From the NCBI RefSeq assembly GCF_026125785.1, contig NZ_JAHCKL010000021.1, positions 1 to 64,000 of the forward strand: a DNA stretch of 64,000 nucleotides, given 5' to 3'. Below are positions 1 through 64,000 of this stretch, in pieces. A model generated the notes under the pieces. The model was not told the DNA's origin. It made no database searches and saw nothing but the letters and a program-made list of their open reading frames with translations. Positions within the stretch are counted from its first letter, which is position 1; the number at the start of each line of letters is the position of its first letter. The DNA comes from Hydrogenophaga sp. (GTDB lineage: Bacteria; Pseudomonadota; Gammaproteobacteria; Burkholderiales; Burkholderiaceae_C). A program made the position numbers and the translations under genes.

Positions 1-35
1 TGGGCCGGCGGAGCCGGACCCTCGGCATCTCTGGG
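1..35. repeat. Interspersed intergenic repeat, copy 1 (edge fragment)
   Basis: The first 32 bases are the exact reverse complement of positions 14941-14972, and the match runs on for about three more G residues. A diverged copy lies near 44586-44620. The shared core contains CCTCGGCATC. The element is probably longer and cut by the window edge. Bases 36-98 between it and the first gene show no clear signal. Confidence 0.75.
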
Positions 36-98
36 GGGCGCTCACATTTCTTCACACTCGGTGCCGAAACTCTGGTGCTGCTTCTGGCTCGTATTTTG

Positions 99-1292
99 AT
101 GACGCGATCTCTTTCCATGCTGCTTTGCGGCGCTCTGTTCGTGGCTGCTCCTGCCTGGGCGCAGTCGGCTTCGCCTGAGTTCGACAGTTGCCTGAATGGG
201 TTGCGTGCGCCGGCACGGGCGGCGGGGGTGCAGGACGCTTCGTTTTCGCGCTTCACGCAGGGCTTGGTACCGGACATGACGGTGATCGACCGGCTGAACT
301 TCCAGCCTGAGTTCCGCACCGCGATCTGGGACTACATGGCGGGCCTGGTGGACGATGAGCGCGTGGCGCAGGGCAAGGCCCTGCTGGCGCAGCATGGGCA
401 GACGCTGGCGCGCGTGAGCGAGCGCTTCGGTGTGGACCCGGAGACGGTGGTGGCGGTCTGGGGGGTGGAGAGCAACTTCGGCCAGAGCTTCGGCAAGTCG
501 CCGCTGGTGCAGTCGCTGGGCACGCTGTCCTGCTTCGGACGGCGTCAGAACTACTTCCGGGGCGAGTTCTTCGCTGCGCTGCGCATCCTGCAGGCCGGTC
601 ACATCGCACCCGAGCGTTTCAATGGTTCCTGGGCGGGCGCCTTCGGGCACACGCAGTTCATGCCGAGCACGTTCGAGCGCCTAGCGGTGGACTTCGACGG
701 CGACGGCCGCGCGGACCTGATGGACAGCACCGCGGACGCGCTGGCCTCGACCGCGAATTTTCTGCAGAAGGCCGGCTGGCAGAGCGGCCAGCCCTGGGGC
801 TTCGAGGTCAAGCTGCCGGCCGGTTTTTCCGTCGCTGGCGAAGGCCGTCGCAGCAAGCGCGCCATGGGCGAATGGACCGCGCGCGGCGTGGTGCGTGTGG
901 ACGGCTCGCCGCTGCCCGTCAGCGGCAACGCCGGCCTGCTCACCCCCGCCGGCGCGCAGGGGCCGGCCTTCCTGGTGCTGCGCAACTTCGATGCGCTCTA
1001 CAGCTACAACGCCGCCGAGAGCTATGGCCTGGCCATCGCCCACCTGTCGGACCGCCTGCGCGGCGACGGTCCGTTCGCCACGCCCTGGCCCACCGACGAC
1101 CCTGGCCTCTCGCGCGCGGAGCGCCGCGAACTGCAGACCTTGCTGATCCAGCGCGGCCACGACATCGGCGAGGTGGACGGCATGCTGGGTGAGAAGAGCC
1201 GCACCGCGATCCGGGCCGAGCAGGAGCGGCTGGGCCAGGAGGCCAGCGGACGCGCCGGGCAGAAGCTGCTGCGTGCGTTGCGGGGCAACTGA
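99..1292 (+). CDS. Lytic murein transglycosylase, MltB-like, with C-terminal peptidoglycan-binding domain
   Basis: Predicted periplasmic enzyme that cleaves the MurNAc-GlcNAc bond of peptidoglycan with formation of a 1,6-anhydro end. The 397-residue product starts with a signal peptide ending near AWAQS. The SLT_2-type catalytic domain carries VWGVESNFG with the catalytic Glu near residue 124, followed by GAFGHTQFMPS, a hallmark of the family. The last 60 residues (LSRAERRELQTLL onward) look like a peptidoglycan-binding type 1 domain. The frame is open from a GTG at 75, but ATG 99 gives a clean signal peptide, so it was chosen. No lipobox is present, so the enzyme is predicted to be soluble rather than a lipoprotein like E. 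coli MltB. Confidence 0.9.
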   Translation: MTRSLSMLLCGALFVAAPAWAQSASPEFDSCLNGLRAPARAAGVQDASFSRFTQGLVPDMTVIDRLNFQPEFRTAIWDYMAGLVDDERVAQGKALLAQHGQTLARVSERFGVDPETVVAVWGVESNFGQSFGKSPLVQSLGTLSCFGRRQNYFRGEFFAALRILQAGHIAPERFNGSWAGAFGHTQFMPSTFERLAVDFDGDGRADLMDSTADALASTANFLQKAGWQSGQPWGFEVKLPAGFSVAGEGRRSKRAMGEWTARGVVRVDGSPLPVSGNAGLLTPAGAQGPAFLVLRNFDALYSYNAAESYGLAIAHLSDRLRGDGPFATPWPTDDPGLSRAERRELQTLLIQRGHDIGEVDGMLGEKSRTAIRAEQERLGQEASGRAGQKLLRALRGN

Positions 1293-1438
1293 CCCTCGCA
1301 TCGGCAAACGGCGCTGCCACCGCGAATCGCGTCGCTGGTTCTTGAAGGGCTTCGTTTCGTCACGTTGAATTCGCGTGAGCGAGAGATGGGTTACGTTGTG
1401 GCGAACCACCCACCATCGTCAACGACCGAGGCTTCACC

Positions 1439-3337
1439 ATGGGACACACGCCCGGCCGCCCCGCGCCAGCACCTTCACCCTCCCAGGCGGCGGATGTGAC
1501 CGCCATCACGCCTGCCCTCGTGGCCGGGCGGTACAGCGCCCTGGCCCAGGCCGTCTTGGTCTGCGAGGAGGCTCACCCCGAAACGATCGCCTGCGTCCAC
1601 GAGTGCGTGGACGCCGTGAGGGTACTTGAGCACGACCCTTCGGCCGCGAACCCGCTCACCGGCCTGACCGCCGCAGGCCTGGCCGCCTCCCAGGGCAACG
1701 TGGATGCGCTCAGGGCACTGTCGGCCGCCGGCATCGACATGACCCTGCACTGCGCCGACGGCACCGAGCCATTGCACATCGCCGCCGGCCAGGGCCATGC
1801 GGCGGCCATGCGCTACCTGCTCACCTGCCCCGGGGTGGATGGGGACCGGCCGGATGCGGCAGGCTTCGCGCCCGTCCTCCACGCGGCATGCAGCGACGAA
1901 CCCGCGACGGTGAGGGTGCTGGCCAGCCACGGTGCACGGGTGGACGCGGTGGGCCCCGGCCCCGCGTACTGCACCGCGTTGCAGGAGGCCACACTGCATG
2001 GCCATGCCAACATGGTCGAAGTCCTCATCCAGGCCGGCGCCGATCCGCGCATCACCGACGAGAACGGCCAGACGCTGCTCCACTACGCCGCCAGCGAAGG
2101 CCATGGCACGGTGATCGAGGTGCTGAGCGAAGCCGGCTGCGACCACGGCGCGATGGATGCGGACGGCTTCGCCCCGATTCATATCGCCGTGGACGCGGGA
2201 CACGCCGATGCGGTCCACAGCCTGCTGCACGGCGGCTCCCGCCCCGACCTGCCCGGCCCGCAGGGCACGCCCCTGCACCAGGCCACGCTCGGCGGGCATT
2301 TCGATGTCGCCGTCGAACTGCTGCGGCGCCCGGCCGGCCTGAGCGCGGAGAACGACACCGGCAGCACGGCGCTGCACCTCGCCGCAGAGGGTGGGCACGC
2401 CGGCATCGCCAGGGAACTGGCGCATGCCGCGGCCCTGCACGGTGTGCCACTGCTGGGCATGGAAGACGGCCAGGGGCGCACCGCACTGGGTATCGCGGCC
2501 ATGTACGAACATGTGGGGGTGATCCGGGCGCTCGCTCAGGCCGGGTGCGATCTGTCCGCTGCCGGCCACGGGCACGAAGCACCGCTGCTCGCCGCGGCCA
2601 GGCTGGGGCGTTCCGGCTGCGCCGACGCCCTGCTCACGCTCGGTGCGCGCCCCGACGTCACCTCCGAGCGCGGCGCGACGGCCATGCACCTGGCCGCCCT
2701 GCGCGGCCACGCCCACACGCTGGAGGTACTGGCCGCCGGTGGGTGCGATCCCGACGCGGTGGACACCCATGGCCAGACGCCCATGCACTACGCCGCATGG
2801 GCGGGCCAGGCCTCCGCCATCGGCACACTGGCGCTGCACGGCGCATCTCGGGACGTGCAGGACAAGGGAGGCAGGACCCCCCTGCACCTGGCAGCGCGCG
2901 CGAGCCATGCCGAAGCGTTGCAGGCCCTGCTCGCCGCCGACAGTGATGTCCGGGCCACCGACCACACCGGCCAAACCCCACTGCACGACGGCGCCGTTGG
3001 CGGACACAGCCACACCGTTCAACTCCTGCTGGCCCACGGCGCGGAGATCGACGCAGCGGACCACCTGGGCGGCACGCCCTTGCACCACGCTGTCCGCGGT
3101 GGCCGCGAGGCAGCGGTGCAAGCCTTGCTGGCGCACGGAGCCTCTGCGCACACACCCGACGGTGACGGGCACTCCGCGCTGGACGCGGCGCGCCAGCGGG
3201 GGGATGACGGCCTCGTCCAGGCGCTGTCGAGCGCGGCCGCCGACACGGGACATTGGCAACGCTACCTGGACACACAGGCAACGCACCGTGGTGGCCCGCA
3301 GCCATCCACGGAATCGGGGCCATCCATGGGCCCGTGA
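1439..3337 (+). CDS. Large ankyrin-repeat protein
   Basis: A 632-residue protein built almost entirely of about 16 ankyrin repeats between residues 65 and 605. Many repeats keep the TPLHxAAxxGH and LLxxGA signatures, for example GQTPMHYAAWAGQ and GGRTPLHLAARASH. I see no signal peptide, membrane segment or catalytic domain; the N terminus (about 60 residues) and the last 30 residues are not repeat-like. Ankyrin arrays are protein-binding scaffolds, so a role in binding another protein is likely but the partner is unknown. It stands alone between a transglycosylase and a hydrolase, with a poor ribosome binding site and 146 bases of featureless DNA upstream. Acquisition by transfer is possible but not shown by its base composition. 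Confidence 0.85.
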   Translation: MGHTPGRPAPAPSPSQAADVTAITPALVAGRYSALAQAVLVCEEAHPETIACVHECVDAVRVLEHDPSAANPLTGLTAAGLAASQGNVDALRALSAAGIDMTLHCADGTEPLHIAAGQGHAAAMRYLLTCPGVDGDRPDAAGFAPVLHAACSDEPATVRVLASHGARVDAVGPGPAYCTALQEATLHGHANMVEVLIQAGADPRITDENGQTLLHYAASEGHGTVIEVLSEAGCDHGAMDADGFAPIHIAVDAGHADAVHSLLHGGSRPDLPGPQGTPLHQATLGGHFDVAVELLRRPAGLSAENDTGSTALHLAAEGGHAGIARELAHAAALHGVPLLGMEDGQGRTALGIAAMYEHVGVIRALAQAGCDLSAAGHGHEAPLLAAARLGRSGCADALLTLGARPDVTSERGATAMHLAALRGHAHTLEVLAAGGCDPDAVDTHGQTPMHYAAWAGQASAIGTLALHGASRDVQDKGGRTPLHLAARASHAEALQALLAADSDVRATDHTGQTPLHDGAVGGHSHTVQLLLAHGAEIDAADHLGGTPLHHAVRGGREAAVQALLAHGASAHTPDGDGHSALDAARQRGDDGLVQALSSAAADTGHWQRYLDTQATHRGGPQPSTESGPSMGP

Positions 3338-3400
3338 GACCGAGGGGCCGTTTGGGGACTTGGCTGACAATGTCAGACCATTGACACGAAGCCACCCTGC

Positions 3401-4561
3401 ATGAACCCGAACCGACTTCAGCCCTTTCGCGTCGACATCGACCCCGCCACCATCGAACGCATCCACCACCGCCTGACCAACGCCCGCTGGGCCGCCGCAC
3501 CGGACGACGACGCCGACTGGACCTACGGCACCGACGCGCGCTGGCTGCGGAGCCTGGTGGAGCACTGGGTCACGCGCTACGACTGGCGCGCAGCCGAGCA
3601 CGAGCTCAACCGCTGGCCGCAGTTCATGGCGGAGGTCGCTGGCCAGCGCGTGCACTTCTACCATGTGAAGGGTTCGGCCCCGCGCCCTCGCCCGCTGCTG
3701 CTCACACACGGCTGGCCGGGGTCGGTGCTGGAGTTCCTGGGCTGCGTGGAACGACTGGCCCACCCACAGCGTTTCGGCGGCCAGGCCGAGGATGGGTTCG
3801 ACCTCGTGATCCCTTCGCTGCCGGGCTACGCGTTCTCGCAGCGCCCGTCCCGCCCCATCGGCCCGCGCGCGGTGGCGCGAATGTGGCGCGAACTCATGGT
3901 GGACGTGCTGGGTTATCCGGCCTTCGCCGCGCAGGGCGGCGATTGGGGCGCGGCGGTCACCAACTGGCTCGGCGCCGAGCACGCGGACGTGACCCGGGCC
4001 ATTCACCTGAACATGGTGCCCAGCTGGGCCTTGCAGGCGAGCGCGGCGCCCGATGCCGAAGAGGCGCAGTACCTGCAGCGCGTGGCCGCGATGCGTGCGA
4101 AGGAGATGGGCTACCACGCGGTGCAGTCCACCAAGCCACAGACACTGGCGCTGGCCCTGGCCGACACGCCGCTGGGCTTTGCCGCCTGGGTGTGCGAGAA
4201 GTTCCGCACCTGGAGCGACACGCGAGAAGGCGACATCCACAGCCGCTTCGACCGCGACACGCTGATCACCAACCTGATGCTCTACCTCGTCAACGACGCG
4301 GCAGGCACCTCGCTGTGGATGTACCGTGGCCGCGCCGACGAGTTCGCCGCCGGGGGCGTGGCGCCCCGCGTGGAGGTGCCCACCGGCATCGCGCTGTTTC
4401 CGGCCGAGATCATTCCCTACCCGCCGCGCGCCATGGTCGAGCGCGGCTATGCGGTGGCGCGCTGGACGCCCATGCCGGCCGGCGGCCATTTCGCCGCGCT
4501 GGAGGAGCCGGTGGCGTTCTCCGACGAGGTGCGTGCCTTCTTCAGGCAGATCGGCTACTGA
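3401..4561 (+). CDS. Epoxide hydrolase family protein (alpha/beta hydrolase with EHN domain)
   Basis: The 386-residue product begins with the epoxide hydrolase N-terminal domain (FRVDIDPATIERIHHRL), the type found in microsomal and juvenile-hormone epoxide hydrolases. The alpha/beta hydrolase core has the HGWPGS oxyanion motif at residues 103-108, the nucleophile elbow GGDWGA with Asp near 181, and the terminal GGHFAALEEP with His near 363, so the catalytic set looks complete. Such enzymes open epoxides with water through an aspartyl ester. There is no signal peptide, so it is probably cytosolic. The natural substrate cannot be read from the sequence. It is convergent with the efflux operon that follows, 18 bases away. 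Confidence 0.88.
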   Translation: MNPNRLQPFRVDIDPATIERIHHRLTNARWAAAPDDDADWTYGTDARWLRSLVEHWVTRYDWRAAEHELNRWPQFMAEVAGQRVHFYHVKGSAPRPRPLLLTHGWPGSVLEFLGCVERLAHPQRFGGQAEDGFDLVIPSLPGYAFSQRPSRPIGPRAVARMWRELMVDVLGYPAFAAQGGDWGAAVTNWLGAEHADVTRAIHLNMVPSWALQASAAPDAEEAQYLQRVAAMRAKEMGYHAVQSTKPQTLALALADTPLGFAAWVCEKFRTWSDTREGDIHSRFDRDTLITNLMLYLVNDAAGTSLWMYRGRADEFAAGGVAPRVEVPTGIALFPAEIIPYPPRAMVERGYAVARWTPMPAGGHFAALEEPVAFSDEVRAFFRQIGY

Positions 4562-4579
4562 GCGCCTCGGGCACCGGGC

Positions 4580-6205
4580 TCAGTGCGCACCGCCGCCGCC
4601 TGCGCCAGCACTGCCTTGCGCGACCGGCCGGGTGAACCAGATCAGCACGATCAGCACGAAGAACATCACCGCCGAGAGGTAGAACAGGTCGGTGACGGCC
4701 AGCGTGAAGGCCTGCTGGTTGATCAACCTGTCCACCGTGGCCAGCGCCTGTTCCTGGCTCATGCCGCTGGCGCGCAGTTGTGCCAACGTGGCCACGGCCG
4801 TGGGGTTGCCCAGGTGGATCGATTCCACGAGCTGCGCATGGTGCAGGGCCGCGCGGTCTTCCCACAGCGTGGTGAACAGCGAGGTGCCCACCGCGCCGGC
4901 GGTGATGCGCACGAAGTTGGACAGGCCCGCCGCCGACGGCGTCTGGTGCGGGGCCAGCCCCGAGAACACGATGGCCTGCAGCGGAATGAAGAAGAAGGCC
5001 ATGGCCGCGCCCTGCAGCAGCGTGGGGATCAGGATGGTGGTGAAGTCGGCCTGGGTGTTGAAGAGCGAGCGCATCCACAGCACCAGGGCAAAACCCAGGA
5101 AGGCCACGGTGGCGAGGCGGCGCGGATCGATGCGGCCCACGTTCTTGCCCACCCAGGGCGAAAGCACGATGGCCAGCAGGCCGACCGGCGCGGTCGCCAG
5201 GCCGGCCCAGGTGGCCGTGTACCCCATGTGCTGCTGCAGCCAGAGCGGCAGCAGCACCACGTTGCCGAAGAACAGACCATAGGCCACCGAGAGCGCGAGC
5301 GTGCCGGCGACGAAGTTGCGCCGGGCGAACAGGCGGATCTCCACGATGGGATGGCGCTCGGTGAGCTCCCAGGCCAGGAAGAACATGAAGCTCACCACCG
5401 AGACCACGGCGAGCATGACGATTTCGCCGGAAGCGAACCAGTCCAGCTCCTTGCCCTTGTCGATCATGATCTGCATGGCGCCGACGAACAGCACCAGCAG
5501 CACCAGCCCCACCACGTCCAGTGGCACCCGGCGCGGGCCGGGGTCGCGGCTGCGGTAGATCGACCAGGTGAGTGCCGCCGCGCCCAGGCCCACAGGGATG
5601 TTGATGTAGAAGATCCAGGGCCAGGCGATGTTGTCGGTGATCCAGCCGCCCAGCAGCGGCCCGGCCACGGGCGCCACCAGCACCGTCATGGACCACATCG
5701 CCATGGCGGTGCCCGCCATGGCGCGGGGGTAACTGGCCAGCAGCAGCGTCTGCGACAGCGGGATCATCGGACCGGCCACCAGCCCCTGCAGCACGCGGAA
5801 AGCGATCAGCATCTCGATGCTGGGCGCCAGGCCGCACAGCCAGGAGGCCAGCACGAACAGCAGCACGCTCAGCGTGAACAGCCGCACCTGTCCGAAGCGC
5901 TGCGTCAGCCAGCCGGTCAGCGGCACCGAGATGGCGTTGGCCACCGCGAAAGAAGTGATGACCCAGGTGCCCTGTGCCGGGCTCACGCCCATGTCGCCAG
6001 CGATCGCCGGAATGGACACGTTGGCGATGGACGTGTCGAGCACGTTCATGAACGTGGCCAGAGACAGCGCGAGCGTGCCCAGCACGAGCTGGCCGCCCTT
6101 GAGCGGCTCATGGGCGGCCGGTGGGGCCGTTGGGGCCGGCGGCACGGCGGGTCGGCCGGCGGCGCCGTCCGGCATCCCGGGCGCGGTGGAAACTTGGCTG
6201 GCCAT
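4580..6205 (-). CDS. emrB: Multidrug efflux MFS permease, DHA2/EmrB family
   Basis: A 541-residue inner-membrane transporter of the 14-helix DHA2 family. It has a proline-rich cytosolic N terminus of about 40 residues, then LVLGTLALSLATFMNVLDTSIANVSIP (quoted in part: NVLDTSIANVSIP, the DHA2 signature) and GWITDNIAWPWIFYINIPVG, both typical of EmrB. It is the last gene of marR-nodT-emrA-emrB, starting 10 bases after emrA stops. EmrB proteins work with an EmrA adaptor and an outer-membrane channel to export hydrophobic drugs and uncouplers in exchange for protons. The frame is open further upstream, but ATG 6205 places the start just after emrA and gives the usual N terminus. Substrate unknown. 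Confidence 0.9.
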   Translation of the reverse strand: MASQVSTAPGMPDGAAGRPAVPPAPTAPPAAHEPLKGGQLVLGTLALSLATFMNVLDTSIANVSIPAIAGDMGVSPAQGTWVITSFAVANAISVPLTGWLTQRFGQVRLFTLSVLLFVLASWLCGLAPSIEMLIAFRVLQGLVAGPMIPLSQTLLLASYPRAMAGTAMAMWSMTVLVAPVAGPLLGGWITDNIAWPWIFYINIPVGLGAAALTWSIYRSRDPGPRRVPLDVVGLVLLVLFVGAMQIMIDKGKELDWFASGEIVMLAVVSVVSFMFFLAWELTERHPIVEIRLFARRNFVAGTLALSVAYGLFFGNVVLLPLWLQQHMGYTATWAGLATAPVGLLAIVLSPWVGKNVGRIDPRRLATVAFLGFALVLWMRSLFNTQADFTTILIPTLLQGAAMAFFFIPLQAIVFSGLAPHQTPSAAGLSNFVRITAGAVGTSLFTTLWEDRAALHHAQLVESIHLGNPTAVATLAQLRASGMSQEQALATVDRLINQQAFTLAVTDLFYLSAVMFFVLIVLIWFTRPVAQGSAGAGGGGAH

Positions 6206-6215
6206 GGTCAGGGTT

Positions 6216-7478
6216 TCAGTGTTGCGGGCTGGCCATCGCGGCCTTGACCGGCGCGGCAGAAGCCGCCTTCGCGGCAGCGGCTCCGCTGTTCTGCGCGATG
6301 ATGGCCTGCACACGCGCATCGGCGTCGCGGCTGTCCTGGTCGAACACCCGCGTCTGCGCGGGCTCGGCCTGCAAGGCGGCGTCGGCCAGCATGCGGCCAT
6401 CGGTCTGTCTCACGTCCACCTTGGCCTCCATAGACAACCCCAGCCGCAGCGGGTGCTGCACCAGTTCGGCGGCATCCAGGCGCACGCGCACCGGCACACG
6501 CTGCACCACCTTGATCCAGTTGCCCGTGGCGTTCTGCGCCGGCAGCAGTGCGAAGGCCGCACCCGTGCCGGCACCCATGCCATCGACCGTGCCGTGGTAG
6601 ACCACGTTCTTGCCGTACACGTCGGCCGTGAGCGACACCGGCTGGCCCAGCCGCAGGTTCTTGAGCTGGCTTTCCTTGAAGTTGGCCTCGACCCAGACCT
6701 GGTCGAGCGCGATCACCGAGAGCAGCGGCGCCCCCGGCTGCAGGCGCTGGCCCAGTTGCACGCTGCGGCGTGCCACGTAGCCGTCGACTGGCGCCTGCAA
6801 CTCCATGCGTTGCAGCGCCACGTAGGCTTCGCGCACGCGGGCCGCGGCCTGCAGCACGCTGGGGTGCCTGTCCACCGCGATGCCTTCGGTCAGTGCCTGG
6901 TTGGACGCCAGTTGCTCGCGCGCCGCCACCACCGCTGCGCGCGCGGCTTCGGCGGAACTGCGCGCCGCCGCGAGCTGCGCGTTCGCGTGCTTGAACTCCT
7001 CTTGCCCGACCGCGCCGGTGGCCACCAGCGGCTGGCGCCGCGCCACGTCGTCCTGCAGGCGCTGCCATTCGGCCTGCGCACGCGCCAGGTCGGCCTCGCG
7101 CAGCGCGATCTGCGCCGTCTGCGTCCGGTTGTTCGCGTACAGCGTGCGGACCTGCCGCACGGTCTGCGCCAACTGGGCCTCGGCCTGCTCCAGCGCGATC
7201 TTCGCGTCCGTGGGGTCCAGCCGCACCAGCCACTGGCCGGCCTTCACCGGGTCGGTGTCGTTGGCGTTGATCGCCACCACCGTGCCCGGCACCTGCGGCG
7301 TGATCTGCACCAGGTTGCCCTGCACGTAGGCGTTGTCGGTGGTCTCGTAGTGGTTGAGCACCAGCGCCCAGTAGGCGCCGTAGGCCACGCCAGCAAGCAG
7401 CACGGCAGCGGCCACGCCGCCCAGGGCCTTCTTGCGGGCGCTGCCGCCGGACTGGGGTTTGTCGTTGGGGGTGTTCAT
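6216..7478 (-). CDS. emrA: EmrA-type membrane fusion protein (HlyD family)
   Basis: Periplasmic adaptor of 420 residues linking the EmrB pump to the outer-membrane channel. It has one N-terminal membrane anchor (residues about 18-38, ALGGVAAAVLLAGVAYGAYW), then YETTDNAYVQGNLVQITPQV, a strong EmrA/HlyD signature, followed by a long alpha-helical hairpin and a second lipoyl half (LQAPVDGYVARR). The ATG is preceded by CGGAG at good spacing. It lies between nodT and emrB on the same strand and the three form one tripartite exporter. Confidence 0.92.
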   Translation of the reverse strand: MNTPNDKPQSGGSARKKALGGVAAAVLLAGVAYGAYWALVLNHYETTDNAYVQGNLVQITPQVPGTVVAINANDTDPVKAGQWLVRLDPTDAKIALEQAEAQLAQTVRQVRTLYANNRTQTAQIALREADLARAQAEWQRLQDDVARRQPLVATGAVGQEEFKHANAQLAAARSSAEAARAAVVAAREQLASNQALTEGIAVDRHPSVLQAAARVREAYVALQRMELQAPVDGYVARRSVQLGQRLQPGAPLLSVIALDQVWVEANFKESQLKNLRLGQPVSLTADVYGKNVVYHGTVDGMGAGTGAAFALLPAQNATGNWIKVVQRVPVRVRLDAAELVQHPLRLGLSMEAKVDVRQTDGRMLADAALQAEPAQTRVFDQDSRDADARVQAIIAQNSGAAAAKAASAAPVKAAMASPQH

Positions 7479-7520
7479 GAAAAGGCTCCGTTGAATGAGC
7501 AGAAAAGAGAAGGCTTCACG

Positions 7521-8984
7521 TCAGCGCACGCCAAGGGGCGCGGCAAGCCCGGCCGTGTCGACCCCGCCGCCCAGGGCACGCACCAGCCCGATCTGGGCCG
7601 ACAGCGCGCGGGCCTGCAAGTCCACGTCCAGCCGGCGCTGGTTGAGCAACGCGGTCTCGGCGCTGAGCACGGTGAGGTAGTTGCCCAGCCCTGCTCGGTA
7701 GCGTTGGGTGGCGTAGTCGTAGGCGGCTTCGGTGGCGCTGGCCGCCTGGGCCTGTTGCTCGCGCTGGCGCTGCACCGACTGGCGCGCCTCGAGCTGGTCG
7801 GCGGTCTCGCGCACGGCCTCCAGCACCGCGCCGTTGTAGCTCTCCACGGCAGCGTCCAGGTCGGCGGTGCGCGCGCTGAGCTGCGCACGCAGGCGGCCGG
7901 CGTCAAAGATGGGCAGGTGGATGGCCGGCCCCACGCCCCATTGCTGGCTGCCGGCCTCCATGAGGCGGTTCAGGCCAATGCTGGACAGACCGATGAAGGC
8001 CGTGAGGTTGACGTTGGGATAGAACTGCGCCTTGGCCGCGTCCACGCCGTGCGTGGCGGCTTCCATGCGCCAGCGCGCCGCGCTCACGTCGGCACGCCGG
8101 CCCAGCAGGTCGGCCGGCAGCACGTCGGGCAAGGCCTGCGGCTGCAGGCGGCGCAGGTCCGGCGCCAAGGCGGCGTAGTGCTGCACCGGCACCGCGGCCA
8201 GCGCCGCCAGCGCATGCCGGGCGGCGGCGATCTGCTCGTCGAGCTGCTCCAACTGCACGCGCGTCTCCGGCAGCGCGCCCTCGCCTTGCTTGAGTTCCAC
8301 GCGGCTGTCCAGCCCGGCATCGACACGCTGGCGAATCAGCGAGAGCATCTGCTCGCGCTGTGCCAGCGCCTGCTGCGCCACCGCGCGCTGCGCCAGCAGC
8401 CGGCCCAACTGCACATAGGTCTGCGCGACCTGGCTGGCCAGCACCTGGCGCGCGGCCTGCCATTCGGCAGTGGCAGCGCGCTCGCTGCCCAGCGCGGCCT
8501 CCAGTGCGGCACGGTGCTGGCCGAAGAAGTCGATCTCCCAACTGCCGGCCAGTTGCGCATTGGCCAGCGTGCGCGTGGATCCTCCCAACGGGGCGGGGTA
8601 GATGCTGTTGGCGCTGAAGCGCTGGCGCGTGGCGTCGGCGCTGCCCTGCACCACGGGACCACTGGCCGCCTGTTCGGCCGCCGTGGCCGCCTGGGCGCGG
8701 CGCAGGCGCGCCTGCGCCACCTTCAGCGAAGGCTGGGCCTGCAACGCCTGTTCGATCACCCCGGTGAGCGTCTCGTCCCCCCAGCCGCGCCACCAGTCCG
8801 CCTGCAACGCGGCTGCGTTCGATGAGGCGTCCAGACCTACCGCCTGCGGCGTGATCGCCGTGGCCTGCGGCGCGATGCCAGCGCTGCTCGCGCAACCGGC
8901 GAGCACCAACGCCACCGTCAGGGACAGCACGCCCCCCAGCCGGTAGGGCTGCGGGTGCGCCATGGATATTTGTTTGGGCTTCAT
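7521..8984 (-). CDS. Outer-membrane efflux lipoprotein, NodT/OprM family
   Basis: TolC-like outer-membrane channel of 487 residues for the EmrAB pump. The signal peptide ends in the lipobox LVLAGC with the acylated Cys near residue 31. The body shows the duplicated long-helix pattern of the NodT family, including KVAQARLRRAQA and GSWEIDFFGQHRA. The frame is open to a TTG at 8996, but ATG 8984 was preferred; another ATG at 8963 is possible. The chosen start is directly abutted by a MarR-like operator, so repressor binding would also cover the ribosome binding region. It follows marR by 52 bases. Confidence 0.9.
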   Translation of the reverse strand: MKPKQISMAHPQPYRLGGVLSLTVALVLAGCASSAGIAPQATAITPQAVGLDASSNAAALQADWWRGWGDETLTGVIEQALQAQPSLKVAQARLRRAQAATAAEQAASGPVVQGSADATRQRFSANSIYPAPLGGSTRTLANAQLAGSWEIDFFGQHRAALEAALGSERAATAEWQAARQVLASQVAQTYVQLGRLLAQRAVAQQALAQREQMLSLIRQRVDAGLDSRVELKQGEGALPETRVQLEQLDEQIAAARHALAALAAVPVQHYAALAPDLRRLQPQALPDVLPADLLGRRADVSAARWRMEAATHGVDAAKAQFYPNVNLTAFIGLSSIGLNRLMEAGSQQWGVGPAIHLPIFDAGRLRAQLSARTADLDAAVESYNGAVLEAVRETADQLEARQSVQRQREQQAQAASATEAAYDYATQRYRAGLGNYLTVLSAETALLNQRRLDVDLQARALSAQIGLVRALGGGVDTAGLAAPLGVR

Positions 8985-8996
8985 TTGCTTAGGCAA
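8985..8996. promoter_or_regulatory. MarR-type operator in front of nodT
   Basis: TTGCTTAGGCAA is an 11-of-12 palindrome related to the perfect core TGCCTAGGCA at 9559-9568 upstream of marR. In both places a further GGCAA half-site follows (GGGCAA at 9003-9008; AGGCAA at 9579-9584). Presence at both ends of the marR gene suggests autoregulation plus an internal control point for the efflux genes. Confidence 0.6.
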
Positions 8997-9036
8997 TTAT
9001 TTGGGCAAAAAAGGCGAGACATGCGGCAGACGCGGC

Positions 9037-9519
9037 TCAGCCACCCTCCCGCAGGGCGTCGCCGGTATCGGCCATGCGCCGGAGGTAGCCCACCAGCGCC
9101 GTCCATTCGGTCTTGGAAAAACCGGCCAGGTGCGCGTTCAGCACATCCGCCAGCACCTGTGGCACATGCTCCATGGCGGCCTCGCCTTCGGGGGTGAGTT
9201 CCACCAGCACCACGCGGCGGTCTTCGGTGGATCGCACGCGTTTGCACAAACCCTTTTTCTCCAGACGGTCCAGCAGGCGGGTCATGGCGCCGGCGTCGAT
9301 CTGCGCGCTGCGCGCCAGTTCGGCCACGGTGACCCGGCCGTGCACGCGCAGGCGCATCAGCGGGCCCCACTGGGCGCTGGTGAGATCGTGCACGCACAGG
9401 CGCTTGTCGGCCTGGTAAACGATGGACATGAGCACCCGCTTGAGCAGGTAGCCCACGCTGTGTTCGGCGGTCAGGGAGTCGCCGTCGTAGAACTGGGCGG
9501 GCTTGGGCGTGCGTGGCAT
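9037..9519 (-). CDS. MarR-family repressor of the efflux operon
   Basis: A 160-residue MarR-type winged-helix regulator. The recognition region reads RVTVAELARSAQIDAGAMTRLLDRLEKKGL and the wing STEDRRVVLVELTPEG, both standard for the family. It is first in the marR-nodT-emrA-emrB run. Family members usually repress drug-efflux genes and release DNA when a small aromatic ligand binds. ATG 9519 was chosen over upstream starts because it matches the usual family length and leaves the operator region 9548-9588 upstream. The regulator and its presumed sites are described in the neighbouring operator entries. Confidence 0.9.
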   Translation of the reverse strand: MPRTPKPAQFYDGDSLTAEHSVGYLLKRVLMSIVYQADKRLCVHDLTSAQWGPLMRLRVHGRVTVAELARSAQIDAGAMTRLLDRLEKKGLCKRVRSTEDRRVVLVELTPEGEAAMEHVPQVLADVLNAHLAGFSKTEWTALVGYLRRMADTGDALREGG

Positions 9520-9547
9520 GGGGCAGGCGTTGGCAAAAAATATGACC

Positions 9548-9588
9548 AGGCATATTAATGCCTAGGCAAAAATTATCAAGGCAATAAA
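9548..9588. promoter_or_regulatory. MarR-type operator region upstream of marR
   Basis: This AT-rich stretch holds overlapping palindromes: AGGCAT-ATTA-ATGCCT (9548-9563) and the perfect TGCCTAGGCA (9559-9568), followed by ATTATCAAGGCAATAA. The core is shared with 8985-8996, which supports a common regulator. It lies 29-69 bases upstream of the marR start. Confidence 0.6.
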
Positions 9589-9681
9589 TTCCCACGGCAC
9601 GAAAAGGGGCATGGACAGGACCTCTCTGCCCATCGATCGGGGCCGGCTCGCCCTGGTTCGCTCCCGTGCTCCAATGCCGTC

Positions 9682-10782
9682 ATGTCCACCGAACCGAGCC
9701 TCGCCCACCTGCGCCGCTACGCGGTGGCGCGCACCCTGTTCGCGCCCACCACCTTGCCGGCCGCCATCCGGCGCCTGGGTTTCCTGCAGGCCGATCCGAT
9801 TCGCGCTCCGGCCCGGGCCCAGGACCTCATGCTGCGCCACCGCGTACGGGACTACCGCGCGGGCGACCTGGAGCAGCGCTACGCGCGGCTGCCGATTGAA
9901 GAAGATGCCCTCGTCAACTACGGTTTCCTGCCCCGCGAACACCTGGCGCTGATGCATCCGCGCCAGGCCCGGCGGGCATGGGACGCCGATACCCGGCGCA
10001 AGGCCGCCGACGTGCTGGCCTTCGTGCGCGAGCGGGGCGCGGTCCACCCGCGCGAGGTCGAGCAGCACTTCTCGCACGGACGTGTGCAGAACTACTGGGG
10101 CGGTTCGAGCAACGCCGGCACGCAACTGCTCGACGGCCTGCATTACCGTGGCCAACTGCGGGTCCAGCGCCGCGACAGCGGCACGCGCGTCTACGAATTG
10201 GCCCGGCATGCGCCCGCGGACGACAGCCCCGCCGGGACCGCCCGCCGCGCCGCCGCCCTGATCGGCCTGGTGGTGCGCCTGTACGCGCCGCTGCCGGCCC
10301 CCAGCCTGACCTACCTGGTGCGGCTGCTCGCGGGCTATGGTGCGCCCCACCTGGCGGCGCAGACGCAGGCAGCGCTGCGGCTGGCCCGCGAGCACCTGGC
10401 CAGCCAGCGCATCGACGGCACCACCTGGTACTGGCCCGCCGATGAGAACCCGCGCTCACACCGCTACCGCGTCGACGACACGCTGCGCCTGCTGGCGCCT
10501 TTCGATCCGGTGGTCTGGGACCGCCGCCGTTTCACGCTGCTCTGGGACTGGACTTACAAATTCGAGGCCTATACACCAGCGGCCCGGCGCCGGTTCGGCC
10601 ACTACGCGCTGCCGATGCTCTGGCGCGGCCAGGTGATCGGCTGGGCCAACCTCTCGGCGCGCGCCGGACAGTTGGAGACCACCTTCGGCTACGCGAGCGG
10701 ATCGGCGCCGAAGGACGGGGCGTTTCGCCAAGCGCTGGACGAGGAGTTGCAGCGCATGGCGCAGTTCCTGGCCGCGCGCTGA
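9682..10782 (+). CDS. YcaQ/AlkZ-type winged-helix DNA glycosylase (HTH_42 family)
   Basis: A 366-residue member of the HTH_42 family, which includes the interstrand-crosslink glycosylases AlkZ and E. coli YcaQ (AlkX). The N-terminal RRLGFLQADPI contains QAD, matching the catalytic Q-x-D of AlkZ rather than the Q-x-Q of AlkX. Tandem winged-helix regions follow, and the C-terminal part keeps YRVDDTLRLLAPFDPVVWDRRRF and LPMLWRGQVIGWANL, typical of the family. Expected role: unhooking or excising alkylated purines. It is monocistronic, running away from marR, and ends before a strong hairpin at 10795-10815. Confidence 0.82.
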   Translation: MSTEPSLAHLRRYAVARTLFAPTTLPAAIRRLGFLQADPIRAPARAQDLMLRHRVRDYRAGDLEQRYARLPIEEDALVNYGFLPREHLALMHPRQARRAWDADTRRKAADVLAFVRERGAVHPREVEQHFSHGRVQNYWGGSSNAGTQLLDGLHYRGQLRVQRRDSGTRVYELARHAPADDSPAGTARRAAALIGLVVRLYAPLPAPSLTYLVRLLAGYGAPHLAAQTQAALRLAREHLASQRIDGTTWYWPADENPRSHRYRVDDTLRLLAPFDPVVWDRRRFTLLWDWTYKFEAYTPAARRRFGHYALPMLWRGQVIGWANLSARAGQLETTFGYASGSAPKDGAFRQALDEELQRMAQFLAAR

Positions 10783-10794
10783 CCACAAACAAAA

Positions 10795-10815
10795 AAAGCC
10801 CGCTGCGCGGGCTTT
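10795..10815 (-). terminator. Strong intrinsic terminator, bidirectional
   Basis: AAAGCCCGC-TGC-GCGGGCTTT is a perfect 9-bp stem with a 3-base loop. Seven A residues at 10791-10797 give a U-tract for the minus-strand small gene at 10849-11019. It can also stop the plus-strand glycosylase gene ending at 10782. Confidence 0.85.
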
Positions 10816-10848
10816 GGCGATGCGGGAGCAGGGCTCGCCAGCGCGCGC

Positions 10849-11019
10849 TCAGCCGCCCTTCTTGGAACGCTTGCCCGGGTTCTTCTTGCTGCGCGTGGCC
10901 ACGCCGCGCTCCAGGCTGACGCGCTGGCCGCGACCCGGGGTGGGCAGCGAGACGCCCGCTACCGGGGTCGGGCGGGGGGTGCGCTTGCGGTCTGCTTCGG
11001 TGACGATCTTGTTGCCCAT
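10849..11019 (-). CDS. Small basic protein of 56 residues, unknown function
   Basis: The frame starts MGNKIVTEADRKRTPR and ends KKNPGKRSKKGG. ATG 11019 is preceded by GAGGAAAG at ideal spacing, and the gene is followed by a perfect intrinsic terminator, so it has the full anatomy of an expressed gene although it is very short. The product is rich in Lys and Arg, especially in the last 20 residues, with Pro and Gly in the middle; no membrane segment or cysteine is present. The basic tail suggests contact with nucleic acid or ribosomes, but that is only inference. It is divergent from the FtsX-type permease, with 82 bases between the two starts. Confidence 0.75.
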   Translation of the reverse strand: MGNKIVTEADRKRTPRPTPVAGVSLPTPGRGQRVSLERGVATRSKKNPGKRSKKGG

Positions 11020-11101
11020 GTGGTTCTTTCCTCGGGTGTTGAAAAACCGCTTATTAGGCCACAAGCCGTCGCCGCCCCCGCATGCGCGTAAGCTCCCCGC
11101 C

Positions 11102-13657
11102 ATGCGCGCGCTGCTCCGCACCTTTTCCTGGCAGGAACTGCGCCACCACCCCTGGCGCAACGCGTCGGCGGTGGTGGCGGTGATGCTGGGCGTGGCGCTG
11201 GCGTTCGCGGTGCACCTGATCAACGCCTCGGCGCTGGCCGAATTCTCCAGCGCCGTGAGTTCGGTCAATGGCGAGCCCGACCTGTCGCTGCGCGCTCGCC
11301 AGGGCGACCTGGACGACCGCCTGCTCGAACGCGTCGCCGCCCAACCTGGCGTAGCGCTGGCCAGCCCGGTGCTGGAGGCGGTGCTGCAGACCACCGACGC
11401 GGCCGGCCAGCGCGCGACGGTCAGGCTGGTGGGTGTGGACGCCCTGACGGTGGCGGGCGTCTCGCCGGCGCTGATGCCGGTGACGGAGGACGCGGCACGC
11501 CGCCTCGACCTGTTCGCACCCGACGCGGTGTTCCTCAACCCGGCGGCACGCCTGCGCTGGCCAGACCGCGACACGCTGGACCTGCCCCTGGCCGGCGGCG
11601 TGCGCACCCTGCGTGTGGCGGGCCGGGTGAACGCGCCGGGCCCGGCGCTGCTGGTGATGGATGTGGCCGCCGTGCAGGCGCTGACCGGCCGCGCGGATGC
11701 GCTCAGCCGCATCGACCTGCGTCTGCAGCCGGGCACGCCAGCCGACACGGTGCTGGCGGCGTTGCGGTTGCCGGCCCAGGTGATCGCGCAGCGCCCGGGC
11801 CAATCGGGCGAGCGGGTCAGCAACCTTTCGCGCGCGTACCGCGTCAATCTCACGGTGCTTGCGCTGGTGGCTCTGTTCACCGGCGCCTTCCTGGTGTTCT
11901 CGGTGCTGTCGCTCTCGGTGGCGCGGCGCCAGCCGCAGTTCGCGCTGCTCGGTGTGCTGGGTCTCTCCAGCCGCGAACGCCTGCAACTGGTGCTGGCGGA
12001 GTCCGCTCTGCTCGGGGCGCTGGGCAGCGGGCTGGGTGTGGCGCTGGGCACGGCCCTGGCCGCCCTCGCCTTGCGCCTGCTCGGTGGCGACCTTGGCGGC
12101 GGCTATTTTCCCGGCGTCACGCCGACGCTGCTGTGGAGCCCTTGGACCGCGCTGGCCTATGGCCTGCTGGGCGTGGCGGCTGCCGTGGTCGGTGGCTGGT
12201 GGCCGGCGCGCGCCACCGCGCGCATGGCTCCCGCACTGGCGCTCAAGGGACTGGGTGCGGCGGCGACTCCCGGTGCGCGCCGCCATGGCGCGGCACTGGC
12301 CCTGGTGCTGCTGGCCGGCGCGCTGGCCTGGGCGCCGCCCGTGGCCGGCATGCCGCTGGCGGCCTACTTCTCGGTCGGTCTCCTGTTGGTGGGCGGCATC
12401 GCCGCTCTGCCGCTGGCCGTGGGTTGGCTGCTGGACCGTGTGGCGCCCCGCGTGGCGCGGCACGCCCTGCCGCTGCTGGCGGTGGAGCGCTCACGCCGTC
12501 TGCGCGAGACCGCTGCCGTCGCCACCAGCGGCGTGGTCGCCAGCCTCGCCTTGTCGGTCGCGCTCACGGTGATGGTGGCGAGCTTCCGGGACTCGGTGAC
12601 GCAATGGCTGGATGCGGTGCTGCCGGCACCGTTGTACGTGCGCAGTTCCGCCAGTGGGGGCGACAGTGCCCACCTGCCTGCGGACTTCGTCGCGGCGCTG
12701 GCACGCCTGCCCGGCGTGGCGCGGATCGACGCGCTGCGCGCCATCCCCATCCAGTTGGACCCGGCGCGCCCGCCCGTCACCCTGCTCACGCGCACACTGC
12801 GGCCAGGCCCCGGCCCGGCGCTGGCCCTGCCGCTGGTGGGCGCGCCCCTGACCGCCCCACCCGCGGCCGAAGGCGAGCAGGTGGTGGCGGTCTACGTGAG
12901 CGAAGCCATGCGCGACCTGTACGGCGCGCGCCCTGGCAACTGGCTCGATGCGTTGGGGCAGGCCTTTGCCGCCCGACCGCAGGCGCGCGGCACGCGCTTC
13001 TTTGTCGCCGGAGTCTGGCGCGACTACGCGCGCCAGCAGGGCAGCGTGGCCATGGACCGGGCAGACTTCGTGCGACTGACGGGCGACGAGCGCGCCAACG
13101 ATCTCGCCCTGCACCTGGTGCCGCACGAGCGCGAGGATGCGGTGAGCCAGCGCATCCTCGCCATCGCACAGGCGCGGGGCCTGAGCGGCCAGATCGAGCT
13201 GGCCTCGGCCGGCCAGATCCGCGCCAGCTCGCTGCGCATCTTCGACCGCAGCTTCGCGGTCACCGTGTGGCTGCAGGGCGTGGCCATCGGCATTGGCCTG
13301 TTCGGCGTGGCCGCGAGCTTCAGCGCGCAGGTGCTGGCGCGCAAGCGTGAGTTCGGCCTGCTGGCCCACCTGGGCCTCACGCGCGCACAGATCCTGGGCG
13401 TGGTGGCGCTCGAAGGCCTGGCGTGGACCCTGCTCGGCGCGCTGGCGGGGCTGTCGCTGGGCCTGGCGGTAAGCCTGGTGCTGGTGCACGTGGTCAACCC
13501 CCAGAGCTTTCACTGGACCATGGACCTGGTGCTGCCCTGGAGCCGCCTGTTCGCGCTGTGCGCGGCGGTGGTGCTGGCCGGCACGCTCACCGCCTGGCTG
13601 GCCGGGCGCGCCGCCGCCAGCCGCGACGCGGTGCGCGCGGTGAAGGAAGACTGGTGA
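11102..13657 (+). CDS. FtsX-like ABC transporter permease
   Basis: An 851-residue permease with the two-FtsX-domain plan of LolC/E- and MacB-type ABC systems. A first membrane helix lies at residues about 21-40, followed by a large periplasmic region, a block of helices around residues 250-460, a second periplasmic region, and three C-terminal helices (KREFGLLAHLGLTRAQILG lies between them). It overlaps the next gene by one base (TGATG), so the two are co-translated. Such systems move lipids, lipoproteins or peptides across or out of the inner membrane with a separate ATPase. No ATPase is adjacent; the best candidate in the window is the orphan at 32521-33171. The start was set at ATG 11102 because its N terminus fits the family. 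Confidence 0.85.
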   Translation: MRALLRTFSWQELRHHPWRNASAVVAVMLGVALAFAVHLINASALAEFSSAVSSVNGEPDLSLRARQGDLDDRLLERVAAQPGVALASPVLEAVLQTTDAAGQRATVRLVGVDALTVAGVSPALMPVTEDAARRLDLFAPDAVFLNPAARLRWPDRDTLDLPLAGGVRTLRVAGRVNAPGPALLVMDVAAVQALTGRADALSRIDLRLQPGTPADTVLAALRLPAQVIAQRPGQSGERVSNLSRAYRVNLTVLALVALFTGAFLVFSVLSLSVARRQPQFALLGVLGLSSRERLQLVLAESALLGALGSGLGVALGTALAALALRLLGGDLGGGYFPGVTPTLLWSPWTALAYGLLGVAAAVVGGWWPARATARMAPALALKGLGAAATPGARRHGAALALVLLAGALAWAPPVAGMPLAAYFSVGLLLVGGIAALPLAVGWLLDRVAPRVARHALPLLAVERSRRLRETAAVATSGVVASLALSVALTVMVASFRDSVTQWLDAVLPAPLYVRSSASGGDSAHLPADFVAALARLPGVARIDALRAIPIQLDPARPPVTLLTRTLRPGPGPALALPLVGAPLTAPPAAEGEQVVAVYVSEAMRDLYGARPGNWLDALGQAFAARPQARGTRFFVAGVWRDYARQQGSVAMDRADFVRLTGDERANDLALHLVPHEREDAVSQRILAIAQARGLSGQIELASAGQIRASSLRIFDRSFAVTVWLQGVAIGIGLFGVAASFSAQVLARKREFGLLAHLGLTRAQILGVVALEGLAWTLLGALAGLSLGLAVSLVLVHVVNPQSFHWTMDLVLPWSRLFALCAAVVLAGTLTAWLAGRAAASRDAVRAVKEDW

Positions 13658-14805
13658 TGGACAAACGCCCCCCAGGACTCACCCGGCGCCCCTTGCTCCT
13701 GGGCGCGACCGCCGCGATGGCCTGGCCCGGCCTGCTGCAGGCGCAGGCGCAGGCATCGCACCGTCCGGGCGATGCGCTGCAAGCCCGCCCGCTGCGCTTC
13801 CCGCGCGACCACGGCAGCCACAACCAGACCCGCACCGAGTGGTGGTACCTCACCGGCCACGCGCGAGACACCGAAGGCCGGGATTTCGGCTTTCAGCTCA
13901 CGTTCTTTCGCAGCCGGGTAGATGCCGCACGCGACCTGCCGAGCCGGCTGGCGGCCCGGCAACTGCTGTTTGCCCACGCGGCCATCACCGATGTTCGCAG
14001 CGGCGAACTGGTGCACGACCAGCGCATCGCACGCTGGAACGGCGACCCACCCACGGACACCGCGCGCGCGGTGTTCGCCAGCGAACACGACACCCACGTG
14101 GCGCTGCGCGACTGGCTCCTTCGGCGCGAAACCGGCGGCGAGTACCTTCTGCATGCGCAAGGCCCGTCCCTGCTGATCGACTTGCAAGCCACTCCCCGAC
14201 AGGCGCTCCTGCTGCAGGGCGACCGGGGCTTTTCGCGCAAGGGTCCCGACGCCGCGCAGGCCAGTTTCTATGTGAGCCAGCCTCACCTCGCCGTGCGCGG
14301 CACCCTGGGCGTGCGCGGCCAGCGCTTCACCGTGCAGGGCAGTGGCTGGCTGGACCACGAGTGGAGCGAAGCCCTGCTCCACCCCGACGCCGTCGGTTGG
14401 GACTGGATCGGAATGAACCTCTTCGACGGACACAGCCTCACCGCCTTCCAGTTGCGCCGCCAGGACGGCAGCAAGCTCTGGGCCGGCGGCTCCTTCCGCT
14501 CCGCCAACAGCGCACAGAGCCCCACAGATCTGTACGACTTCCGCCCCGGCGAAGTCGACTGGTCGGCTCGCCGCCACTGGACCAGCCCACTCACCCGCGC
14601 CCGCTATCCCGTGGAATGGGTGGTGCGCACGCCGGCCGACTTCTACACCGTGCGCGCCGTGATCGACCCACAGGAACTCGACAGCCGCGCCAGCACCGGC
14701 ACCGTCTACTGGGAAGGCCTGTCCGACCTGCTCGACAGCAACGGCCGCACCGTTGGCCGTGGCTACCTGGAAATGACCGGCTACGCGCAAAGACTGACTC
14801 TCTAG
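13657..14805 (+). CDS. Secreted lipocalin-like protein, AttH/CrtC (carotenoid 1,2-hydratase-like) family
   Basis: The 382-residue product begins with a twin-arginine-like signal (TRRPLLLGATAAMAWPG) and has the hallmark HNQTRTEWWYLTGHA, FGFQLTFFR and GSGWLDHEWS motifs of the AttH/CrtC double-lipocalin fold (COG5621). Family members bind or hydrate hydrophobic ligands. Translation is coupled to the FtsX-type permease through TGATG. This pairing with a lipoprotein/lipid-type ABC permease suggests a cell-envelope role rather than carotenoid synthesis, since no other carotenoid gene is seen. Exact activity unknown. Confidence 0.85.
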   Translation: MDKRPPGLTRRPLLLGATAAMAWPGLLQAQAQASHRPGDALQARPLRFPRDHGSHNQTRTEWWYLTGHARDTEGRDFGFQLTFFRSRVDAARDLPSRLAARQLLFAHAAITDVRSGELVHDQRIARWNGDPPTDTARAVFASEHDTHVALRDWLLRRETGGEYLLHAQGPSLLIDLQATPRQALLLQGDRGFSRKGPDAAQASFYVSQPHLAVRGTLGVRGQRFTVQGSGWLDHEWSEALLHPDAVGWDWIGMNLFDGHSLTAFQLRRQDGSKLWAGGSFRSANSAQSPTDLYDFRPGEVDWSARRHWTSPLTRARYPVEWVVRTPADFYTVRAVIDPQELDSRASTGTVYWEGLSDLLDSNGRTVGRGYLEMTGYAQRLTL

Positions 14806-14835
14806 GACAGGAGACAAGCGCCAGTTTCATAGAGC

Positions 14836-15046
14836 CGACCCGTGCGAGGGTGGGCGGACCGGGTGCCCCCACCTCAGTGAGGCGTGAACACCCGCCACAG
14901 AAGCAAGCCATCCAGCGAGCGAAGCGAAGCGCGCAAGCCCAGAGATGCCGAGGGTCCGGCTCCGCCGGCCCAAGGCATCGTCTCCCCTCGAAGCGCCGAA
15001 GGCGCGCCACGGAGGGGGGAAGCCGCGCAGCGGCGCAGGGGGGTGC
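14836..15046. repeat. Interspersed GC-rich intergenic repeat block, copy 2
   Basis: The region between the AttH-like gene and the regulator holds no convincing gene. Positions 14941-14972 are the exact reverse complement of bases 1-32. The stretch also has short inverted pieces such as CGAAGCGCCGAAGGCGCGCC and runs of G near 15014-15020 and 15040-15044. Blocks of this type recur between genes in Comamonadaceae as I recall them. Limits are approximate. Confidence 0.6.
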
Positions 15047-15048
15047 CC

Positions 15049-15720
15049 TCAGTACCCCAACAGGTTCTGACGCACGCGCAGCAAATGCGCCAGCGTGAGG
15101 GCGCGCGCGCGTTCGGCATCGCGGTCGCGCAGGGCCTCGACGATGGCGCGGTGTTCGGTCTGGTACGCCATACGGCGCTCGGGTGTGACACTCTTCTTCT
15201 TGAGCTGTCCCCAGTCGCTCTGCGCGCGCACGGTCTTCATCAGGCTGAACACATTGCCCACGAAGCTGTTGTGCGCCGCATCGGCGATGGCTTGATGAAG
15301 CTCGCCGTCCCAATGTTCGAAGGCTTCCAGCGAATCCGCGTTCTCGGCCTGTGTACAGCAGTCGTCCATGCGGTCGAGGTCGGCGCTGTTGGCATTGCGG
15401 ATCGCCATCTCGATGATGGCCGGCTCCATGGCCAGCCGCGCCTCCATGAGTTCGGCCGGGCTGGTGTGCTGCGACGAGTCCTGCCGCGCACGCACGTCCA
15501 GGCGCATGACCGCGCCGGGCGCGACGTAGGTGCCGCTGCCCACGGTCTGTTCGATCAGACCCATCTGCTTGAGCTCGCCCAGCGCCTTGCGCACGGTGGT
15601 GCGGCTCACCCCGAAACGCTCGGCGAGATCACGCTCGGGCGGCAGGCGGTCGCCCGCGCGCCACTGGCCGGCGCGCATTTGCACAACGATGGCTTCACGC
15701 AAAGGAGTGGACATGCTCAT
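15049..15720 (-). CDS. FadR-subfamily GntR transcriptional regulator
   Basis: A 223-residue regulator with an N-terminal GntR winged helix (LPPERDLAERFGVSRTTVRKALGELKQMGLI) and a C-terminal all-helical FCD ligand-binding domain (about residues 75-215). FCD regulators usually sense carboxylic acids or sugar acids. It is divergent from the FAH-family gene and Bug receptor, which are its likely targets. ATG 15720 was chosen; ATG 15714 is an alternative. An array of ACCAA/TTGGT half-sites fills the space between the two divergent genes. Confidence 0.88.
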   Translation of the reverse strand: MSMSTPLREAIVVQMRAGQWRAGDRLPPERDLAERFGVSRTTVRKALGELKQMGLIEQTVGSGTYVAPGAVMRLDVRARQDSSQHTSPAELMEARLAMEPAIIEMAIRNANSADLDRMDDCCTQAENADSLEAFEHWDGELHQAIADAAHNSFVGNVFSLMKTVRAQSDWGQLKKKSVTPERRMAYQTEHRAIVEALRDRDAERARALTLAHLLRVRQNLLGY

Positions 15721-15723
15721 GCG

Positions 15724-15841
15724 ACCAAATATACCAAAACAGACCAATTTCCTTTCTGAGCAAAACTGAGTTTTTCTCTTTGAAAATCGCTTTTGTGTTA
15801 GCGTACCCCGGTCGATTCGGTACCAATTGGTATTTTTTGGT
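15724..15841. promoter_or_regulatory. Divergent promoter region with phased ACCAA/TTGGT half-sites
   Basis: On the regulator side ACCAA occurs at 15724, 15733 and 15743, spaced 9 and 10 bases. On the FAH side there is a perfect palindrome TACCAATTGGTA (15821-15832) and another TTGGT at 15837-15841. The half-site fits the short inverted sites of GntR/FadR regulators. Helical phasing suggests cooperative binding at both promoters. Confidence 0.6.
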
Positions 15842-15878
15842 CTGAACGCTTTTCTTTCACTTCATGCAAGGAGTCTGC

Positions 15879-16751
15879 GTGCGCATCGCCACTTTCATCC
15901 ATCAGGGCCAACGCCAGGTCGGCCTGGTCTCGGCCGACGGCCAAAGCCTGCAGCCGCTGGTGCTGTCCGCCGCCGACGCGCAGCGCGGCGCGCTGCCGCT
16001 GATCGAAGCGAGCGCGGCAGGCCAGCCGCTGCCCGCCACCACCGGCGCGAGCCTGCCCAGGAGCCAGGTGCGGCTGGAGGCACCGCTGCCGCTGCCCAGG
16101 CGCAACCTGTGGTGCGTGGGACGCAACTACCACGAACACGCCAAGGAGCTGCAGGGCTCGGTGTTCAAGAACAACAACAGCAACCCCGCCGTCTGGCCCA
16201 TCGTGTTCACCAAGGTGCCTGAGTGCGTGGTGGCGGACCAGGACGAGGTGCGGCTGCCGGGCGAGTCGATATCGGCCCAGATCGACTACGAGGCCGAGCT
16301 CGCGGTGGTGATCGGCACCGGCGGCAAGAACATCCGCCGCGAGGACGCGATGCGCCACGTCTATGGCTACACCATCGTCAACGACGTCACCGCGCGCGAC
16401 GTGCAGATACGCCACCAGCAATGGGACATGGGCAAGAGCTTCGACACCTTCTGCCCCATGGGTCCGTGGATCGTCACCGCCGACGAGCTCGACGGCCAGC
16501 ACACCCGCGTGCGCTGCTGGGTCAACGGCGAGGTTCGCCAGGACGCACGCACCGAGGACCTGATCTTCGATATCCCGACGCTGATCGAGACCATCTCGCG
16601 CGGCATCACGCTCTACCCGGGCGATGTGATCGCCACCGGCACCCCAGCCGGCGTGGGCCTGGGCATGACGCCGCCCACCTTCCTGAAGACAGGCGACGTG
16701 GTGCGCATCGAGATCGACGGCATCGGCGTGCTGCAGAACCGCTTCGCCTGA
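15879..16751 (+). CDS. Fumarylacetoacetate hydrolase family protein
   Basis: A 290-residue enzyme of the FAH superfamily, which includes 2-keto-4-pentenoate hydratases, acylpyruvases and 2,4-diketo-3-deoxy-L-fuconate hydrolases. The metal-binding core shows PIVFTKVPECVVADQDEV, QIDYEAELAVVIG and TPAGVGLGMTPPTFLKTGD. GTG 15879 was chosen because AAGGAG lies five bases upstream; an ATG at 15864 sits in front of that site and lacks its own. It precedes the Bug receptor by 42 bases and is divergent from the FadR-like regulator, so catabolism of an imported organic acid is likely; substrate unknown. Confidence 0.87.
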   Translation: MRIATFIHQGQRQVGLVSADGQSLQPLVLSAADAQRGALPLIEASAAGQPLPATTGASLPRSQVRLEAPLPLPRRNLWCVGRNYHEHAKELQGSVFKNNNSNPAVWPIVFTKVPECVVADQDEVRLPGESISAQIDYEAELAVVIGTGGKNIRREDAMRHVYGYTIVNDVTARDVQIRHQQWDMGKSFDTFCPMGPWIVTADELDGQHTRVRCWVNGEVRQDARTEDLIFDIPTLIETISRGITLYPGDVIATGTPAGVGLGMTPPTFLKTGDVVRIEIDGIGVLQNRFA

Positions 16752-16793
16752 AGCACGCCGCCTCTTCAAACGACACGACAAGGAGACAAGCAG

Positions 16794-17771
16794 ATGAACC
16801 GACCCCTGACCCGAATCGGCGCGCTGGTGCTGGCCCTGGCCGCCACCGTGGGCGCCGCCAGCGCACAGGACGCCTACCCCAGCAAGCCGGTGACCATGGT
16901 GGTGCCGTTCCCACCGGGCGGCGTGGCCGACGTGGTGGGCCGCCCGGTCGCTGAGGCCATGGCGCGGCACCTCAACCAGCCCGTGGTGGTCGTCAACCGC
17001 GCGGGCGCGGGCGGCGGCATCGGCATGGCGCAGGTGGCCAAGGCCGCGCCCGATGGCTACAACGTGCTGATGGCGCTGTCCTCCATCGTGGTGCTTCCGG
17101 AGGCGGACCGCATCCTCGACCGGCCGCCGATGTTCGAGCTGTCGCAACTGGTGCCCATCGCGCGCATGACGGCCGATCCCACGGTGCTGGTGGTGCGCGC
17201 CGACAGCCCCTGGAAAACCTACGCCGAATTCATCGCCCACGCCAAGGCCAACCCGGGCCGCATCTCCTTCGGCTCGTCGGGCAACTACGGCACCATGCAC
17301 GTGCCGATGGAGCAGCTCAAGGCGGCCACCGGCAGCTTCATGCTGCACGTGCCCTACACCGGCGCCGGACCGGCCATCCTGGGCATGCTCAGCGGCCAGG
17401 TTGACGCCTTGGCCACCGGCCCGGCCAGCGCCGTGGGCCAGATCAAGGCGGGCAAGCTGCGCGCGCTGGCGCACTGGGGCGAAGGCCGCCTGGCGTTGCT
17501 GCCGGACGTGCCCAGCTTCCGCGAACTGGGCGTGCCCATCCGCTACTCGCAATGGGCGGGCCTCTTCGCCCCTGCCGGGACGCCGCCCGCCGTGGTGAAC
17601 AAACTGCGCGAGGCCGCACGGGCGGCCACTCAGGACCCCCGCACCATCCAGACCATGACCGCGGCGGGCACCGCGTTCCAGTTCCAGGACGCGCCCGACT
17701 TCGACAAGTTCGTGCAGGACGACGCCAAGGCCATGGCGACCGTGGTGCAGAAGATCGGCAAGGTGGACTGA
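16794..17771 (+). CDS. Bug-family tripartite tricarboxylate transporter receptor
   Basis: A 325-residue periplasmic binding protein with a signal peptide ending GAASAQ and the Bug hallmark [23 protein letters not shown]. Bug proteins bind carboxylates, sugar acids or amides and deliver them to TctAB permeases, or act in sensing. AGGAGA precedes the ATG. No TctA or TctB gene is nearby, as is common for the many Bug genes of Burkholderiales. Its pairing with an FAH enzyme suggests the bound ligand is the substrate of that pathway. Confidence 0.9.
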   Translation: MNRPLTRIGALVLALAATVGAASAQDAYPSKPVTMVVPFPPGGVADVVGRPVAEAMARHLNQPVVVVNRAGAGGGIGMAQVAKAAPDGYNVLMALSSIVVLPEADRILDRPPMFELSQLVPIARMTADPTVLVVRADSPWKTYAEFIAHAKANPGRISFGSSGNYGTMHVPMEQLKAATGSFMLHVPYTGAGPAILGMLSGQVDALATGPASAVGQIKAGKLRALAHWGEGRLALLPDVPSFRELGVPIRYSQWAGLFAPAGTPPAVVNKLREAARAATQDPRTIQTMTAAGTAFQFQDAPDFDKFVQDDAKAMATVVQKIGKVD

Positions 17772-17811
17772 AAAAAAGACGGGCCGCGGCGCGCTTCAGC
17801 GCGGCGTGCCC
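17771..17811 (-). terminator. Intrinsic terminator of the Mla-like operon
   Basis: On the minus strand an imperfect GC-rich stem between GGGC (17811) and GCCC (17784), with inner arms GCGC-TGAA-GCGC around the lipoprotein stop codon, is followed by seven T residues (17777-17771). It stops transcription of the run 20310-17796 just before the end of the convergent Bug gene. Confidence 0.6.
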
Positions 17812-18488
17812 GATACGAGGTCGATGCGCCGCTGCACCCGCGCGGCCTCGTCGTTCGCACCAGCGGCCTGCGCGCGCCGCTGCTGCAGCATCAGCCAGGC
17901 CAGCAGCGGCCGCCGCCAACCCTGGGCCGAGGCGGTGTCCACCGCCTGCTCGATCACACCCGGCGTGGCCTGTCCCGCGCGCAGCAGGACGCCGGCGGCC
18001 ACCAGCCGCGACAGCGGATCCTTGACGCCGGCCAGCGCCGCGTCCGGTGCGGCTCCAGCGGCGACCACGGCGCGCTGCGCCTCGGGCAGCAACGCCACGT
18101 CGCCCGCTCCCGCCTGCCCTGCGAGGTAGCGCGCATACGCCCGCTCGGCCGCTGCCGCGTCCTGTGCCAGGGCGTCGAAACCGGTGCAGGGCTCGAACAC
18201 GAGCGCGGCCACGCGCGTGGCGCAGCGCAGCAGCTCCGCGCGCGCCACCAGGTCGGGGCGGCCAGTGCCGGTGAGTTCGCGGCGCACCCGCGCAAATTCC
18301 GCCGACTCGACAGCCGGGTCGCCTCGCAGCCAGGCCTCGGTCGCGCGCTCCGCGCCGCCCTTGGCGTTCATCTGCCATTCGGGCGCGGGCGGCGCACTGG
18401 CGCACGCGGCCAGCAGCACGCCGGCAGCGAGGGCGGCTGCGGCCATCGAGAAACCGCGCGGGACCGGCCGGAGAGAGCGCTTCTTCAT
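17796..18488 (-). CDS. Hypothetical lipoprotein in the Mla-like operon
   Basis: A 230-residue protein with a signal peptide and lipobox GVLLAAC (Cys near residue 29), then a mostly helical, alanine-rich body with no motif I recognise. Its ATG overlaps the stop of the MlaD-like gene (ATGA), so translation is coupled. By position it resembles the auxiliary lipoproteins that accompany MCE-type transporters (PqiC or ABC-type auxiliary lipoproteins), but sequence resemblance is not evident to me. It may be an outer-membrane partner for the MCE protein. Confidence 0.75.
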   Translation of the reverse strand: MKKRSLRPVPRGFSMAAAALAAGVLLAACASAPPAPEWQMNAKGGAERATEAWLRGDPAVESAEFARVRRELTGTGRPDLVARAELLRCATRVAALVFEPCTGFDALAQDAAAAERAYARYLAGQAGAGDVALLPEAQRAVVAAGAAPDAALAGVKDPLSRLVAAGVLLRAGQATPGVIEQAVDTASAQGWRRPLLAWLMLQQRRAQAAGANDEAARVQRRIDLVSGTPR

Positions 18489-19495
18489 GGCAGCTTGATC
18501 TCCGGGTCTCGGGCGAAGGGCCACTTGCGGTGGATGTCGTTGATCATGGCGTCCACCTTGCGCAGGCTGGACTCGACCTCGCCACGCAGGTAGCCCAGAT
18601 CGCTGGTGGCCTCGCGCGTATTGCCCGCGATGCCCTGCACCTCCACCAGCACCGCATCGACCTTGCGCAGGCTGGTGCGGGCCTCGGCCAGAAGGCCATT
18701 GACTTCACGCACGGTCAGCCGGACATCGCCCACCAGCCCAGCCTCGCCAGGCCCGCCACCCTGGCCGAACACCTGCCGGTCCGCGTTGGCCGCCAGGCTG
18801 TCCAGGCGCCGGGTCAGGACATCGGCGCGCAGCAGCAAGGCGTTGGTGCGGTCGATGGTGAGCACAAGCTTCTTCGCGTCCTCGTCGTTGCCCATCAGCA
18901 CGCCCAGGCCACCGTGCGGCCCCTTCAGGCGTTCCGCGGTGGCCTGCACGCCCCCCAGCGTGCCGGCCACGGCACCGTCGGCCGCGGTGAGCGCGGCCAG
19001 GTTCTCCAGCACCTCGCGCATGTTCGCCGCCAGCTTCGGGATCTCGGCCGCGGTATCGCCACGCAGCACGGTGCGCTCGGCGCCGTCCTCCAGCGGCGGA
19101 TCGTCGAGCACGCCACTGAAGGCGCGGATGCGCGTGCCGCCCACCAGGCCGCGCTCCATGGTGAAGATGCTGGAGGTCCGCAGCCACTTCGCATCCTTGC
19201 GCGGCACGTCCACGAGGATGCGCACATTGCCGTCGTCGGCCAGTTCGATGCGCGCCACGCGGCCGATGGCGAAACCGGCGAAGGTCATGTCCATGCCCAC
19301 CACCACACCTTCGGAATCGTCGGAAATCAGCACCAGCCGCTGCGTGGGCTCGAACACGCCGCGCGCGAACATCACGTACAGCGCCGACCCGGCCACCAGC
19401 AGCACCATCACCACCAGCAGCAGCGCGGCCTTGAACTCCAGGTTCTTCACCGGCGGCGGCTCGTCGTTCGGCGGGACATCGGGCGTGGGGGTCAT
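18485..19495 (-). CDS. MlaD-family MCE-domain protein
   Basis: A 336-residue membrane-anchored protein. One helix at residues about 24-43 (LLLVVMVLLVAGSALYVMF) is followed by the MCE domain (ISDDSEGVVVGMDMTFAGFAIGRVARIEL, quoted in part) and a long C-terminal helical region of about 180 residues rich in coiled-coil-like heptads. MCE proteins form hexameric rings that carry phospholipids through the periplasm with an MlaE permease and MlaF ATPase. Here it is between an MlaE-type permease (8 bases upstream) and a lipoprotein (4-base overlap). No ATPase is in the operon. Confidence 0.88.
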   Translation of the reverse strand: MTPTPDVPPNDEPPPVKNLEFKAALLLVVMVLLVAGSALYVMFARGVFEPTQRLVLISDDSEGVVVGMDMTFAGFAIGRVARIELADDGNVRILVDVPRKDAKWLRTSSIFTMERGLVGGTRIRAFSGVLDDPPLEDGAERTVLRGDTAAEIPKLAANMREVLENLAALTAADGAVAGTLGGVQATAERLKGPHGGLGVLMGNDEDAKKLVLTIDRTNALLLRADVLTRRLDSLAANADRQVFGQGGGPGEAGLVGDVRLTVREVNGLLAEARTSLRKVDAVLVEVQGIAGNTREATSDLGYLRGEVESSLRKVDAMINDIHRKWPFARDPEIKLP

Positions 19496-19503
19496 GGGTG
19501 GTT

Positions 19504-20310
19504 TCAGTAGTAGTTCCCGACAAGGGAGGTGATCTCGATCAGCAGTACGACGGAGAACAGGCGCGCGAACTCCGACATGTCGCTGCGCGGCGAAAAGCCG
19601 CCGCGCTCATCGTGCTGCGCGCTCGCCGCCAGCGGCACCACGGCCACGGCCAGGCTGAAGAACAGGGTCTTGAGCGAAAAGATCAGTGTCACCGTGGGCG
19701 AGAACACCTGGCCGACGCTGCGCGTGTACGGCACGAGGCCCCAGGGCGAAAAACCATAGACGGTGAGGTAGGTGAGCACCAGCGCCACCACGCAGCTCAG
19801 GGCCGCCAGCAGCGCCACCGAGAACATGGCCGCCAGCGCGCGCGGCAGCAGCACCGAAGCCAGCAGCGCGCCCTGCGGCGGCAGCACGCCTTGCCCGTGC
19901 TGCACGGCAAAACGCTGGCGCAGCACCTGGGCTTCGGGCATGGTGTAGCGCGCCGCCACGAACATGGCCGCGTACAGAGGAATGAGTTCGAGCACGAGGG
20001 TGCGCACCAGCACCTCCAGCGCGTACTGCGACAGGCCATAGCTGTAGGCCGTGGCCACCACGATGCGGATCAGCACCAGGCTCACCAGCGCGCTGAGCAC
20101 CAGGAAGCCGGTGAGAAGCGGCGCACTGGCCGCGTGCAGGTGGGTGAACACCGCGCGCCGCCGCGCGGCACCGGCATGGCTGGAAGGCGAAAGTGCCAGC
20201 ACCACGATCTGCGCACCGATGTGCACCACATGCCACCAGCGCCGCCAGCTCGCACGGGCCTCACGGCCCCAGCGGCCCAGCAGGCTGTGGGTCGATGTCA
20301 CGGGATTCAT
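19504..20310 (-). CDS. MlaE-family ABC permease, divergent
   Basis: A 268-residue integral membrane protein with about five hydrophobic helices, taken as an MlaE-type permease from its length, topology and position before an MCE gene. The usual ELGPLLTALLLAGR stretch is replaced by LVLELIPLYAAMFVAARYTMP, a diverged but recognisable version. ATG 20310 was chosen because the upstream frame is only an antisense shadow. It probably moves lipids between inner membrane and the MCE ring. The absence of an MlaF gene next to it is unusual and means the ATPase must be supplied from elsewhere. Confidence 0.78.
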   Translation of the reverse strand: MNPVTSTHSLLGRWGREARASWRRWWHVVHIGAQIVVLALSPSSHAGAARRRAVFTHLHAASAPLLTGFLVLSALVSLVLIRIVVATAYSYGLSQYALEVLVRTLVLELIPLYAAMFVAARYTMPEAQVLRQRFAVQHGQGVLPPQGALLASVLLPRALAAMFSVALLAALSCVVALVLTYLTVYGFSPWGLVPYTRSVGQVFSPTVTLIFSLKTLFFSLAVAVVPLAASAQHDERGGFSPRSDMSEFARLFSVVLLIEITSLVGNYY

Positions 20311-20393
20311 GCGGCGATGATAGACGCGCGGGCACGCGCCCCCAGCCTCGCAGTGGTGAGCAAAGGTGACAGCGCGAGCCCCGCGCCGCCGCC

Positions 20394-21197
20394 TCAGAGC
20401 GTCTCGTGGTGACCCGGGCTTCCGCGCTTCCAGTAGGCCGAGGCGCGCACGCGGGATTTGTCCAGCCCGTGGTCGTGTAGCAGCGCCTGGCGCACCGCCA
20501 CCATGCTGGCGGCCTCTCCTGCCGCCCAGGCGAACCCCTCGCCCGGCGGCAGTGCCAGCGCGCGCACCGCGCGCGCCAGCGCGGCGGCGTCCCCGCTCTT
20601 CACCCAATGCACGCGCAGGTTGGCAGCGCTGTCGAAGACGCGGCGATCGCTCTCGTCTGCGGTCTCGACCACAGCGATGGCGTTTGCACGAGCGGGCAGT
20701 TCTTCCAGCCGGCGCGCGATGGCCGGCAATGCGGTCTCGTCCCCCACCAGCAGGTGCCAGTCAAAACCGGTCGGCACCACGAAGGACCCGCGCGGACCGC
20801 CCACGCCCACTTCATCGCCCACACGCGCCTGCTCCACCCACCGCGAAGCCATGCCGTCGCCGTGCAACAGAAACTCGATGTCCAGCGTGCCGGCGACGGC
20901 GTCGAAGTGGCGTGGGGTGTAGTCGCGCATGACGGGCCGCTCGGTCCCCGGCGGCAGGACCAGACCATCCGGTCCGGGCACGGGCAACGACAACGTGGCG
21001 CCGGGCCGGGGCGGCAGCATGAGCTTGATGTGGTCATCGAAAGACGCACTGACGAAGCCGCGCAGCGCCTCACCGACCAGACTCAGGCGCAGGAAGTTCG
21101 CGCCAATGCGCCGGATGCCACGCACCTGCAGACGACGCACTTGCAAGGGATGGCGAACACGCTCGACGGCGAGGGGTGACGGGTTGTCCATAGGCAT
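20394..21197 (-). CDS. Siderophore-interacting protein (FAD-dependent ferric reductase, ViuB/SIP family)
   Basis: A 267-residue cytosolic flavoprotein. The FAD-binding part shows RDYTPRHFD, and the C-terminal NAD(P)H half has WHLLVGDETALPAIARRLEELP and EGFAWAAGEA, all diagnostic of SIP/ViuB. These enzymes reduce imported ferric siderophores to release iron. ATG 21197 follows AAGGAA at good distance. It is divergent from a MarR-type regulator, with a Fur-box-like sequence (21246-21264) between them, consistent with induction in low iron. Confidence 0.9.
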   Translation of the reverse strand: MPMDNPSPLAVERVRHPLQVRRLQVRGIRRIGANFLRLSLVGEALRGFVSASFDDHIKLMLPPRPGATLSLPVPGPDGLVLPPGTERPVMRDYTPRHFDAVAGTLDIEFLLHGDGMASRWVEQARVGDEVGVGGPRGSFVVPTGFDWHLLVGDETALPAIARRLEELPARANAIAVVETADESDRRVFDSAANLRVHWVKSGDAAALARAVRALALPPGEGFAWAAGEAASMVAVRQALLHDHGLDKSRVRASAYWKRGSPGHHETL

Positions 21198-21245
21198 GGA
21201 TACAGGTTCCTTTTTTTGGGCATCGCGACGCGACCCCATGTGGTT

Positions 21246-21264
21246 GATAATGACAACCATTCTG
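21246..21264. promoter_or_regulatory. Fur-box-like site
   Basis: GATAATGACAACCATTCTG matches the classical 19-base Fur consensus at 15 of 19 positions. It lies 49-67 bases upstream of the siderophore-interacting protein start and 28 bases upstream of the MarR start. A second GTTGACAAT motif on the other strand (21280-21290) may belong to the MarR protein or to a promoter. Confidence 0.65.
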
Positions 21265-21291
21265 TCGAAACAAGATGATATTGTCAACCAT

Positions 21292-21741
21292 ATGGCAACC
21301 ACGAACCGTTCATCCGACACCGAAGTCATCGACCGCCTGCATGGCCTCATGCACGGTCTGAGGCGCTTCATGCACGAGGCCATGCGCGAGGACGGCCTGG
21401 GCCTGGCCCCCATGGAAGCGCGCTGCCTGGCCTATTTCGTGCGCAATCCGGGCCACACGCAGCGCGACCTGGTGCAGCACGCAGGGCGCGACAAGGCGCA
21501 GATCGCGCGCATCGTCAAGGCGCTGCATGAGCGTGGCCTGCTGGAGAGCACGCCAGACCCCCAGGACGGGCGTGCCCAGCGCATCGCGCCAACGGCGCAA
21601 GGCCGTGCCCAGCAACAGCGCATGCGCCAGCACCAGGCGCGCTTCGAGCGCGCGCTCACCGCCGGCCTGGACCGCGCCGAGCGCTCCAGCCTGCTGGACC
21701 TGCTGGACCGGCTGCAGGCCAATGTGGGCGAGCGGAACTGA
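21292..21741 (+). CDS. MarR-family regulator next to the ferric reductase gene
   Basis: A 149-residue MarR-type regulator with HTQRDLVQHAGRDKAQIARIVKALHERGLL as recognition region and TPDPQDGRAQRIAPTAQG as wing. It is divergent from the siderophore-interacting protein gene and likely controls it, its own gene, or both. The frame is open further upstream, but ATG 21292 gives the family length. Its stop is directly followed by the convergent queG stop. Confidence 0.87.
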   Translation: MATTNRSSDTEVIDRLHGLMHGLRRFMHEAMREDGLGLAPMEARCLAYFVRNPGHTQRDLVQHAGRDKAQIARIVKALHERGLLESTPDPQDGRAQRIAPTAQGRAQQQRMRQHQARFERALTAGLDRAERSSLLDLLDRLQANVGERN

Positions 21742-22818
21742 TCAACCCTGGGCCAGCGCCCACGCCACGTGCTCGCGCACCAGCGCGCTGGCGTGCTGCG
21801 CGCGGGCCTGCAGCGCACTGCGCACGCCGTCGTCGGGCTGCATGCGCAAGGCATTGCCCAGTGCCACGGCAATGTTGCGCAACCAGCGCTCATGGCCGAT
21901 GCGCCGTATCGGGCTGCCTTCGGTGCGCCGCAGGAATTCGGCCTCGCTCCAGGCAAACAGCGTGGCCAGCGCGGCACCGCGCAGGCCTTCGCGGGCATCG
22001 AAGTCGGGCAAGGGGCTGCGCCGCGCGAACTTGTTCCAGGGGCAGGCGAGCTGGCAGTCGTCGCAGCCGTAGATGCGGTTGCCCATGAGCGGGCGCAGCG
22101 CTTCGGGAATGGGCCCGGGGTGTTCGATGGTGAGGTAGCTGATGCAGCGCCGCGCGTCCAGCCGCTGCGGCGCGACGATGGCCTGCGTGGGGCAGACGTC
22201 CATGCACGCGCTGCAGGCGCCGCAGTGATCGCTCACGGGCTCGCTCGGCGGCAGTGCGAGGTCCAGGTAGATCTCGCCCAGGAAGAACATGGAGCCGGCG
22301 TCGCGGTGCAACAGCAGGGTGTGCTTGCCGCGCCAGCCCTGGCCGCTGCGCCGGGCCAGTTCCACCTCCAGCACCGGGGCGGAGTCGGTGAACACGCGGT
22401 GGCCCAGCGGACCAACGGCATCAGCGATGCGCTCAGCCAGCGCCTGCAGGCGGTTGCGCAGCACCTTGTGGTAGTCCCGGCCACGGGCGTACATCGAGAC
22501 CACGGCCTCGCCGGGCTGCCGCAGGCGCGCGAACTCGATGCCCTGCCAGCCTTCGGGCGTGTCGCGCGGCAGGTAGTCCATGCGGGCGGTGACCACGCTG
22601 AGCGTGCCCGGCACCAGCTCGGCCGGGCGGGCGCGCTTCATGCCGTGCGCGGCCATGTAGGCCATCTCGCCGTGACATCCAGCCGACAACCAGGCGCGCA
22701 GACCGGGTTCCGCCGCGGATAAGTCGACACCCGCCACGCTGATTTGGGAAAATGCGAGCTCCTGGCCCCAAGCCTGAATCTGCGAGACGAGTTGAGCAGC
22801 ATCGAAACCGGTCTTCAT
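21742..22818 (-). CDS. queG: Epoxyqueuosine reductase QueG
   Basis: Reduces epoxyqueuosine to queuosine in the wobble base of Asp, Asn, His and Tyr tRNAs, using cobalamin and two [4Fe-4S] clusters. The 358-residue product has both cluster motifs (CGACSACMDVCPTQA and CDDCQLACPWNKF), the DUF1730 N-terminal half with MDYLP, and a C-terminal HEAT-like tail. ATG 22818 was chosen; the open frame continues upstream but would cover tsaE. The start is only 33 bases from the divergent tsaE start. Confidence 0.93.
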   Translation of the reverse strand: MKTGFDAAQLVSQIQAWGQELAFSQISVAGVDLSAAEPGLRAWLSAGCHGEMAYMAAHGMKRARPAELVPGTLSVVTARMDYLPRDTPEGWQGIEFARLRQPGEAVVSMYARGRDYHKVLRNRLQALAERIADAVGPLGHRVFTDSAPVLEVELARRSGQGWRGKHTLLLHRDAGSMFFLGEIYLDLALPPSEPVSDHCGACSACMDVCPTQAIVAPQRLDARRCISYLTIEHPGPIPEALRPLMGNRIYGCDDCQLACPWNKFARRSPLPDFDAREGLRGAALATLFAWSEAEFLRRTEGSPIRRIGHERWLRNIAVALGNALRMQPDDGVRSALQARAQHASALVREHVAWALAQG

Positions 22819-22851
22819 GTCGCACCCATTGTAGGAAGCGCGCCCATCGCC

Positions 22852-23382
22852 GTGCCGGCCGCCACCTGGCACGGCCGCTGGGCCAGCGAGCAGGACACGC
22901 TGGCGTTCGCGCAGCGGCTGGCGAGCAGCCCGGCCATTGCGCACGCCACCCTGGCGCTGGACGGCGACCTGGGCGCGGGCAAGACCACACTGGTGCGCCA
23001 CCTGCTGCGTGCGCTGGGCGTGCGAGGGCGCATCAAGAGCCCTACCTACGCCGTGGTGGAACCGCACAGCGCCATCGACTGCCCGGTGATGCCGGCGGGC
23101 GAGCCGCTGTCCATCTGGCACTTTGACTTCTACCGTTTCGGCGATCCGCGCGAGTGGGAAGATGCCGGCTTTCGCGAACTTTTCGCCGGCCCGGGCCTCA
23201 AGCTCGTGGAATGGCCCGAGCGCGCCGGTGATACCTTGCCACCGATCGACCTGCGCATTCACATCCAGCCCGACACCATGACCACCCTGCCTCATGACGA
23301 CGACGACCTCGACAGCGCGCGGAGCGTGCAGGTCACCGCGATCTCGCCGACCGGGCGCCTGCTGATGGACACGCTGGCATGA
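22852..23382 (+). CDS. tsaE: tRNA threonylcarbamoyladenosine biosynthesis ATPase TsaE
   Basis: P-loop protein needed with TsaB, TsaC and TsaD for t6A37 formation in ANN-decoding tRNAs. Walker A is GDLGAGKTT, followed by SPTYAVVE and IWHFDFYRFGDPREWEDAGF, then LVEWPERAG, all conserved in TsaE. The start is uncertain: GTG 22852 gives 176 residues, while the frame is open back to 22744, overlapping queG. It overlaps the following amidase by 4 bases (ATGA), a common tsaE-amiC arrangement. Confidence 0.9.
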   Translation: MPAATWHGRWASEQDTLAFAQRLASSPAIAHATLALDGDLGAGKTTLVRHLLRALGVRGRIKSPTYAVVEPHSAIDCPVMPAGEPLSIWHFDFYRFGDPREWEDAGFRELFAGPGLKLVEWPERAGDTLPPIDLRIHIQPDTMTTLPHDDDDLDSARSVQVTAISPTGRLLMDTLA

Positions 23383-24842
23383 GCACCGGCCTGCAAGGAA
23401 CCCTGAAGCGCCGGGCCGTCCTGCGCGCCGGGTCTCTCGTGCTGCTGCTCGGAGCGCAGCAGATCGCGCGCGGTGCGAGCGTGGTGGCGGTGCGCATCTG
23501 GCCGGCCGAGGACTACACGCGCGTGACCATCGAATCGGACGCCGCGTTGCAGGCCAGACAGTTCTTCGTCAGCGAACCGCCGCGCCTGGCGGTGGACATC
23601 GAAGGCATAGACCTGCTGCCCGGCCTGCGCGAGCTGGTGGGCAAGCTCAAGTCCGACGACCCCAATATCGCCGGCATCCGCGTCGGGCAGAACGCCCCCA
23701 ACGTGGTGCGCCTGGTGATCGACCTCAAGCAGCCCATCAAGCCGCAGGTGTTCAGCCTGGAGCCGGTGGCGGCCTACCAACACCGGCTGGTGTTCGACCT
23801 CTATCCGGCCACGCCACCCGACCCGCTGGCCCAGCTCATCAGCCAGCGCATGAAGGACCTGGACGCAGCCAGCGAGCGCGCCGCGCGCCTGCTGGGGCTG
23901 GAGACCGGCAAGGTCGCGGGCGGCCCCAGAGCGGCGGAGCCTCCTGCCGACGACCCACTGGGCGCACTGATCGCCCAGCAGGACAAGCCGCGCGCAAACC
24001 AGGGCGGAACCGGCCCCGCCGCGCCGCCCTCGGCCGACCCGGGCAGCGACACCGTGGCCCGCGCCGACCCCAAGGGCAGTCCGGCCAGACAGGCTCAGGC
24101 CGGCAAGGGCAAGACCGAGCGGCTCATCGTGATCGCGCTGGATCCCGGCCACGGCGGCGAAGACCCGGGCGCCATCGGCCCCGGTGGCACGCAGGAGAAG
24201 AAGGTGGTGCTGCAGATCGCGCAAAAGCTGCGCGACCGCATCAACGAGACCCGCGTCAACGGCAACCCGATGCGGGCCTTCATGACGCGCGACCGCGACT
24301 TCTTCGTGCCGCTGCAGGTGCGCGTGCAGAAGGCGCAGCGCGTGCAGGCCGACCTGTTCGTCAGCCTGCATGCGGACGCCTTCTTCTCGCCCCGGCCGCA
24401 GGGCGCGAGCGTCTATGCGCTGAGCACGCGCGGCGCCAGCAGCGCGGCCGCGCGCTGGATGGCCGACAAGGAGAACGCGGCCGACCTGGTCGGCGGCCTC
24501 AACGTCAAGGCCACATCCGACGCCCACGTTCGCCGCGCCCTGCTGGACATGAGCACCACCGCGCAGATCAACGACAGCATCAAGCTGGGCTCGGCCATGC
24601 TCGGCCACGTACAGCGCATCGGCAAGCTGCACAAGCCGCGCGTGGAGCAGGCCAATTTCGCGGTGCTGCGCGCCCCAGACATTCCCAGCGTGCTGGTGGA
24701 GACCGCCTTCATCAGCAACCCGGACGAAGAGAAACGGCTGAACGATCCGAAGTACCAGGACGACTTGGCCGACGCCTTGTTGCGCGGTATCGTGGCCTAC
24801 TTCTCGAAGAATCCGCCGCTGGCGCGCACGCGGCAGATCTGA
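23379..24842 (+). CDS. amiC: N-acetylmuramoyl-L-alanine amidase, AmiC-like
   Basis: Periplasmic zinc amidase that removes stem peptides from septal peptidoglycan to separate daughter cells. The 487-residue protein begins with a twin-arginine-like signal (KRRAVLRAG), matching the Tat export of E. coli AmiC. An AMIN domain (about residues 35-140) is followed by a low-complexity linker and the Amidase_3 domain with ALDPGHGGEDPGAIG, FVSLHADAFF and PSVLVETAFISN, which hold the zinc ligands and catalytic Glu. It is translationally coupled to tsaE. Confidence 0.93.
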   Translation: MSTGLQGTLKRRAVLRAGSLVLLLGAQQIARGASVVAVRIWPAEDYTRVTIESDAALQARQFFVSEPPRLAVDIEGIDLLPGLRELVGKLKSDDPNIAGIRVGQNAPNVVRLVIDLKQPIKPQVFSLEPVAAYQHRLVFDLYPATPPDPLAQLISQRMKDLDAASERAARLLGLETGKVAGGPRAAEPPADDPLGALIAQQDKPRANQGGTGPAAPPSADPGSDTVARADPKGSPARQAQAGKGKTERLIVIALDPGHGGEDPGAIGPGGTQEKKVVLQIAQKLRDRINETRVNGNPMRAFMTRDRDFFVPLQVRVQKAQRVQADLFVSLHADAFFSPRPQGASVYALSTRGASSAAARWMADKENAADLVGGLNVKATSDAHVRRALLDMSTTAQINDSIKLGSAMLGHVQRIGKLHKPRVEQANFAVLRAPDIPSVLVETAFISNPDEEKRLNDPKYQDDLADALLRGIVAYFSKNPPLARTRQI

Positions 24843-24888
24843 TCCCCCGCCCGCATGCCCTGCCGCAGCACGCGGGCTGAGGGATCAG
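24839..24888. terminator. Nested inverted repeat between convergent amiC and dedA
   Basis: CTGATCCC (24839-24846) pairs with GGGATCAG (24881-24888), and inside it GCCCGC (24849-24854) pairs with GCGGGC (24872-24877). The outer arms contain both stop codons. No T-tract is present, so it would act as a weak or factor-assisted bidirectional terminator or an mRNA 3-prime stabiliser. Confidence 0.6.
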
Positions 24889-25538
24889 GCGGCGCCGCTC
24901 TTGGCCTCGCGGCTGGCCTTCCAGCCGCCGTAGAGCGCGATCAGCCCCGGGATGATGATCATCGCCCAGATGATCTTGCTCAGGTTGTCCTGCACCCAGG
25001 GCAGGTTGCCGAACCAGTAGCCGGCGGCGGTGAGGCCCACGACCCAGATCAGCGCGCCGATCACGTTGTAGGCCGTGAACTTGACCCGCGTCATTTCCGC
25101 CACACCGGCCACGAAGGGCGCGAAGGTGCGGATGAAGGGCATGAAGCGCGCCAGGATGATGGTGATGCCGCCGTAGCGTTCGTAGAACGCGTGCGCCTGG
25201 TTGAAGGCATTGCGGTTGAACAGGCGCGAGTTCTCCCACTGGAAGACCTTGGGCCCGAAGTAACGCCCGATGGAGTAGTTCGCCTGGTCACCCAGGATGG
25301 CCGCGATCACCAGCAAGGTCATCGCCAGGGGCAGGCTCATGAGCCCGGCACCGCACAGCGTGCCGACCACGAACAGCAGCGAGTCGCCGGGCAGGAAGGG
25401 CATCACCACCACGCCGGTCTCGGTGAAGATGATGAGGAACAGCAGCGCATACACCCAGGCGCCGTAGTTCTGGACGAAGGTCTGCAGGTGCTGGTCGACG
25501 TGCAGGATGAAGTCGATGAGGAAGGTGATGATTTCCAT
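24885..25538 (-). CDS. DedA-family membrane protein
   Basis: A 217-residue polytopic protein of the DedA superfamily. Signatures are FTETGVVVMPFLPGDSLLF near the N terminus and RFMPFIRTFAPFVAGVAEM in the middle; the acidic E and D and the arginines needed for function in E. coli DedA proteins are present. The family acts as half-transporters, including undecaprenyl-phosphate and phospholipid flippases. ATG 25538 was chosen; it is divergent from mutL with 38 bases between the starts. Confidence 0.9.
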   Translation of the reverse strand: MEIITFLIDFILHVDQHLQTFVQNYGAWVYALLFLIIFTETGVVVMPFLPGDSLLFVVGTLCGAGLMSLPLAMTLLVIAAILGDQANYSIGRYFGPKVFQWENSRLFNRNAFNQAHAFYERYGGITIILARFMPFIRTFAPFVAGVAEMTRVKFTAYNVIGALIWVVGLTAAGYWFGNLPWVQDNLSKIIWAMIIIPGLIALYGGWKASREAKSGAA

Positions 25539-25576
25539 AAAGCAGGGATTATCCCCAGCCCTTCTACAATTTGTCC

Positions 25577-27511
25577 GTGACAAACCTCCCGCCATCCTCG
25601 CCCGAAGCCCGACGGCCGATTCGTGAACTGCCCGACGAACTGATCAGCCAGATCGCGGCCGGTGAGGTGGTGGAGCGCCCGGCCTCGGTGGTGCGCGAGC
25701 TGGTGGACAACGCGCTGGATGCCGGCGCCACACAGGTCACGGTGCGGCTGCAGGCCGGCGGCGTGCGCCTCATCAGCGTGGAGGACGACGGCATCGGCAT
25801 CCTGCGCGACGAACTGCCCCACGCGCTCAAGCGCCACGCCACCAGCAAGATCGCCAGCCTCTCGGACCTCGAATCCGTGGGCACCATGGGTTTTCGCGGC
25901 GAGGCGCTGGCCGCCATCAACGCCATCGCCGAAGTCTCGCTGCTCACCCGGGTGGACACCGCAGGAGCGACCTCGCACGGCTGGCTGCTCGATGGACGCA
26001 GCGGCGAACTGCGGCCGACCGCCCGCGCGCGCGGCACCACGGTGGAGGTGCGGGAACTGTTCTTCGCCACGCCGGCGCGGCGCAAGTTCCTCAAGACCGA
26101 TGCCACCGAACTGGCGCACTGCATCGAGGCGGTGCGCCGCCATGCCCTGGCCCGCCCCGACGTGGGTTTCGCCATCTGGCACGAGGGCAAACTGGCGGCC
26201 CAATGGCGCGCCGTGCCCGGCGGTGGCATCGACGCGCTGCGCCAACGCCTGGCCGACGTGCTGGGTGAAGACTTCATCGAGCAGGCCGTTCCCGTGAGCT
26301 GGCCCGCCGAACCCACGGTGGCCAGCGAAGACCCGCACGCCGCGCAGCGCCTGCGCGTATGGGGTTTTGCGGGCGTGCCCGATGCGGCACGCTCTCGCGC
26401 CGACTGGCAGTTCGCCTACGTCAACGGCCGCTACGTGCGCGACAAGGTCATCACCCATGCCGCCCGCAGCGCGTACGAGGATGTGCTGCATGGCCAGCGG
26501 CAACCGGTGTATGCCCTGTTCGTCTCGCTGGACCCCGCGCGCGTGGACGTGAATGTGCACCCGACCAAGATCGAGGTGCGCTTCCGGGACAGCCGCGAGG
26601 TGCACCACGCCGTGCGCCACGCGGTGGAAGCGGCATTGGCGGTGCCACGCGCCGGCAGCGTGGCCGTGGCCGTGACCGCGCCAGCCCCGGCCACCGCACC
26701 GGGCTGGGCTCCCCCGCCACGGCAGGCCGGGCTGGCGTTCGCGCCGCGCGAACCCGAGGTCGGCCATCGGGTGAGCGACCTGGGTGCGTTGTGGGGCAGC
26801 GGGCCGGCAGGGGCTTCGACAGGCTCAGCCCGAACGGAGGGCATGGCATCCGTCGCTGGCCGGCCACCGCCCGTTCGGGCTGAGCCTGTCGAAGCCCTCA
26901 CCCAGTACCAACCTCTCCCCGAAGGCGACTGGCCGCTCGGCCGCGCCTTGGCCCAACTCCAGGGCGTCTACATCCTGGCCGAAAACACCCAGGGCCTGGT
27001 GGTGGTGGACATGCACGCCGCCCACGAGCGCATCGTCTACGAACGCCTCAAGCAGCAGCTCGACGACCGGCAGGTGGCCAGCCAGCCCTTGCTGATTCCG
27101 GCCACCTTCGCCGCCACCCCCGAGGAGGTGGCCACCGCCGAAGCCTGCGCCGAGGTGCTGGCCACGCTGGGCATGGAGGTGTCGCCGCTGTCGCCGCGCA
27201 CGCTGGCGGTGCGCGCCGTGCCCACCTCCCTGGCCCAGGGCGATCCGGTGGAACTGGCGCGCAGCGTGCTGGCCGAACTGGGCCAGCACGACGCCAGCAC
27301 CGTGGTCCAGCGCGCCCGCAACGAACTGCTGGCCACCATGGCCTGCCATGGCGCGGTGCGCGCGAACAGGCGCCTCACCCTGGACGAGATGAACGCCCTG
27401 CTTCGCCAGATGGAGATCACCGAACGCTCCGACCAGTGCAACCACGGCCGCCCCACCTGGCGCCAACTGGGCATGCGGGAGCTGGACGCACTGTTTTTGC
27501 GCGGACGCTAG
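25577..27511 (+). CDS. mutL: DNA mismatch repair protein MutL
   Basis: Links MutS recognition to strand incision. The 644-residue protein has the GHKL ATPase domain (NALDAGA, DDGIGI, GFRGEALAAI; residues about 10-330), a variable linker and the C-terminal dimerisation domain. The latter carries DMHAAHERIVYE, close to the DQHAxxExxxxE endonuclease motif, with ACHGAVRAN and CNHGRPT further on, so this MutL is predicted to nick DNA itself. Start GTG 25577 is chosen; TTG 25571 is possible and no good ribosome site is seen. Odd feature: residues about 412-440 in the linker are encoded by an 87-base palindromic repeat (26811-26897). Confidence 0.93.
   Translation: MTNLPPSSPEARRPIRELPDELISQIAAGEVVERPASVVRELVDNALDAGATQVTVRLQAGGVRLISVEDDGIGILRDELPHALKRHATSKIASLSDLESVGTMGFRGEALAAINAIAEVSLLTRVDTAGATSHGWLLDGRSGELRPTARARGTTVEVRELFFATPARRKFLKTDATELAHCIEAVRRHALARPDVGFAIWHEGKLAAQWRAVPGGGIDALRQRLADVLGEDFIEQAVPVSWPAEPTVASEDPHAAQRLRVWGFAGVPDAARSRADWQFAYVNGRYVRDKVITHAARSAYEDVLHGQRQPVYALFVSLDPARVDVNVHPTKIEVRFRDSREVHHAVRHAVEAALAVPRAGSVAVAVTAPAPATAPGWAPPPRQAGLAFAPREPEVGHRVSDLGALWGSGPAGASTGSARTEGMASVAGRPPPVRAEPVEALTQYQPLPEGDWPLGRALAQLQGVYILAENTQGLVVVDMHAAHERIVYERLKQQLDDRQVASQPLLIPATFAATPEEVATAEACAEVLATLGMEVSPLSPRTLAVRAVPTSLAQGDPVELARSVLAELGQHDASTVVQRARNELLATMACHGAVRANRRLTLDEMNALLRQMEITERSDQCNHGRPTWRQLGMRELDALFLRGR
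26811..26897. repeat. REP-like inverted repeat embedded in frame inside mutL
   Basis: A left arm at 26811-26837 beginning GGGCTTCGACAGGCTCAG and a right arm at 26871-26897 are perfect 27-base reverse complements, separated by 33 bases. The whole unit is 87 bases, a multiple of three, and adds about 29 residues (around TGSARTEG and PVRAEPVEA) to the MutL linker. The arm sequence resembles an intergenic REP-type palindrome that I recall from many proteobacteria. Confidence 0.9.
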
Positions 27512-27562
27512 TCAAAACAGGGCATCTCAGGGATGAAATGCTCCAAATAGCGCACAAATGGT

Positions 27563-27583
27563 GCATTTCGTGGCGCGAAATGC
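27563..27583. promoter_or_regulatory. Inverted repeat in the gdhA promoter region
   Basis: GCATTTCG-TGGCG-CGAAATGC is a perfect 8-base inverted repeat with 5-base spacer. A partly overlapping GCACAAATGGTGCA resembles half of an NtrC site. A possible -10 element CATAAT is at 27592-27597. These features sit 30-65 bases upstream of the preferred gdhA start. Confidence 0.5.
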
Positions 27584-27625
27584 GATCCTTGCATAATGTC
27601 ATGCACTGATATGAAGCACGACACC

Positions 27626-28969
27626 ATGAAAGCCACTTCGGTCCACCAGTTCCTCGAACACGTCGCTCAGCGCAACCCCCAGCAACCCGAATTCCTGCAG
27701 GCCGTCACCGAGGTGATGGAGAGCCTCTGGCCGTTCATCAGCGCCCATCCGCGCTACGCCGAACATGGGCTGCTCGAACGGCTGGTGGAGCCTGAGCGCG
27801 TGGTGATGTTCCGTGTTTCCTGGGTCAACGACCAGGGTGAAGTCCAGGTCAATCGCGGCTACCGCATCCAGCACAGCTCGGCCATTGGCCCCTACAAGGG
27901 TGGCATGCGGTTCCACCCCTCGGTGAACCTCTCGATCCTGAAATTCCTCGCCTTCGAGCAGACGTTCAAGAACGCGCTGACCACGCTGCCCATGGGCGGA
28001 GGCAAAGGTGGGTCCGACTTCGACCCCAAGGGCAAGAGCCCGGGCGAGGTGATGCGTTTCTGCCAGGCGCTGGTGAGCGAGCTGTTCCGCCACGTGGGCA
28101 GCGACACCGACGTACCGGCGGGCGACATCGGTGTCGGCGGGCGCGAAGTCGGCTTCATGGCCGGCATGATGAAGAAACTCAGCAACCGGGCGGACTGCGT
28201 GTTCACCGGCAAGGGCCTTGCGTTCGGCGGCTCGCTGATCCGGCCCGAGGCCACCGGCTACGGCACGGTCTATTTCGCCGAACAGATGCTCAAGCAGCAG
28301 GGCAAGGACTTCCAGGGCCTGCGCGTGAGCGTCTCGGGCTCCGGCAACGTGGCGCAGTATGCGGTGGAGAAAGCCATGGCGCTGGGCGCCAGGGTGGTGA
28401 CCGTCTCCGACTCCAGCGGCACCGTGATCGACGAGGACGGCTTCAGCCCCGAGAAACTCGCTGAACTCATGGAGGTGAAAAACCACCTCTATGGCCGCGT
28501 GAGCGACTACGCGCAGCGCACCAAGGCCCGCTTCGAACCCGGCGTGAAACCCTGGGCGGTGCCGGTGGACGTCGCGCTGCCCTGCGCCACACAGAACGAA
28601 CTGGACGCCGCCGACGCGGCCCTGCTGGTGCGCAACGGCGTGACCTGCGTGGCCGAGGGTGCGAACATGCCCACCACGATGGACGCGGTGGCCGTGTTCG
28701 AGCAGGCCGGCGTGCTGTATGCGCCAGGCAAGGCCAGCAACGCAGGCGGCGTGGCGACTTCCGGCCTTGAAATGAGCCAGAACGCCATGCGCCTGGCCTG
28801 GCCACGCGAGGAAGTCGACAGCCGTCTGCACACCATCATGGTCGGCATACACGAGGCCTGCCTGCGCCACGGGCGCCGCCCGGACGGCACCGTCAGCTAC
28901 GTGGACGGTGCCAACATAGCCGGCTTCGTGAAGGTGGCCGACGCGATGCTGGCTCAGGGCGTGGTGTAG
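27626..28969 (+). CDS. gdhA: NADP-type glutamate dehydrogenase
   Basis: Assimilates ammonia by reductive amination of 2-oxoglutarate to glutamate. From ATG 27626 the product is 447 residues, exactly the E. coli GdhA length, and begins MKATSVHQFLEHVAQRNP like other members; upstream in-frame ATGs at 27596 and 27611 overlap a likely -10 element. Catalytic and binding motifs are GPYKGGMRFHPSVN, LPMGGGKGGSDFDPKGKS and DVPAGDIGVGGRE, followed by the Rossmann part (SVSGSGNVAQYA). A palindrome upstream suggests specific control. Directly after the stop begins an 85-base tandem repeat. Confidence 0.94.
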   Translation: MKATSVHQFLEHVAQRNPQQPEFLQAVTEVMESLWPFISAHPRYAEHGLLERLVEPERVVMFRVSWVNDQGEVQVNRGYRIQHSSAIGPYKGGMRFHPSVNLSILKFLAFEQTFKNALTTLPMGGGKGGSDFDPKGKSPGEVMRFCQALVSELFRHVGSDTDVPAGDIGVGGREVGFMAGMMKKLSNRADCVFTGKGLAFGGSLIRPEATGYGTVYFAEQMLKQQGKDFQGLRVSVSGSGNVAQYAVEKAMALGARVVTVSDSSGTVIDEDGFSPEKLAELMEVKNHLYGRVSDYAQRTKARFEPGVKPWAVPVDVALPCATQNELDAADAALLVRNGVTCVAEGANMPTTMDAVAVFEQAGVLYAPGKASNAGGVATSGLEMSQNAMRLAWPREEVDSRLHTIMVGIHEACLRHGRRPDGTVSYVDGANIAGFVKVADAMLAQGVV

Positions 28970-28970
28970 A

Positions 28971-29270
28971 GCCCCCACGCTCCGCCGCTGCGCGGGTCGC
29001 TGCCCCCCGAGGGGGCTGACACCGCCTTGGGAGCGGCCCGGCGGCGGGGTCGGATCGCCCCCACGCTCCGCCGCTGCGCGGGTCGCTGCCCCCCAGGGGG
29101 GGCTGACCCCGCCTTGGGGCGGCCCGGCGGCGGGGTCCCTGGCCCCCACGCTCCGCCGCTGCGCGGGTCGCTGCCCCCCGAGGGGGCTGACCCCGCCTTG
29201 GGGCGGCCCGGCGGCGGGGTCCCTGGCCCCCACGCTCCGCCGCTGCGCGGGTCGCTGCCCCCCAGGGCGT
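28971..29270. repeat. 85-base GC-rich tandem repeat, about 3.5 copies
   Basis: Copies begin with GCCCCCACGCTCCGCCGCTG at 28971, 29057, 29142 and 29226 (unit lengths 86, 85, 84, last copy truncated near 29270). Each full unit contains a C-run/G-run hairpin around GCCCCC...GGGGGC and ends GGCGGCGGGGTC. The repeat starts one base after the gdhA stop. The 382-base gap up to the next gene holds nothing else I can recognise apart from 80 bases of leader before 29352. Confidence 0.92.
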
Positions 29271-29351
29271 GTGTGGTGGCACGGAACCTGCGGCACACTG
29301 TGCGACAGGCCGCCCTGAACTTTTTCGCACCATGGCGGCTCCATTTCCGCC

Positions 29352-30227
29352 ATGACTGCGCGCTTGCTCGCCTTCCTCATTGCCGCCCTGGCTCTGCTGG
29401 CCGGGTGCGCGACGCTGGACGAGAAGCAGCGGGAGTGGATCTTCCAGCCGTCGAACCGCAGTTGGGCTGGCGGTGTCGCCGCCGCCGAGGGCATGGAGGA
29501 TGTGTGGATTCCTTTTGACTCCCAGGTCACCGGCAAGCCCGTCAGGCTGCACGGCCTGTGGGCGGCGCGAGAGGATTTCCAGAACCGCCAGGACGCGCCC
29601 ATCCTGCTCTATCTGCACGGCGCACGCTTCAATGTGGTCGGTTCGGCGTTCCGGGCGCGGCGCATGCAGGAACTGGGTTTCTCGGTGCTGGCCATCGACT
29701 ACCGGGGTTTTGGCAAGAGCAGCAACGACCTCCCCTCGGAGTCCATGGCCTACGAGGATGCGCGCGCCGCCTGGGAATGGCTGGGCGAACGCTATCCAGG
29801 CCGGCCGCGCTACATCTTTGGCCATTCCCTTGGCGGTGCCATCGCCATCGAGCTGGCGGCGCAGGTGACGGACGAGGCCGGCACGGTGGTGGAGGGCACC
29901 TTCACATCCATCCCCGACGTGGTGAGCACCTTCAAATGGGGCTGGCTGCCGATCTCGCTGCTCATCACGCAGCGTTTCGAGGCCGTCAAGCGCGTGCCCG
30001 ATATCGGTGCGCCGCTGCTGGTGGTGCACGGCGGCGAAGACCGGCTGATCCAGCCCGAACTGGGGCGCCGGCTTTACGACGCGGCCAAGGGCCGCAAGGC
30101 CTTCGTGCTGGTCGAGGGTGGCTCGCACCACAACACCAATTCCGTTGGCCAGGCGCAGTACCGCCAGGCCCTGGCCGATCTCTTCGGCCTGCAGGAGCAC
30201 GGCGCCATCAAGGTCGTGGGCAACTGA
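29352..30227 (+). CDS. Alpha/beta hydrolase lipoprotein
   Basis: A 291-residue serine hydrolase anchored by a lipobox ALLAGC (Cys near residue 19). The core has LLYLHGARFN (oxyanion region), AIDYRGFGKSS, and the nucleophile elbow GHSLGG; a terminal EGGSHHNTN supplies the His. It resembles the BAAT/COG1073 family of membrane-anchored esterases; substrate unknown. It is followed by an MFS gene 49 bases downstream on the same strand. Confidence 0.85.
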   Translation: MTARLLAFLIAALALLAGCATLDEKQREWIFQPSNRSWAGGVAAAEGMEDVWIPFDSQVTGKPVRLHGLWAAREDFQNRQDAPILLYLHGARFNVVGSAFRARRMQELGFSVLAIDYRGFGKSSNDLPSESMAYEDARAAWEWLGERYPGRPRYIFGHSLGGAIAIELAAQVTDEAGTVVEGTFTSIPDVVSTFKWGWLPISLLITQRFEAVKRVPDIGAPLLVVHGGEDRLIQPELGRRLYDAAKGRKAFVLVEGGSHHNTNSVGQAQYRQALADLFGLQEHGAIKVVGN

Positions 30228-30276
30228 GCACACGGGGTGGCCGGCGGGCCGCGGGCCTTCTGCTACGCTCAACCGG

Positions 30277-31542
30277 ATGTCCGCGTCTCCCCCTGTCACC
30301 GCCGCCGCACGCGGCACCATGTCGCCCGGCCTGATCGTGCTGGTGCTTTCTCTGCTGCTGGGCCTGCAGCCCATCACCACCGACCTCTACCTGCCCGCCC
30401 TGCCCGCGCTGCGCGAGGGTTTCGGCGCACCCATGTCGCAGGCCCAGCTCACGCTCACGGCGCTGCTGCTGGCCTTCGGTGTCTCGCAACTTGCCTGGGG
30501 GCCGCTGTCGGACCGTTTCGGTCGCAGGCCCATCCTGCTGATGGGCATGTCGGCCTATGTGGCGGCGTCGGTGGGCAGCGCGTTTTCCTCGTCCATGGAG
30601 CAGCTCATCGTCTGGCGCGCGGTGCAGGGCGTGGCCCTGGGCGCGGGCGTGATGTGCGCGCGCGCCATCGTGCGCGACCTGTACGCACCGCTGGAGGGTG
30701 CGCGCGTGATGTCCAAGGGCCTCACGGGCCTGGGCGTGATCGCCTGCGGGGCCGCGCCCCTGGGCGGCCTGGTCTCGGACCTGTTCGGCTGGCGCGCCGC
30801 GCTGCTCGCGGTGGCGATCTTCGGCGCGCTCACGCTGACGGTGCTGGCGCTGCGCTTCCAGGAAACCCTGCCACAGCGCAACCCGAACGCGCTGCGGCCC
30901 GGTGTGCTGATCGGCACCTGGGCACAGATCGCGCGCCATCCCACCTTCTGGGCCTTCGCGGTCCTGGCCACGGCTTCGTATGGCGGGTTGTTCACCTTCC
31001 TGGCCGGTTCGTCCTTCGTGTTCATCCAGGTGCTGGGCCTGAGCAAGACCGCCTATGGCCTGCTGATGTTCAGCACCGCGTTCAGCTACATCCTGGGCAC
31101 GCTGCTGTGCCGCCGGCTGCTGCCGCGCTTCGGCATCCGGCGCACGGTGGCCATCGCCGGCGCGCTCACGCTCACCGCCGGCACCAGCATGGGCCTGCTG
31201 GCGTTGGCGGGGGTGCAGAACACCTGGGCCATCCTGGTGCCCTTCTACCTGTTCATGGTCGCGCACGGCGTGCACCAGCCGGTGGGGCAGAGCGGCGCGG
31301 TGGGCCCGTTCCCGCTGGCGGCGGGCGCGGCCTCGGCGCTCAGCGGATTTCTCATGATGGTGGCTGCCTTTCTCATGGGCGCCTGGCTCGGACGCAGCCT
31401 GGCCGGCATCGCGCAGGGCGCGGGCTCGGTGCTGCCATTGACCAACGGCATCTGGTTCTGGTGCGTGCTGATCGCGGCCACGGCCTGGACGCTGGTGCAG
31501 CGCCACGGCGAACCCAGGCCCGCGCCCGAACGTGTGAAATGA
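30277..31542 (+). CDS. Bcr/CflA-family drug efflux MFS transporter
   Basis: A 421-residue 12-helix transporter. [15 protein letters not shown] in helix 1 and [15 protein letters not shown] in the first loop are standard for Bcr/CflA, as is ARAIVRDLY in helix 4. Family members export chloramphenicol, bicyclomycin or sulfonamide-like compounds, but the substrate here is unknown. ATG 30277 was chosen because it begins just before the conserved first helix. The stop overlaps the miaA start (ATGA), so expression of the two is coupled. Confidence 0.88.
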
Positions 31543-32510
31543 ACGCGCCACGCCCACGCTGCCTGGCACTGGCCGGCCCCACGGCCAGCGGCAAGAGCGC
31601 GGCCTCGCTGGCCATCGCGCGGCGCTGGCCGGTGGAGATCGTCAGCGTGGACTCCGCCCTGGTCTACCGGGGCATGGACATCGGCACCGCCAAGCCCACG
31701 GTGGCCGAACAGGCCCAGGTACCGCACCACCTCATTGACATCCTGGACCCTTTGCAGAGCTACAGCGCGGCGGACTTCGTGCGCGACGCCACCCGCCTGG
31801 TGCAGGCGATCGCCGAACGCGGCCGCACCGCGCTGCTGGTGGGCGGAACGCTGCTGTATTTCAAGGCCCTGCTCGATGGCCTGGACGAGATGCCCCCCTC
31901 GGACCCCGCCGTGCGCCGGGCCATCGACGCGCGTGCCCTGGCGCAGGGCTGGCCCGCGCTGCACGCCGAACTCGCCCGCGTGGATCCCCTGACAGCGGCG
32001 CGCCTGCCCTCCGGCGACGCGCAGCGCATCCAGCGCGCGCTGGAGGTGTACGCCGTGACGGGCCGACCCCTCTCCAGTTTCCACACCGGTGGCGCCGGCA
32101 AGACCACTGGCGTGCTCGCACAGAACGATCTGCTGGCCCTGGAACCGGTCGAGCGAAGCTGGCTGCACGAACGCATCGCGCAGCGCTTCGACGCCATGCT
32201 GGCCGGCGGCTTGCTCGACGAGGTGCGTCGCCTGCGCGCGCGCGGCGACCTCTCGCCCAGCCTGCCTTCCATGCGCTGCGTGGGCTACCGCCAGGCCTGG
32301 GAGGCCATGGATGCGCACGGCGAAACGCTGCAAGGAGCGCCGCTGGCAGAACTGCGCGAGCGCGGCATTGCCGCCACGCGCCAATTGGCCAAGCGCCAGC
32401 TCACCTGGCTGCGCGGGATGCCGGCGCGCCAGGTGGTGCCCTGCGATGCACCGGACGCCCTGGCCCAGGTGCTCCAGGCCGTCGAACAGCGGCTGGGAGC
32501 CCCCGCATGA
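31539..32510 (+). CDS. miaA: tRNA dimethylallyltransferase MiaA
   Basis: Adds dimethylallyl to A37 of tRNAs reading UNN codons. The 323-residue product has the P-loop GPTASGKS at residues 13-20, [27 protein letters not shown], the [19 protein letters not shown] segment and [11 protein letters not shown] near the end, all standard. It overlaps the MFS gene by four bases. In many betaproteobacteria miaA directly follows mutL; here gdhA, a repeat, a hydrolase and an MFS gene lie between. Confidence 0.95.
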
Positions 32511-32520
32511 GGACCCTCCC

Positions 32521-33171
32521 GTGCGTCTGACGGCCCAAGGCCTGGGCAAGCGCTATGGCGACACCGCGGTGTTCCAGGGCGTGGACCTGTGCGTCGAGCC
32601 GGGCGAGTTCCTCGCCATCGTGGGCGAGTCCGGCGTGGGCAAATCCAGCCTGCTCAACTGCCTGGCCGCGCTCGATGACTGGAGTGAGGGGCGCATCGTG
32701 CACGGGGAGACCGACCTCGGCGCGCTCAACGACAGCCAGCGCGCCCACTGGCGACGGGCCCACCTGGGCTTCGTGTTCCAGGCTTTCCACGTACTGCCCC
32801 ACCTGGACGTGGCGCAGAACGTGGGGCTGCCCCTGCTGCTGCTGGGCCGCCCCGACGCGGCGCGCGTGCAGCAGATGCTGGACGCGGTGGGCCTGGGTGG
32901 GCTGGGCGCGCGGCTGCCGGCCGAGCTCTCGGGCGGACAGCTGCAGCGCGTGGCCATCGCCCGCGCGCTGGTGCACCGCCCTGCTCTGTTGCTGGCCGAC
33001 GAACCCACCGGCAACCTGGATCCGGCCACGGCGGCCCAGGTCATGGATGTGCTGACGCAACAGGTGCGCGACAGCGGTGCCGCCTTGCTGCTGGTGACGC
33101 ATTCACAGGCCGCCGCGGCGCGCGCGGACCGGGTGTTGCTCCTGACCGCCAACGGCCTGCGGCCGACGTGA
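32521..33171 (+). CDS. Orphan ABC transporter ATPase, LolD/MacB-type
   Basis: A 216-residue ATPase with Walker [10 protein letters not shown] (residues about 35-43), Q-loop [18 protein letters not shown], signature [15 protein letters not shown] and Walker [14 protein letters not shown]. The Q-loop and signature are of the LolD/MacB subfamily that works with FtsX-type permeases. GTG 32521 follows GAGGA at good spacing, 10 bases after miaA. No permease is adjacent; the FtsX-type permease at 11102-13657, which lacks an ATPase, is the likeliest partner in this window. Confidence 0.9.
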
Positions 33172-33282
33172 CCGCGCGCACGGCGCGCCATTTTTCAGAT
33201 GTCCCGGGCTGGGCGTCGGCCCCACATCGGGGTAAGGTGGGGCCTGCGCCTGCCGGAGCCACCGGGCAGAAAGAACCCGGCA

Positions 33283-33331
33283 TGTAACTAGATAACAATA
33301 AAATCAAACAAAATCCGGTAACTAAATTAGA
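33283..33331. promoter_or_regulatory. Two HexR-like operators upstream of zwf
   Basis: TGTAACTAGATAACA (33283-33297) and GGTAACTAAATTAGA (33317-33331) each match the HexR consensus TGTAATTAAATTACA at 12 of 15 positions. Their centres are 34 bases apart and the second ends three bases before the zwf ATG. HexR, an RpiR-family regulator that senses KDPG, controls zwf-edd-eda genes in many proteobacteria. No hexR gene is in the window. Confidence 0.6.
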
Positions 33332-33334
33332 AAC

Positions 33335-34813
33335 ATGACCGCTTCAAGCCAGACCTCCACGGACACCGCCGCCCCGATCGACCTGGTCATCTTCGGCGGT
33401 GCGGGTGACCTCTCGGTGCGCAAGCTGCTGCCCGCGCTCTACATGGCGCATCTGCACCACAGCCTGCCGGACGTCGCCCGCATCCACGTGCTGGGCCGCC
33501 AGCCCTGGGACGCGACGGCCTTCCAGGTCTTTCTGCACGACAAGGTGCGCGGCTTCATCGCGCCGGACTCGCTGGACGACGCCGCCTGGCAAGGCTTCGT
33601 GGAACGCCTGGGCTATGTGTGCCTGGACGCCACGCAGGCGGCCGATTTCGCGCACCTGGGCCAGGCGCTGCGGCCGGGCTCGGACCGCATCTACTACCTG
33701 GCCACCGCACCCACGCTGTTCACCGCCATCTGCGGCCACCTGGCCGGTGCCGGCCTGATCGATGCGCGGGCACGCGTGGTGCTGGAAAAGCCCCTGGGCC
33801 ACGACCTGGCTTCCGCACGCGCCATCAACGACGAGGTGGGCCGCCACTTCAGCGAGCAGCAGACCTTCCGCATCGACCACTACCTCGGCAAGGAGACGGT
33901 GCAGAACATGATGGTGCTGCGCTTTGGCAACACCATCTTCGAGCCGCTCTGGCGCAGCCCCTACATCAAGAGCGTGCAGATCACGGTGGCCGAATCCGTC
34001 GGGGTGGGCAGCCGAGCCGGCTTCTACGACGGCACCGGTGCCCTGCGCGACATGGTGCAGAACCACCTGCTGCAACTGCTGTGCATCGTGGCCATGGAGC
34101 CGCCGGTGTCGCTGGACCCGGACGCGGTGCGTGACGAAAAGCTCAAGGTGCTGCGTTCGCTGCGTCCCATGACGCTGGCCGACGTGGCGCGCGACACGGT
34201 GCGCGGCCAGTACACCGCCGGCGCGCTCAACGGCGACAAGGCCGTGGGGTACCTGCAGGAGGCCAACGTGCCGCCCGACAGCGGCACCGAGACCTTCGTG
34301 GCACTGCGTGCCCACATCAACAACTGGCGCTGGGCCAACGTGCCCATCTTCCTGCGCACCGGCAAGCGCATGGCCGAGCGGCGCTCGGAAATCGTGGTCG
34401 AGTTCGCCGAACTCCCGTACACCCTGTTTCCCGACACACCGCGCCAGCCTGTGAACCGCCTGCTGATCCGCCTGCAGCCCGAAGAGCATGTGCAACTGCA
34501 GATGATGGCCAAGGAGCCCGGCAGCGGCATGCGGCTGCGCCAGGTCAGCCTGGACCTCGACCTGGAGTCCGCCTTCAGCACGCGCCGCGCCGAGGCCTAC
34601 GAGCGCCTGCTGATCGACGTCATCAAGGGCCGCCTGACCCACTTCATGCGGCGCGATGAGCTGGAGGCCGCCTGGACCTGGGTCGAACCCATCCTGGATG
34701 GCTGGAAGAACCTCAACGAGCGCCCGCGCCCTTACGTGGCGGGAAGCTGGGGGCCGGCCGCTTCGTCGGCCCTGATGGCGCGCGAGAACTCCGCCTGGAC
34801 GGAAGAAACCTGA
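33335..34813 (+). CDS. zwf: Glucose-6-phosphate 1-dehydrogenase
   Basis: Oxidises glucose 6-phosphate to 6-phosphogluconolactone with NAD(P)+. The 492-residue product has the coenzyme fold start IFGGAGDLSVRKLLPALY and the substrate motif RIDHYLGKETVQN with the catalytic region. It is the first gene of zwf-pgl-edd-eda-pgi, immediately abutting pgl. Two HexR-like boxes precede it; the 163-base leader region is markedly more AT-rich near the start than the surrounding DNA. Confidence 0.95.
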   Translation: MTASSQTSTDTAAPIDLVIFGGAGDLSVRKLLPALYMAHLHHSLPDVARIHVLGRQPWDATAFQVFLHDKVRGFIAPDSLDDAAWQGFVERLGYVCLDATQAADFAHLGQALRPGSDRIYYLATAPTLFTAICGHLAGAGLIDARARVVLEKPLGHDLASARAINDEVGRHFSEQQTFRIDHYLGKETVQNMMVLRFGNTIFEPLWRSPYIKSVQITVAESVGVGSRAGFYDGTGALRDMVQNHLLQLLCIVAMEPPVSLDPDAVRDEKLKVLRSLRPMTLADVARDTVRGQYTAGALNGDKAVGYLQEANVPPDSGTETFVALRAHINNWRWANVPIFLRTGKRMAERRSEIVVEFAELPYTLFPDTPRQPVNRLLIRLQPEEHVQLQMMAKEPGSGMRLRQVSLDLDLESAFSTRRAEAYERLLIDVIKGRLTHFMRRDELEAAWTWVEPILDGWKNLNERPRPYVAGSWGPAASSALMARENSAWTEET

Positions 34814-35515
34814 ATGAACCTGGAGCACCCCTGCAACAGCCCGGCCGAGCAGGCAGAGCAGCTAGCGCGGCATATCGCGCGGCGACTGCGCGAGGCAATC
34901 ACGGCGCGCGGCCATGCCGTGCTCGCGGTCTCGGGCGGCAGGTCGCCGGTGGCCTTGTTCGAACAACTGCGCCACCAGCCGCTGGACTGGGCACGCGTGA
35001 CCGTGGTGCTGGTCGACGAACGCTGCGTGCCGCACGACCACCCCGACAGCAACACCACCCTGGTGCGCACCCACCTGCTGCGGGAAGCCGCCGCGGCCGC
35101 CACCTTCGTGCCGTTCTTCGACACCCTGCCGCCCACGCTGAGCGATGCGGCGCTGGAGGCCTTGGCGGATCTGGCCAACCACCGGCTCGCCGCCCACCCC
35201 TGGCCGATGGACATCGCGGTGCTCGGCATGGGCGAGGACGGGCACACCGCTTCGCTCTTTCCCGGCGCGCCCGGGCTGGCGCGCGCGCTGCGCGGCAGCG
35301 GCCCGCTGACCTGGCTGCGCCCGCCGGCCGCGCCGCACCCGCGCCTGACCCTCACCTTGCCGGCCCTGCTGGCCACGCGCGAAATCGCGCTCGCCATCAC
35401 CGGCGCGGCCAAGCTCTCCACCTACCAACAGGCCCGCCTGGCCGCCGACGAATCGCTGCCGGTCTCCCTGGTGCTCAACCAGTACCAGACACCGGTCAGC
35501 GTCTGGATGGCGTGA
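34814..35515 (+). CDS. pgl: 6-phosphogluconolactonase
   Basis: Hydrolyses 6-phosphogluconolactone to 6-phosphogluconate. The 233-residue product is of the DevB/NagB-like type, with AVSGGRSPVALFEQL, VTVVLVDERCVP, and LGMGEDGHTASLFPG, the family signatures. The ATG directly follows the zwf stop. The product feeds edd. Confidence 0.93.
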   Translation: MNLEHPCNSPAEQAEQLARHIARRLREAITARGHAVLAVSGGRSPVALFEQLRHQPLDWARVTVVLVDERCVPHDHPDSNTTLVRTHLLREAAAAATFVPFFDTLPPTLSDAALEALADLANHRLAAHPWPMDIAVLGMGEDGHTASLFPGAPGLARALRGSGPLTWLRPPAAPHPRLTLTLPALLATREIALAITGAAKLSTYQQARLAADESLPVSLVLNQYQTPVSVWMA

Positions 35516-35653
35516 TGAAACATTTCCCCCACCGCCGACTGCTCGCTGCATGCCGCCGCATCCCTTCGCAAGGGGGCAGCACCTGTGGCCCTGCAAAACG
35601 GTTCCACGGTGTTTCCGGCCTGTTGTCACCTCACGCCAAAACGGGATGAAGAC

Positions 35654-37486
35654 ATGAGCACGATCACACCCACCCACCCCATCCTGGACCGCGTCACGCG
35701 CCGCATCACCGAGCGCAGCGCGCCCACCCGCGCCACCTACCTGGACGCCATGGAGGCGCAGCGCAAGCAGGGTACGCAGCGCGCGGGCCTGGGTTGCGCG
35801 AACATGGCCCACACCACGGCCGCGCTGCCGGCGCCGGACAAGCTCAAGATCCACGCCGAACGCGCGCCGCACATCGGCATCGTCACCGCCTACAACGACA
35901 TGCTCTCGGCCCACCAGCCGTACGAGAACTACCCGCCCAGGCTGCGCGAGCACGCGCATGCGCTGGGCGCCACCGCGCAGGTGGCCGGCGGCGTGCCGGC
36001 CATGTGCGATGGCATCACGCAAGGCGAGGACGGCATGGAACTCTCGCTGTTCTCGCGCGACGTGATCGCGCTGTCGACGTCGGTGGCGCTCTCGCACAAC
36101 GTGTTCGACGCGGCGCTCATGCTGGGCATCTGCGACAAGATCGTGCCCGGTCTGTTCATGGGCGCCTTGCAGTTCGGCCATCTCAGCACGGTCTTCGTGC
36201 CCTCGGGCCCGATGACCTCGGGCCTGTCCAACGACGCCAAGGCCAAGGTCCGCCAGCAGTTCGCGCAAGGCCTGGTCGGCCGCGACGCATTGCTGGAGTC
36301 CGAGGCCCGCGCCTACCACAGCCCCGGCACCTGCACCTTCTACGGCACCGCCAACAGCAACCAGATGCTGATGGAGATCATGGGCCTGCACCTGCCGGGG
36401 GCCTCCTTCGTCAACCCGGGCACGCCGCTGCGCGAGGCGCTCACGCGCGGCGCGGTCAAGCGCGCGGTGGCCAACACCGGGCGCACCGGTGAGCCCGCGG
36501 TGCGCCTGGCCGACATCGTGACCGAGAAGGCCCTGGTCAATGGCATCGTTGGCCTGCTGGCCACCGGCGGTTCCACCAACCACACCCTGCACCTCGTGGC
36601 CATGGCGCGCGCCGCGGGTATCGTGATGGATTGGGACGACTTCGCGGAGCTCTCGCACGTGGTGCCGCTGCTGGCCCGCGTCTACCCCAATGGCAGCGCC
36701 GATGTGAACCACTTCCACGCCGCGGGCGGCATGGGCTTCCTGATGCGCGAACTGCTCAGTGCCGGCCTGCTGCATGCAGACGTGCAGACGGTGATGGGAC
36801 CGGGCCTCTGGGGCTACACACGCGAGCCCTGGCTGGACAATGGCCAGCTCGCCTGGCGCGAGGCACCCGAACGCAGCGGCGACACCGGCGTGCTGCGGCC
36901 AGCCAGCGACCCGTTCAGCCCCGACGGCGGCCTGCGCCTGCTGCAAGGCAACCTGGGCCGCAGCGTGGTCAAGGTCTCCGCCGTCAAGCCCGAGCACCGC
37001 GTGGTGCGCGCGCAGGCGGTGGTGGTGAACGACCAGCAGGAACTGCTCGCGCTCTTCAGTGCCGGACAGCTCGAACGCGACTTCGTGGCCGTGGTGTGCT
37101 ACCAGGGCCCGCGCGCCAATGGCATGCCCGAACTGCACAAGCTCACGCCGCCGCTGGCGGTGCTGCAGGACAAGGGCTTCAAGGTCGCGCTCGTCACCGA
37201 CGGCCGCATGTCCGGCGCCTCCGGCAAGGTGCCGGCTGCCATCCACCTCAGTCCCGAGGCGCTGGCCGCGGGGCCCATCGCCCGCGTGCGCGAGGGCGAC
37301 TGGATCACCCTGGATTGCGAACGCGGCGTGCTCGAACTCGAAGTGGATGCGGCCACCCTGGCACGCCGGCGCGTGCGCCACCCCGACCTGAGCGCCCACC
37401 AACACGGCAGCGGCCGCGAACTCTTCCAGCTCTTTCGCCGACAGGCCGGCACCGCCGAACTCGGCGCCTCGCCGCTGCTCGGCTGA
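35654..37486 (+). CDS. edd: Phosphogluconate dehydratase
   Basis: Entner-Doudoroff enzyme converting 6-phosphogluconate to 2-keto-3-deoxy-6-phosphogluconate (KDPG), an iron-sulfur dehydratase of the IlvD/Edd family. The 610-residue product has cluster-region cysteines in [19 protein letters not shown] and [10 protein letters not shown], and [18 protein letters not shown] near the C terminus. ATG 35654 was chosen over an in-frame upstream start. The 138 bases after pgl carry only a small hairpin around CCCTTCGCAAGGG and no clear second promoter. Confidence 0.95.
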
Positions 37487-37507
37487 ACCCATGCGCCTTC
37501 CACCACC

Positions 37508-38140
37508 ATGACCTCTTCCCGCGAACTTCCCGCTTTCCGCTCCCGCGTGGTGCCCGTGATCGTGCTCAGCGACGTGGCCCAGGCCGTCCCGTTGGCGCAT
37601 GCCCTGCTCGAAGGCGGCGTCGACGTCATGGAGATCACGCTGCGCTCGAACGTCGCGCTGGCCGCCATCGAAGCGGTGGCGCGCGAGGTGCCGCAGATGC
37701 ACCTGGGTGCCGGCACCGTGACGCGCGCGGCCGAAGTGCCTCGCGTGGTGGACGCGGGTGCCGCCTTTGCGCTCTCGCCCGGCTTCACCGACGCCCTGGT
37801 CGAGGCCATGCAGGCTGCCAGCCTGCCCTTCGTGCCCGGCGTGATGACGCCCGGCGAGGTGATGCGCGCGCGCGACCATGGCTACCGGCTCATGAAGCTG
37901 TTTCCCGCCGCGCAGGCCGGTGGCATCGGCATGCTCAAGGCCCTGGCCTCGCCGTTGGCGGACGTGCGCTTCTGCCCCACCGGCGGCGTGGGCACCGACA
38001 ACCTGCGTGAACTGCTGGCGCAGCCCAACGTGGCCATGGTTGGCGGCTCCTGGCTCACGCCGGCCGACGCGTTGCGCGAAGGCGACTGGGCCCGCATCAC
38101 CCGCCTCGCGCGCGAAGCCACCGCCCTGGCCCAAGCCTGA
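37508..38140 (+). CDS. eda: KDPG aldolase (2-dehydro-3-deoxy-phosphogluconate aldolase)
   Basis: Splits KDPG into pyruvate and glyceraldehyde 3-phosphate. The 210-residue class I aldolase has DVMEITLRS with the catalytic Glu, [12 protein letters not shown], and [10 protein letters not shown] with the Schiff-base Lys. It follows edd by 21 bases in the same operon. The enzyme may also serve 4-hydroxy-2-oxoglutarate. Confidence 0.95.
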
Positions 38141-38161
38141 TTCCTGGAACCCGACACACCC

Positions 38162-39748
38162 ATGAAACTGCCCACCACCCTGCCCGCCTGGCACCAACTG
38201 CAAGCCCTGGCCGATGCACCCGTGCCCCACCTGCGCGAACTGCTCGCCGAGCCCGGCCGGGCCACGCGCCTCACGCACAGCGCCGCCGGCATCACGCTGG
38301 ACGCCAGCCGCCAGCGCGTCACGCCCGCGATCGAACAGGCGCTGGCCGCGCTGGCCGGACAGGCCGATCTGGCCGCCCAGCGCGAGGCCATGTTCCGCGG
38401 CGACGCGATCAACACCACCGAGGACCGGCCGGTGCTGCACGTGGCCCTGCGCGGCGACCCGCTGCACACCGGCCCCTGGGGCCATGCCGTTCAGGCCGAG
38501 GTGCAGCGCGAACTGGCGCGCGTGTGCGACTTCGCCGATGCGCTGGCCGCCGGCGCCGTGAAGGGCCACAGCGACCAGCCCATCACCGACGTGGTGAACA
38601 TCGGCATCGGTGGCTCCGATCTGGGGCCGCGCATGGCCGCCGACGCGCTCGCCCACCTCACCGACCCCGCGGTGCCCGGACCTCGGGTGCACTTCGTGTC
38701 CAACCCCGACGCCTGGGCACTGCACAGCGTGCTGCGCGGGCTCGATCCAGCGCGCACCCTGCTGGTGGTCTCCAGCAAGACCTTCACCACGCAGGAGACC
38801 CTGACCAACGCCGCGAGCGCGCAGCGCTGGCTCACCGATGGCGGTTGCCCCGCCGATCGCCTGCACCGCCACCTCGTGGCCATCACCGCCAGCCCCGCGC
38901 AGTCCGCGCGCCTGGGCTACCCGGCCGAACGCACCTTCCTGTTCTGGGACTGGGTGGGTGGCCGCTATTCGGTGTGGTCGGCGCTGGGGCTCGCGCTGGC
39001 CATCGCCATCGGTGCGGCCAACTTCCGCGACTTCCTGGCTGGCGCGCGCGCCATGGACGAGCACTTCAGGCAGGCGCCGCTGCCGCAGAACCTGCCCGTG
39101 CTGATGGCGCTGCACGGCATCTGGAACCGCAACTTCCTGCGCCTGCCCACCCACCTCATCGTGCCCTACGCGTCACGCCTGGCGCGCTTCACTCCCTTCG
39201 TGCAGCAGATGGACATGGAGTCCAACGGCAAGCACACGCACCTGGACGGCACGCCCGCTACCGTGGACACCGGACCCATCGTCTGGGGCGGCCTGGGCAT
39301 CGACGGGCAGCACGCCTACTTCCAGCTCGTGCACCAGGGCCGCCACACCGTGCCGGTGGATTTCATCGGCGTGCAGAACGAGGACACCCCGCTGCCACTC
39401 GCCGCCACCCACCACGCTGTGGTCAACCTCAACCTGCGCGCCCAGGCCGAGGCCATGGCGCGCGGCCGCTCTCTGGAAGACACCCGCGCACAGTTGCTGA
39501 AGGACGGGCTGAGCGCCGCGCAGGCCCAAGCCCTGGCCGGGCACCGCAGCTTCGACGGCAACATCCCCAGCCATGTGCTGTGGCTGGACCGGCTGGACCC
39601 GCAGCGCCTGGGGGCGCTGATCGCCCTGTACGAGCACAAGGTCTTCACCCAGGCCGCCATCTGGCGCATCAACGCCTACGACCAGTGGGGCGTGGAACTG
39701 GGCAAGACCATGGCCAAGGCGATGGAGAAGGCCGCAACCGCCAGTTGA
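38162..39748 (+). CDS. pgi: Glucose-6-phosphate isomerase
   Basis: Interconverts glucose 6-phosphate and fructose 6-phosphate, letting fructose-derived carbon enter the Entner-Doudoroff route. The 528-residue protein has IGIGGSDLGPRMAAD, VVSSKTFTTQETLTNA, WVGGRYSVWSALGL, and QWGVELGKTMAKAM near the end. It is the last gene of the zwf operon, 21 bases after eda. No clear terminator follows. Confidence 0.95.
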   Translation: MKLPTTLPAWHQLQALADAPVPHLRELLAEPGRATRLTHSAAGITLDASRQRVTPAIEQALAALAGQADLAAQREAMFRGDAINTTEDRPVLHVALRGDPLHTGPWGHAVQAEVQRELARVCDFADALAAGAVKGHSDQPITDVVNIGIGGSDLGPRMAADALAHLTDPAVPGPRVHFVSNPDAWALHSVLRGLDPARTLLVVSSKTFTTQETLTNAASAQRWLTDGGCPADRLHRHLVAITASPAQSARLGYPAERTFLFWDWVGGRYSVWSALGLALAIAIGAANFRDFLAGARAMDEHFRQAPLPQNLPVLMALHGIWNRNFLRLPTHLIVPYASRLARFTPFVQQMDMESNGKHTHLDGTPATVDTGPIVWGGLGIDGQHAYFQLVHQGRHTVPVDFIGVQNEDTPLPLAATHHAVVNLNLRAQAEAMARGRSLEDTRAQLLKDGLSAAQAQALAGHRSFDGNIPSHVLWLDRLDPQRLGALIALYEHKVFTQAAIWRINAYDQWGVELGKTMAKAMEKAATAS

Positions 39749-39872
39749 CCCGGTGCGGCACCTGGGCTGTCACCCAAAAGAACCACATTTGATGCTCCAT
39801 AGGGTATAAATCGGGCTGCCGCGTGCGGGCCGGGTTGGCCTGCGCGCCCGGACCGCCCGAGGAACCTCCCGC

Positions 39873-40235
39873 ATGCACAGCAGCGTCAAGACTTTTCTGA
39901 GCAGCCTGACGTCGATCCTGACGCCCGGCAATGCGGACGCCGCTCCCAAGGCACCGGACCCGCATGCGATGGTGATGATCCAGAAATCCATGTTGCGGCT
40001 GCTGGGTGAAAAAGGTGCCCGGCTCAACCCCCAGCTCGAACACCGCATCCGCTACGCCCAGAACATCGAGAGCCTGTGGTTCCTGCGTGCCGACCTGGCC
40101 CAGGCCCTGTGCCTGCAGATCGACGAGACCAATGCCTTGCAGGCGGTGGCCGACCTGACGCCCCTGTTCGAGGGCAACATCCCCAAGACCCAGTTGCAGG
40201 CCTACCAGCGCGGCCAGCGCCGCTCGCGCTACTGA
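39873..40235 (+). CDS. Conserved-looking hypothetical protein, 120 residues
   Basis: A small soluble protein without signal peptide or membrane helix. The C-terminal half (HRIRYAQNIESLWFLRADLAQAL and FEGNIPKTQLQAYQRGQR) is well structured with helical character and ends in a basic tail. I do not recognise the family. Upstream is TATAAA at 39805-39810, a possible -10 element, within 124 bases of otherwise gene-free DNA, so it may have its own promoter. Confidence 0.7.
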   Translation: MHSSVKTFLSSLTSILTPGNADAAPKAPDPHAMVMIQKSMLRLLGEKGARLNPQLEHRIRYAQNIESLWFLRADLAQALCLQIDETNALQAVADLTPLFEGNIPKTQLQAYQRGQRRSRY

Positions 40236-40354
40236 CCAGCCTGGGCGACGACCTACGGCCAGGTCGGACTGCGCCTACAGAGACCCGCCAGGGTGCTTCC
40301 TAGCATGAAAGGACGCGATGCCAACCGGCGTCGCCCAGTCCCTGGAGGAAGCCC

Positions 40355-40765
40355 ATGCAAGCACCGACATCTCCCCGACGACACTCCCGCGCCTGGCTGG
40401 CCACGGCGGCGCTGACCCTGGCACTGCCCGCCTGGGCCAGCAGTGGCGCGCCCAAGGCGGCTGCCGATGCCACCTACCAGCGCGAGCGCGCCGCCTGCAC
40501 GGCCATGGCGCCGGGCGAAGCCCGCACCAACTGCCTGCGCGATCTGGGTGCCGCGCGCCAGCAGAGCCAGCGCGGCGGCCGCGCGATCGCCCCCACACCG
40601 GAGCAACTCGAACACAACGCCCTGCAACGCTGTCAGCCGCATCCGCCCGACGAACGCGCCCTCTGCGAGCGCATGGTGCGCGGCGAAGGCTCGGTCTCGG
40701 GCTCGGTCAGCGGCGGTGGCCTGATCCGCGAACTGGTGACGCAGGAGCCGGTCATCACCCGCTGA
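40355..40765 (+). CDS. Hypothetical exported protein, 136 residues
   Basis: A signal peptide (residues about 1-29, ending LPAWASS) precedes a short charged protein with four cysteines (RAACTAM, TNCLRDL, LQRCQPH, ALCERM), which could form two disulfides in the periplasm. GGAGGAAG precedes the ATG. No family recognised. It ends seven bases before the convergent garD stop; a short CCCGC-TGAC-GCGGG hairpin covers its stop codon. Confidence 0.72.
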   Translation: MQAPTSPRRHSRAWLATAALTLALPAWASSGAPKAAADATYQRERAACTAMAPGEARTNCLRDLGAARQQSQRGGRAIAPTPEQLEHNALQRCQPHPPDERALCERMVRGEGSVSGSVSGGGLIRELVTQEPVITR

Positions 40766-40772
40766 CGCGGGC

Positions 40773-42344
40773 TCAGGTCACCGGCGCGGGGTTGAACAGC
40801 ACCAGTTGGTTGTGCAGCTTCCAGCGCTCGGCCCATGTCCGCTGGCGGCCGCTGGCCACCTCCAGCATGAGGTGGAAGAGTTGCCAGCCCACGTCCTCGA
40901 TGCTGGCCCGGCCTTCGGCGATGGTGCCGGCGTTCAGGTCCATCAGATCGTGCCAGCGGCGCGCCAGGTCGCTGCGCGTGGCGACCTTGATCACCGGCAC
41001 CACCGCCAGTCCGTAGGGCGTGCCCCGTCCGGTGGTGAACACATGCAGGTTCATTCCGGCGGCGGTCTGCAGCGTCCCGCAGATGAAATCGCTGGCCGGC
41101 GTGGCGGCGTAGGTGAGGCCCCGGCCGCGCAGCTTCTCGCCCGGCGCGAGCACCTGGGCGATGGGTGCGCTGCCGGACTTCACGATCGAACCCATGGCCT
41201 TCTCCACGATGTTGGACAGGCCACCTTTCTTGTTGCCCGGCGTGGTGTTGGCGCTGCGGTCCACGCCGCCGCGCCGCAGGTAGCCGTCGTACCAGGCCAT
41301 CTCGCGCACCAGGGCCTCTGCCACCTCGGGCGTGGCGGCGCGTGCCGTCAGCTGGGCGATGCCATCGCGCACCTCGGTGGTTTCCGAGAACATCACACTG
41401 GCACCGGCCCGCACCAGCAGGTCGGTGCAGAAACCCACGGCGGGGTTGGCGGTGACGCCGGAGAAGGCATCGCTGCCGCCGCACTGCACGCCCACCACCA
41501 GTTCGCTGGCCGGCACCGTCTCGCGCCGGCGCGCGTCCAGCCGCCGCAGGTGCACCGCGGCCTGGCGCAAGATGGAATCGACCATGCTCATGAAACCGAC
41601 GTGCGCCTCGTCCTGCAGGCAGACCACGTCGAGCGCATCGGCGGCGGCGGCGCCACGCCCGCTGGCGATGGGAATGCTCCCTGGCGGCAATAGGCGTTCG
41701 GGCTGCAGCTTCTCGCAACCCAGGCTGACCACCATCACCTCACCGCCAAAATTCGGGTTCAGGCTGATGTGGCGCAGCGTGCGGATGGGGATGGCCGCGT
41801 CGGGTGCGTCGATGGCGACACCGCAACCGTAGCCGTGCTCCAGAGCGACCACGTCGTCCACGTTCGGGTACTTGGGCAGCAGTTCGGCCTTGATGCGCTG
41901 CACCGCGAAAGCGGTGACGCCGGCCACGCACTGCACGCTCTGGGTGATGGCCAGGATGTTGCGCGTGCCCACCGAACCGTCCGGGTTGCGGTAGCCCTCG
42001 AAGGTGTAGCCCTCCAGCGGGGGCAGCGCCATGGTGCCGCGCGTGGCCATGGGCAAGTCGTCCAGGCCACGAGCCGGTGGCATGCCCAGCAGGCGCTCGT
42101 GCACCCAGGCGCCAGCGGGGATGTCCTCCAGCGCATGGCCAATGGCCACGCCGTAGCGCAGGACGGCGGCACCACGCGGCAAATCCGTCAGCGCCACCTT
42201 GTGGCCCTGCGGCACCTTGTCGCGCAGCACCAGGCCGCCGGGCAACGCGGTGCCCGCAGGCAGGCCGCCGTCGTTGGCGACGATGGCCACGTTGTCGTCC
42301 GCGTGCATGCGGATGGTCAGCGCGGGGGCGGGGGTGTCCGGCAT
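40773..42344 (-). CDS. garD: Galactarate dehydratase
   Basis: Dehydrates galactarate (mucate) to 5-keto-4-deoxy-D-glucarate. The 523-residue protein has the N-terminal SAF-like UxaA domain (residues about 10-85, [15 protein letters not shown]), then [28 protein letters not shown] and [12 protein letters not shown], hallmarks of GarD/UxaA. ATG 42344 was chosen because AGGAG lies six bases upstream; ATG 42350 has no room for one. It is divergent from the LacI-type regulator with a perfect operator between them. Confidence 0.93.
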
Positions 42345-42388
42345 CCGCATCTCCTATGATTCGGTGAGCGCGGCCATGGCAATGCGCC

Positions 42389-42418
42389 TTGACCGCATGG
42401 TACCGGTACCATTCTAAT
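42389..42418 (+). promoter_or_regulatory. lacI-type promoter with operator O1 in its spacer
   Basis: TTGACC (42389-42394) and TCTAAT (42413-42418) form a sigma70-like pair with an 18-base spacer. The perfect 16-base palindrome ATGGTACCGGTACCAT (42397-42412) fills the spacer. A start about seven bases after the -10 would fall at the ATG 42425, so the mRNA may be leaderless. The same operator can repress divergent garD. Confidence 0.7.
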
Positions 42419-42424
42419 CGGCAA

Positions 42425-43453
42425 ATGAAAGAATCCGACACCCCCCGGCGCGCGCGCCGTGGCAGCGGGGCCATCACCCTGCGCGACGTGGCCCGGCTGG
42501 CGGGCGTGGCGCCCATCACCGCCTCGCGGGCGCTCAACACACCGGCCCAGGTTTCGGCCGAAGTGCGGCAGAAGGTCATGGAGGCGGTGCAGAAGACCGG
42601 CTACGTGCCCAACCGCATGGCTGGCGGACTGGCCTCATCGCGCAGCCGCCTCATTGCCGCGGTGGTTCCCAGCACGGTGATGTCGGTGTTCATGCCAACC
42701 ATCGAGGCCCTCAACGACACGCTGTTCGATGCCGGCTACCAGCTCATGCTCGGGCAGTCGGGTTATTCGGCCAGCCGCGAGGAGTCGCTGCTGGAGGCGA
42801 TCATCGGCCGCCGTCCGGACGGCATCTTCCTCACCGGCATCCTGCGGCCAGGCCTGGGCCGCACACGCCTGCTGGCCGCGGGCATCCCGGTGGTGGAGAC
42901 CTGGGACCTCACGCCCACGCCGATCGACATGCTGGTGGGCTTCTCGCACCACGACATCGGCCGCGAGGTGGCGCGTTTTCTCATCGCCAAGGGACGCCGG
43001 CGGCTGGCGCTGATCCGTGCCGAGGACGAGCGCGCGGACCGGCGGGCCAGCGCCTTCGCCCACGCCGCCGCCCAGGCGGGGCTGGCGCCGGTGACGCAGA
43101 TCAACGTCGGCGCCTCGCGTTCCTTGCGCAGCGGGCGCGACGCGCTGACGCAACTGCTGGAACAGGCGCCCGATGCCGACGCCGTGTTCTGCAGCTCCGA
43201 CCTGCTGGCGCTCGGCGCGCTGACCGAGGCACGGGTGCGCGGCATCGACGTGCCGGGCAAGCTGGCCTTCGTGGGCTTCGGCGACGTGCCCTTCGCCGCC
43301 GACATGGCACCCGCCCTGAGCACCGTGCGCATCAATGGGGCGGACATCGGGCGGCTCGCCGCGCGGCACCTGATCGACCGCGCCGAGGGCCGGGAGGTCG
43401 TCCCGCAGGTGGTGGACGTGGGTTTCTCCATCGTCGAGCGCGAAACAACCTGA
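42425..43453 (+). CDS. LacI-family regulator of sugar-acid catabolism
   Basis: A 342-residue repressor. The N-terminal helix-turn-helix reads ITLRDVARLAGVAPITASRAL with the hinge helix around NRMAGGLASSRS, and a periplasmic-binding-protein-like effector domain follows (DGIFLTGILRPG, DAVFCSSDLLALGAL). It resembles the GntR-type branch that senses gluconate-like acids. Three copies of TGGTACCGGTACCA lie at its own promoter and at the Bug-receptor promoter, defining its likely regulon: garD, itself, and the receptor-gudD-garL-garR genes. The inducer is probably galactarate, glucarate or an intermediate. Confidence 0.92.
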   Translation: MKESDTPRRARRGSGAITLRDVARLAGVAPITASRALNTPAQVSAEVRQKVMEAVQKTGYVPNRMAGGLASSRSRLIAAVVPSTVMSVFMPTIEALNDTLFDAGYQLMLGQSGYSASREESLLEAIIGRRPDGIFLTGILRPGLGRTRLLAAGIPVVETWDLTPTPIDMLVGFSHHDIGREVARFLIAKGRRRLALIRAEDERADRRASAFAHAAAQAGLAPVTQINVGASRSLRSGRDALTQLLEQAPDADAVFCSSDLLALGALTEARVRGIDVPGKLAFVGFGDVPFAADMAPALSTVRINGADIGRLAARHLIDRAEGREVVPQVVDVGFSIVERETT

Positions 43454-43480
43454 GGCTTTCCGGCGCGCCGGAAAAATGCA

Positions 43481-43540
43481 TTGACGCGTCCATTTGGTAC
43501 CGGTACCATTCGCCTCGACTCGATTTGGTACCGGTACCAA
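43481..43540 (+). promoter_or_regulatory. Receptor-gudD-garL-garR promoter with operators O2 and O3
   Basis: TTGACG (43481-43486) and TACCAT (43504-43509) form a 17-base-spaced promoter. Operator O2, TGGTACCGGTACCA (43495-43508), overlaps spacer and -10; operator O3, TTGGTACCGGTACCAA (43525-43540), is a perfect 16-base palindrome centred 31 bases downstream, about three helical turns away. This is a classical two-operator repression layout. Confidence 0.8.
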
Positions 43541-43586
43541 GGAAGTCCTTTCGCCGCCCGACTTTCAACGACAGGAGACAGACACC

Positions 43587-44537
43587 ATGAAGAAACTGCT
43601 ATGCGCGCTGGGCGCGTCCATGACCCTGAGCGCGGCCATGGCCTGGCCCGACAAACCCGTCACCATCGTGGTGCCCTTCCCGCCCGGCGGTTCCACCGAC
43701 ATGATCGCCCGCACCCTGCAGCCCAAACTGCAGGAGAAGTTCGGCGGCAGCTTCGTGGTGGACAACAAGCCGGGGGCCACCGGCACCATTGGCGCCGCGC
43801 AGGTGGTGCGCTCCGCGCCCGATGGCTACACCCTCTTCGTGTCATCGCTCGGTCCGTTCGTGATCGCCCCACACCTGACCAAGGTCAGCTACGACGCCAC
43901 CAAGGACTTCGACCTGATCTCGGTGGCCGTGCAGGCGCCCAACGTGCTGGTGGTGCCCGCCGCCTCGCCCCACAAGAGCATGGCCGACGTGATGGCCTGG
44001 CAGAAGGCCAACCCCGGGAAGATGACGTTCGCCTCTTCCGGCAACGGCAGCAGCGACCACCTGACCGCCGAGCTCTACTGGCAACAGACCGGCACCAGCG
44101 GCGTGCACGTGCCCTACAAGGGCGGTGGCCCGGTGATGACCGATCTGCTGGGCAACCAGGTGGATTCCTCGTTCATGAACATCAACACCGCCATGCCGCA
44201 GATCAAGGCCGGCAAGCTGCGCGCCCTCTCCATCACCAGCGCCCAACGCTCGCCGCTGCTGCCGGACGTGCCCACGCTGCAGGAACTCGGCATCCAGGAC
44301 GCGAACGTGAACTCCTGGCAGGCTGTGGCCGGCCCCAAGGGACTGCCCGCGGACTTGCGCGGCAAGCTGCACGCGGCGATCAAGGACGCGCTCAACGACC
44401 CCGCGATCAAGCCCAAGCTGCTGGACCTGGGGTTTGAGATCGTCGCCAGCACGCCGGAGCAGTTCACCGCGTTCCAGGCGAGCGAGTTCGCTCGCTGGAA
44501 AAAGCTGATCGAGGCGCGCAACATCAAGGCGGATTGA
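43587..44537 (+). CDS. Bug-family receptor of the sugar-acid cluster
   Basis: A 316-residue periplasmic binding protein with signal peptide ([19 protein letters not shown]) and the Bug hallmark [30 protein letters not shown] precedes the ATG. Being first under the LacI-type promoter and before gudD-garL-garR, it probably binds glucarate or galactarate. No TctAB membrane genes are in the cluster, so it must use a permease coded elsewhere or serve in sensing. Confidence 0.9.
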
Positions 44538-44545
44538 GGACCACC

Positions 44546-44625
44546 ACCCCCACCGCGCCGCGCCCCTCAAGGGGGCGATGTCCCGGCCCGGCGAAGCCGA
44601 TTCCTCGGCATCCCGGGGTCCGGGG
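44546..44625. repeat. Interspersed GC-rich repeat, copy 3, between receptor gene and gudD
   Basis: Contains the hairpin CGCCCC-TCAAG-GGGCG (44561-44577) and, near 44586-44620, a diverged match to bases 1-35 (shared core CCTCGGCATC). It lies inside an apparent operon and could cause partial termination between the receptor gene and gudD. Confidence 0.6.
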
Positions 44626-44658
44626 CATGTCGCACCGGCCATCTTTCCTCCCTTCCCT

Positions 44659-46005
44659 ATGCTCAAACCTGTCACCGTGTCCGACACGCCGCGCATCACC
44701 GAGTTGCGCGCCATCCCTGTCGCCGGGCGCGACAGCATGTTGCTCAACCTCAGTGGCGCGCACGCGCCGTTCTTCACGCGCAACCTGCTGATCCTCACCG
44801 ACAGTGCGGGGCGCACGGGAGTGGGCGAGGTACCGGGGGGAGAAAAGATCCGGCAGACGCTGGAGGACGCCCGCACGCTGGTGGTAGGCCAGCCGATCGG
44901 CGACCACCAGCGCCTGCTGCGCGAACTGCATGCCCGCTTCGCCGACCGCGACGCGGGCGGACGCGGCCTGCAGACCTTCGACCTGCGCACCACCATCCAT
45001 GCGGTCACTGCGGTGGAGTCGGCGCTGCTGGACCTGCTGGGCCAGCACCTGCAGGTGCCGGTGGCGGCCCTGCTGGGCGAGGGTCAGCAGCGCGCGTCGG
45101 TCGAGATGCTGGGCTACCTGTTCTTCGTGGGCGACCGCAACCGGACCACCCTGCCCTACGCCAGCGAGCCCGATGCGCCCGACGCCTGGTCACGCCTTCG
45201 CCACGAGACAGCCCTGACGCCCGAGGCCGTGGTTCGCCTGGCCGAGGCCGCGCGCGAGCGCTACGGTTTCAACGACTTCAAGCTCAAGGGCGGCGTGCTG
45301 CGCGGCGAGGCCGAGGTGGAAGCCGTCACCGCGCTGCACGAACGCTTTCCGCAGGCGCGCGTGACGCTCGACCCCAACGGCGGCTGGCTGCTGAAAGACG
45401 CGGTGCGCCTGATGCGCGACATGCGCGGCGTGCTGGCGTATGCCGAAGACCCCTGCGGTGCCGAAGAGGGCTTCTCCGGGCGCGAGGTGATGGCCGAGTT
45501 CCGCCGTGCCACCGGCCTGCCCACGGCGACCAACATGGTCGCCACCGACTGGCGCCAACTCAGCCACGCGCTCTCGCTGCAGAGCGTGGACATCCCCCTG
45601 GCCGACCCGCATTTCTGGACCATGGCCGGCAGCGTGCGCGTGGCACAGACCTGCCGCGACTGGGGCCTGACCTGGGGTTCCCATTCCAACAACCATTTCG
45701 ACGTCTCGCTCGCCATGTTCACCCACGTGGGTGCCGCGGCACCCGGCAAGGTGACCGCCATCGACACGCACTGGATCTGGCAGGACGGGCAGCGCCTCAC
45801 GCGCGAGCCGCTGCGCATCGTCGACGGCCATGTGCAGGTGCCCGACAAGCCCGGCCTGGGCGTGGAACTGGACATGGCCGAAGTGGAGAAGGCTCACCAG
45901 CTCTACCGCCAGCATGGCCTGGGCGCGCGCGACGACGCCGTGGCCATGCAGTACCTGCTCCCGGGCTGGACCTTCCACCCCAAGCGACCGGCGCTGGACC
46001 GATGA
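44659..46005 (+). CDS. gudD: Glucarate dehydratase
   Basis: Enolase-superfamily enzyme that converts D-glucarate to 5-keto-4-deoxy-D-glucarate. The 448-residue protein has the family N terminus ([22 protein letters not shown]), the [13 protein letters not shown] catalytic Lys region, metal ligands around [11 protein letters not shown] and [10 protein letters not shown], and [14 protein letters not shown] with the catalytic His. ATG 44659 gives the usual GudD length; the open frame further upstream runs through the repeat. The product is the same as that of GarD, so the two dehydratases converge on GarL. Confidence 0.94.
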
Positions 46006-46036
46006 CCCCCTCCTGCACAACAAAGGACACGACACC

Positions 46037-46828
46037 ATGAGACCCAACCGACTGCGCGAGATCTGGGCCAGCGGCGGCGCGGTAGCCAACGGCTGGCTGG
46101 CCATCCCCAACAGCTTCTCCGCCGAGACCATGGCGCACCAGGGCTGGGATTCGCTCACCATCGACCTGCAGCATGGCGTGGTGGACTACCAGGCCATGGT
46201 GCCGATGCTGCAGGCGATCTCCACCACGTCCACGGTGCCGGTGGTGCGCGTGCCCTGGCTGGAGCCAGGCATCCTCATGAAGGTGCTCGACGCTGGCGCC
46301 TACGGTGTGATCTGCCCCATGGTCAACACCCGCCAGGATGCCGAGCGGCTGGTCGCCTGGACCCACTACGCGCCGCAGGGCACACGCAGCTTCGGACCGG
46401 TGCGCGCCCTCCTCTATGGCGGCGCCGACTACCCGCGCCACGCCAACGAGACCATCGTGACCTTCGCGATGATCGAGACCGCTCAGGCGCTGGACAACCT
46501 GGACGACATCCTCTCGGTGCCGGGCCTGGACGCGATCTACATCGGTCCCTCGGACCTTTCACTGGCGCTGGGCTGCACCCCGACCTTCGACGATCTCGAT
46601 CCGAAAGCGGCCGCGGCCGTCGAGCACATCCTGGCGCGCGCCAAGGCGCACGGCCTGGTGGCCGGCATCCACAACGGTACGCCCGAGGCAGCGGCACGCC
46701 GCATCGCCATGGGGTTCCAGTTCGTCACCATCGGCTCCGACGCACGTCTGATGGCAGCCGGTTCCCAGCAGGTATTGGCCACGCTGCGTACCTCTCAAAA
46801 ACCCGCAGGCGACACCAACGCCTACTGA
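46037..46828 (+). CDS. garL: HpcH/HpaI aldolase, probable 5-keto-4-deoxy-D-glucarate aldolase
   Basis: Class II aldolase of 263 residues that should cleave 5-keto-4-deoxy-D-glucarate to pyruvate and tartronate semialdehyde. Motifs are LTIDLQHGVVDYQ, VPVVRVPWLEPG, GVICPMVNTRQDAERLV, MIETAQALDN and IYIGPSDLSLALG, which include the metal-binding Glu and Asp. AAAGGA precedes the ATG. The gene name is assigned from context between gudD and garR; HpaI-type substrate specificity is broad. Confidence 0.86.
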   Translation: MRPNRLREIWASGGAVANGWLAIPNSFSAETMAHQGWDSLTIDLQHGVVDYQAMVPMLQAISTTSTVPVVRVPWLEPGILMKVLDAGAYGVICPMVNTRQDAERLVAWTHYAPQGTRSFGPVRALLYGGADYPRHANETIVTFAMIETAQALDNLDDILSVPGLDAIYIGPSDLSLALGCTPTFDDLDPKAAAAVEHILARAKAHGLVAGIHNGTPEAAARRIAMGFQFVTIGSDARLMAAGSQQVLATLRTSQKPAGDTNAY

Positions 46829-46862
46829 ACACGCCACTCTCTCATACACGAAGGACCACTCC

Positions 46863-47747
46863 ATGAAAATCGGATTCATCGGCCTGGGCATCATGGGCAC
46901 GCCCATGGCACTGCGGCTGGCCGGCGCGGGCCATGACTTGTACGTGCACACCCGAAGCCAGGTACCCGAGGCCATGCTGTCGACCGGTGCCCGGCGTTGC
47001 GAGAACGCCGCTGCTGTGGCCCGCGAGGCCGAGGTGGTCTTCACCATGGTGCCCGATACCGCGGACGTGGAAGCCGTGCTGTTCGGCCAGAACGGCGTGG
47101 CCGACGGTTTGAGCGCCGGCAAGGTGGTGGTCGACATGAGTTCCATCAGCCCGATGGCAACCAAAGCCTTCGCCCGGCGCATCAACGCGCTGGGCTGCGA
47201 CTACCTGGACGCACCGGTCTCCGGCGGCGAGGTCGGCGCCAAGGCTGGCACGCTCACCATCATGTGTGGCGGCGATGCGGCTGTGTTCGAGCGCGTACAA
47301 CCTCTGCTGGCGCTGATGGGCAAGAACATCACCCTGGTGGGCGGCAACGGCGACGGCCAGACCACCAAGGTGGCGAACCAGATCATCGTGGCGCTCAACA
47401 TCGCTGCCGTCAGCGAAGCCCTGGTGTTCGCCAGCAAGGCAGGGGCCGATCCCGCCAAGGTGCGCCAGGCCCTCATGGGCGGTTTCGCGGCCAGCCGCAT
47501 CCTGGAGGTGCATGGCGAACGCATGATCCAGCGCACCTTCAACCCAGGCTTCCGCATCCGGCTGCATCAGAAGGACCTGGGGCTGGCGCTGCAGGGCGCG
47601 CGCGAGATCGGCGTGGCGCTGCCGCAGACGGCCAACGCCGCGCAACTCATGCAGACCTGCGCGGCGCACGGCATGGGCGATCTCGACCACTCCGCGCTCG
47701 TCAAGGCCCTGGAACTGATGGCGGACCACGAGGTGGCCAAGGCCTGA
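46863..47747 (+). CDS. garR: 2-hydroxy-3-oxopropionate (tartronate semialdehyde) reductase
   Basis: Beta-hydroxyacid dehydrogenase of 294 residues reducing tartronate semialdehyde to glycerate. The N-terminal Rossmann motif is GFIGLGIMGTPMA, the substrate motif DAPVSGGEVGAKAGTL, and the catalytic Lys lies in QTTKVANQIIVALN. It completes the sugar-acid pathway in this cluster; a glycerate kinase is not present here. Confidence 0.92.
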   Translation: MKIGFIGLGIMGTPMALRLAGAGHDLYVHTRSQVPEAMLSTGARRCENAAAVAREAEVVFTMVPDTADVEAVLFGQNGVADGLSAGKVVVDMSSISPMATKAFARRINALGCDYLDAPVSGGEVGAKAGTLTIMCGGDAAVFERVQPLLALMGKNITLVGGNGDGQTTKVANQIIVALNIAAVSEALVFASKAGADPAKVRQALMGGFAASRILEVHGERMIQRTFNPGFRIRLHQKDLGLALQGAREIGVALPQTANAAQLMQTCAAHGMGDLDHSALVKALELMADHEVAKA

Positions 47748-47813
47748 TCGCATCGCGCCTGCATGGGGTAGCATGGTCCGCGCACGCGCCTCCGCGCGTC
47801 CACGAGGAGCCCC

Positions 47814-48161
47814 ATGCAACCCCAGGTGCAGTTCCGTCTGCGCATACGGCGCGACGATGTCATCGCCATCGGACCCGGCAAGATCGGCCTGCTGGAAGCC
47901 ATCGAGCGCACCGGCTCGATCTCCGCCGCGGGCCGGGAACTGGGCATGTCCTACCGGCGCGCCTGGCTGCTGGTCGACGAGATCAACCGCAGTCTGCGCG
48001 AGCCCGCCGTGGCGGCCTCGGTCGGCGGCGCGCATGGCGGTGGTGCCGCGCTCACACCCGTCGGCCAGGAGATCGTGCGGTGTTACCGCACAGTCGAAAA
48101 CCTGGCACTGCAGGCCGCCGACAAGGAACTGCGCAAGCTCACTCGCCTGCTGAAGCCCTGA
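47814..48161 (+). CDS. ModE-like winged-helix protein without effector domain
   Basis: A 115-residue protein equal to the N-terminal LysR-type winged helix of ModE (GPGKIGLLEAIERTGSISAAGRELGMSYRRAWLLVDEIN). The molybdate-binding MOP domains of full-length ModE are missing, so it belongs to the short form seen in many proteobacteria. It may regulate molybdenum transport or molybdoenzymes, but no such genes are adjacent. Confidence 0.85.
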   Translation: MQPQVQFRLRIRRDDVIAIGPGKIGLLEAIERTGSISAAGRELGMSYRRAWLLVDEINRSLREPAVAASVGGAHGGGAALTPVGQEIVRCYRTVENLALQAADKELRKLTRLLKP

Positions 48162-48184
48162 CGCCACCAGCACAACACGGCGGC

Positions 48185-48475
48185 TCAGTCTCCCGGCGGC
48201 CGCAGCACCTGTCCCAGGTCCGAGGCGTCCTCGGCACCGAGCAGGAAAGACAGGCTGACGTTGCTCGACAGCACCAGGGTGAGCGCCACTTCGCCAGAGC
48301 CTGCCACGGGCTCCACCAGCCATTCGCATACGCGCACCGCACTGCGCGGCTCCTGCAGGCGGCTGAGGGCCGCGCGCACCCAGACCTCCTGCTGCTGCGG
48401 CCGCCCGGGCAGGATGTCCGCGGCCATGGGCGCAAGCCCGGCTGACAAGGGATTGGAAGGCAGCGGTGTGGCCAT
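48185..48475 (-). CDS. Hypothetical protein, 96 residues
   Basis: A small acidic-neutral protein without signal peptide or membrane helix. The central part (EVWVRAALSRLQEPRSAVRV and GSGEVALTLVLSSNVSLSFLLG) alternates in a beta-like pattern. I recognise no family. ATG 48475 was chosen; the upstream in-frame part has no support. It is convergent with the ModE-like gene and its role is unknown. Confidence 0.55.
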   Translation of the reverse strand: MATPLPSNPLSAGLAPMAADILPGRPQQQEVWVRAALSRLQEPRSAVRVCEWLVEPVAGSGEVALTLVLSSNVSLSFLLGAEDASDLGQVLRPPGD

Positions 48476-48595
48476 GGTGTGCCTGGGGAAGATGAAACGG
48501 CTGCGCCTCCCAGGGGAGACGCTATGTTCACCAGAATATAACCACACTGCATCCCGCGAGCAAGAAAAAAACGACCGCGAGATCACGGGCCGGGT

Positions 48596-49126
48596 TCAGC
48601 TCGCCGCAAAGCGCCGGGCGTACTCCGCCTCCAGGCGCGCATGCGTGGCCCAGAAACCGACAGGCTCCTGGCCTTCCAGCCGCGCGCGCAGGATGCCCAG
48701 GTGGGCATGCCAGCCAGCCGAGACGGCGAGCACGGCGCCCTGGTTGGCCAGCCTCGAATGCGTGATGACCAACTGCACCTGAGCGCCACGCGGCGTGAGT
48801 TCAAAGCGCACCGCCGAGGACTCGCCCCAGGTAAAAGCCAGCAAGGTGGGCGGTTCGCAGTCGGTCACGACGCCGTGAAGGCGGTGCTCACCCGATTCGC
48901 TGCGGTACTTTTCGGGTGGTGCAATGTCGTCCTTGGCCAGGCCACTGTTGCGGAACACGAGCTCCACCTGTCCGCCGGGCTGCAACCCCATCGGGCCACC
49001 GGCCAGCCACAGGGCGCGTTTGTCGGCTTCGGTAAGGTAAGCCCAGAGGCGTTCGATGGGACCTGGCAACAGGCGTTCGATGCGCACGGTATCGGTGGCG
49101 GTGAGCACGCCGTAGTCGTCGTTCAT
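48596..49126 (-). CDS. SRPBCC (AHSA1-like) protein
   Basis: A 176-residue START-like protein of the AHSA1/CalC family, with RIERLLPGPIERLWAYLTEADKRALWL and the C-terminal SAGWHAHLGILRARLEG, both typical. These proteins form a hydrophobic pocket; functions range from Hsp90 co-chaperone to ligand carrier. AGGAG precedes the ATG. The start overlaps the stop of the ArsR-type regulator by 4 bases, a widespread ArsR-SRPBCC gene pair. Confidence 0.85.
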   Translation of the reverse strand: MNDDYGVLTATDTVRIERLLPGPIERLWAYLTEADKRALWLAGGPMGLQPGGQVELVFRNSGLAKDDIAPPEKYRSESGEHRLHGVVTDCEPPTLLAFTWGESSAVRFELTPRGAQVQLVITHSRLANQGAVLAVSAGWHAHLGILRARLEGQEPVGFWATHARLEAEYARRFAAS

Positions 49127-49500
49127 GGTTTTCTCCTGGATGGGTGGCGGGTTCGGGGTTGGCGGGCGCGGTCCTCGGCCTTGAGCAGGGCCTCCAGCAC
49201 GTCCAGGCGCTCCTGCCAGAACCGCTCGTAATGGCGTATCCATTCCATGCCCGCGTGCAGCGGCGCCGCGTCCAGCGCGCACAGGTGCGTGCGGCCGCTG
49301 ACGGTGCGCTGCAATAACCCGGCTCCCTCCAGCACCTTGATGTGCTTGGAGGCCGCCGCCAGCGAGATCGCGAACGGTGCCGCCAGCTCACCCACCGGCC
49401 GAGGGTTCTCGGCCAGAGACTGCAGCATCGCGCGGCGCGTGGGATCGGCCAGTGCGTGGAACACGGCATCAAGGCGGTCTGGGCTTGAATGTTTAACCAT
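49123..49500 (-). CDS. ArsR-family regulator paired with SRPBCC protein
   Basis: A 125-residue winged-helix regulator (DAVFHALADPTRRAMLQSLAE, then VGELAAPFAISLAAASKHIKVLEGAGLL). It lacks the ELCVCDL metal site of ArsR/SmtB metal sensors, so it is probably not a metal sensor. ATG 49500 sits within the palindrome AACCATATGGTT, so autorepression would block both transcription and translation. Confidence 0.88.
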   Translation of the reverse strand: MVKHSSPDRLDAVFHALADPTRRAMLQSLAENPRPVGELAAPFAISLAAASKHIKVLEGAGLLQRTVSGRTHLCALDAAPLHAGMEWIRHYERFWQERLDVLEALLKAEDRARQPRTRHPSRRKP

Positions 49501-49546
49501 ATGGTTGAATTTAGGCCAGGCGCGGCAAAATGTCAACCGGATGGTT
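49495..49546. promoter_or_regulatory. Two ArsR-type operators in the divergent promoter
   Basis: AACCATATGGTT (49495-49506) is a perfect 12-base palindrome over the arsR start codon. AACCGGATGGTT (49535-49546) is a second copy with two changes, 40 bases away, close to the start of the divergent DUF1330 gene. The pair probably binds the local ArsR protein. Confidence 0.65.
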
Positions 49547-49581
49547 AAATGTTTTCATCACCCTTTTTAAGGAGCTGCCCC

Positions 49582-49869
49582 ATGCCCGCCTACATCCATG
49601 CCAACGTGGAAGTGACCGACCCCGCCACCTACGAGCGCTACCGCCAGGACGTGCCCGCGGTCGTTGCAGCACACGGCGGGCGTTTCCTGGTGCGGGGCGG
49701 TGCCGCCACCATGCTGGAAGGCGACGGCACACCGCGCAGACAGGTGATCCTGGAGTTTCCTGACATGGCCCACCTCATGGCCTTCTACCATTCGCCCGAG
49801 TACCAGCGGCTGGTGGCCATACGCCAGAGCGCCTCACGCGGCACGCTGGTGGCTATCGAGGGGGTCTGA
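49582..49869 (+). CDS. DUF1330 family protein
   Basis: A 95-residue ferredoxin-like-fold protein of the DUF1330 family (MPAYIHANVEVTDPATYERY, RFLVRGG, VILEFPDMAHLMAFYHSPEYQRL). AAGGAG lies eight bases before ATG 49582. Function of the family is unknown. It is divergent from the ArsR gene and may share its operators. Its 3-prime end overlaps the convergent creD by 36 bases. Confidence 0.87.
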   Translation: MPAYIHANVEVTDPATYERYRQDVPAVVAAHGGRFLVRGGAATMLEGDGTPRRQVILEFPDMAHLMAFYHSPEYQRLVAIRQSASRGTLVAIEGV

Positions 49870-51195
49870 GGCCGCAGGGGCCGAGCCCATCACGTTGTAC
49901 CAGTCCACACGACGGGTGGCCGTCATGACGGCGGCCAACACACCAAACAGCAGCAAGGAGCCCATCATCAGCGCGTTGTCTTCCGAGATGAGGATGCCGT
50001 AAAGCACCCCGTACAACGCCACAAGCAAGCCGCTCATGAGCAGGCCCGGCCGCCAGCCTCCCAGCACGTGGCGCAGATAGTGCGCCAGCAGCCCGGAACA
50101 GGCCAGGCTGGCCGACAGATAGGCCCAGCGGAATGCCACATGCTCCGACAGCGAGAGCAGCAGCAGAAAGAACAACACCAAGGCCGCGCCGATCATGAGG
50201 TACTGCATGGGATGGATGCGCCAGCGGCGCACCATCTCCAGCACGAAGAAGGCCGCGAACGTCAGCACGATGAACATCGTCGCGTATTTGGTGGCACGCT
50301 CGGTCTGCCGGTAGACGTCCACGGGGTCGTCCAGGCTGACGGAGAAGCCTTCGATCGCCTCGCCCCGGCCTTCGTGCTGCAGGAATTGTTGCTGCGAGCG
50401 AGCAGAGAGCGATGGCACGCTCCATCGGGCCTCGAAACCCTGTCCACTCACCGTGCGTGAACGCGGCAGGAAGTCGCCACCAAAGTTCGGGTGCGGCCAG
50501 GCACCGCTGATGCTCACGGTGTTCTCGTCGGCCAGCGGCACCCAGCCCAGTCGCCCGGTGCCGGCCAGTTCCAACCGGAGGGTGAAGGGAACCGCCTCGC
50601 CCGAGCGCAGCACCTGCAGGTTCACTGGCGCGCCCAGGGGCAACGGCGCGCGTTGCGGCGACATGGCGGGCGACACCACCAGGGCTTGGCCGCCCAGGTT
50701 CATCTGCGGCACGCTCTGCAGGCCGCGCAGGTCGCTCACACCCAGCAGGACACGCGGCTGCCCAAGTACGACCTCGCCATTCTTCTCGCGTGGCTCGACT
50801 TCGCTCCACACGAAGCTGCCGGAAATTTCGTGGATGCTGGTGTAGACGGTGACGGGAAATATGCCGCGCCAGCGCACCTCCGTATCCAGCCGGCTGCGGG
50901 TATCCATACGCACAGGAAAGCGGATCGCCACCCGCTCCTCGGAGACGCGCTCTTCCCGCGTTCTGCCTTCGGCGGTCGCCACAGTTCGCGTAAAGGTCTC
51001 TGTATACGGCAGGTAGAGCACCGGCCCGGTAAGCGTCTGTGGACCGGCATGCGCCCTGGCCACGTCGGAGGACGCGGTGCCTCTGTTCTGGGAGCGTTCA
51101 CGGATCACGTCACGCACCATGGTCAGTGGAATCAGGAGCAGCAGCATCAGCACACCGATGACCAGCACTTTGTTCAGCAAGGGGTATTTGTTCAA
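49834..51195 (-). CDS. creD: Inner-membrane protein CreD
   Basis: A 453-residue membrane protein of the CreD family, with an N-terminal helix (VLVIGVLMLLLLIPLTMV), a large periplasmic domain (TGPVLYLPYTE, FPVRMDTRSRL) and a C-terminal set of about six helices. In E. coli creD is the main target of CreBC and affects envelope integrity and beta-lactam or colicin tolerance. TTG 51195 was chosen as start because CGGAG is six bases upstream and the N terminus matches the family; no ATG fits. A CreB-tag-like site lies upstream. Confidence 0.88.
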   Translation of the reverse strand: MNKYPLLNKVLVIGVLMLLLLIPLTMVRDVIRERSQNRGTASSDVARAHAGPQTLTGPVLYLPYTETFTRTVATAEGRTREERVSEERVAIRFPVRMDTRSRLDTEVRWRGIFPVTVYTSIHEISGSFVWSEVEPREKNGEVVLGQPRVLLGVSDLRGLQSVPQMNLGGQALVVSPAMSPQRAPLPLGAPVNLQVLRSGEAVPFTLRLELAGTGRLGWVPLADENTVSISGAWPHPNFGGDFLPRSRTVSGQGFEARWSVPSLSARSQQQFLQHEGRGEAIEGFSVSLDDPVDVYRQTERATKYATMFIVLTFAAFFVLEMVRRWRIHPMQYLMIGAALVLFFLLLLSLSEHVAFRWAYLSASLACSGLLAHYLRHVLGGWRPGLLMSGLLVALYGVLYGILISEDNALMMGSLLLFGVLAAVMTATRRVDWYNVMGSAPAASDPLDSHQRAA

Positions 51196-51269
51196 GACAG
51201 GCTCCGTGGATGAAACCCGGGCAGTCTCTCCCTCGCATGAGCAACACCCGTGCAGCGAGCGGGAAATTT

Positions 51270-51285
51270 GTGCAGCGAAAGTGAA
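51270..51285 (-). promoter_or_regulatory. CreB-tag-like site upstream of creD
   Basis: On the minus strand TTCACTTTCGCTGCAC matches the Cre/Blr tag TTCAC-N6-TTCAC at 9 of 10 fixed positions. It lies about 75 bases upstream of the creD start. A direct repeat of GTGCAGCGA (51250-51258 and 51270-51278, plus strand) extends the region by a 20-base step. Confidence 0.6.
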
Positions 51286-51293
51286 GCGCCGTA

Positions 51294-52736
51294 TCAGGCT
51301 GGCAGCACCCAGCGCACCAGACACCCCACGGGGTCGGCCACATTGCAGACCTCGATGCGTCCGCCATGCAGGTCGCTCACCTCACGCACAAGACACAGGC
51401 CCAACCCCGAACTCCGTTCTCCGGATGCCACGCGCGGCAGCGAGTAGAAGCGCTCGAAGATATGGGCCTGCGCATAGTCGGGTATGCCCTGTCCCTGGTC
51501 TCGAACGGACCACGCCAGGCCGCCCGCATCCCGTTCGAGCCGCAGCCACAGTTCACCACCGGGGGGTGAGAAGTCGATCGCGTTGTCCAGCAGGTTCTGC
51601 AGCGCCTGCCCGATCAGGAAGGCGTCGCCGGAGACCGTCATGCCTTCACCAAGTTCGTCGCGCACCGTGAGCCTTCTCAGACGCAGCCGCGGCTCCAGGC
51701 GTTGCAGCAGTTCGCGTGTGAGACGCGAGAGATCGACAGGACCACGCTGCCCGAGGTCGCGCATCTGTTCAACGCGCGCCAGCGCCAGCAACTTGTCCAC
51801 GAGTTGGTGCAGGCGCTCGGTCTGGCGCTGGATGTTGCCGGTGAAACGCTGCCTGTCTGCGGCCGTCAGGTCTTCTTGCAACAGCTCAGCGGCGCCCCGT
51901 ATCGCGGCCAGCGGGCTCTTGAGCTCATGCGTGAGCGTGTGCACATAGCTTTCCACATAGGCCTTGTCCTCGAGCCGCAAGCGCATGCGCTCCAGCGCAC
52001 CCGCCAGCTCGCTGAATTCGGTGTTGCCGCTGAAGCGACCCAGCACCGGCAGCGAGGCCCTCTCACCCTTGGCCACCGCATTGGCGTAGCCGCGCAAGCG
52101 CGACAGCGAGTGGGCTATCCACCAGCTGAACAGCAGTCCGATGAGCAGCGACAGGCCCAGCAGAGCCCAGGACCAGCGCAGTATGCGCTGCTGGCTGCGC
52201 TCGATATAGGGCTCCAGCCGGTGGTTGGGGCGCGAAACGGACAGTACGCCGATGATGCGATCGCCATCGCGTATGGGCGCAGCCACATGCATGACGGTGG
52301 TGGGCTCGGGCTCGTACGGGCTGGCTGGACTGGAACGAGCACCGTATTCGCCGCGCAGCGCACGGGCAACATCGTTCCAGCGCGAGAAGTCCTGCCCAAC
52401 CGCCTCGGGTCGAGTGTCGAAGCGCACGATGCCTTGCGCATCGGTGACAGTGACGCGGTAGTCGATGCGGTCCTTGCGGAAGCCCCATATGCGGGCTTGT
52501 GGGTCTTCTGCCGGCAAGCCTTGCAGCGCCAGGGCGAAGTCGCCACTGGGCATGATGCCAGCCTTCATATCGGGCGCAGCCAGGCGGGCCAGCGTGTAGG
52601 CTGCGTCGACCAGGCTATCTTCCATGGCCAGGCGCGTGCCAGGCTTGACTTCTTCCACGAACACGCGCAGCACCACAAACAGCGCCAGCCCCAGGATGAG
52701 GAAGAAGCCCAGCAGCAGGCGCAAACCAATGCGCAT
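51294..52736 (-). CDS. creC: Sensor histidine kinase CreC
   Basis: A 480-residue membrane sensor kinase. Helices at residues 5-27 and about 190-206 flank a periplasmic sensing domain; a HAMP-like linker, HisKA (HTLTHELKSPLAAIRGAAELL, phospho-accepting His near 270) and an HATPase domain (LQNLLDNAIDFSP, DQGQGIP, SSGLGLCLVREV) follow. CreC responds to metabolic state in E. coli. It starts 3 bases after creB. Confidence 0.92.
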   Translation of the reverse strand: MRIGLRLLLGFFLILGLALFVVLRVFVEEVKPGTRLAMEDSLVDAAYTLARLAAPDMKAGIMPSGDFALALQGLPAEDPQARIWGFRKDRIDYRVTVTDAQGIVRFDTRPEAVGQDFSRWNDVARALRGEYGARSSPASPYEPEPTTVMHVAAPIRDGDRIIGVLSVSRPNHRLEPYIERSQQRILRWSWALLGLSLLIGLLFSWWIAHSLSRLRGYANAVAKGERASLPVLGRFSGNTEFSELAGALERMRLRLEDKAYVESYVHTLTHELKSPLAAIRGAAELLQEDLTAADRQRFTGNIQRQTERLHQLVDKLLALARVEQMRDLGQRGPVDLSRLTRELLQRLEPRLRLRRLTVRDELGEGMTVSGDAFLIGQALQNLLDNAIDFSPPGGELWLRLERDAGGLAWSVRDQGQGIPDYAQAHIFERFYSLPRVASGERSSGLGLCLVREVSDLHGGRIEVCNVADPVGCLVRWVLPA

Positions 52737-52739
52737 GCC

Positions 52740-53435
52740 TCAGTCCGGCCGACGGATCGAGTAGCCCATGTGCCTATGGGTCTGGATGAGGTCCGCCGGC
52801 AGGCCACGCCCGCGCAGCTTGGCCCGCAGCAGCTTCACATGGGCATCCACGGTGCGCTCGGAGGTCTCATGCGCACCGTCCCAAACCAGCGCCATCAGTT
52901 CGGCACGCGAGAAAATTCGCTGGGGACGGCGCAGCAGCGTTGCCAGCAACTGGAATTCATAGCGCGTGAGCTGCAGGTACTCGCCGCCGCAGGCAATGCG
53001 CTGCGTGCCTTCGTCCAGCACAAGGCGGCCATCCGGCACCGACGATGATGGCGATGGCACCACGGCGGCGCCTGCTGCGCGGCGCAGGATGGCGCGTACC
53101 CGGGCCACCACCTCGCGTGGCGAAAACGGCTTGACCACGTAGTCGTCCGCACCAAGCTCCAGGCCCAGCACGCGATCGATCTCCTCGTGCCGCGCCGTCA
53201 GAAAGACGATGGGCATATCGCTGCGTCGGCGAATGGATCGGCACACGTCAAAGCCGCTGCCGTCCGGCACGCCCACATCCAGGATCGCCAGGTCCGCTGC
53301 GGTCTCGCCCCATGCCTGCAGCGCCTCGCGCGCCAAGTGGACGTGCCGCACCTCGAAACCCTCGCTGTCCAGCGCGTAAATCAGCGTGTCGGCGATGGCC
53401 TGTTCATCTTCCAGCAGCAGGATGTGCTTGCGCAT
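52740..53435 (-). CDS. creB: Response regulator CreB
   Basis: An OmpR-family regulator of 231 residues with a receiver domain (LLLEDEQAIADTLIYAL; phosphorylated Asp near 53 in LAILDVGVPDGSG; Lys in YVVKPFSP) and a winged-helix output domain (RVFTR-like SRAELMALVWDGAHETSERTVD, quoted in part). First gene of creBCD. It is divergent from the penicillin-binding protein gene, with 126 bases between the starts. Confidence 0.92.
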   Translation of the reverse strand: MRKHILLLEDEQAIADTLIYALDSEGFEVRHVHLAREALQAWGETAADLAILDVGVPDGSGFDVCRSIRRRSDMPIVFLTARHEEIDRVLGLELGADDYVVKPFSPREVVARVRAILRRAAGAAVVPSPSSSVPDGRLVLDEGTQRIACGGEYLQLTRYEFQLLATLLRRPQRIFSRAELMALVWDGAHETSERTVDAHVKLLRAKLRGRGLPADLIQTHRHMGYSIRRPD

Positions 53436-53561
53436 GAGGGTTTGGGGTCGGTGGATCGGGTCGGACGGCGGATGTTAACCCCGCACGCCGTCACAGCTCG
53501 TTACCTTGCCAGGCTGGCGGGCGCACGCCGGCTTCACACCGATCCGGGACAATTCGCCTCC

Positions 53562-55865
53562 ATGTTTCCGCCGCTTCCCCGGCGCGCGCTCCTCGCTGCA
53601 GGCGCGGTCGCCGTCTGTCTCTCCGTGGTGCCCGCCACCGCACCGGCCTTCGACCTGCCGGCGCTCGACCGCATCGTCCACTACCAGCCCAAGCTGCCTC
53701 TGCAGGTGCTCACCTCCGACGGTGTGGAGATCGCGCAGTTCGGCGCGGAGCGGCGCGAGTATGTACCGCTCTCGCGCATTCCGGTGCAATTGCAGCAGGC
53801 CGTGCTGGCGGTGGAGGACGCACGCTATCGAGAGCATTCGGGCGTCGATCCCAAGGGCATTGCGCGCGCCCTGGTGGCAGCGATCACCGGTGGCCAGCGG
53901 CAGGGAGCGTCCACCATCACGCAACAGCTCGTGCGCACCATGCTGCTCACGCGCGAGTTCTCGGCCGAACGCAAGGCCAAGGAAATCTGGCTGGCGCTCA
54001 AGCTGGAACAGGAACTCTCCAAGGACCGCATCCTGGAGATCTACCTCAATGAGATCTTTCTCGGTCAACGCGCCTACGGCTTTGCGGCCGCGGCACAGAC
54101 CTACTTCGGCAAACCCCTGGACAAGCTCACGCTGGCGGAAAACGCCATGCTCGCCGGTCTGCCGCAGAACCCCTACTACGCCAACCCGGTGGCCAATTTC
54201 GACCGGGCCGTCAAGCGCCAGCGGGTGGTGCTCGAACGCATGCGCGCGGTCGACGCCATCAACGAGCAGCAACTGGCGGCCGCGAAGGCCGAGAAGCTGA
54301 CGGTACGCCCGCCAGGCCTGCGCAGCGTGCACGCGCCCCACGTGGCCGAGATGGCCCGCCTGGCGGTGGTGGAGCGCTTCGGCACCGAGGCCTACTCCAG
54401 CGGCCTGCGTGTGACCACGTCCCTGCGCGCGGCCGACCAGCGTGCGGCCCATGCAGCGGTACAGCGCGGCGTACTCGCATTCGACCGCCGAGGCGCCTGG
54501 CGCGGGCCCGAAGACCAGGAGGAACTGCCGGTGGGCGACGGCCCCGAGGTGGAGCGCGCCGCGGCCCAGGCGCTCAAGGACCACCGCGACGACGAGACCC
54601 TGCGTGTGGGCATCGTGCTCGCGGCCAGCCCCAAGGCGATGCAGGTTCAGCTCACCAGCGGAGAACGTGTCACGGTACAGGGGGAGGGCTTGCGCTGGGC
54701 CCTACGTGCGCTCGATCCCAAGGCGAAGGCGCCGCTGAAGATCCAGCGCGGTTCCGTCGTGCGGGTGGTGGAAACCGGCAAGAAGCAATGGGCCATCTCC
54801 CAATGGCCCGAGGCCGAAGCCGCACTGGTGGCCGTGGACCCGCAGAACGGCCGCATCCGCGCCCTGGTGGGCGGCTTCGACTTCACGCGCCAACCCTTCA
54901 ACCATGTGACCCAGGGCTGGCGCCAGCCCGGGTCGGCGCTCAAGCCTCTGCTCTACTCGGCCGCGCTCGAAGCCCGCGTCATGCCGGGCACCTTCGTGGA
55001 CGACATGCCCTTCACCGCCGCCAACGGCTGGAGTCCGAGCAACAGCAACCACGCGTTCGCCGGCCCGATCACGGTGCGCGATGCCCTGGCCCGCTCCAGC
55101 AACCTGGCCAGCGTGCGGGTGCTGCAGCACACCGGCACGCAGCCTGCGCGCGACTGGCTGGCGCGCTACGGCCTGGACCCCGCACGGCAGCCGGACAATC
55201 TCACGCTCGCGCTGGGCACGGGCAGCGTGACGCCACTGCAGATGGCCCAGGCCTACGCCACCCTGGCCAACGGCGGCTGGCGCGTCGCGCCGGTGGTGAT
55301 CGAGAAGATCACCGACGCACAGGGCAAGGTGCTGTTCGAGGCGCCGCCCGCCGAGCCGCTGACCGAGGACAACCGTGCGATCCCGGCGCGCAACGCGTTC
55401 ATCACCGCGAGCATGCTCAACGACGTTACGCGCGTGGGCACCGCTGCGCGCGCGCAGGGCCAGCTCAAGCGCACCGACCTGTATGGCAAGACCGGTACCA
55501 CCAACGACGCGGTGGATGCCTGGTTCGCAGGCTACCAGCCTTCGCTGGCCGCTGCCGTCTGGATGGGCTACGACCAGCCGCGCGGACTCGGTGGCGCGGA
55601 ATCGGGCGGCCGATTGGCGCTGCCGATCTGGATCGATTTCATGGGCGCGGCACTCAAGGGTACGCCGGTGGCCGCACCGCCCGAGGCACCGGCGGGCGTC
55701 GTCCGCGAGCGCGACGACTGGCTCTATGCCGAGTGGGCCGAAGGTGGCTGGGTCTCGGCCATCTCCGACCAAGGAGGGGTGGAATACACCCGCACCTTCA
55801 CCGGCGACCTGAACAAGGCCCTGGACGCGCTGGGCTCCTGGCTGCGCGGCAACAAACAGCCCTGA
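53562..55865 (+). CDS. Penicillin-binding protein 1A, bifunctional glycosyltransferase/transpeptidase
   Basis: A 767-residue class A PBP that polymerises and crosslinks peptidoglycan. After an N-terminal anchor, the glycosyltransferase domain has VEDARYREHSGVDPKGIARA and GASTITQQLVR. An OB-like insert (residues about 320-420) fits PBP1a. The transpeptidase domain has QPGSALKP (SxxK), SSN in ARSSNLASV and KTGTTN. ATG 53562 is used; the upstream open frame is antisense to creB. Proximity to creBCD is notable since CreD links to beta-lactam response. Confidence 0.93.
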   Translation: MFPPLPRRALLAAGAVAVCLSVVPATAPAFDLPALDRIVHYQPKLPLQVLTSDGVEIAQFGAERREYVPLSRIPVQLQQAVLAVEDARYREHSGVDPKGIARALVAAITGGQRQGASTITQQLVRTMLLTREFSAERKAKEIWLALKLEQELSKDRILEIYLNEIFLGQRAYGFAAAAQTYFGKPLDKLTLAENAMLAGLPQNPYYANPVANFDRAVKRQRVVLERMRAVDAINEQQLAAAKAEKLTVRPPGLRSVHAPHVAEMARLAVVERFGTEAYSSGLRVTTSLRAADQRAAHAAVQRGVLAFDRRGAWRGPEDQEELPVGDGPEVERAAAQALKDHRDDETLRVGIVLAASPKAMQVQLTSGERVTVQGEGLRWALRALDPKAKAPLKIQRGSVVRVVETGKKQWAISQWPEAEAALVAVDPQNGRIRALVGGFDFTRQPFNHVTQGWRQPGSALKPLLYSAALEARVMPGTFVDDMPFTAANGWSPSNSNHAFAGPITVRDALARSSNLASVRVLQHTGTQPARDWLARYGLDPARQPDNLTLALGTGSVTPLQMAQAYATLANGGWRVAPVVIEKITDAQGKVLFEAPPAEPLTEDNRAIPARNAFITASMLNDVTRVGTAARAQGQLKRTDLYGKTGTTNDAVDAWFAGYQPSLAAAVWMGYDQPRGLGGAESGGRLALPIWIDFMGAALKGTPVAAPPEAPAGVVRERDDWLYAEWAEGGWVSAISDQGGVEYTRTFTGDLNKALDALGSWLRGNKQP

Positions 55866-55874
55866 ACGCCTGGC

Positions 55875-56855
55875 TTACCCGGCGCAGATGCGCGCCTTGG
55901 CCTCGGCGTATTCGCGCTTGAAGCGCGCCACCAGGTCGGCCGCGGGCACCACCTCGCGGATGGCACCGATGCCCTGACCGCAACCCCAGATGTCGCGCCA
56001 GGCCTTGGCGGCGTTGCCACCCTCGCCGGTGCTGAAGTTCATCTTGCTGGGATCGCTCTGTGGCAGGTTGTCCGGGTCCATGCCGGCGTTGCGGATGCTG
56101 CCCTTGAGGTAGTTGCCGTGAACGCCGGTGTAGAAGTTGCTGTAGACAATGTCGTCGGAATCCGACTGCGTGATCATCTGCTTGTAGCCGTCCACGGCCC
56201 GGGCTTCTTCGGTCGCGATGAAGGCCGAGCCGATGTAGGCCAGGTCCGCGCCCATGGCCTGCGCGGCCAGGATGGCACCGCCCGAGGCGATGGAACCCGA
56301 GAGCGCCACCGGACCGCCGAACCATGCCCGGATCTCCTGCACCATGGCGAACGGGCTCTTGACGCTGGCATGGCCGCCCGCGCCAGCGGCCACCGGGATC
56401 AGTCCATCGGCGCCTTTTTCGATCGCCTTGTGCGCGAACACGTTGTTGATGACGTCGTGCAGCACGATGCCCCCCCAGCCATGCACCGCCTGGTTCACAT
56501 CCTCACGCGCCCCCAGGCTGGTGATCACGATGGGCACCTTGTACTTGGCGCAGAGCTGCATGTCGTGCTCCAGCCGGTCGTTGCTCTTGTGCACGATCTG
56601 GTTGAGGGCAAACGGCGCGGCCTTGTTGTCGGGATGGGCCTTGTCGTGCGCGGCCAGCGCCTCGGTGATCTCGGCCAGCCACTCGTCCAATTGCGACGCG
56701 GGCCGTGCGTTGAGCGCCGGCATCGCACCCACCACGCCGGCCTTGCATTGCGCGATGACGAGCTTGGGGTTGCTGATGATGAACAGCGGTGATCCGATCA
56801 CCGGGAACTTCAGGTTCTTCAGAACCGGGGGCAGGGTGCGAACGGGTGCGGTCAT
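55875..56855 (-). CDS. Nitronate monooxygenase family protein
   Basis: An FMN-binding TIM-barrel protein of 326 residues similar to 2-nitropropane dioxygenase (FPVIGSPLFIISNPKLVIAQ, PVAAGAGGHAS, LSGSIASGGAILAAQAMGADLAYIGSAF). It oxidises alkyl nitronates in characterised members, but many homologues act in fatty-acid or aromatic pathways. It is the last gene after etfB-etfA-acyl-CoA dehydrogenase, 73 bases on, and only 9 bases from the convergent PBP gene. Confidence 0.88.
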   Translation of the reverse strand: MTAPVRTLPPVLKNLKFPVIGSPLFIISNPKLVIAQCKAGVVGAMPALNARPASQLDEWLAEITEALAAHDKAHPDNKAAPFALNQIVHKSNDRLEHDMQLCAKYKVPIVITSLGAREDVNQAVHGWGGIVLHDVINNVFAHKAIEKGADGLIPVAAGAGGHASVKSPFAMVQEIRAWFGGPVALSGSIASGGAILAAQAMGADLAYIGSAFIATEEARAVDGYKQMITQSDSDDIVYSNFYTGVHGNYLKGSIRNAGMDPDNLPQSDPSKMNFSTGEGGNAAKAWRDIWGCGQGIGAIREVVPAADLVARFKREYAEAKARICAG

Positions 56856-56928
56856 GGCGTCTCCAGAATGTTGTGCGCGGGCGCGTGCAAGCCGGGCGCG
56901 GCATGCACATGCCGCACCGCGACGCAGC

Positions 56929-58716
56929 TCAGAAAGCGTCGGCGGCCAGTGCAGTCACCGCTTCGGCACCGTCCACGATCGCGTCGCGCACACCGGGTGC
57001 ACGGCTGAGCAGGTGGTCGGCATAGAAACGCGCGGTGGTGATCTTGGCCTGCATGAAGGCGCTGTCCTGTCCCTTGGCGGACAGCGACTCGGCCACCTGC
57101 AACGCGCGGGCCATCTGCCAGCCCGCCACCAGATTGCCCGCCAGCATGAGGTAGGGCACGCTGCCCGCGAACGCGGCATTGGGTCGGGTCTTGGTGTTCG
57201 CCGCGATGAAGTCCACCACCTGGACAAAGGCCTGGCGCGCGGCGCTCAGGCGCTTGCCCACCGCACGCGCCTGCTCGCTGCCGGCGGCAAGCTCGCGTTC
57301 GGTCTCTTCGATGCGGGCAGCGATCGCCTTGGCCGCCGTGCCCCCATCGCGCGCGGTCTTGCGACCCACGAGGTCATTGGCCTGGATCGCCGTGGTGCCT
57401 TCGTAGATGGTCAGGATCTTGGCGTCGCGGTAGTACTGCGCGGCGCCGGTTTCCTCGATGAAGCCCATACCGCCGTGCACCTGCACGCCCAGGCTGGTGA
57501 CCTCCAGGCTCATCTCGGTGCTGTAGCCCTTGACCAGGGGCACGAGGAACTCATAGAAGGTCTGGTTGTCCTTGCGCGCCTGCGCATCGGGGTGGTGGTG
57601 AGCGGCATCGTAGGCCGCAGCCGCCACGATGGCCATCGCACGGCAGCCCTCGGTGGAGGCGCGCATGGTCATGAGCATGCGCTTGACGTCGGGGTGGTGG
57701 ATGATGGGTGCGGCCGTGCCCATGGAGCCATCGACCGGGCGGCTCTGCACCCGGTCCCTGGCGTAGGCCACCGCCTTCTGGTAGGCGCGCTCGGCGATCG
57801 CGATGCCCTGCACGCCCACCGCGTAGCGCGCGGCGTTCATCATGATGAACATGTACTCCAGGCCGCGGTTCTCCTCACCCACGAGGTAACCCACGGCGCC
57901 GCCATGGTCACCGTACTGCAGCACCGCGGTCGGGCTGGCCTTGATGCCCATCTTGTGCTCGATGCTCACGCAGTGCACGTCGTTGCGCGCACCGAGCGAG
58001 CCGTCCTTGTTCACCAGGAACTTGGGCACCACGAACAGGCTGATGCCCTTGACGCCCTCGGGCGCGCCACTCACGCGCGCCAGCACCAGGTGCACGATGT
58101 TGTCCGCCATGTCGTGCTCGCCGTAGGTGATGAAGATCTTGGTGCCAAAGACCTTGTAGGTGCCATCGGGCTGCGGCTCGGCACGGCTGCGCACCGCGGC
58201 GAGATCGGAACCGGCCTGCGGCTCCGTCAGGTTCATGGTGCCGGTCCATTCGCCACTGACCAGCTTTTCGAGGTAGATGGCCTTGAGCTCGTCGCTGCCG
58301 GCAGTGAGCAGCGCCTCGATCGCCCCATCGGTCAGCAGCGGGCAGAGCGCGAAGCTCATGTTGGCGCTGTTGAGGATCTCGCCGCAGGCCGACCCGATGG
58401 TCTTGGGCAGGCCCTGCCCGCCAAACGCCGTCGGGTGTTGCAGCCCCTGCCAGCCGCCTTCGGCGTATTGCCGGAAAGCCTCCTTGAACCCGGGCGTGGT
58501 GAACACCTTGCCGTCCTGGAACCAGGACGGGTTCTTGTCCCCTTCCCAGTTCAAGGGAGCGATCACGCCCTCATTGAGCCTGGCGCACTCTTCCAGGACG
58601 GCCTGCGCGGTTTCCAGGCCGGCCTCCTCGAAGCCCGGCATCTTCGCCACCTGGTCAATGCGCGCCAGGTGCTCGATGTCGAACAGCATGTCCTTGAGGG
58701 GTGCGGAGTAGCTCAT
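56929..58716 (-). CDS. Acyl-CoA dehydrogenase, large (about 600-residue) class
   Basis: A 595-residue FAD enzyme with N-terminal (SYSAPLKDMLFDIEHL), central (MNLTEPQAGSDLAAVRSRA) and C-terminal domains plus the extra C-terminal region of the FadE5/DmdC-like class. IYEGTTAIQANDLVGRK holds the catalytic-region Glu. Electrons go to the ETF coded just upstream. The substrate may be a long-chain or methylthio-type acyl-CoA; not decidable here. Confidence 0.92.
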   Translation of the reverse strand: MSYSAPLKDMLFDIEHLARIDQVAKMPGFEEAGLETAQAVLEECARLNEGVIAPLNWEGDKNPSWFQDGKVFTTPGFKEAFRQYAEGGWQGLQHPTAFGGQGLPKTIGSACGEILNSANMSFALCPLLTDGAIEALLTAGSDELKAIYLEKLVSGEWTGTMNLTEPQAGSDLAAVRSRAEPQPDGTYKVFGTKIFITYGEHDMADNIVHLVLARVSGAPEGVKGISLFVVPKFLVNKDGSLGARNDVHCVSIEHKMGIKASPTAVLQYGDHGGAVGYLVGEENRGLEYMFIMMNAARYAVGVQGIAIAERAYQKAVAYARDRVQSRPVDGSMGTAAPIIHHPDVKRMLMTMRASTEGCRAMAIVAAAAYDAAHHHPDAQARKDNQTFYEFLVPLVKGYSTEMSLEVTSLGVQVHGGMGFIEETGAAQYYRDAKILTIYEGTTAIQANDLVGRKTARDGGTAAKAIAARIEETERELAAGSEQARAVGKRLSAARQAFVQVVDFIAANTKTRPNAAFAGSVPYLMLAGNLVAGWQMARALQVAESLSAKGQDSAFMQAKITTARFYADHLLSRAPGVRDAIVDGAEAVTALAADAF

Positions 58717-58734
58717 GGTCTTCCAGAGGTTGGG

Positions 58735-58802
58735 TGTTCAGCGTTGGGCGAATGGCGTCGAGCGGGGGACACGCTGAACGTCCAGCGCCCCACGCTCGAC
58801 CG
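58735..58802. repeat. Intergenic inverted-repeat element between etfA and acyl-CoA dehydrogenase gene
   Basis: TTCAGCGT (58738-58745) pairs with ACGCTGAA (58771-58778), and GTCGAGCG (58757-58764) pairs with CGCTCGAC (58793-58800), giving interleaved stems. Shares CACGCTGAACG and CGCCCCACGC with the etfB-etfA gap. Confidence 0.65.
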
Positions 58803-58807
58803 GTTCG

Positions 58808-59740
58808 TCAGAGGGCCTTGACCAGCTCGGGCACGGCGGTGAAGAGATCGGCCTCCAGGCCATAGTCGGCCACGCTGAAGATCGGTGCTTCAGGGTCCTT
58901 GTTGATCGCCACGATCACCTTGGAGTCCTTCATGCCGGCCAGATGCTGGATGGCGCCCGAGATGCCAGCGGCGATGTAGAGCTGCGGCGCCACGATCTTG
59001 CCCGTCTGGCCCACCTGCAGGTCGTTGGGCGCGTAGCCTGCGTCCACCGCCGCGCGGCTGGCGCCAATGGCCGCGCCGAGCTTGTCCGCCAGCGGCGTGA
59101 TCACTTCGTTGAACTTCTCCGCGCTGCCCAGCGCACGGCCGCCAGAGACGATGATCTTGGCCGCCGTGAGTTCGGGGCGGTCGCTCTTGGCGATCTCACT
59201 GCCCACGAAACTGCTCTTGCCCGAGTCGGCCACCGCATCGGCGTTCTCCACCGGTGCGCTGCCGCCACTGGCCGGCGCCGCATCGAAACCGGTGGTGCGC
59301 ACCGTGATCACCTTGGTCGCGTCCTGCGTCTGCACCGTGGCAATGGCGTTGCCCGCGTAGATCGGGCGCTCGAAGGTGTCCGCGCTCACCACCTTGATGA
59401 TGTCGCTGAGCTGCGCGACGTCCAGGGCGGCGGCCACGCGCGGCGCGACGTTCTTGCCACTGGCCGTGGCAGGGAACAGGATGTGGCTGTAGTTGGACGC
59501 GATGGCCAGCACCTGCGCGGCCACGTTCTCGGCCAGGCCGTGCGCCAGGCCGGGTGCGTCGGCCAGCAGCACCTTGGAAACGCCGGCGATCTGCGCGGCC
59601 GCCTTGGCGGCTTCACCGGCGTTGTGACCGGCGACGAGGACGTGAACATCCCCACCGCAGGCTGCGGCGGCGGTCACGGTGTTGAGGGTGGCGCCCTTGA
59701 TGGACGCGTTGTCGTGTTCGGCGATAACGAGAGAGGTCAT
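58808..59740 (-). CDS. etfA: Electron transfer flavoprotein alpha subunit
   Basis: FAD-binding subunit of the ETF dimer that takes electrons from acyl-CoA dehydrogenases to ETF-quinone oxidoreductase. The 310-residue product starts [20 protein letters not shown] and has the C-terminal FAD motif [24 protein letters not shown]. It lies between etfB and the dehydrogenase gene in one run. Confidence 0.95.
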
Positions 59741-59748
59741 GGTCGTTG

Positions 59749-59842
59749 AGCGTTTTGCGTTGAGCGTTGTGCGATTGGGCAGGGTCCGGGTCTTGCGTCG
59801 GGAACCGGGCGTTCACGCTGAACGCCCCACGCCCGACGCCGC
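59749..59842. repeat. Intergenic inverted-repeat element between etfB and etfA
   Basis: Contains GCGTCGGG (59795-59802) pairing with CCCGACGC (59832-59839), and GTTGAGCGT opposite ACGCTGAAC with one mismatch. Related to the element at 58735-58802 through CACGCTGAACG and CGCCCCACGC. Confidence 0.65.
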
Positions 59843-59845
59843 ACC

Positions 59846-60595
59846 TCAGATCACCTTGGCTTCGTTCCTGAGCTTGTCCACCAGCGCGGCCACGTCGGGC
59901 ACCTTCACGCCGGCACCGCGCTTGGGCGGCTCGCTCACACGGAGCGTCTTGATGCGCGGCGCCACGTCCACCCCGAGATCCTCGGGCTTGACCGTCTCCA
60001 GCGGCTTCTTTTTCGCCTTCATGATGTTGGGCAGCGTCACGTAGCGCGGTTCGTTCAGTCGCAGGTCGGTCGTCACCACCGCCGGCAGCGTGATCGACAG
60101 CGTCTCCAGGCCGCCATCCACCTCGCGCGTCACGCTGGCCTTGCCGTCTCCCAGTTCGACCTTGCTCGCAAACGTGGCCTGCGGCAGGCCGGCCAGCGCG
60201 GCCAGCATCTGGCCGGTCTGGTTGCAGTCGTCGTCGATCGCCTGCTTGCCCAGGATCACCAGGCCGGGCTGTTCCTTGTCCACCAGCGCCTTGAGCAGCT
60301 TGGCCACCGCCAGCGGCTGCAGTTCCACTGCGGTCTCCACCAGGATCGCGCGGTCCGCACCGATCGCCATCGCCGTGCGCAGCGTCTCCTGGCACTGCGT
60401 GACGCCGCAGGACACGGCGATCACCTCCGTCACCACCCCCTTCTCCTTGAGCCGCACGGCTTCTTCCACGGCGATTTCGTCGAACGGGTTCATGCTCATC
60501 TTCACGTTCGCGATATCCACGCCGCTGCCGTCGCTCTTCACGCGGACCTTGACGTTGTAATCCACCACGCGCTTGACGGGGACGAGTACCTTCAT
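59846..60595 (-). CDS. etfB: Electron transfer flavoprotein beta subunit
   Basis: AMP-binding ETF subunit of 249 residues ([58 protein letters not shown]). AGGAG precedes ATG 60595. First gene of the etfB-etfA-acyl-CoA dehydrogenase-nitronate monooxygenase run. A perfect palindrome at 60645-60660 next to a TACAAT -10-like element suggests control by a regulator of fatty-acid or branched-chain amino-acid degradation. Confidence 0.95.
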
Positions 60596-60644
60596 GCTGG
60601 TTTGCTCCTGCTTGATTGAATGAATGGAAAACGGGGCGGCACGA

Positions 60645-60673
60645 TTGACGTGCACGTCAACTCAGGGATTGTA
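60645..60673 (-). promoter_or_regulatory. etfB promoter with palindromic operator
   Basis: TTGACGTGCACGTCAA (60645-60660) is a perfect 16-base palindrome. On the minus strand TACAAT (60673-60668) could be the -10 element, which would put the start just before the palindrome. The TTGACGT...ACGTCAA pattern resembles operators of LiuR- or FadP-type regulators of acyl-CoA catabolism in proteobacteria. Confidence 0.6.
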
Positions 60674-60911
60674 TGCCGGGGATACCTGCACCGGCATTTT
60701 GACCCGGCTAACACACCCATCTCCCAAAATAAGAACGACCGTGCTTTTTCATTGTAGCCGCAAGCCCGACCTGTGCATTCCGTCAAGCCCCACGCAGACA
60801 TTTCTTAAGAGATTGTCAAAACGGCTGCACGGCGGCGCCGGCCTATATACAGTCCAGGGTAATCGCTCAGGGACCTTTCCATTCATTCATAGAGACCGAC
60901 ATCTCCAGTAC
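60674..60911. other. Gene-free region upstream of the response regulator gene
   Basis: Between the etfB promoter and ATG 60912 I see ATGCCGG (60673-60679) opposite CCGGCAT (60691-60697) and an AT-rich stretch near 60725-60755, but no convincing gene or -35/-10 pair for the plus strand. Confidence 0.5.
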
Positions 60912-61622
60912 ATGCGCATTGCTGCCGTTGACGACGACCCCGCCCAGCTGGATCTGGTGAGGGCCGTGGTGACATCCATGGGCCACGACTGCCACCTGTT
61001 TCCCGACGGCACCTCCCTGTTGCGGGTACTGCCCCGCGAAACCTACGACCTCTTCATCGTCGACTGGGAGCTGCCGGACATGTCAGGCCCGGCGGTGATA
61101 CGCACCATCCGCAACATGGTGACCGTGCCCATGCCCATCCTGATGGTGACCAACCGCAGCGATGAGCGAGACATCGTCGACGGGCTGACCTGCGGCGCGG
61201 ACGACTACATGGTGAAGTCGGCCCGCGTGGGCGAACTGCGCGCCCGGCTCATGGCGCTGCTGCGCCGGGGCGGCCATGCGCTGCCTCCACCCGAGACGGC
61301 ATGGGGCCCCTACCGCTTTCATCCGCAGGAGCGCCGCGTGTGGGTGGAGGGCGAGGAGCTCCCGCCCCTCCCCGCCAAGGAATTCGACCTTGCGCTCCTC
61401 ATGTTCCGCAACCTGGGGCGCCTGCTGTCCCGCGGGTACCTGATCGAAACGGTCTGGGGCATCGAAGCCGACATTTCCTCGCGCTCGCTGGACGTCTACA
61501 TGTCCCATGTCCGCAGCAAGCTGCGCCTGCGCGCAGAAACCGGTTTCCGGCTGGTCTCTGTCTACAACCACGGCTACCGCCTGGAAGACCTCGGCGTGGC
61601 GCAGCAGGCCAAGACCGCCTGA
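60912..61622 (+). CDS. OmpR-family response regulator
   Basis: A 236-residue regulator with receiver domain (AAVDDDPAQLDLVRAVV; phosphorylated Asp near 51 in DLFIVDWELPDMSG; CGADDYMVKSARVGEL) and a winged-helix DNA-binding domain (PLPAKEFDLALLMFRNLGRLLSR, RSLDVYMSHVRSKL). The stop is 8 bases before the LysM/FecR gene, which is 6 bases before a CHASE2 sensor gene, so the three form a tight operon. Its kinase is probably the CHASE2 protein if that ends in a kinase domain. Confidence 0.9.
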   Translation: MRIAAVDDDPAQLDLVRAVVTSMGHDCHLFPDGTSLLRVLPRETYDLFIVDWELPDMSGPAVIRTIRNMVTVPMPILMVTNRSDERDIVDGLTCGADDYMVKSARVGELRARLMALLRRGGHALPPPETAWGPYRFHPQERRVWVEGEELPPLPAKEFDLALLMFRNLGRLLSRGYLIETVWGIEADISSRSLDVYMSHVRSKLRLRAETGFRLVSVYNHGYRLEDLGVAQQAKTA

Positions 61623-61630
61623 ACCTGAGC

Positions 61631-63310
61631 ATGGTCCGCCACCGCCTCCCTCGCCCGTGCCTGTCGCCCTTGTGGATTGGCGCGTGGCTGCTCGTACCTG
61701 GCCTGGTGCTGGCGCAGCAGGACGTGCGGCACACCGTGCAACCGGGCGACAACCTGCATGACCTGGCCCGGCGCTACCTGGAAGACCCTCGGCAATGGCC
61801 ACGCCTGCAGGCCCTCAACCAGATTCGACACCCCAGGCGCCTGCAGCCCGGGACGACCCTGGTGATTCCGGCCGCGCTCGCCCGCACCCCCATGGCGCCC
61901 GCTACGGTGCTGCACGTGGCGGGTCCGGCCAGCGTGCAGCACGACGCAGCGCCCGGCGCCACCGCACTGGCCGCAGGGCAGCGCGTGCCCGAGGGCGCGC
62001 GCATCGATGTAGGCGACGGAGGCTTCGTGACACTGCAACTGGCCGACGGCTCTCAGGTGCGCCTGTCGGCCGGCACGCAGACACGGTTGACCGAGCTGCG
62101 CCATGCACCGGCCCCCGGCCACAGCCAGTCGCGCATCGAACTGGAGCGCGGGCGCGTGGACGCCACCGTCACACCACTGCCGACACCGCGCAGCCGCTTC
62201 GAGATCCGCACGCGCCGCGCGGTGGGGGGGGTGCGTGGCACCACCTTTGGCGTGGCCAGCAACGACCAGGGTGATTTCATCGGGGACGTGCGCGAGGGTG
62301 CCATCGATGTCCGGGGCTCCGCGGGCGGCGGTACCGCGCTGCGGGCCGGCGAAGGCGCCCGGGTCGACGCCTCAGGCACCACGCTGGCCCGCCTGCTGCC
62401 GCCACCCGACCTGGGCACACTGCCCGCCGTGGTCGAAGACATCGCGGTGGTGGAGCTGCCGCTGCCGCGCCTGCCAAGCGCGGATGGCTGGCAGGTGCGC
62501 ATCGCCGCGGGCGACGACCCGCAGAAGGTGGTGCGCAACGGCCTCTTCACCCAATCCCCTGCCCGGCTGCCCGGCCTGGAAGACGGCAGTTACCTCGTGA
62601 GCGTTCGCGCACTCGACCCATGGGGCATCCCGGGTGGGGCCGCAGAGCACGCGCTGGTGGTCAATGCCCGGCCCGTGGCCCCGCTGCTGCGCGAGCCGCA
62701 GGCCGGTGCCCGTCTGCTCTCCAACGGCTTGCAGCTTGCCTGCACCGACAGCACGGAAGCGATCGGCTACCGTTTCCAGATCGCGCGCGATGCCGCGTTC
62801 CGCGACGTGGTCGAGCAGACCACCGATCTGGGCACCTGCCTGCACCGCCCGGCGCTGCTTCAACCCGGCAACTACCTCTGGCGCGTGGCGGCGGTAGCGC
62901 GCACCGCGCAGGGCGAGCGCGACCAGGGGCCGTTCAGCCGCGCGGTGCCATTCTCGGTGGTCGCGCAGCCGCCCACACCCGGCGCACCCTCGTCGCGTTC
63001 GGGCGCGAATGCGCTGCACGTGGCCTGGAGTGCCAGCCCCGGCGGCCCCTGGCGCCACCAGATCCAGCTTGCGCAGGACGAGCGGTTCTCCCGCATCCTG
63101 GACGACCAGCGCCTGGATGAACCCAGTTACACGCGGGGGCTGCCCACACCCGGCCTGTACCACCTGCGGGTCCGGCAGATCGATGCCGAGGGCTTCGAAG
63201 GCCCCTGGTCGCCGGTGCAGCGCCTGGACGTGCCGGCACGCATCACCACGTCGGACCAGCAGCCGCTGACCAACTCGGAAGGACAGCCCGTGCAGCCCGG
63301 CACGCGCTGA
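61631..63310 (+). CDS. Periplasmic LysM and FecR domain protein
   Basis: A 559-residue exported protein. The signal peptide ends near LVLAQ; a LysM domain (residues about 33-80, HTVQPGDNLHDLARRYLED) should bind peptidoglycan. A FecR-type beta domain follows (about residues 90-250, VPEGARIDVGDGGFVTLQLADGSQVRL, quoted in part, and VGGVRGTTFGVASN), then two or three FN3-like repeats to the C terminus. Such proteins sit in the wall and pass information to membrane sensors. It lies between a response regulator and a CHASE2 sensor gene. Confidence 0.88.
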   Translation: MVRHRLPRPCLSPLWIGAWLLVPGLVLAQQDVRHTVQPGDNLHDLARRYLEDPRQWPRLQALNQIRHPRRLQPGTTLVIPAALARTPMAPATVLHVAGPASVQHDAAPGATALAAGQRVPEGARIDVGDGGFVTLQLADGSQVRLSAGTQTRLTELRHAPAPGHSQSRIELERGRVDATVTPLPTPRSRFEIRTRRAVGGVRGTTFGVASNDQGDFIGDVREGAIDVRGSAGGGTALRAGEGARVDASGTTLARLLPPPDLGTLPAVVEDIAVVELPLPRLPSADGWQVRIAAGDDPQKVVRNGLFTQSPARLPGLEDGSYLVSVRALDPWGIPGGAAEHALVVNARPVAPLLREPQAGARLLSNGLQLACTDSTEAIGYRFQIARDAAFRDVVEQTTDLGTCLHRPALLQPGNYLWRVAAVARTAQGERDQGPFSRAVPFSVVAQPPTPGAPSSRSGANALHVAWSASPGGPWRHQIQLAQDERFSRILDDQRLDEPSYTRGLPTPGLYHLRVRQIDAEGFEGPWSPVQRLDVPARITTSDQQPLTNSEGQPVQPGTR

Positions 63311-63316
63311 ACCCGC

Positions 63317-64000
63317 GTGCAGACGGTTCCGTCCGACACCACCAGTTCGCAGTTCCAGGAGCCCGGGCGCCGGCGCCTGCAGACGCGCTGGCTGGAGTGG
63401 AGCCTGCTGAGCGCGCTGTTGCTCGCTCTGGTGGTTTTCCTGAGCGCCTCGCGGACCTTCGAGCACATCGACCTGGCCCTCACCGACCAGCTCTCCCGGC
63501 TGCAGACCCGGCCGGTTTCGGACGACATCGTGATCGTCGCCATCGACGACAAGAGCCTGGCCGAAGTGGGGCGCTGGCCCTGGCGACGCGCCACGCACGC
63601 GGCGCTGCTGCAGAAAATCAGCGCCGGTCAACCGCGCGCGGTGGGCCTGGACCTGATCCTGGTCGAACCCGATGCCCCGCGCTCGCCCGACGAAGCGCTG
63701 CTGGCCCAGGCCATCGGCGACACCGGCAAGGTGGTGCTGCCCATGGTGCTTCAGGATCGCCTGGGTACCGGGCAGCTCCTGCGCACCGAACCGGCACAGG
63801 CCTTGGGTGCGCACGCAGCCGCGCTGGGCCACATCCATCTGGAGATCGACGCCGATGGCATCGTGCGCAGCACCTTTCTGCGCGAGGGCGATGGCGAACG
63901 CTGGTGGGACCACCTTGGGCTGGCGGTGCTGCGTGTTGGCGGCGCCACGCTGCCCGAACCGCTTCCAGGCCAGCGCGCACCCGCGCGAAAGGCCGGGCTG
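63317..64000 (+). CDS. CHASE2-domain membrane sensor, 5-prime part only (cut by window end)
   Basis: The frame opens at GTG 63317 and runs without a stop to the window edge (228 codons). A basic N terminus is followed by a membrane helix at residues about 28-46 and then a CHASE2 domain (SDDIVIVAIDDKSLAEVGRW, GLDLILVEPD, GHIHLEIDADGIVRS). CHASE2 is an extracytoplasmic sensing domain joined to histidine kinases, nucleotide cyclases or Ser/Thr kinases. The output domain lies outside the window. No better start is seen; the ribosome site is weak, so it may be coupled to the LysM/FecR gene. Confidence 0.82.
   Translation, partial: MQTVPSDTTSSQFQEPGRRRLQTRWLEWSLLSALLLALVVFLSASRTFEHIDLALTDQLSRLQTRPVSDDIVIVAIDDKSLAEVGRWPWRRATHAALLQKISAGQPRAVGLDLILVEPDAPRSPDEALLAQAIGDTGKVVLPMVLQDRLGTGQLLRTEPAQALGAHAAALGHIHLEIDADGIVRSTFLREGDGERWWDHLGLAVLRVGGATLPEPLPGQRAPARKAGL

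Follow-up and report, generated by a model that had tools for sequence, protein, structure and literature searches.

A dispersed palindromic repeat carried in frame within the linker of mutL in Hydrogenophaga

Rickettsia offers the best-known cases of palindromic repeats within protein-coding genes, the Rickettsia palindromic elements (RPEs). These are described, in the sections cited here, as short palindromes that keep the frame of conserved genes, fall in solvent-exposed regions of the proteins and occupy the same site in orthologues (PMC3767692, PMC10969869). For RPE-4, RPE-6 and RPE-7, the R. japonica paper, in the part drawn on here, leaves undecided whether an insertion site is a hotspot or holds one diverged element. 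Units and dimers of the GTAG and CGTC REPs are reported inside ORFs, many of them DNA synthesis and repair genes, by Di Nocera and colleagues (2013, PMC3733652); its main text does not mention mutL, and it gives the CGTC REP a CGTC (or TGTC, CCTC) tag, a stem of 8-9 bp and a loop of 4-5 nt. The betaproteobacterial repeat element (BRE) of the Comamonadaceae is about 90 bp long and, as far as the cited account goes, has some copies inside coding sequences (PMC3110155). Partial accounts also describe small mobile sequences (RU/ERIC) inside enterobacterial genes (PMC2759123, PMC2229807) and a palindromic amphipathic repeat coding sequence in Mollicutes (PMC2996958).

The window analyzed here comprises the first 64,000 nucleotides of a contig from Hydrogenophaga sp. 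(assembly GCF_026125785.1, contig NZ_JAHCKL010000021.1). It contains a mutL gene encoding an ATPase domain, a linker and a C-terminal domain with DMHAAHERIVYE, which we take to be an endonuclease-type motif (Table 1). A reading of the sequence alone had noted a perfect inverted repeat in frame within this gene, and we confirmed it. The two 27-nt arms are 100% complementary and, with their spacer, occupy 87 nt or 29 codons, across which the ORF remains open with no stop. Among the best 25 of the 68 inverted pairs in the window (arms within 250 nt of each other), the mutL pair ranks first and is the only perfect pair longer than 15 nt. RNA spanning 26805-26903 folds with a predicted energy of -76.8 kcal/mol (z = -9.8), which none of 200 shuffles equaled, and Rfam at gathering thresholds matched nothing in the 64-kb window. 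At 43494-43540 the window also holds a perfect 15-nt inverted repeat, TTGGTACCGGTACCA, whose arms are 17 nt apart and each largely self-complementary.

Table 1. Coordinates of mutL and of the inverted repeat within it (positions in the window)
Feature	Position	Strand	Remark
mutL	25571-27511	+	646 codons from first listed TTG; Pfam and solved structures
MutL linker, residues 356-454	26636-26932	+	between solved domain homologues; low pLDDT
Left arm, one repeat unit, read as ASTGSART	26811-26837	+	
Spacer, 33 nt	26838-26870	+	between the two mutL arms
Right arm, left-arm unit inverted, read as VRAEPVEA	26871-26897	+	

The left-arm unit consists of a stem GGGC/GCCC, a loop TTCGACAGGCTCA and a tag CGAACGG, and the tags of the two mutL units point inward, toward each other. 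Folded alone, one arm forms a 5-bp stem with an 11-nt loop. Searching by the loop around the repeat sites of the genome yielded 84 units with a near-constant loop, the tag CGAACGG, and the stems GGGC/GCCC, GCCC/GGGC, GGCC/GGCC and GTCC/GGAC. Inverted pairs of units are present in the genome in both possible orders. In being a hairpin unit that occurs as inverted pairs and in high copy, the repeat resembles the REPIN-RAYT systems. However, the GTAG end tag is absent from the 45 commonest unit forms examined, the commonest of which carry CGAACGG or CCGTTCG. The repeat likewise differs from the CGTC REP, having a CCGTTC tag, a shorter stem and a longer loop; it shares with the intragenic GTAG- and CGTC-tagged REPs the occurrence of units inside ORFs, including repair genes. 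The BRE is similar in size, lineage and the occurrence of some in-gene copies, and the RU/ERIC sequences and the Mollicutes repeat are alike as small repeats that lie within coding sequence or make it up, although in other organisms; these likenesses are drawn from published descriptions only.

The insert occupies the disordered linker of MutL, where the sequence-only reading had placed it. Alignments with solved N-terminal homologues end near residue 355, that with the solved C-terminal homologue starts at residue 455, and a model built on a 24-sequence alignment (mean pLDDT 70.0) has pLDDT below 50 at residues 363-451. By coordinates, the insert corresponds to residues 414-443. Possibly the mRNA hairpin slows translation at this point, a proposal that comes from the sequence.

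The arm core TTCGACAGGCTCAGCCCGAACG has 83 matches in the genome at up to two mismatches, whereas its reversed control has none, in keeping with the earlier suggestion that an amplified palindromic repeat sits at a tolerant site. Hand grouping, with 40 of 77 candidates scored, placed the repeat at 39 or more places, the surroundings of 39 of which were read; at least one further place exists, C1:150675. Among the places read, five lie inside genes: mutL, a gene resembling the methylcrotonyl-CoA carboxylase alpha subunit (mccA-like), purL, an xdhB-like gene and selO. These placements rested on flank coding scores, reading frames and solved homologues, and the count of five leaves out placements near gene starts, which possibly lie upstream of the true start. 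Inverted pairs occur in mutL and in the carboxylase gene; the xdhB-like gene has a pair of which one unit has diverged, and purL and selO have single units. The other inserts, like that of mutL, fall in linkers or in the gaps between blocks that align with a solved homologue. As in-frame palindromic repeats in conserved genes, these copies (pairs in two of the genes, units or partial pairs in three) resemble the RPEs, but they occur in another bacterial class and probably have other sequences. Core matches number from 0 to 103 per genome within the genus, with at least one in 49 of 60 genomes (31 of 32 and 18 of 28); across 80 genomes representing 80 genera of the family, our own included, 27 have at least one. 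At one repeat place of genome G000 (contig C42; positions 1617-1754 of locus L125), about ten tandem 14-nt units CAGGGCGAACGGAC adjoin a repeat pair.

To follow the mutL insert across relatives, we took the mutL loci of all 59 of the 60 same-genus genomes that matched. A single ORF was found in 54 (among them G019, whose final residues are missing at a contig edge), and the remaining five loci are incomplete, four being cut by contig ends and one by a run of N. An apparent frame break in G032 was rejected, as the two-frame match accompanies a stretch of N immediately ahead of the repeat. Linkers were extracted from 56 loci (L053, L057 and L080 were dropped) and an arm was called recognizable at 19/27 or better; shuffled linkers (20 each) peaked at 18/27. 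A recognizable arm was present in 24 of the 56 linkers, 16 of which retain both arms, and in 32 none was recognizable. The insertion is therefore not the strain-specific one that the sequence-only reading had considered. The left arm reaches the threshold in 19 linkers, and in 16 of these it begins at the identical base; two others begin 24 nt later, after extra repeat-like sequence, and one is weak and lies elsewhere. Because the insert is shared in this way and 16 of the 19 left arms start at one base, a single old insertion into mutL is most likely. The spacer varies from 27 to 117 nt in the 15 other linkers with both arms, and half of the insert has been lost, in frame, in G029. The linker of G008 is exactly 87 nt shorter than that of the window, which may be due to chance given that linker lengths range from 48 to 225 nt.

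A tree of MutL sequences, from which partial genes were left out, placed most carriers within two sister groups. Outside both groups were G028, with a lone arm matching at 24/27, and G004, with a weak arm at 19/27. The mutL gene may have moved horizontally, so that its tree differs from the species tree. Conservation of the insert residues in distant genera with non-palindromic codons, a pattern that the sequence-only reading had named as contrary to its view, was not seen: the best core match outside the genus was 18/22 (L130) among the mutL loci of named Burkholderiales, 80 of which were kept out of 490 relatives. The nearest named mutL among the relatives listed, from which near records may be missing, is that of Polaromonas at 72% identity. 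In their linker peptides, L043, L079 and the Ramlibacter locus L136 seem to carry other palindromic repeats (PFDKLRTG is one such peptide). Their sequences suggest that other repeats may enter the MutL linker too.

Taken with the dispersal of the repeat, this history makes it probable that an inverted pair of a dispersed repeat entered the MutL linker in frame in an ancestor of part of the genus, whose descendants have kept it as selfish DNA that is translated and tolerated. After what would be a single original insertion, the arms have decayed in some lineages; in repeat-rich genomes other copies would renew them, through gene conversion or re-insertion. The insert peptide would have no needed function; selection would remove insertions elsewhere in genes, and permissive loops would tolerate them.

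The state of the arms differs greatly among carriers. In the eight genomes with the best-preserved insert, four-fold degenerate sites in the arms match the window at 109 of 110 positions, compared with 1570 of 2295 (68%) in the rest of mutL (Fisher p = 1.6e-16), although the first figure is partly circular because these genomes were picked for preserved arms. In the seven other genomes with both arms, the arms (55 of 78) match no better than the remainder of the gene (1411 of 1983; p = 0.9). Six of the eight have at least 54 copies of the repeat in the genome, the exceptions being G058 with 9 and G017 with 23, and the seven others have 4-25. Copy number and arm integrity are correlated (Spearman 0.59, n = 55), but phylogenetic regression (PGLS) gave p values of 0.10 and 0.15 for the 24 linkers with a recognizable arm and 0.04 and 0.07 for the 16 with both, and G004, G008 and G016 are rich in repeats and yet have a weak mutL arm or none. 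Given these borderline regressions and exceptions, upkeep of the arms by other copies in the genome is only suggested. Correction of one arm by the other within a single element was considered and rejected, since the decayed arms of G024, compared by eye, bear different changes.

The mccA-like gene and purL extend the comparison to other loops. When aligned with the solved homologue 3u9s, the carboxylase insert lies between residues 286 and 289 of that structure, immediately ahead of the MEMNTRLQVEHP stretch, and a model of the protein (mean pLDDT 58.8, used for this purpose only) has a low-confidence stretch at 280-332 between two strands. The carboxylase query matched all 60 genomes; loci were taken for 48 and the loop was extracted from 46. 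Of these loops, 24 have no more than 10 residues and count as empty, two have 15 residues without a recognizable repeat, and 20 are filled, with inserts that add 14-157 residues to the empty length of 6. At least three palindrome families, which differ in sequence, contributed the inserts; families were called by motifs and, for G057 and G050, also by eye. Family A, the repeat found in mutL, occurs in the loops of G000, G012 and G023. Among the 39 carboxylase loops that could be placed on the MutL tree, 13 have family C and five have family D, and the minimum numbers of changes on that tree are three for A, seven for C and four for D. Two families share one loop in G023, G050 and G056, the last of which is absent from the tree.

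PurL gives a similar picture. The gene matched in 53 of 60 genomes and the loop was extracted from 29 of 30 loci: 17 are empty, three have family A and two its remnants, two have palindrome B, and four have family C, with a short C-like tail in G029. Two purL matches each were found in G048 and in G014, one of the two genomes with family B, and one copy in each may be a contaminant. Families B and D were recognized by sequence only, and by eye the differing sequences would make the families unrelated. The left family-A arm of the carboxylase differs in reading frame between G000 and G012, and the frame of family C in G033 differs from that in the other species extracted. Because one element is read in different frames across species, it is the DNA and not the peptide that recurs. 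Family C is itself dispersed, with matches in 59 of 60 genomes and 32 in this genome. In the window, a cluster of family-C palindromes (GCCGGGCCGCCCCAAG, with two exact minus-strand matches) occupies 29033-29221, just downstream of a glutamate-dehydrogenase-like gene at 27596-28969, and in G005 (L269, minus strand) a 163-residue stretch of the carboxylase contains five in-frame family-C copies at 84-nt spacing. A reading-frame filter on tandem expansions was examined and set aside; in-gene periods are 21 or 84 nt, but 21 nt is common at other sites too, which leaves the comparison little power.

The best reading of the carboxylase, PurL and MutL loops is that they are sites where proteins tolerate parasitic DNA. 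Unlike what is described for the RPEs, families of different sequence here occupy one loop. In this betaproteobacterial genus of dozens of species, one site can be compared in its empty, filled, doubly filled and decayed states. It becomes testable whether different elements enter a shared insertion site as a hotspot or whether a single element has diverged there; for the loops of PurL and the carboxylase we favor the former. Such loops are natural maps of the tolerance of enzymes for long insertions. A more general proposal is that in this genus several unrelated palindromes find standing landing sites in permissive loops of three proteins, MutL, PurL and a biotin carboxylase, with in-gene copies kept identical by gene conversion while a family is abundant and decaying afterward. 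We put this forward tentatively, as it could well prove wrong; if true, dispersed repeats keep rewriting parts of conserved enzymes, whose loops evolve together with the selfish DNA.

The repeated entry into the carboxylase and PurL loops also bears on whether the single MutL site was hit again in separate species, clean arms being young insertions. That clean arms tend to accompany repeat-rich genomes, and that the G028 arm lies outside the main carrier groups, would agree with such recurrence; the common start base and frame of 16 of 19 left arms, and the decayed copies held in register by sister species, do not, and we consider it unlikely for mutL. Selection for the palindrome or its peptide, whether as an mRNA hairpin slowing translation between domains or as linker sequence that aids DNA binding, might be read from the near-invariant arms of the eight species and the very stable hairpin, and linker length is reported, in the part of the study cited, to affect roadblock bypass by E. 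coli MutL (PMC6902014). The same account describes no mutator phenotype in E. coli with a 40% shorter linker. Together with the unexceptional arms of the seven other two-arm species, the half lost in G029 and the 32 linkers with no recognizable arm, this makes co-option improbable. The reversible mutator states proposed from the sequence, with recombination between repeat copies as the switch, look highly improbable, for although the repeat is at no fewer than 39 places in the genome and G029 has undergone a partial in-frame loss, none of the 59 mutL loci is shown to be broken (the five lacking a single ORF are the incomplete ones) and no second copy lies on the 69.6-kb contig of mutL among the matches listed.

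Text searches of the literature for the repeat or its peptides, with supplements and subscription papers beyond their reach, found nothing, and among the matches listed for mutL and REP none contained "repetitive extragenic palindromic". As far as these searches reached, the lineage, the presence in mutL and the repeated entry of different families into the same loops are new. A RAYT gene was rejected as the driver of the repeat. In 31 of 32 same-genus genomes there is one Y1_Tnp gene per genome, whatever the repeat count, and in 13 loci from 12 genomes no repeat core (up to four mismatches) was found within the 1.3-1.5 kb or so around it (3.3 kb in G000), whereas in REPIN-RAYT systems the repeat flanks the RAYT gene. 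The single-copy Y1_Tnp (RAYT-like) gene of G000 (L128; G000:C9:51295-51597) lies beside what appears by eye to be a glutamate-synthase gene.
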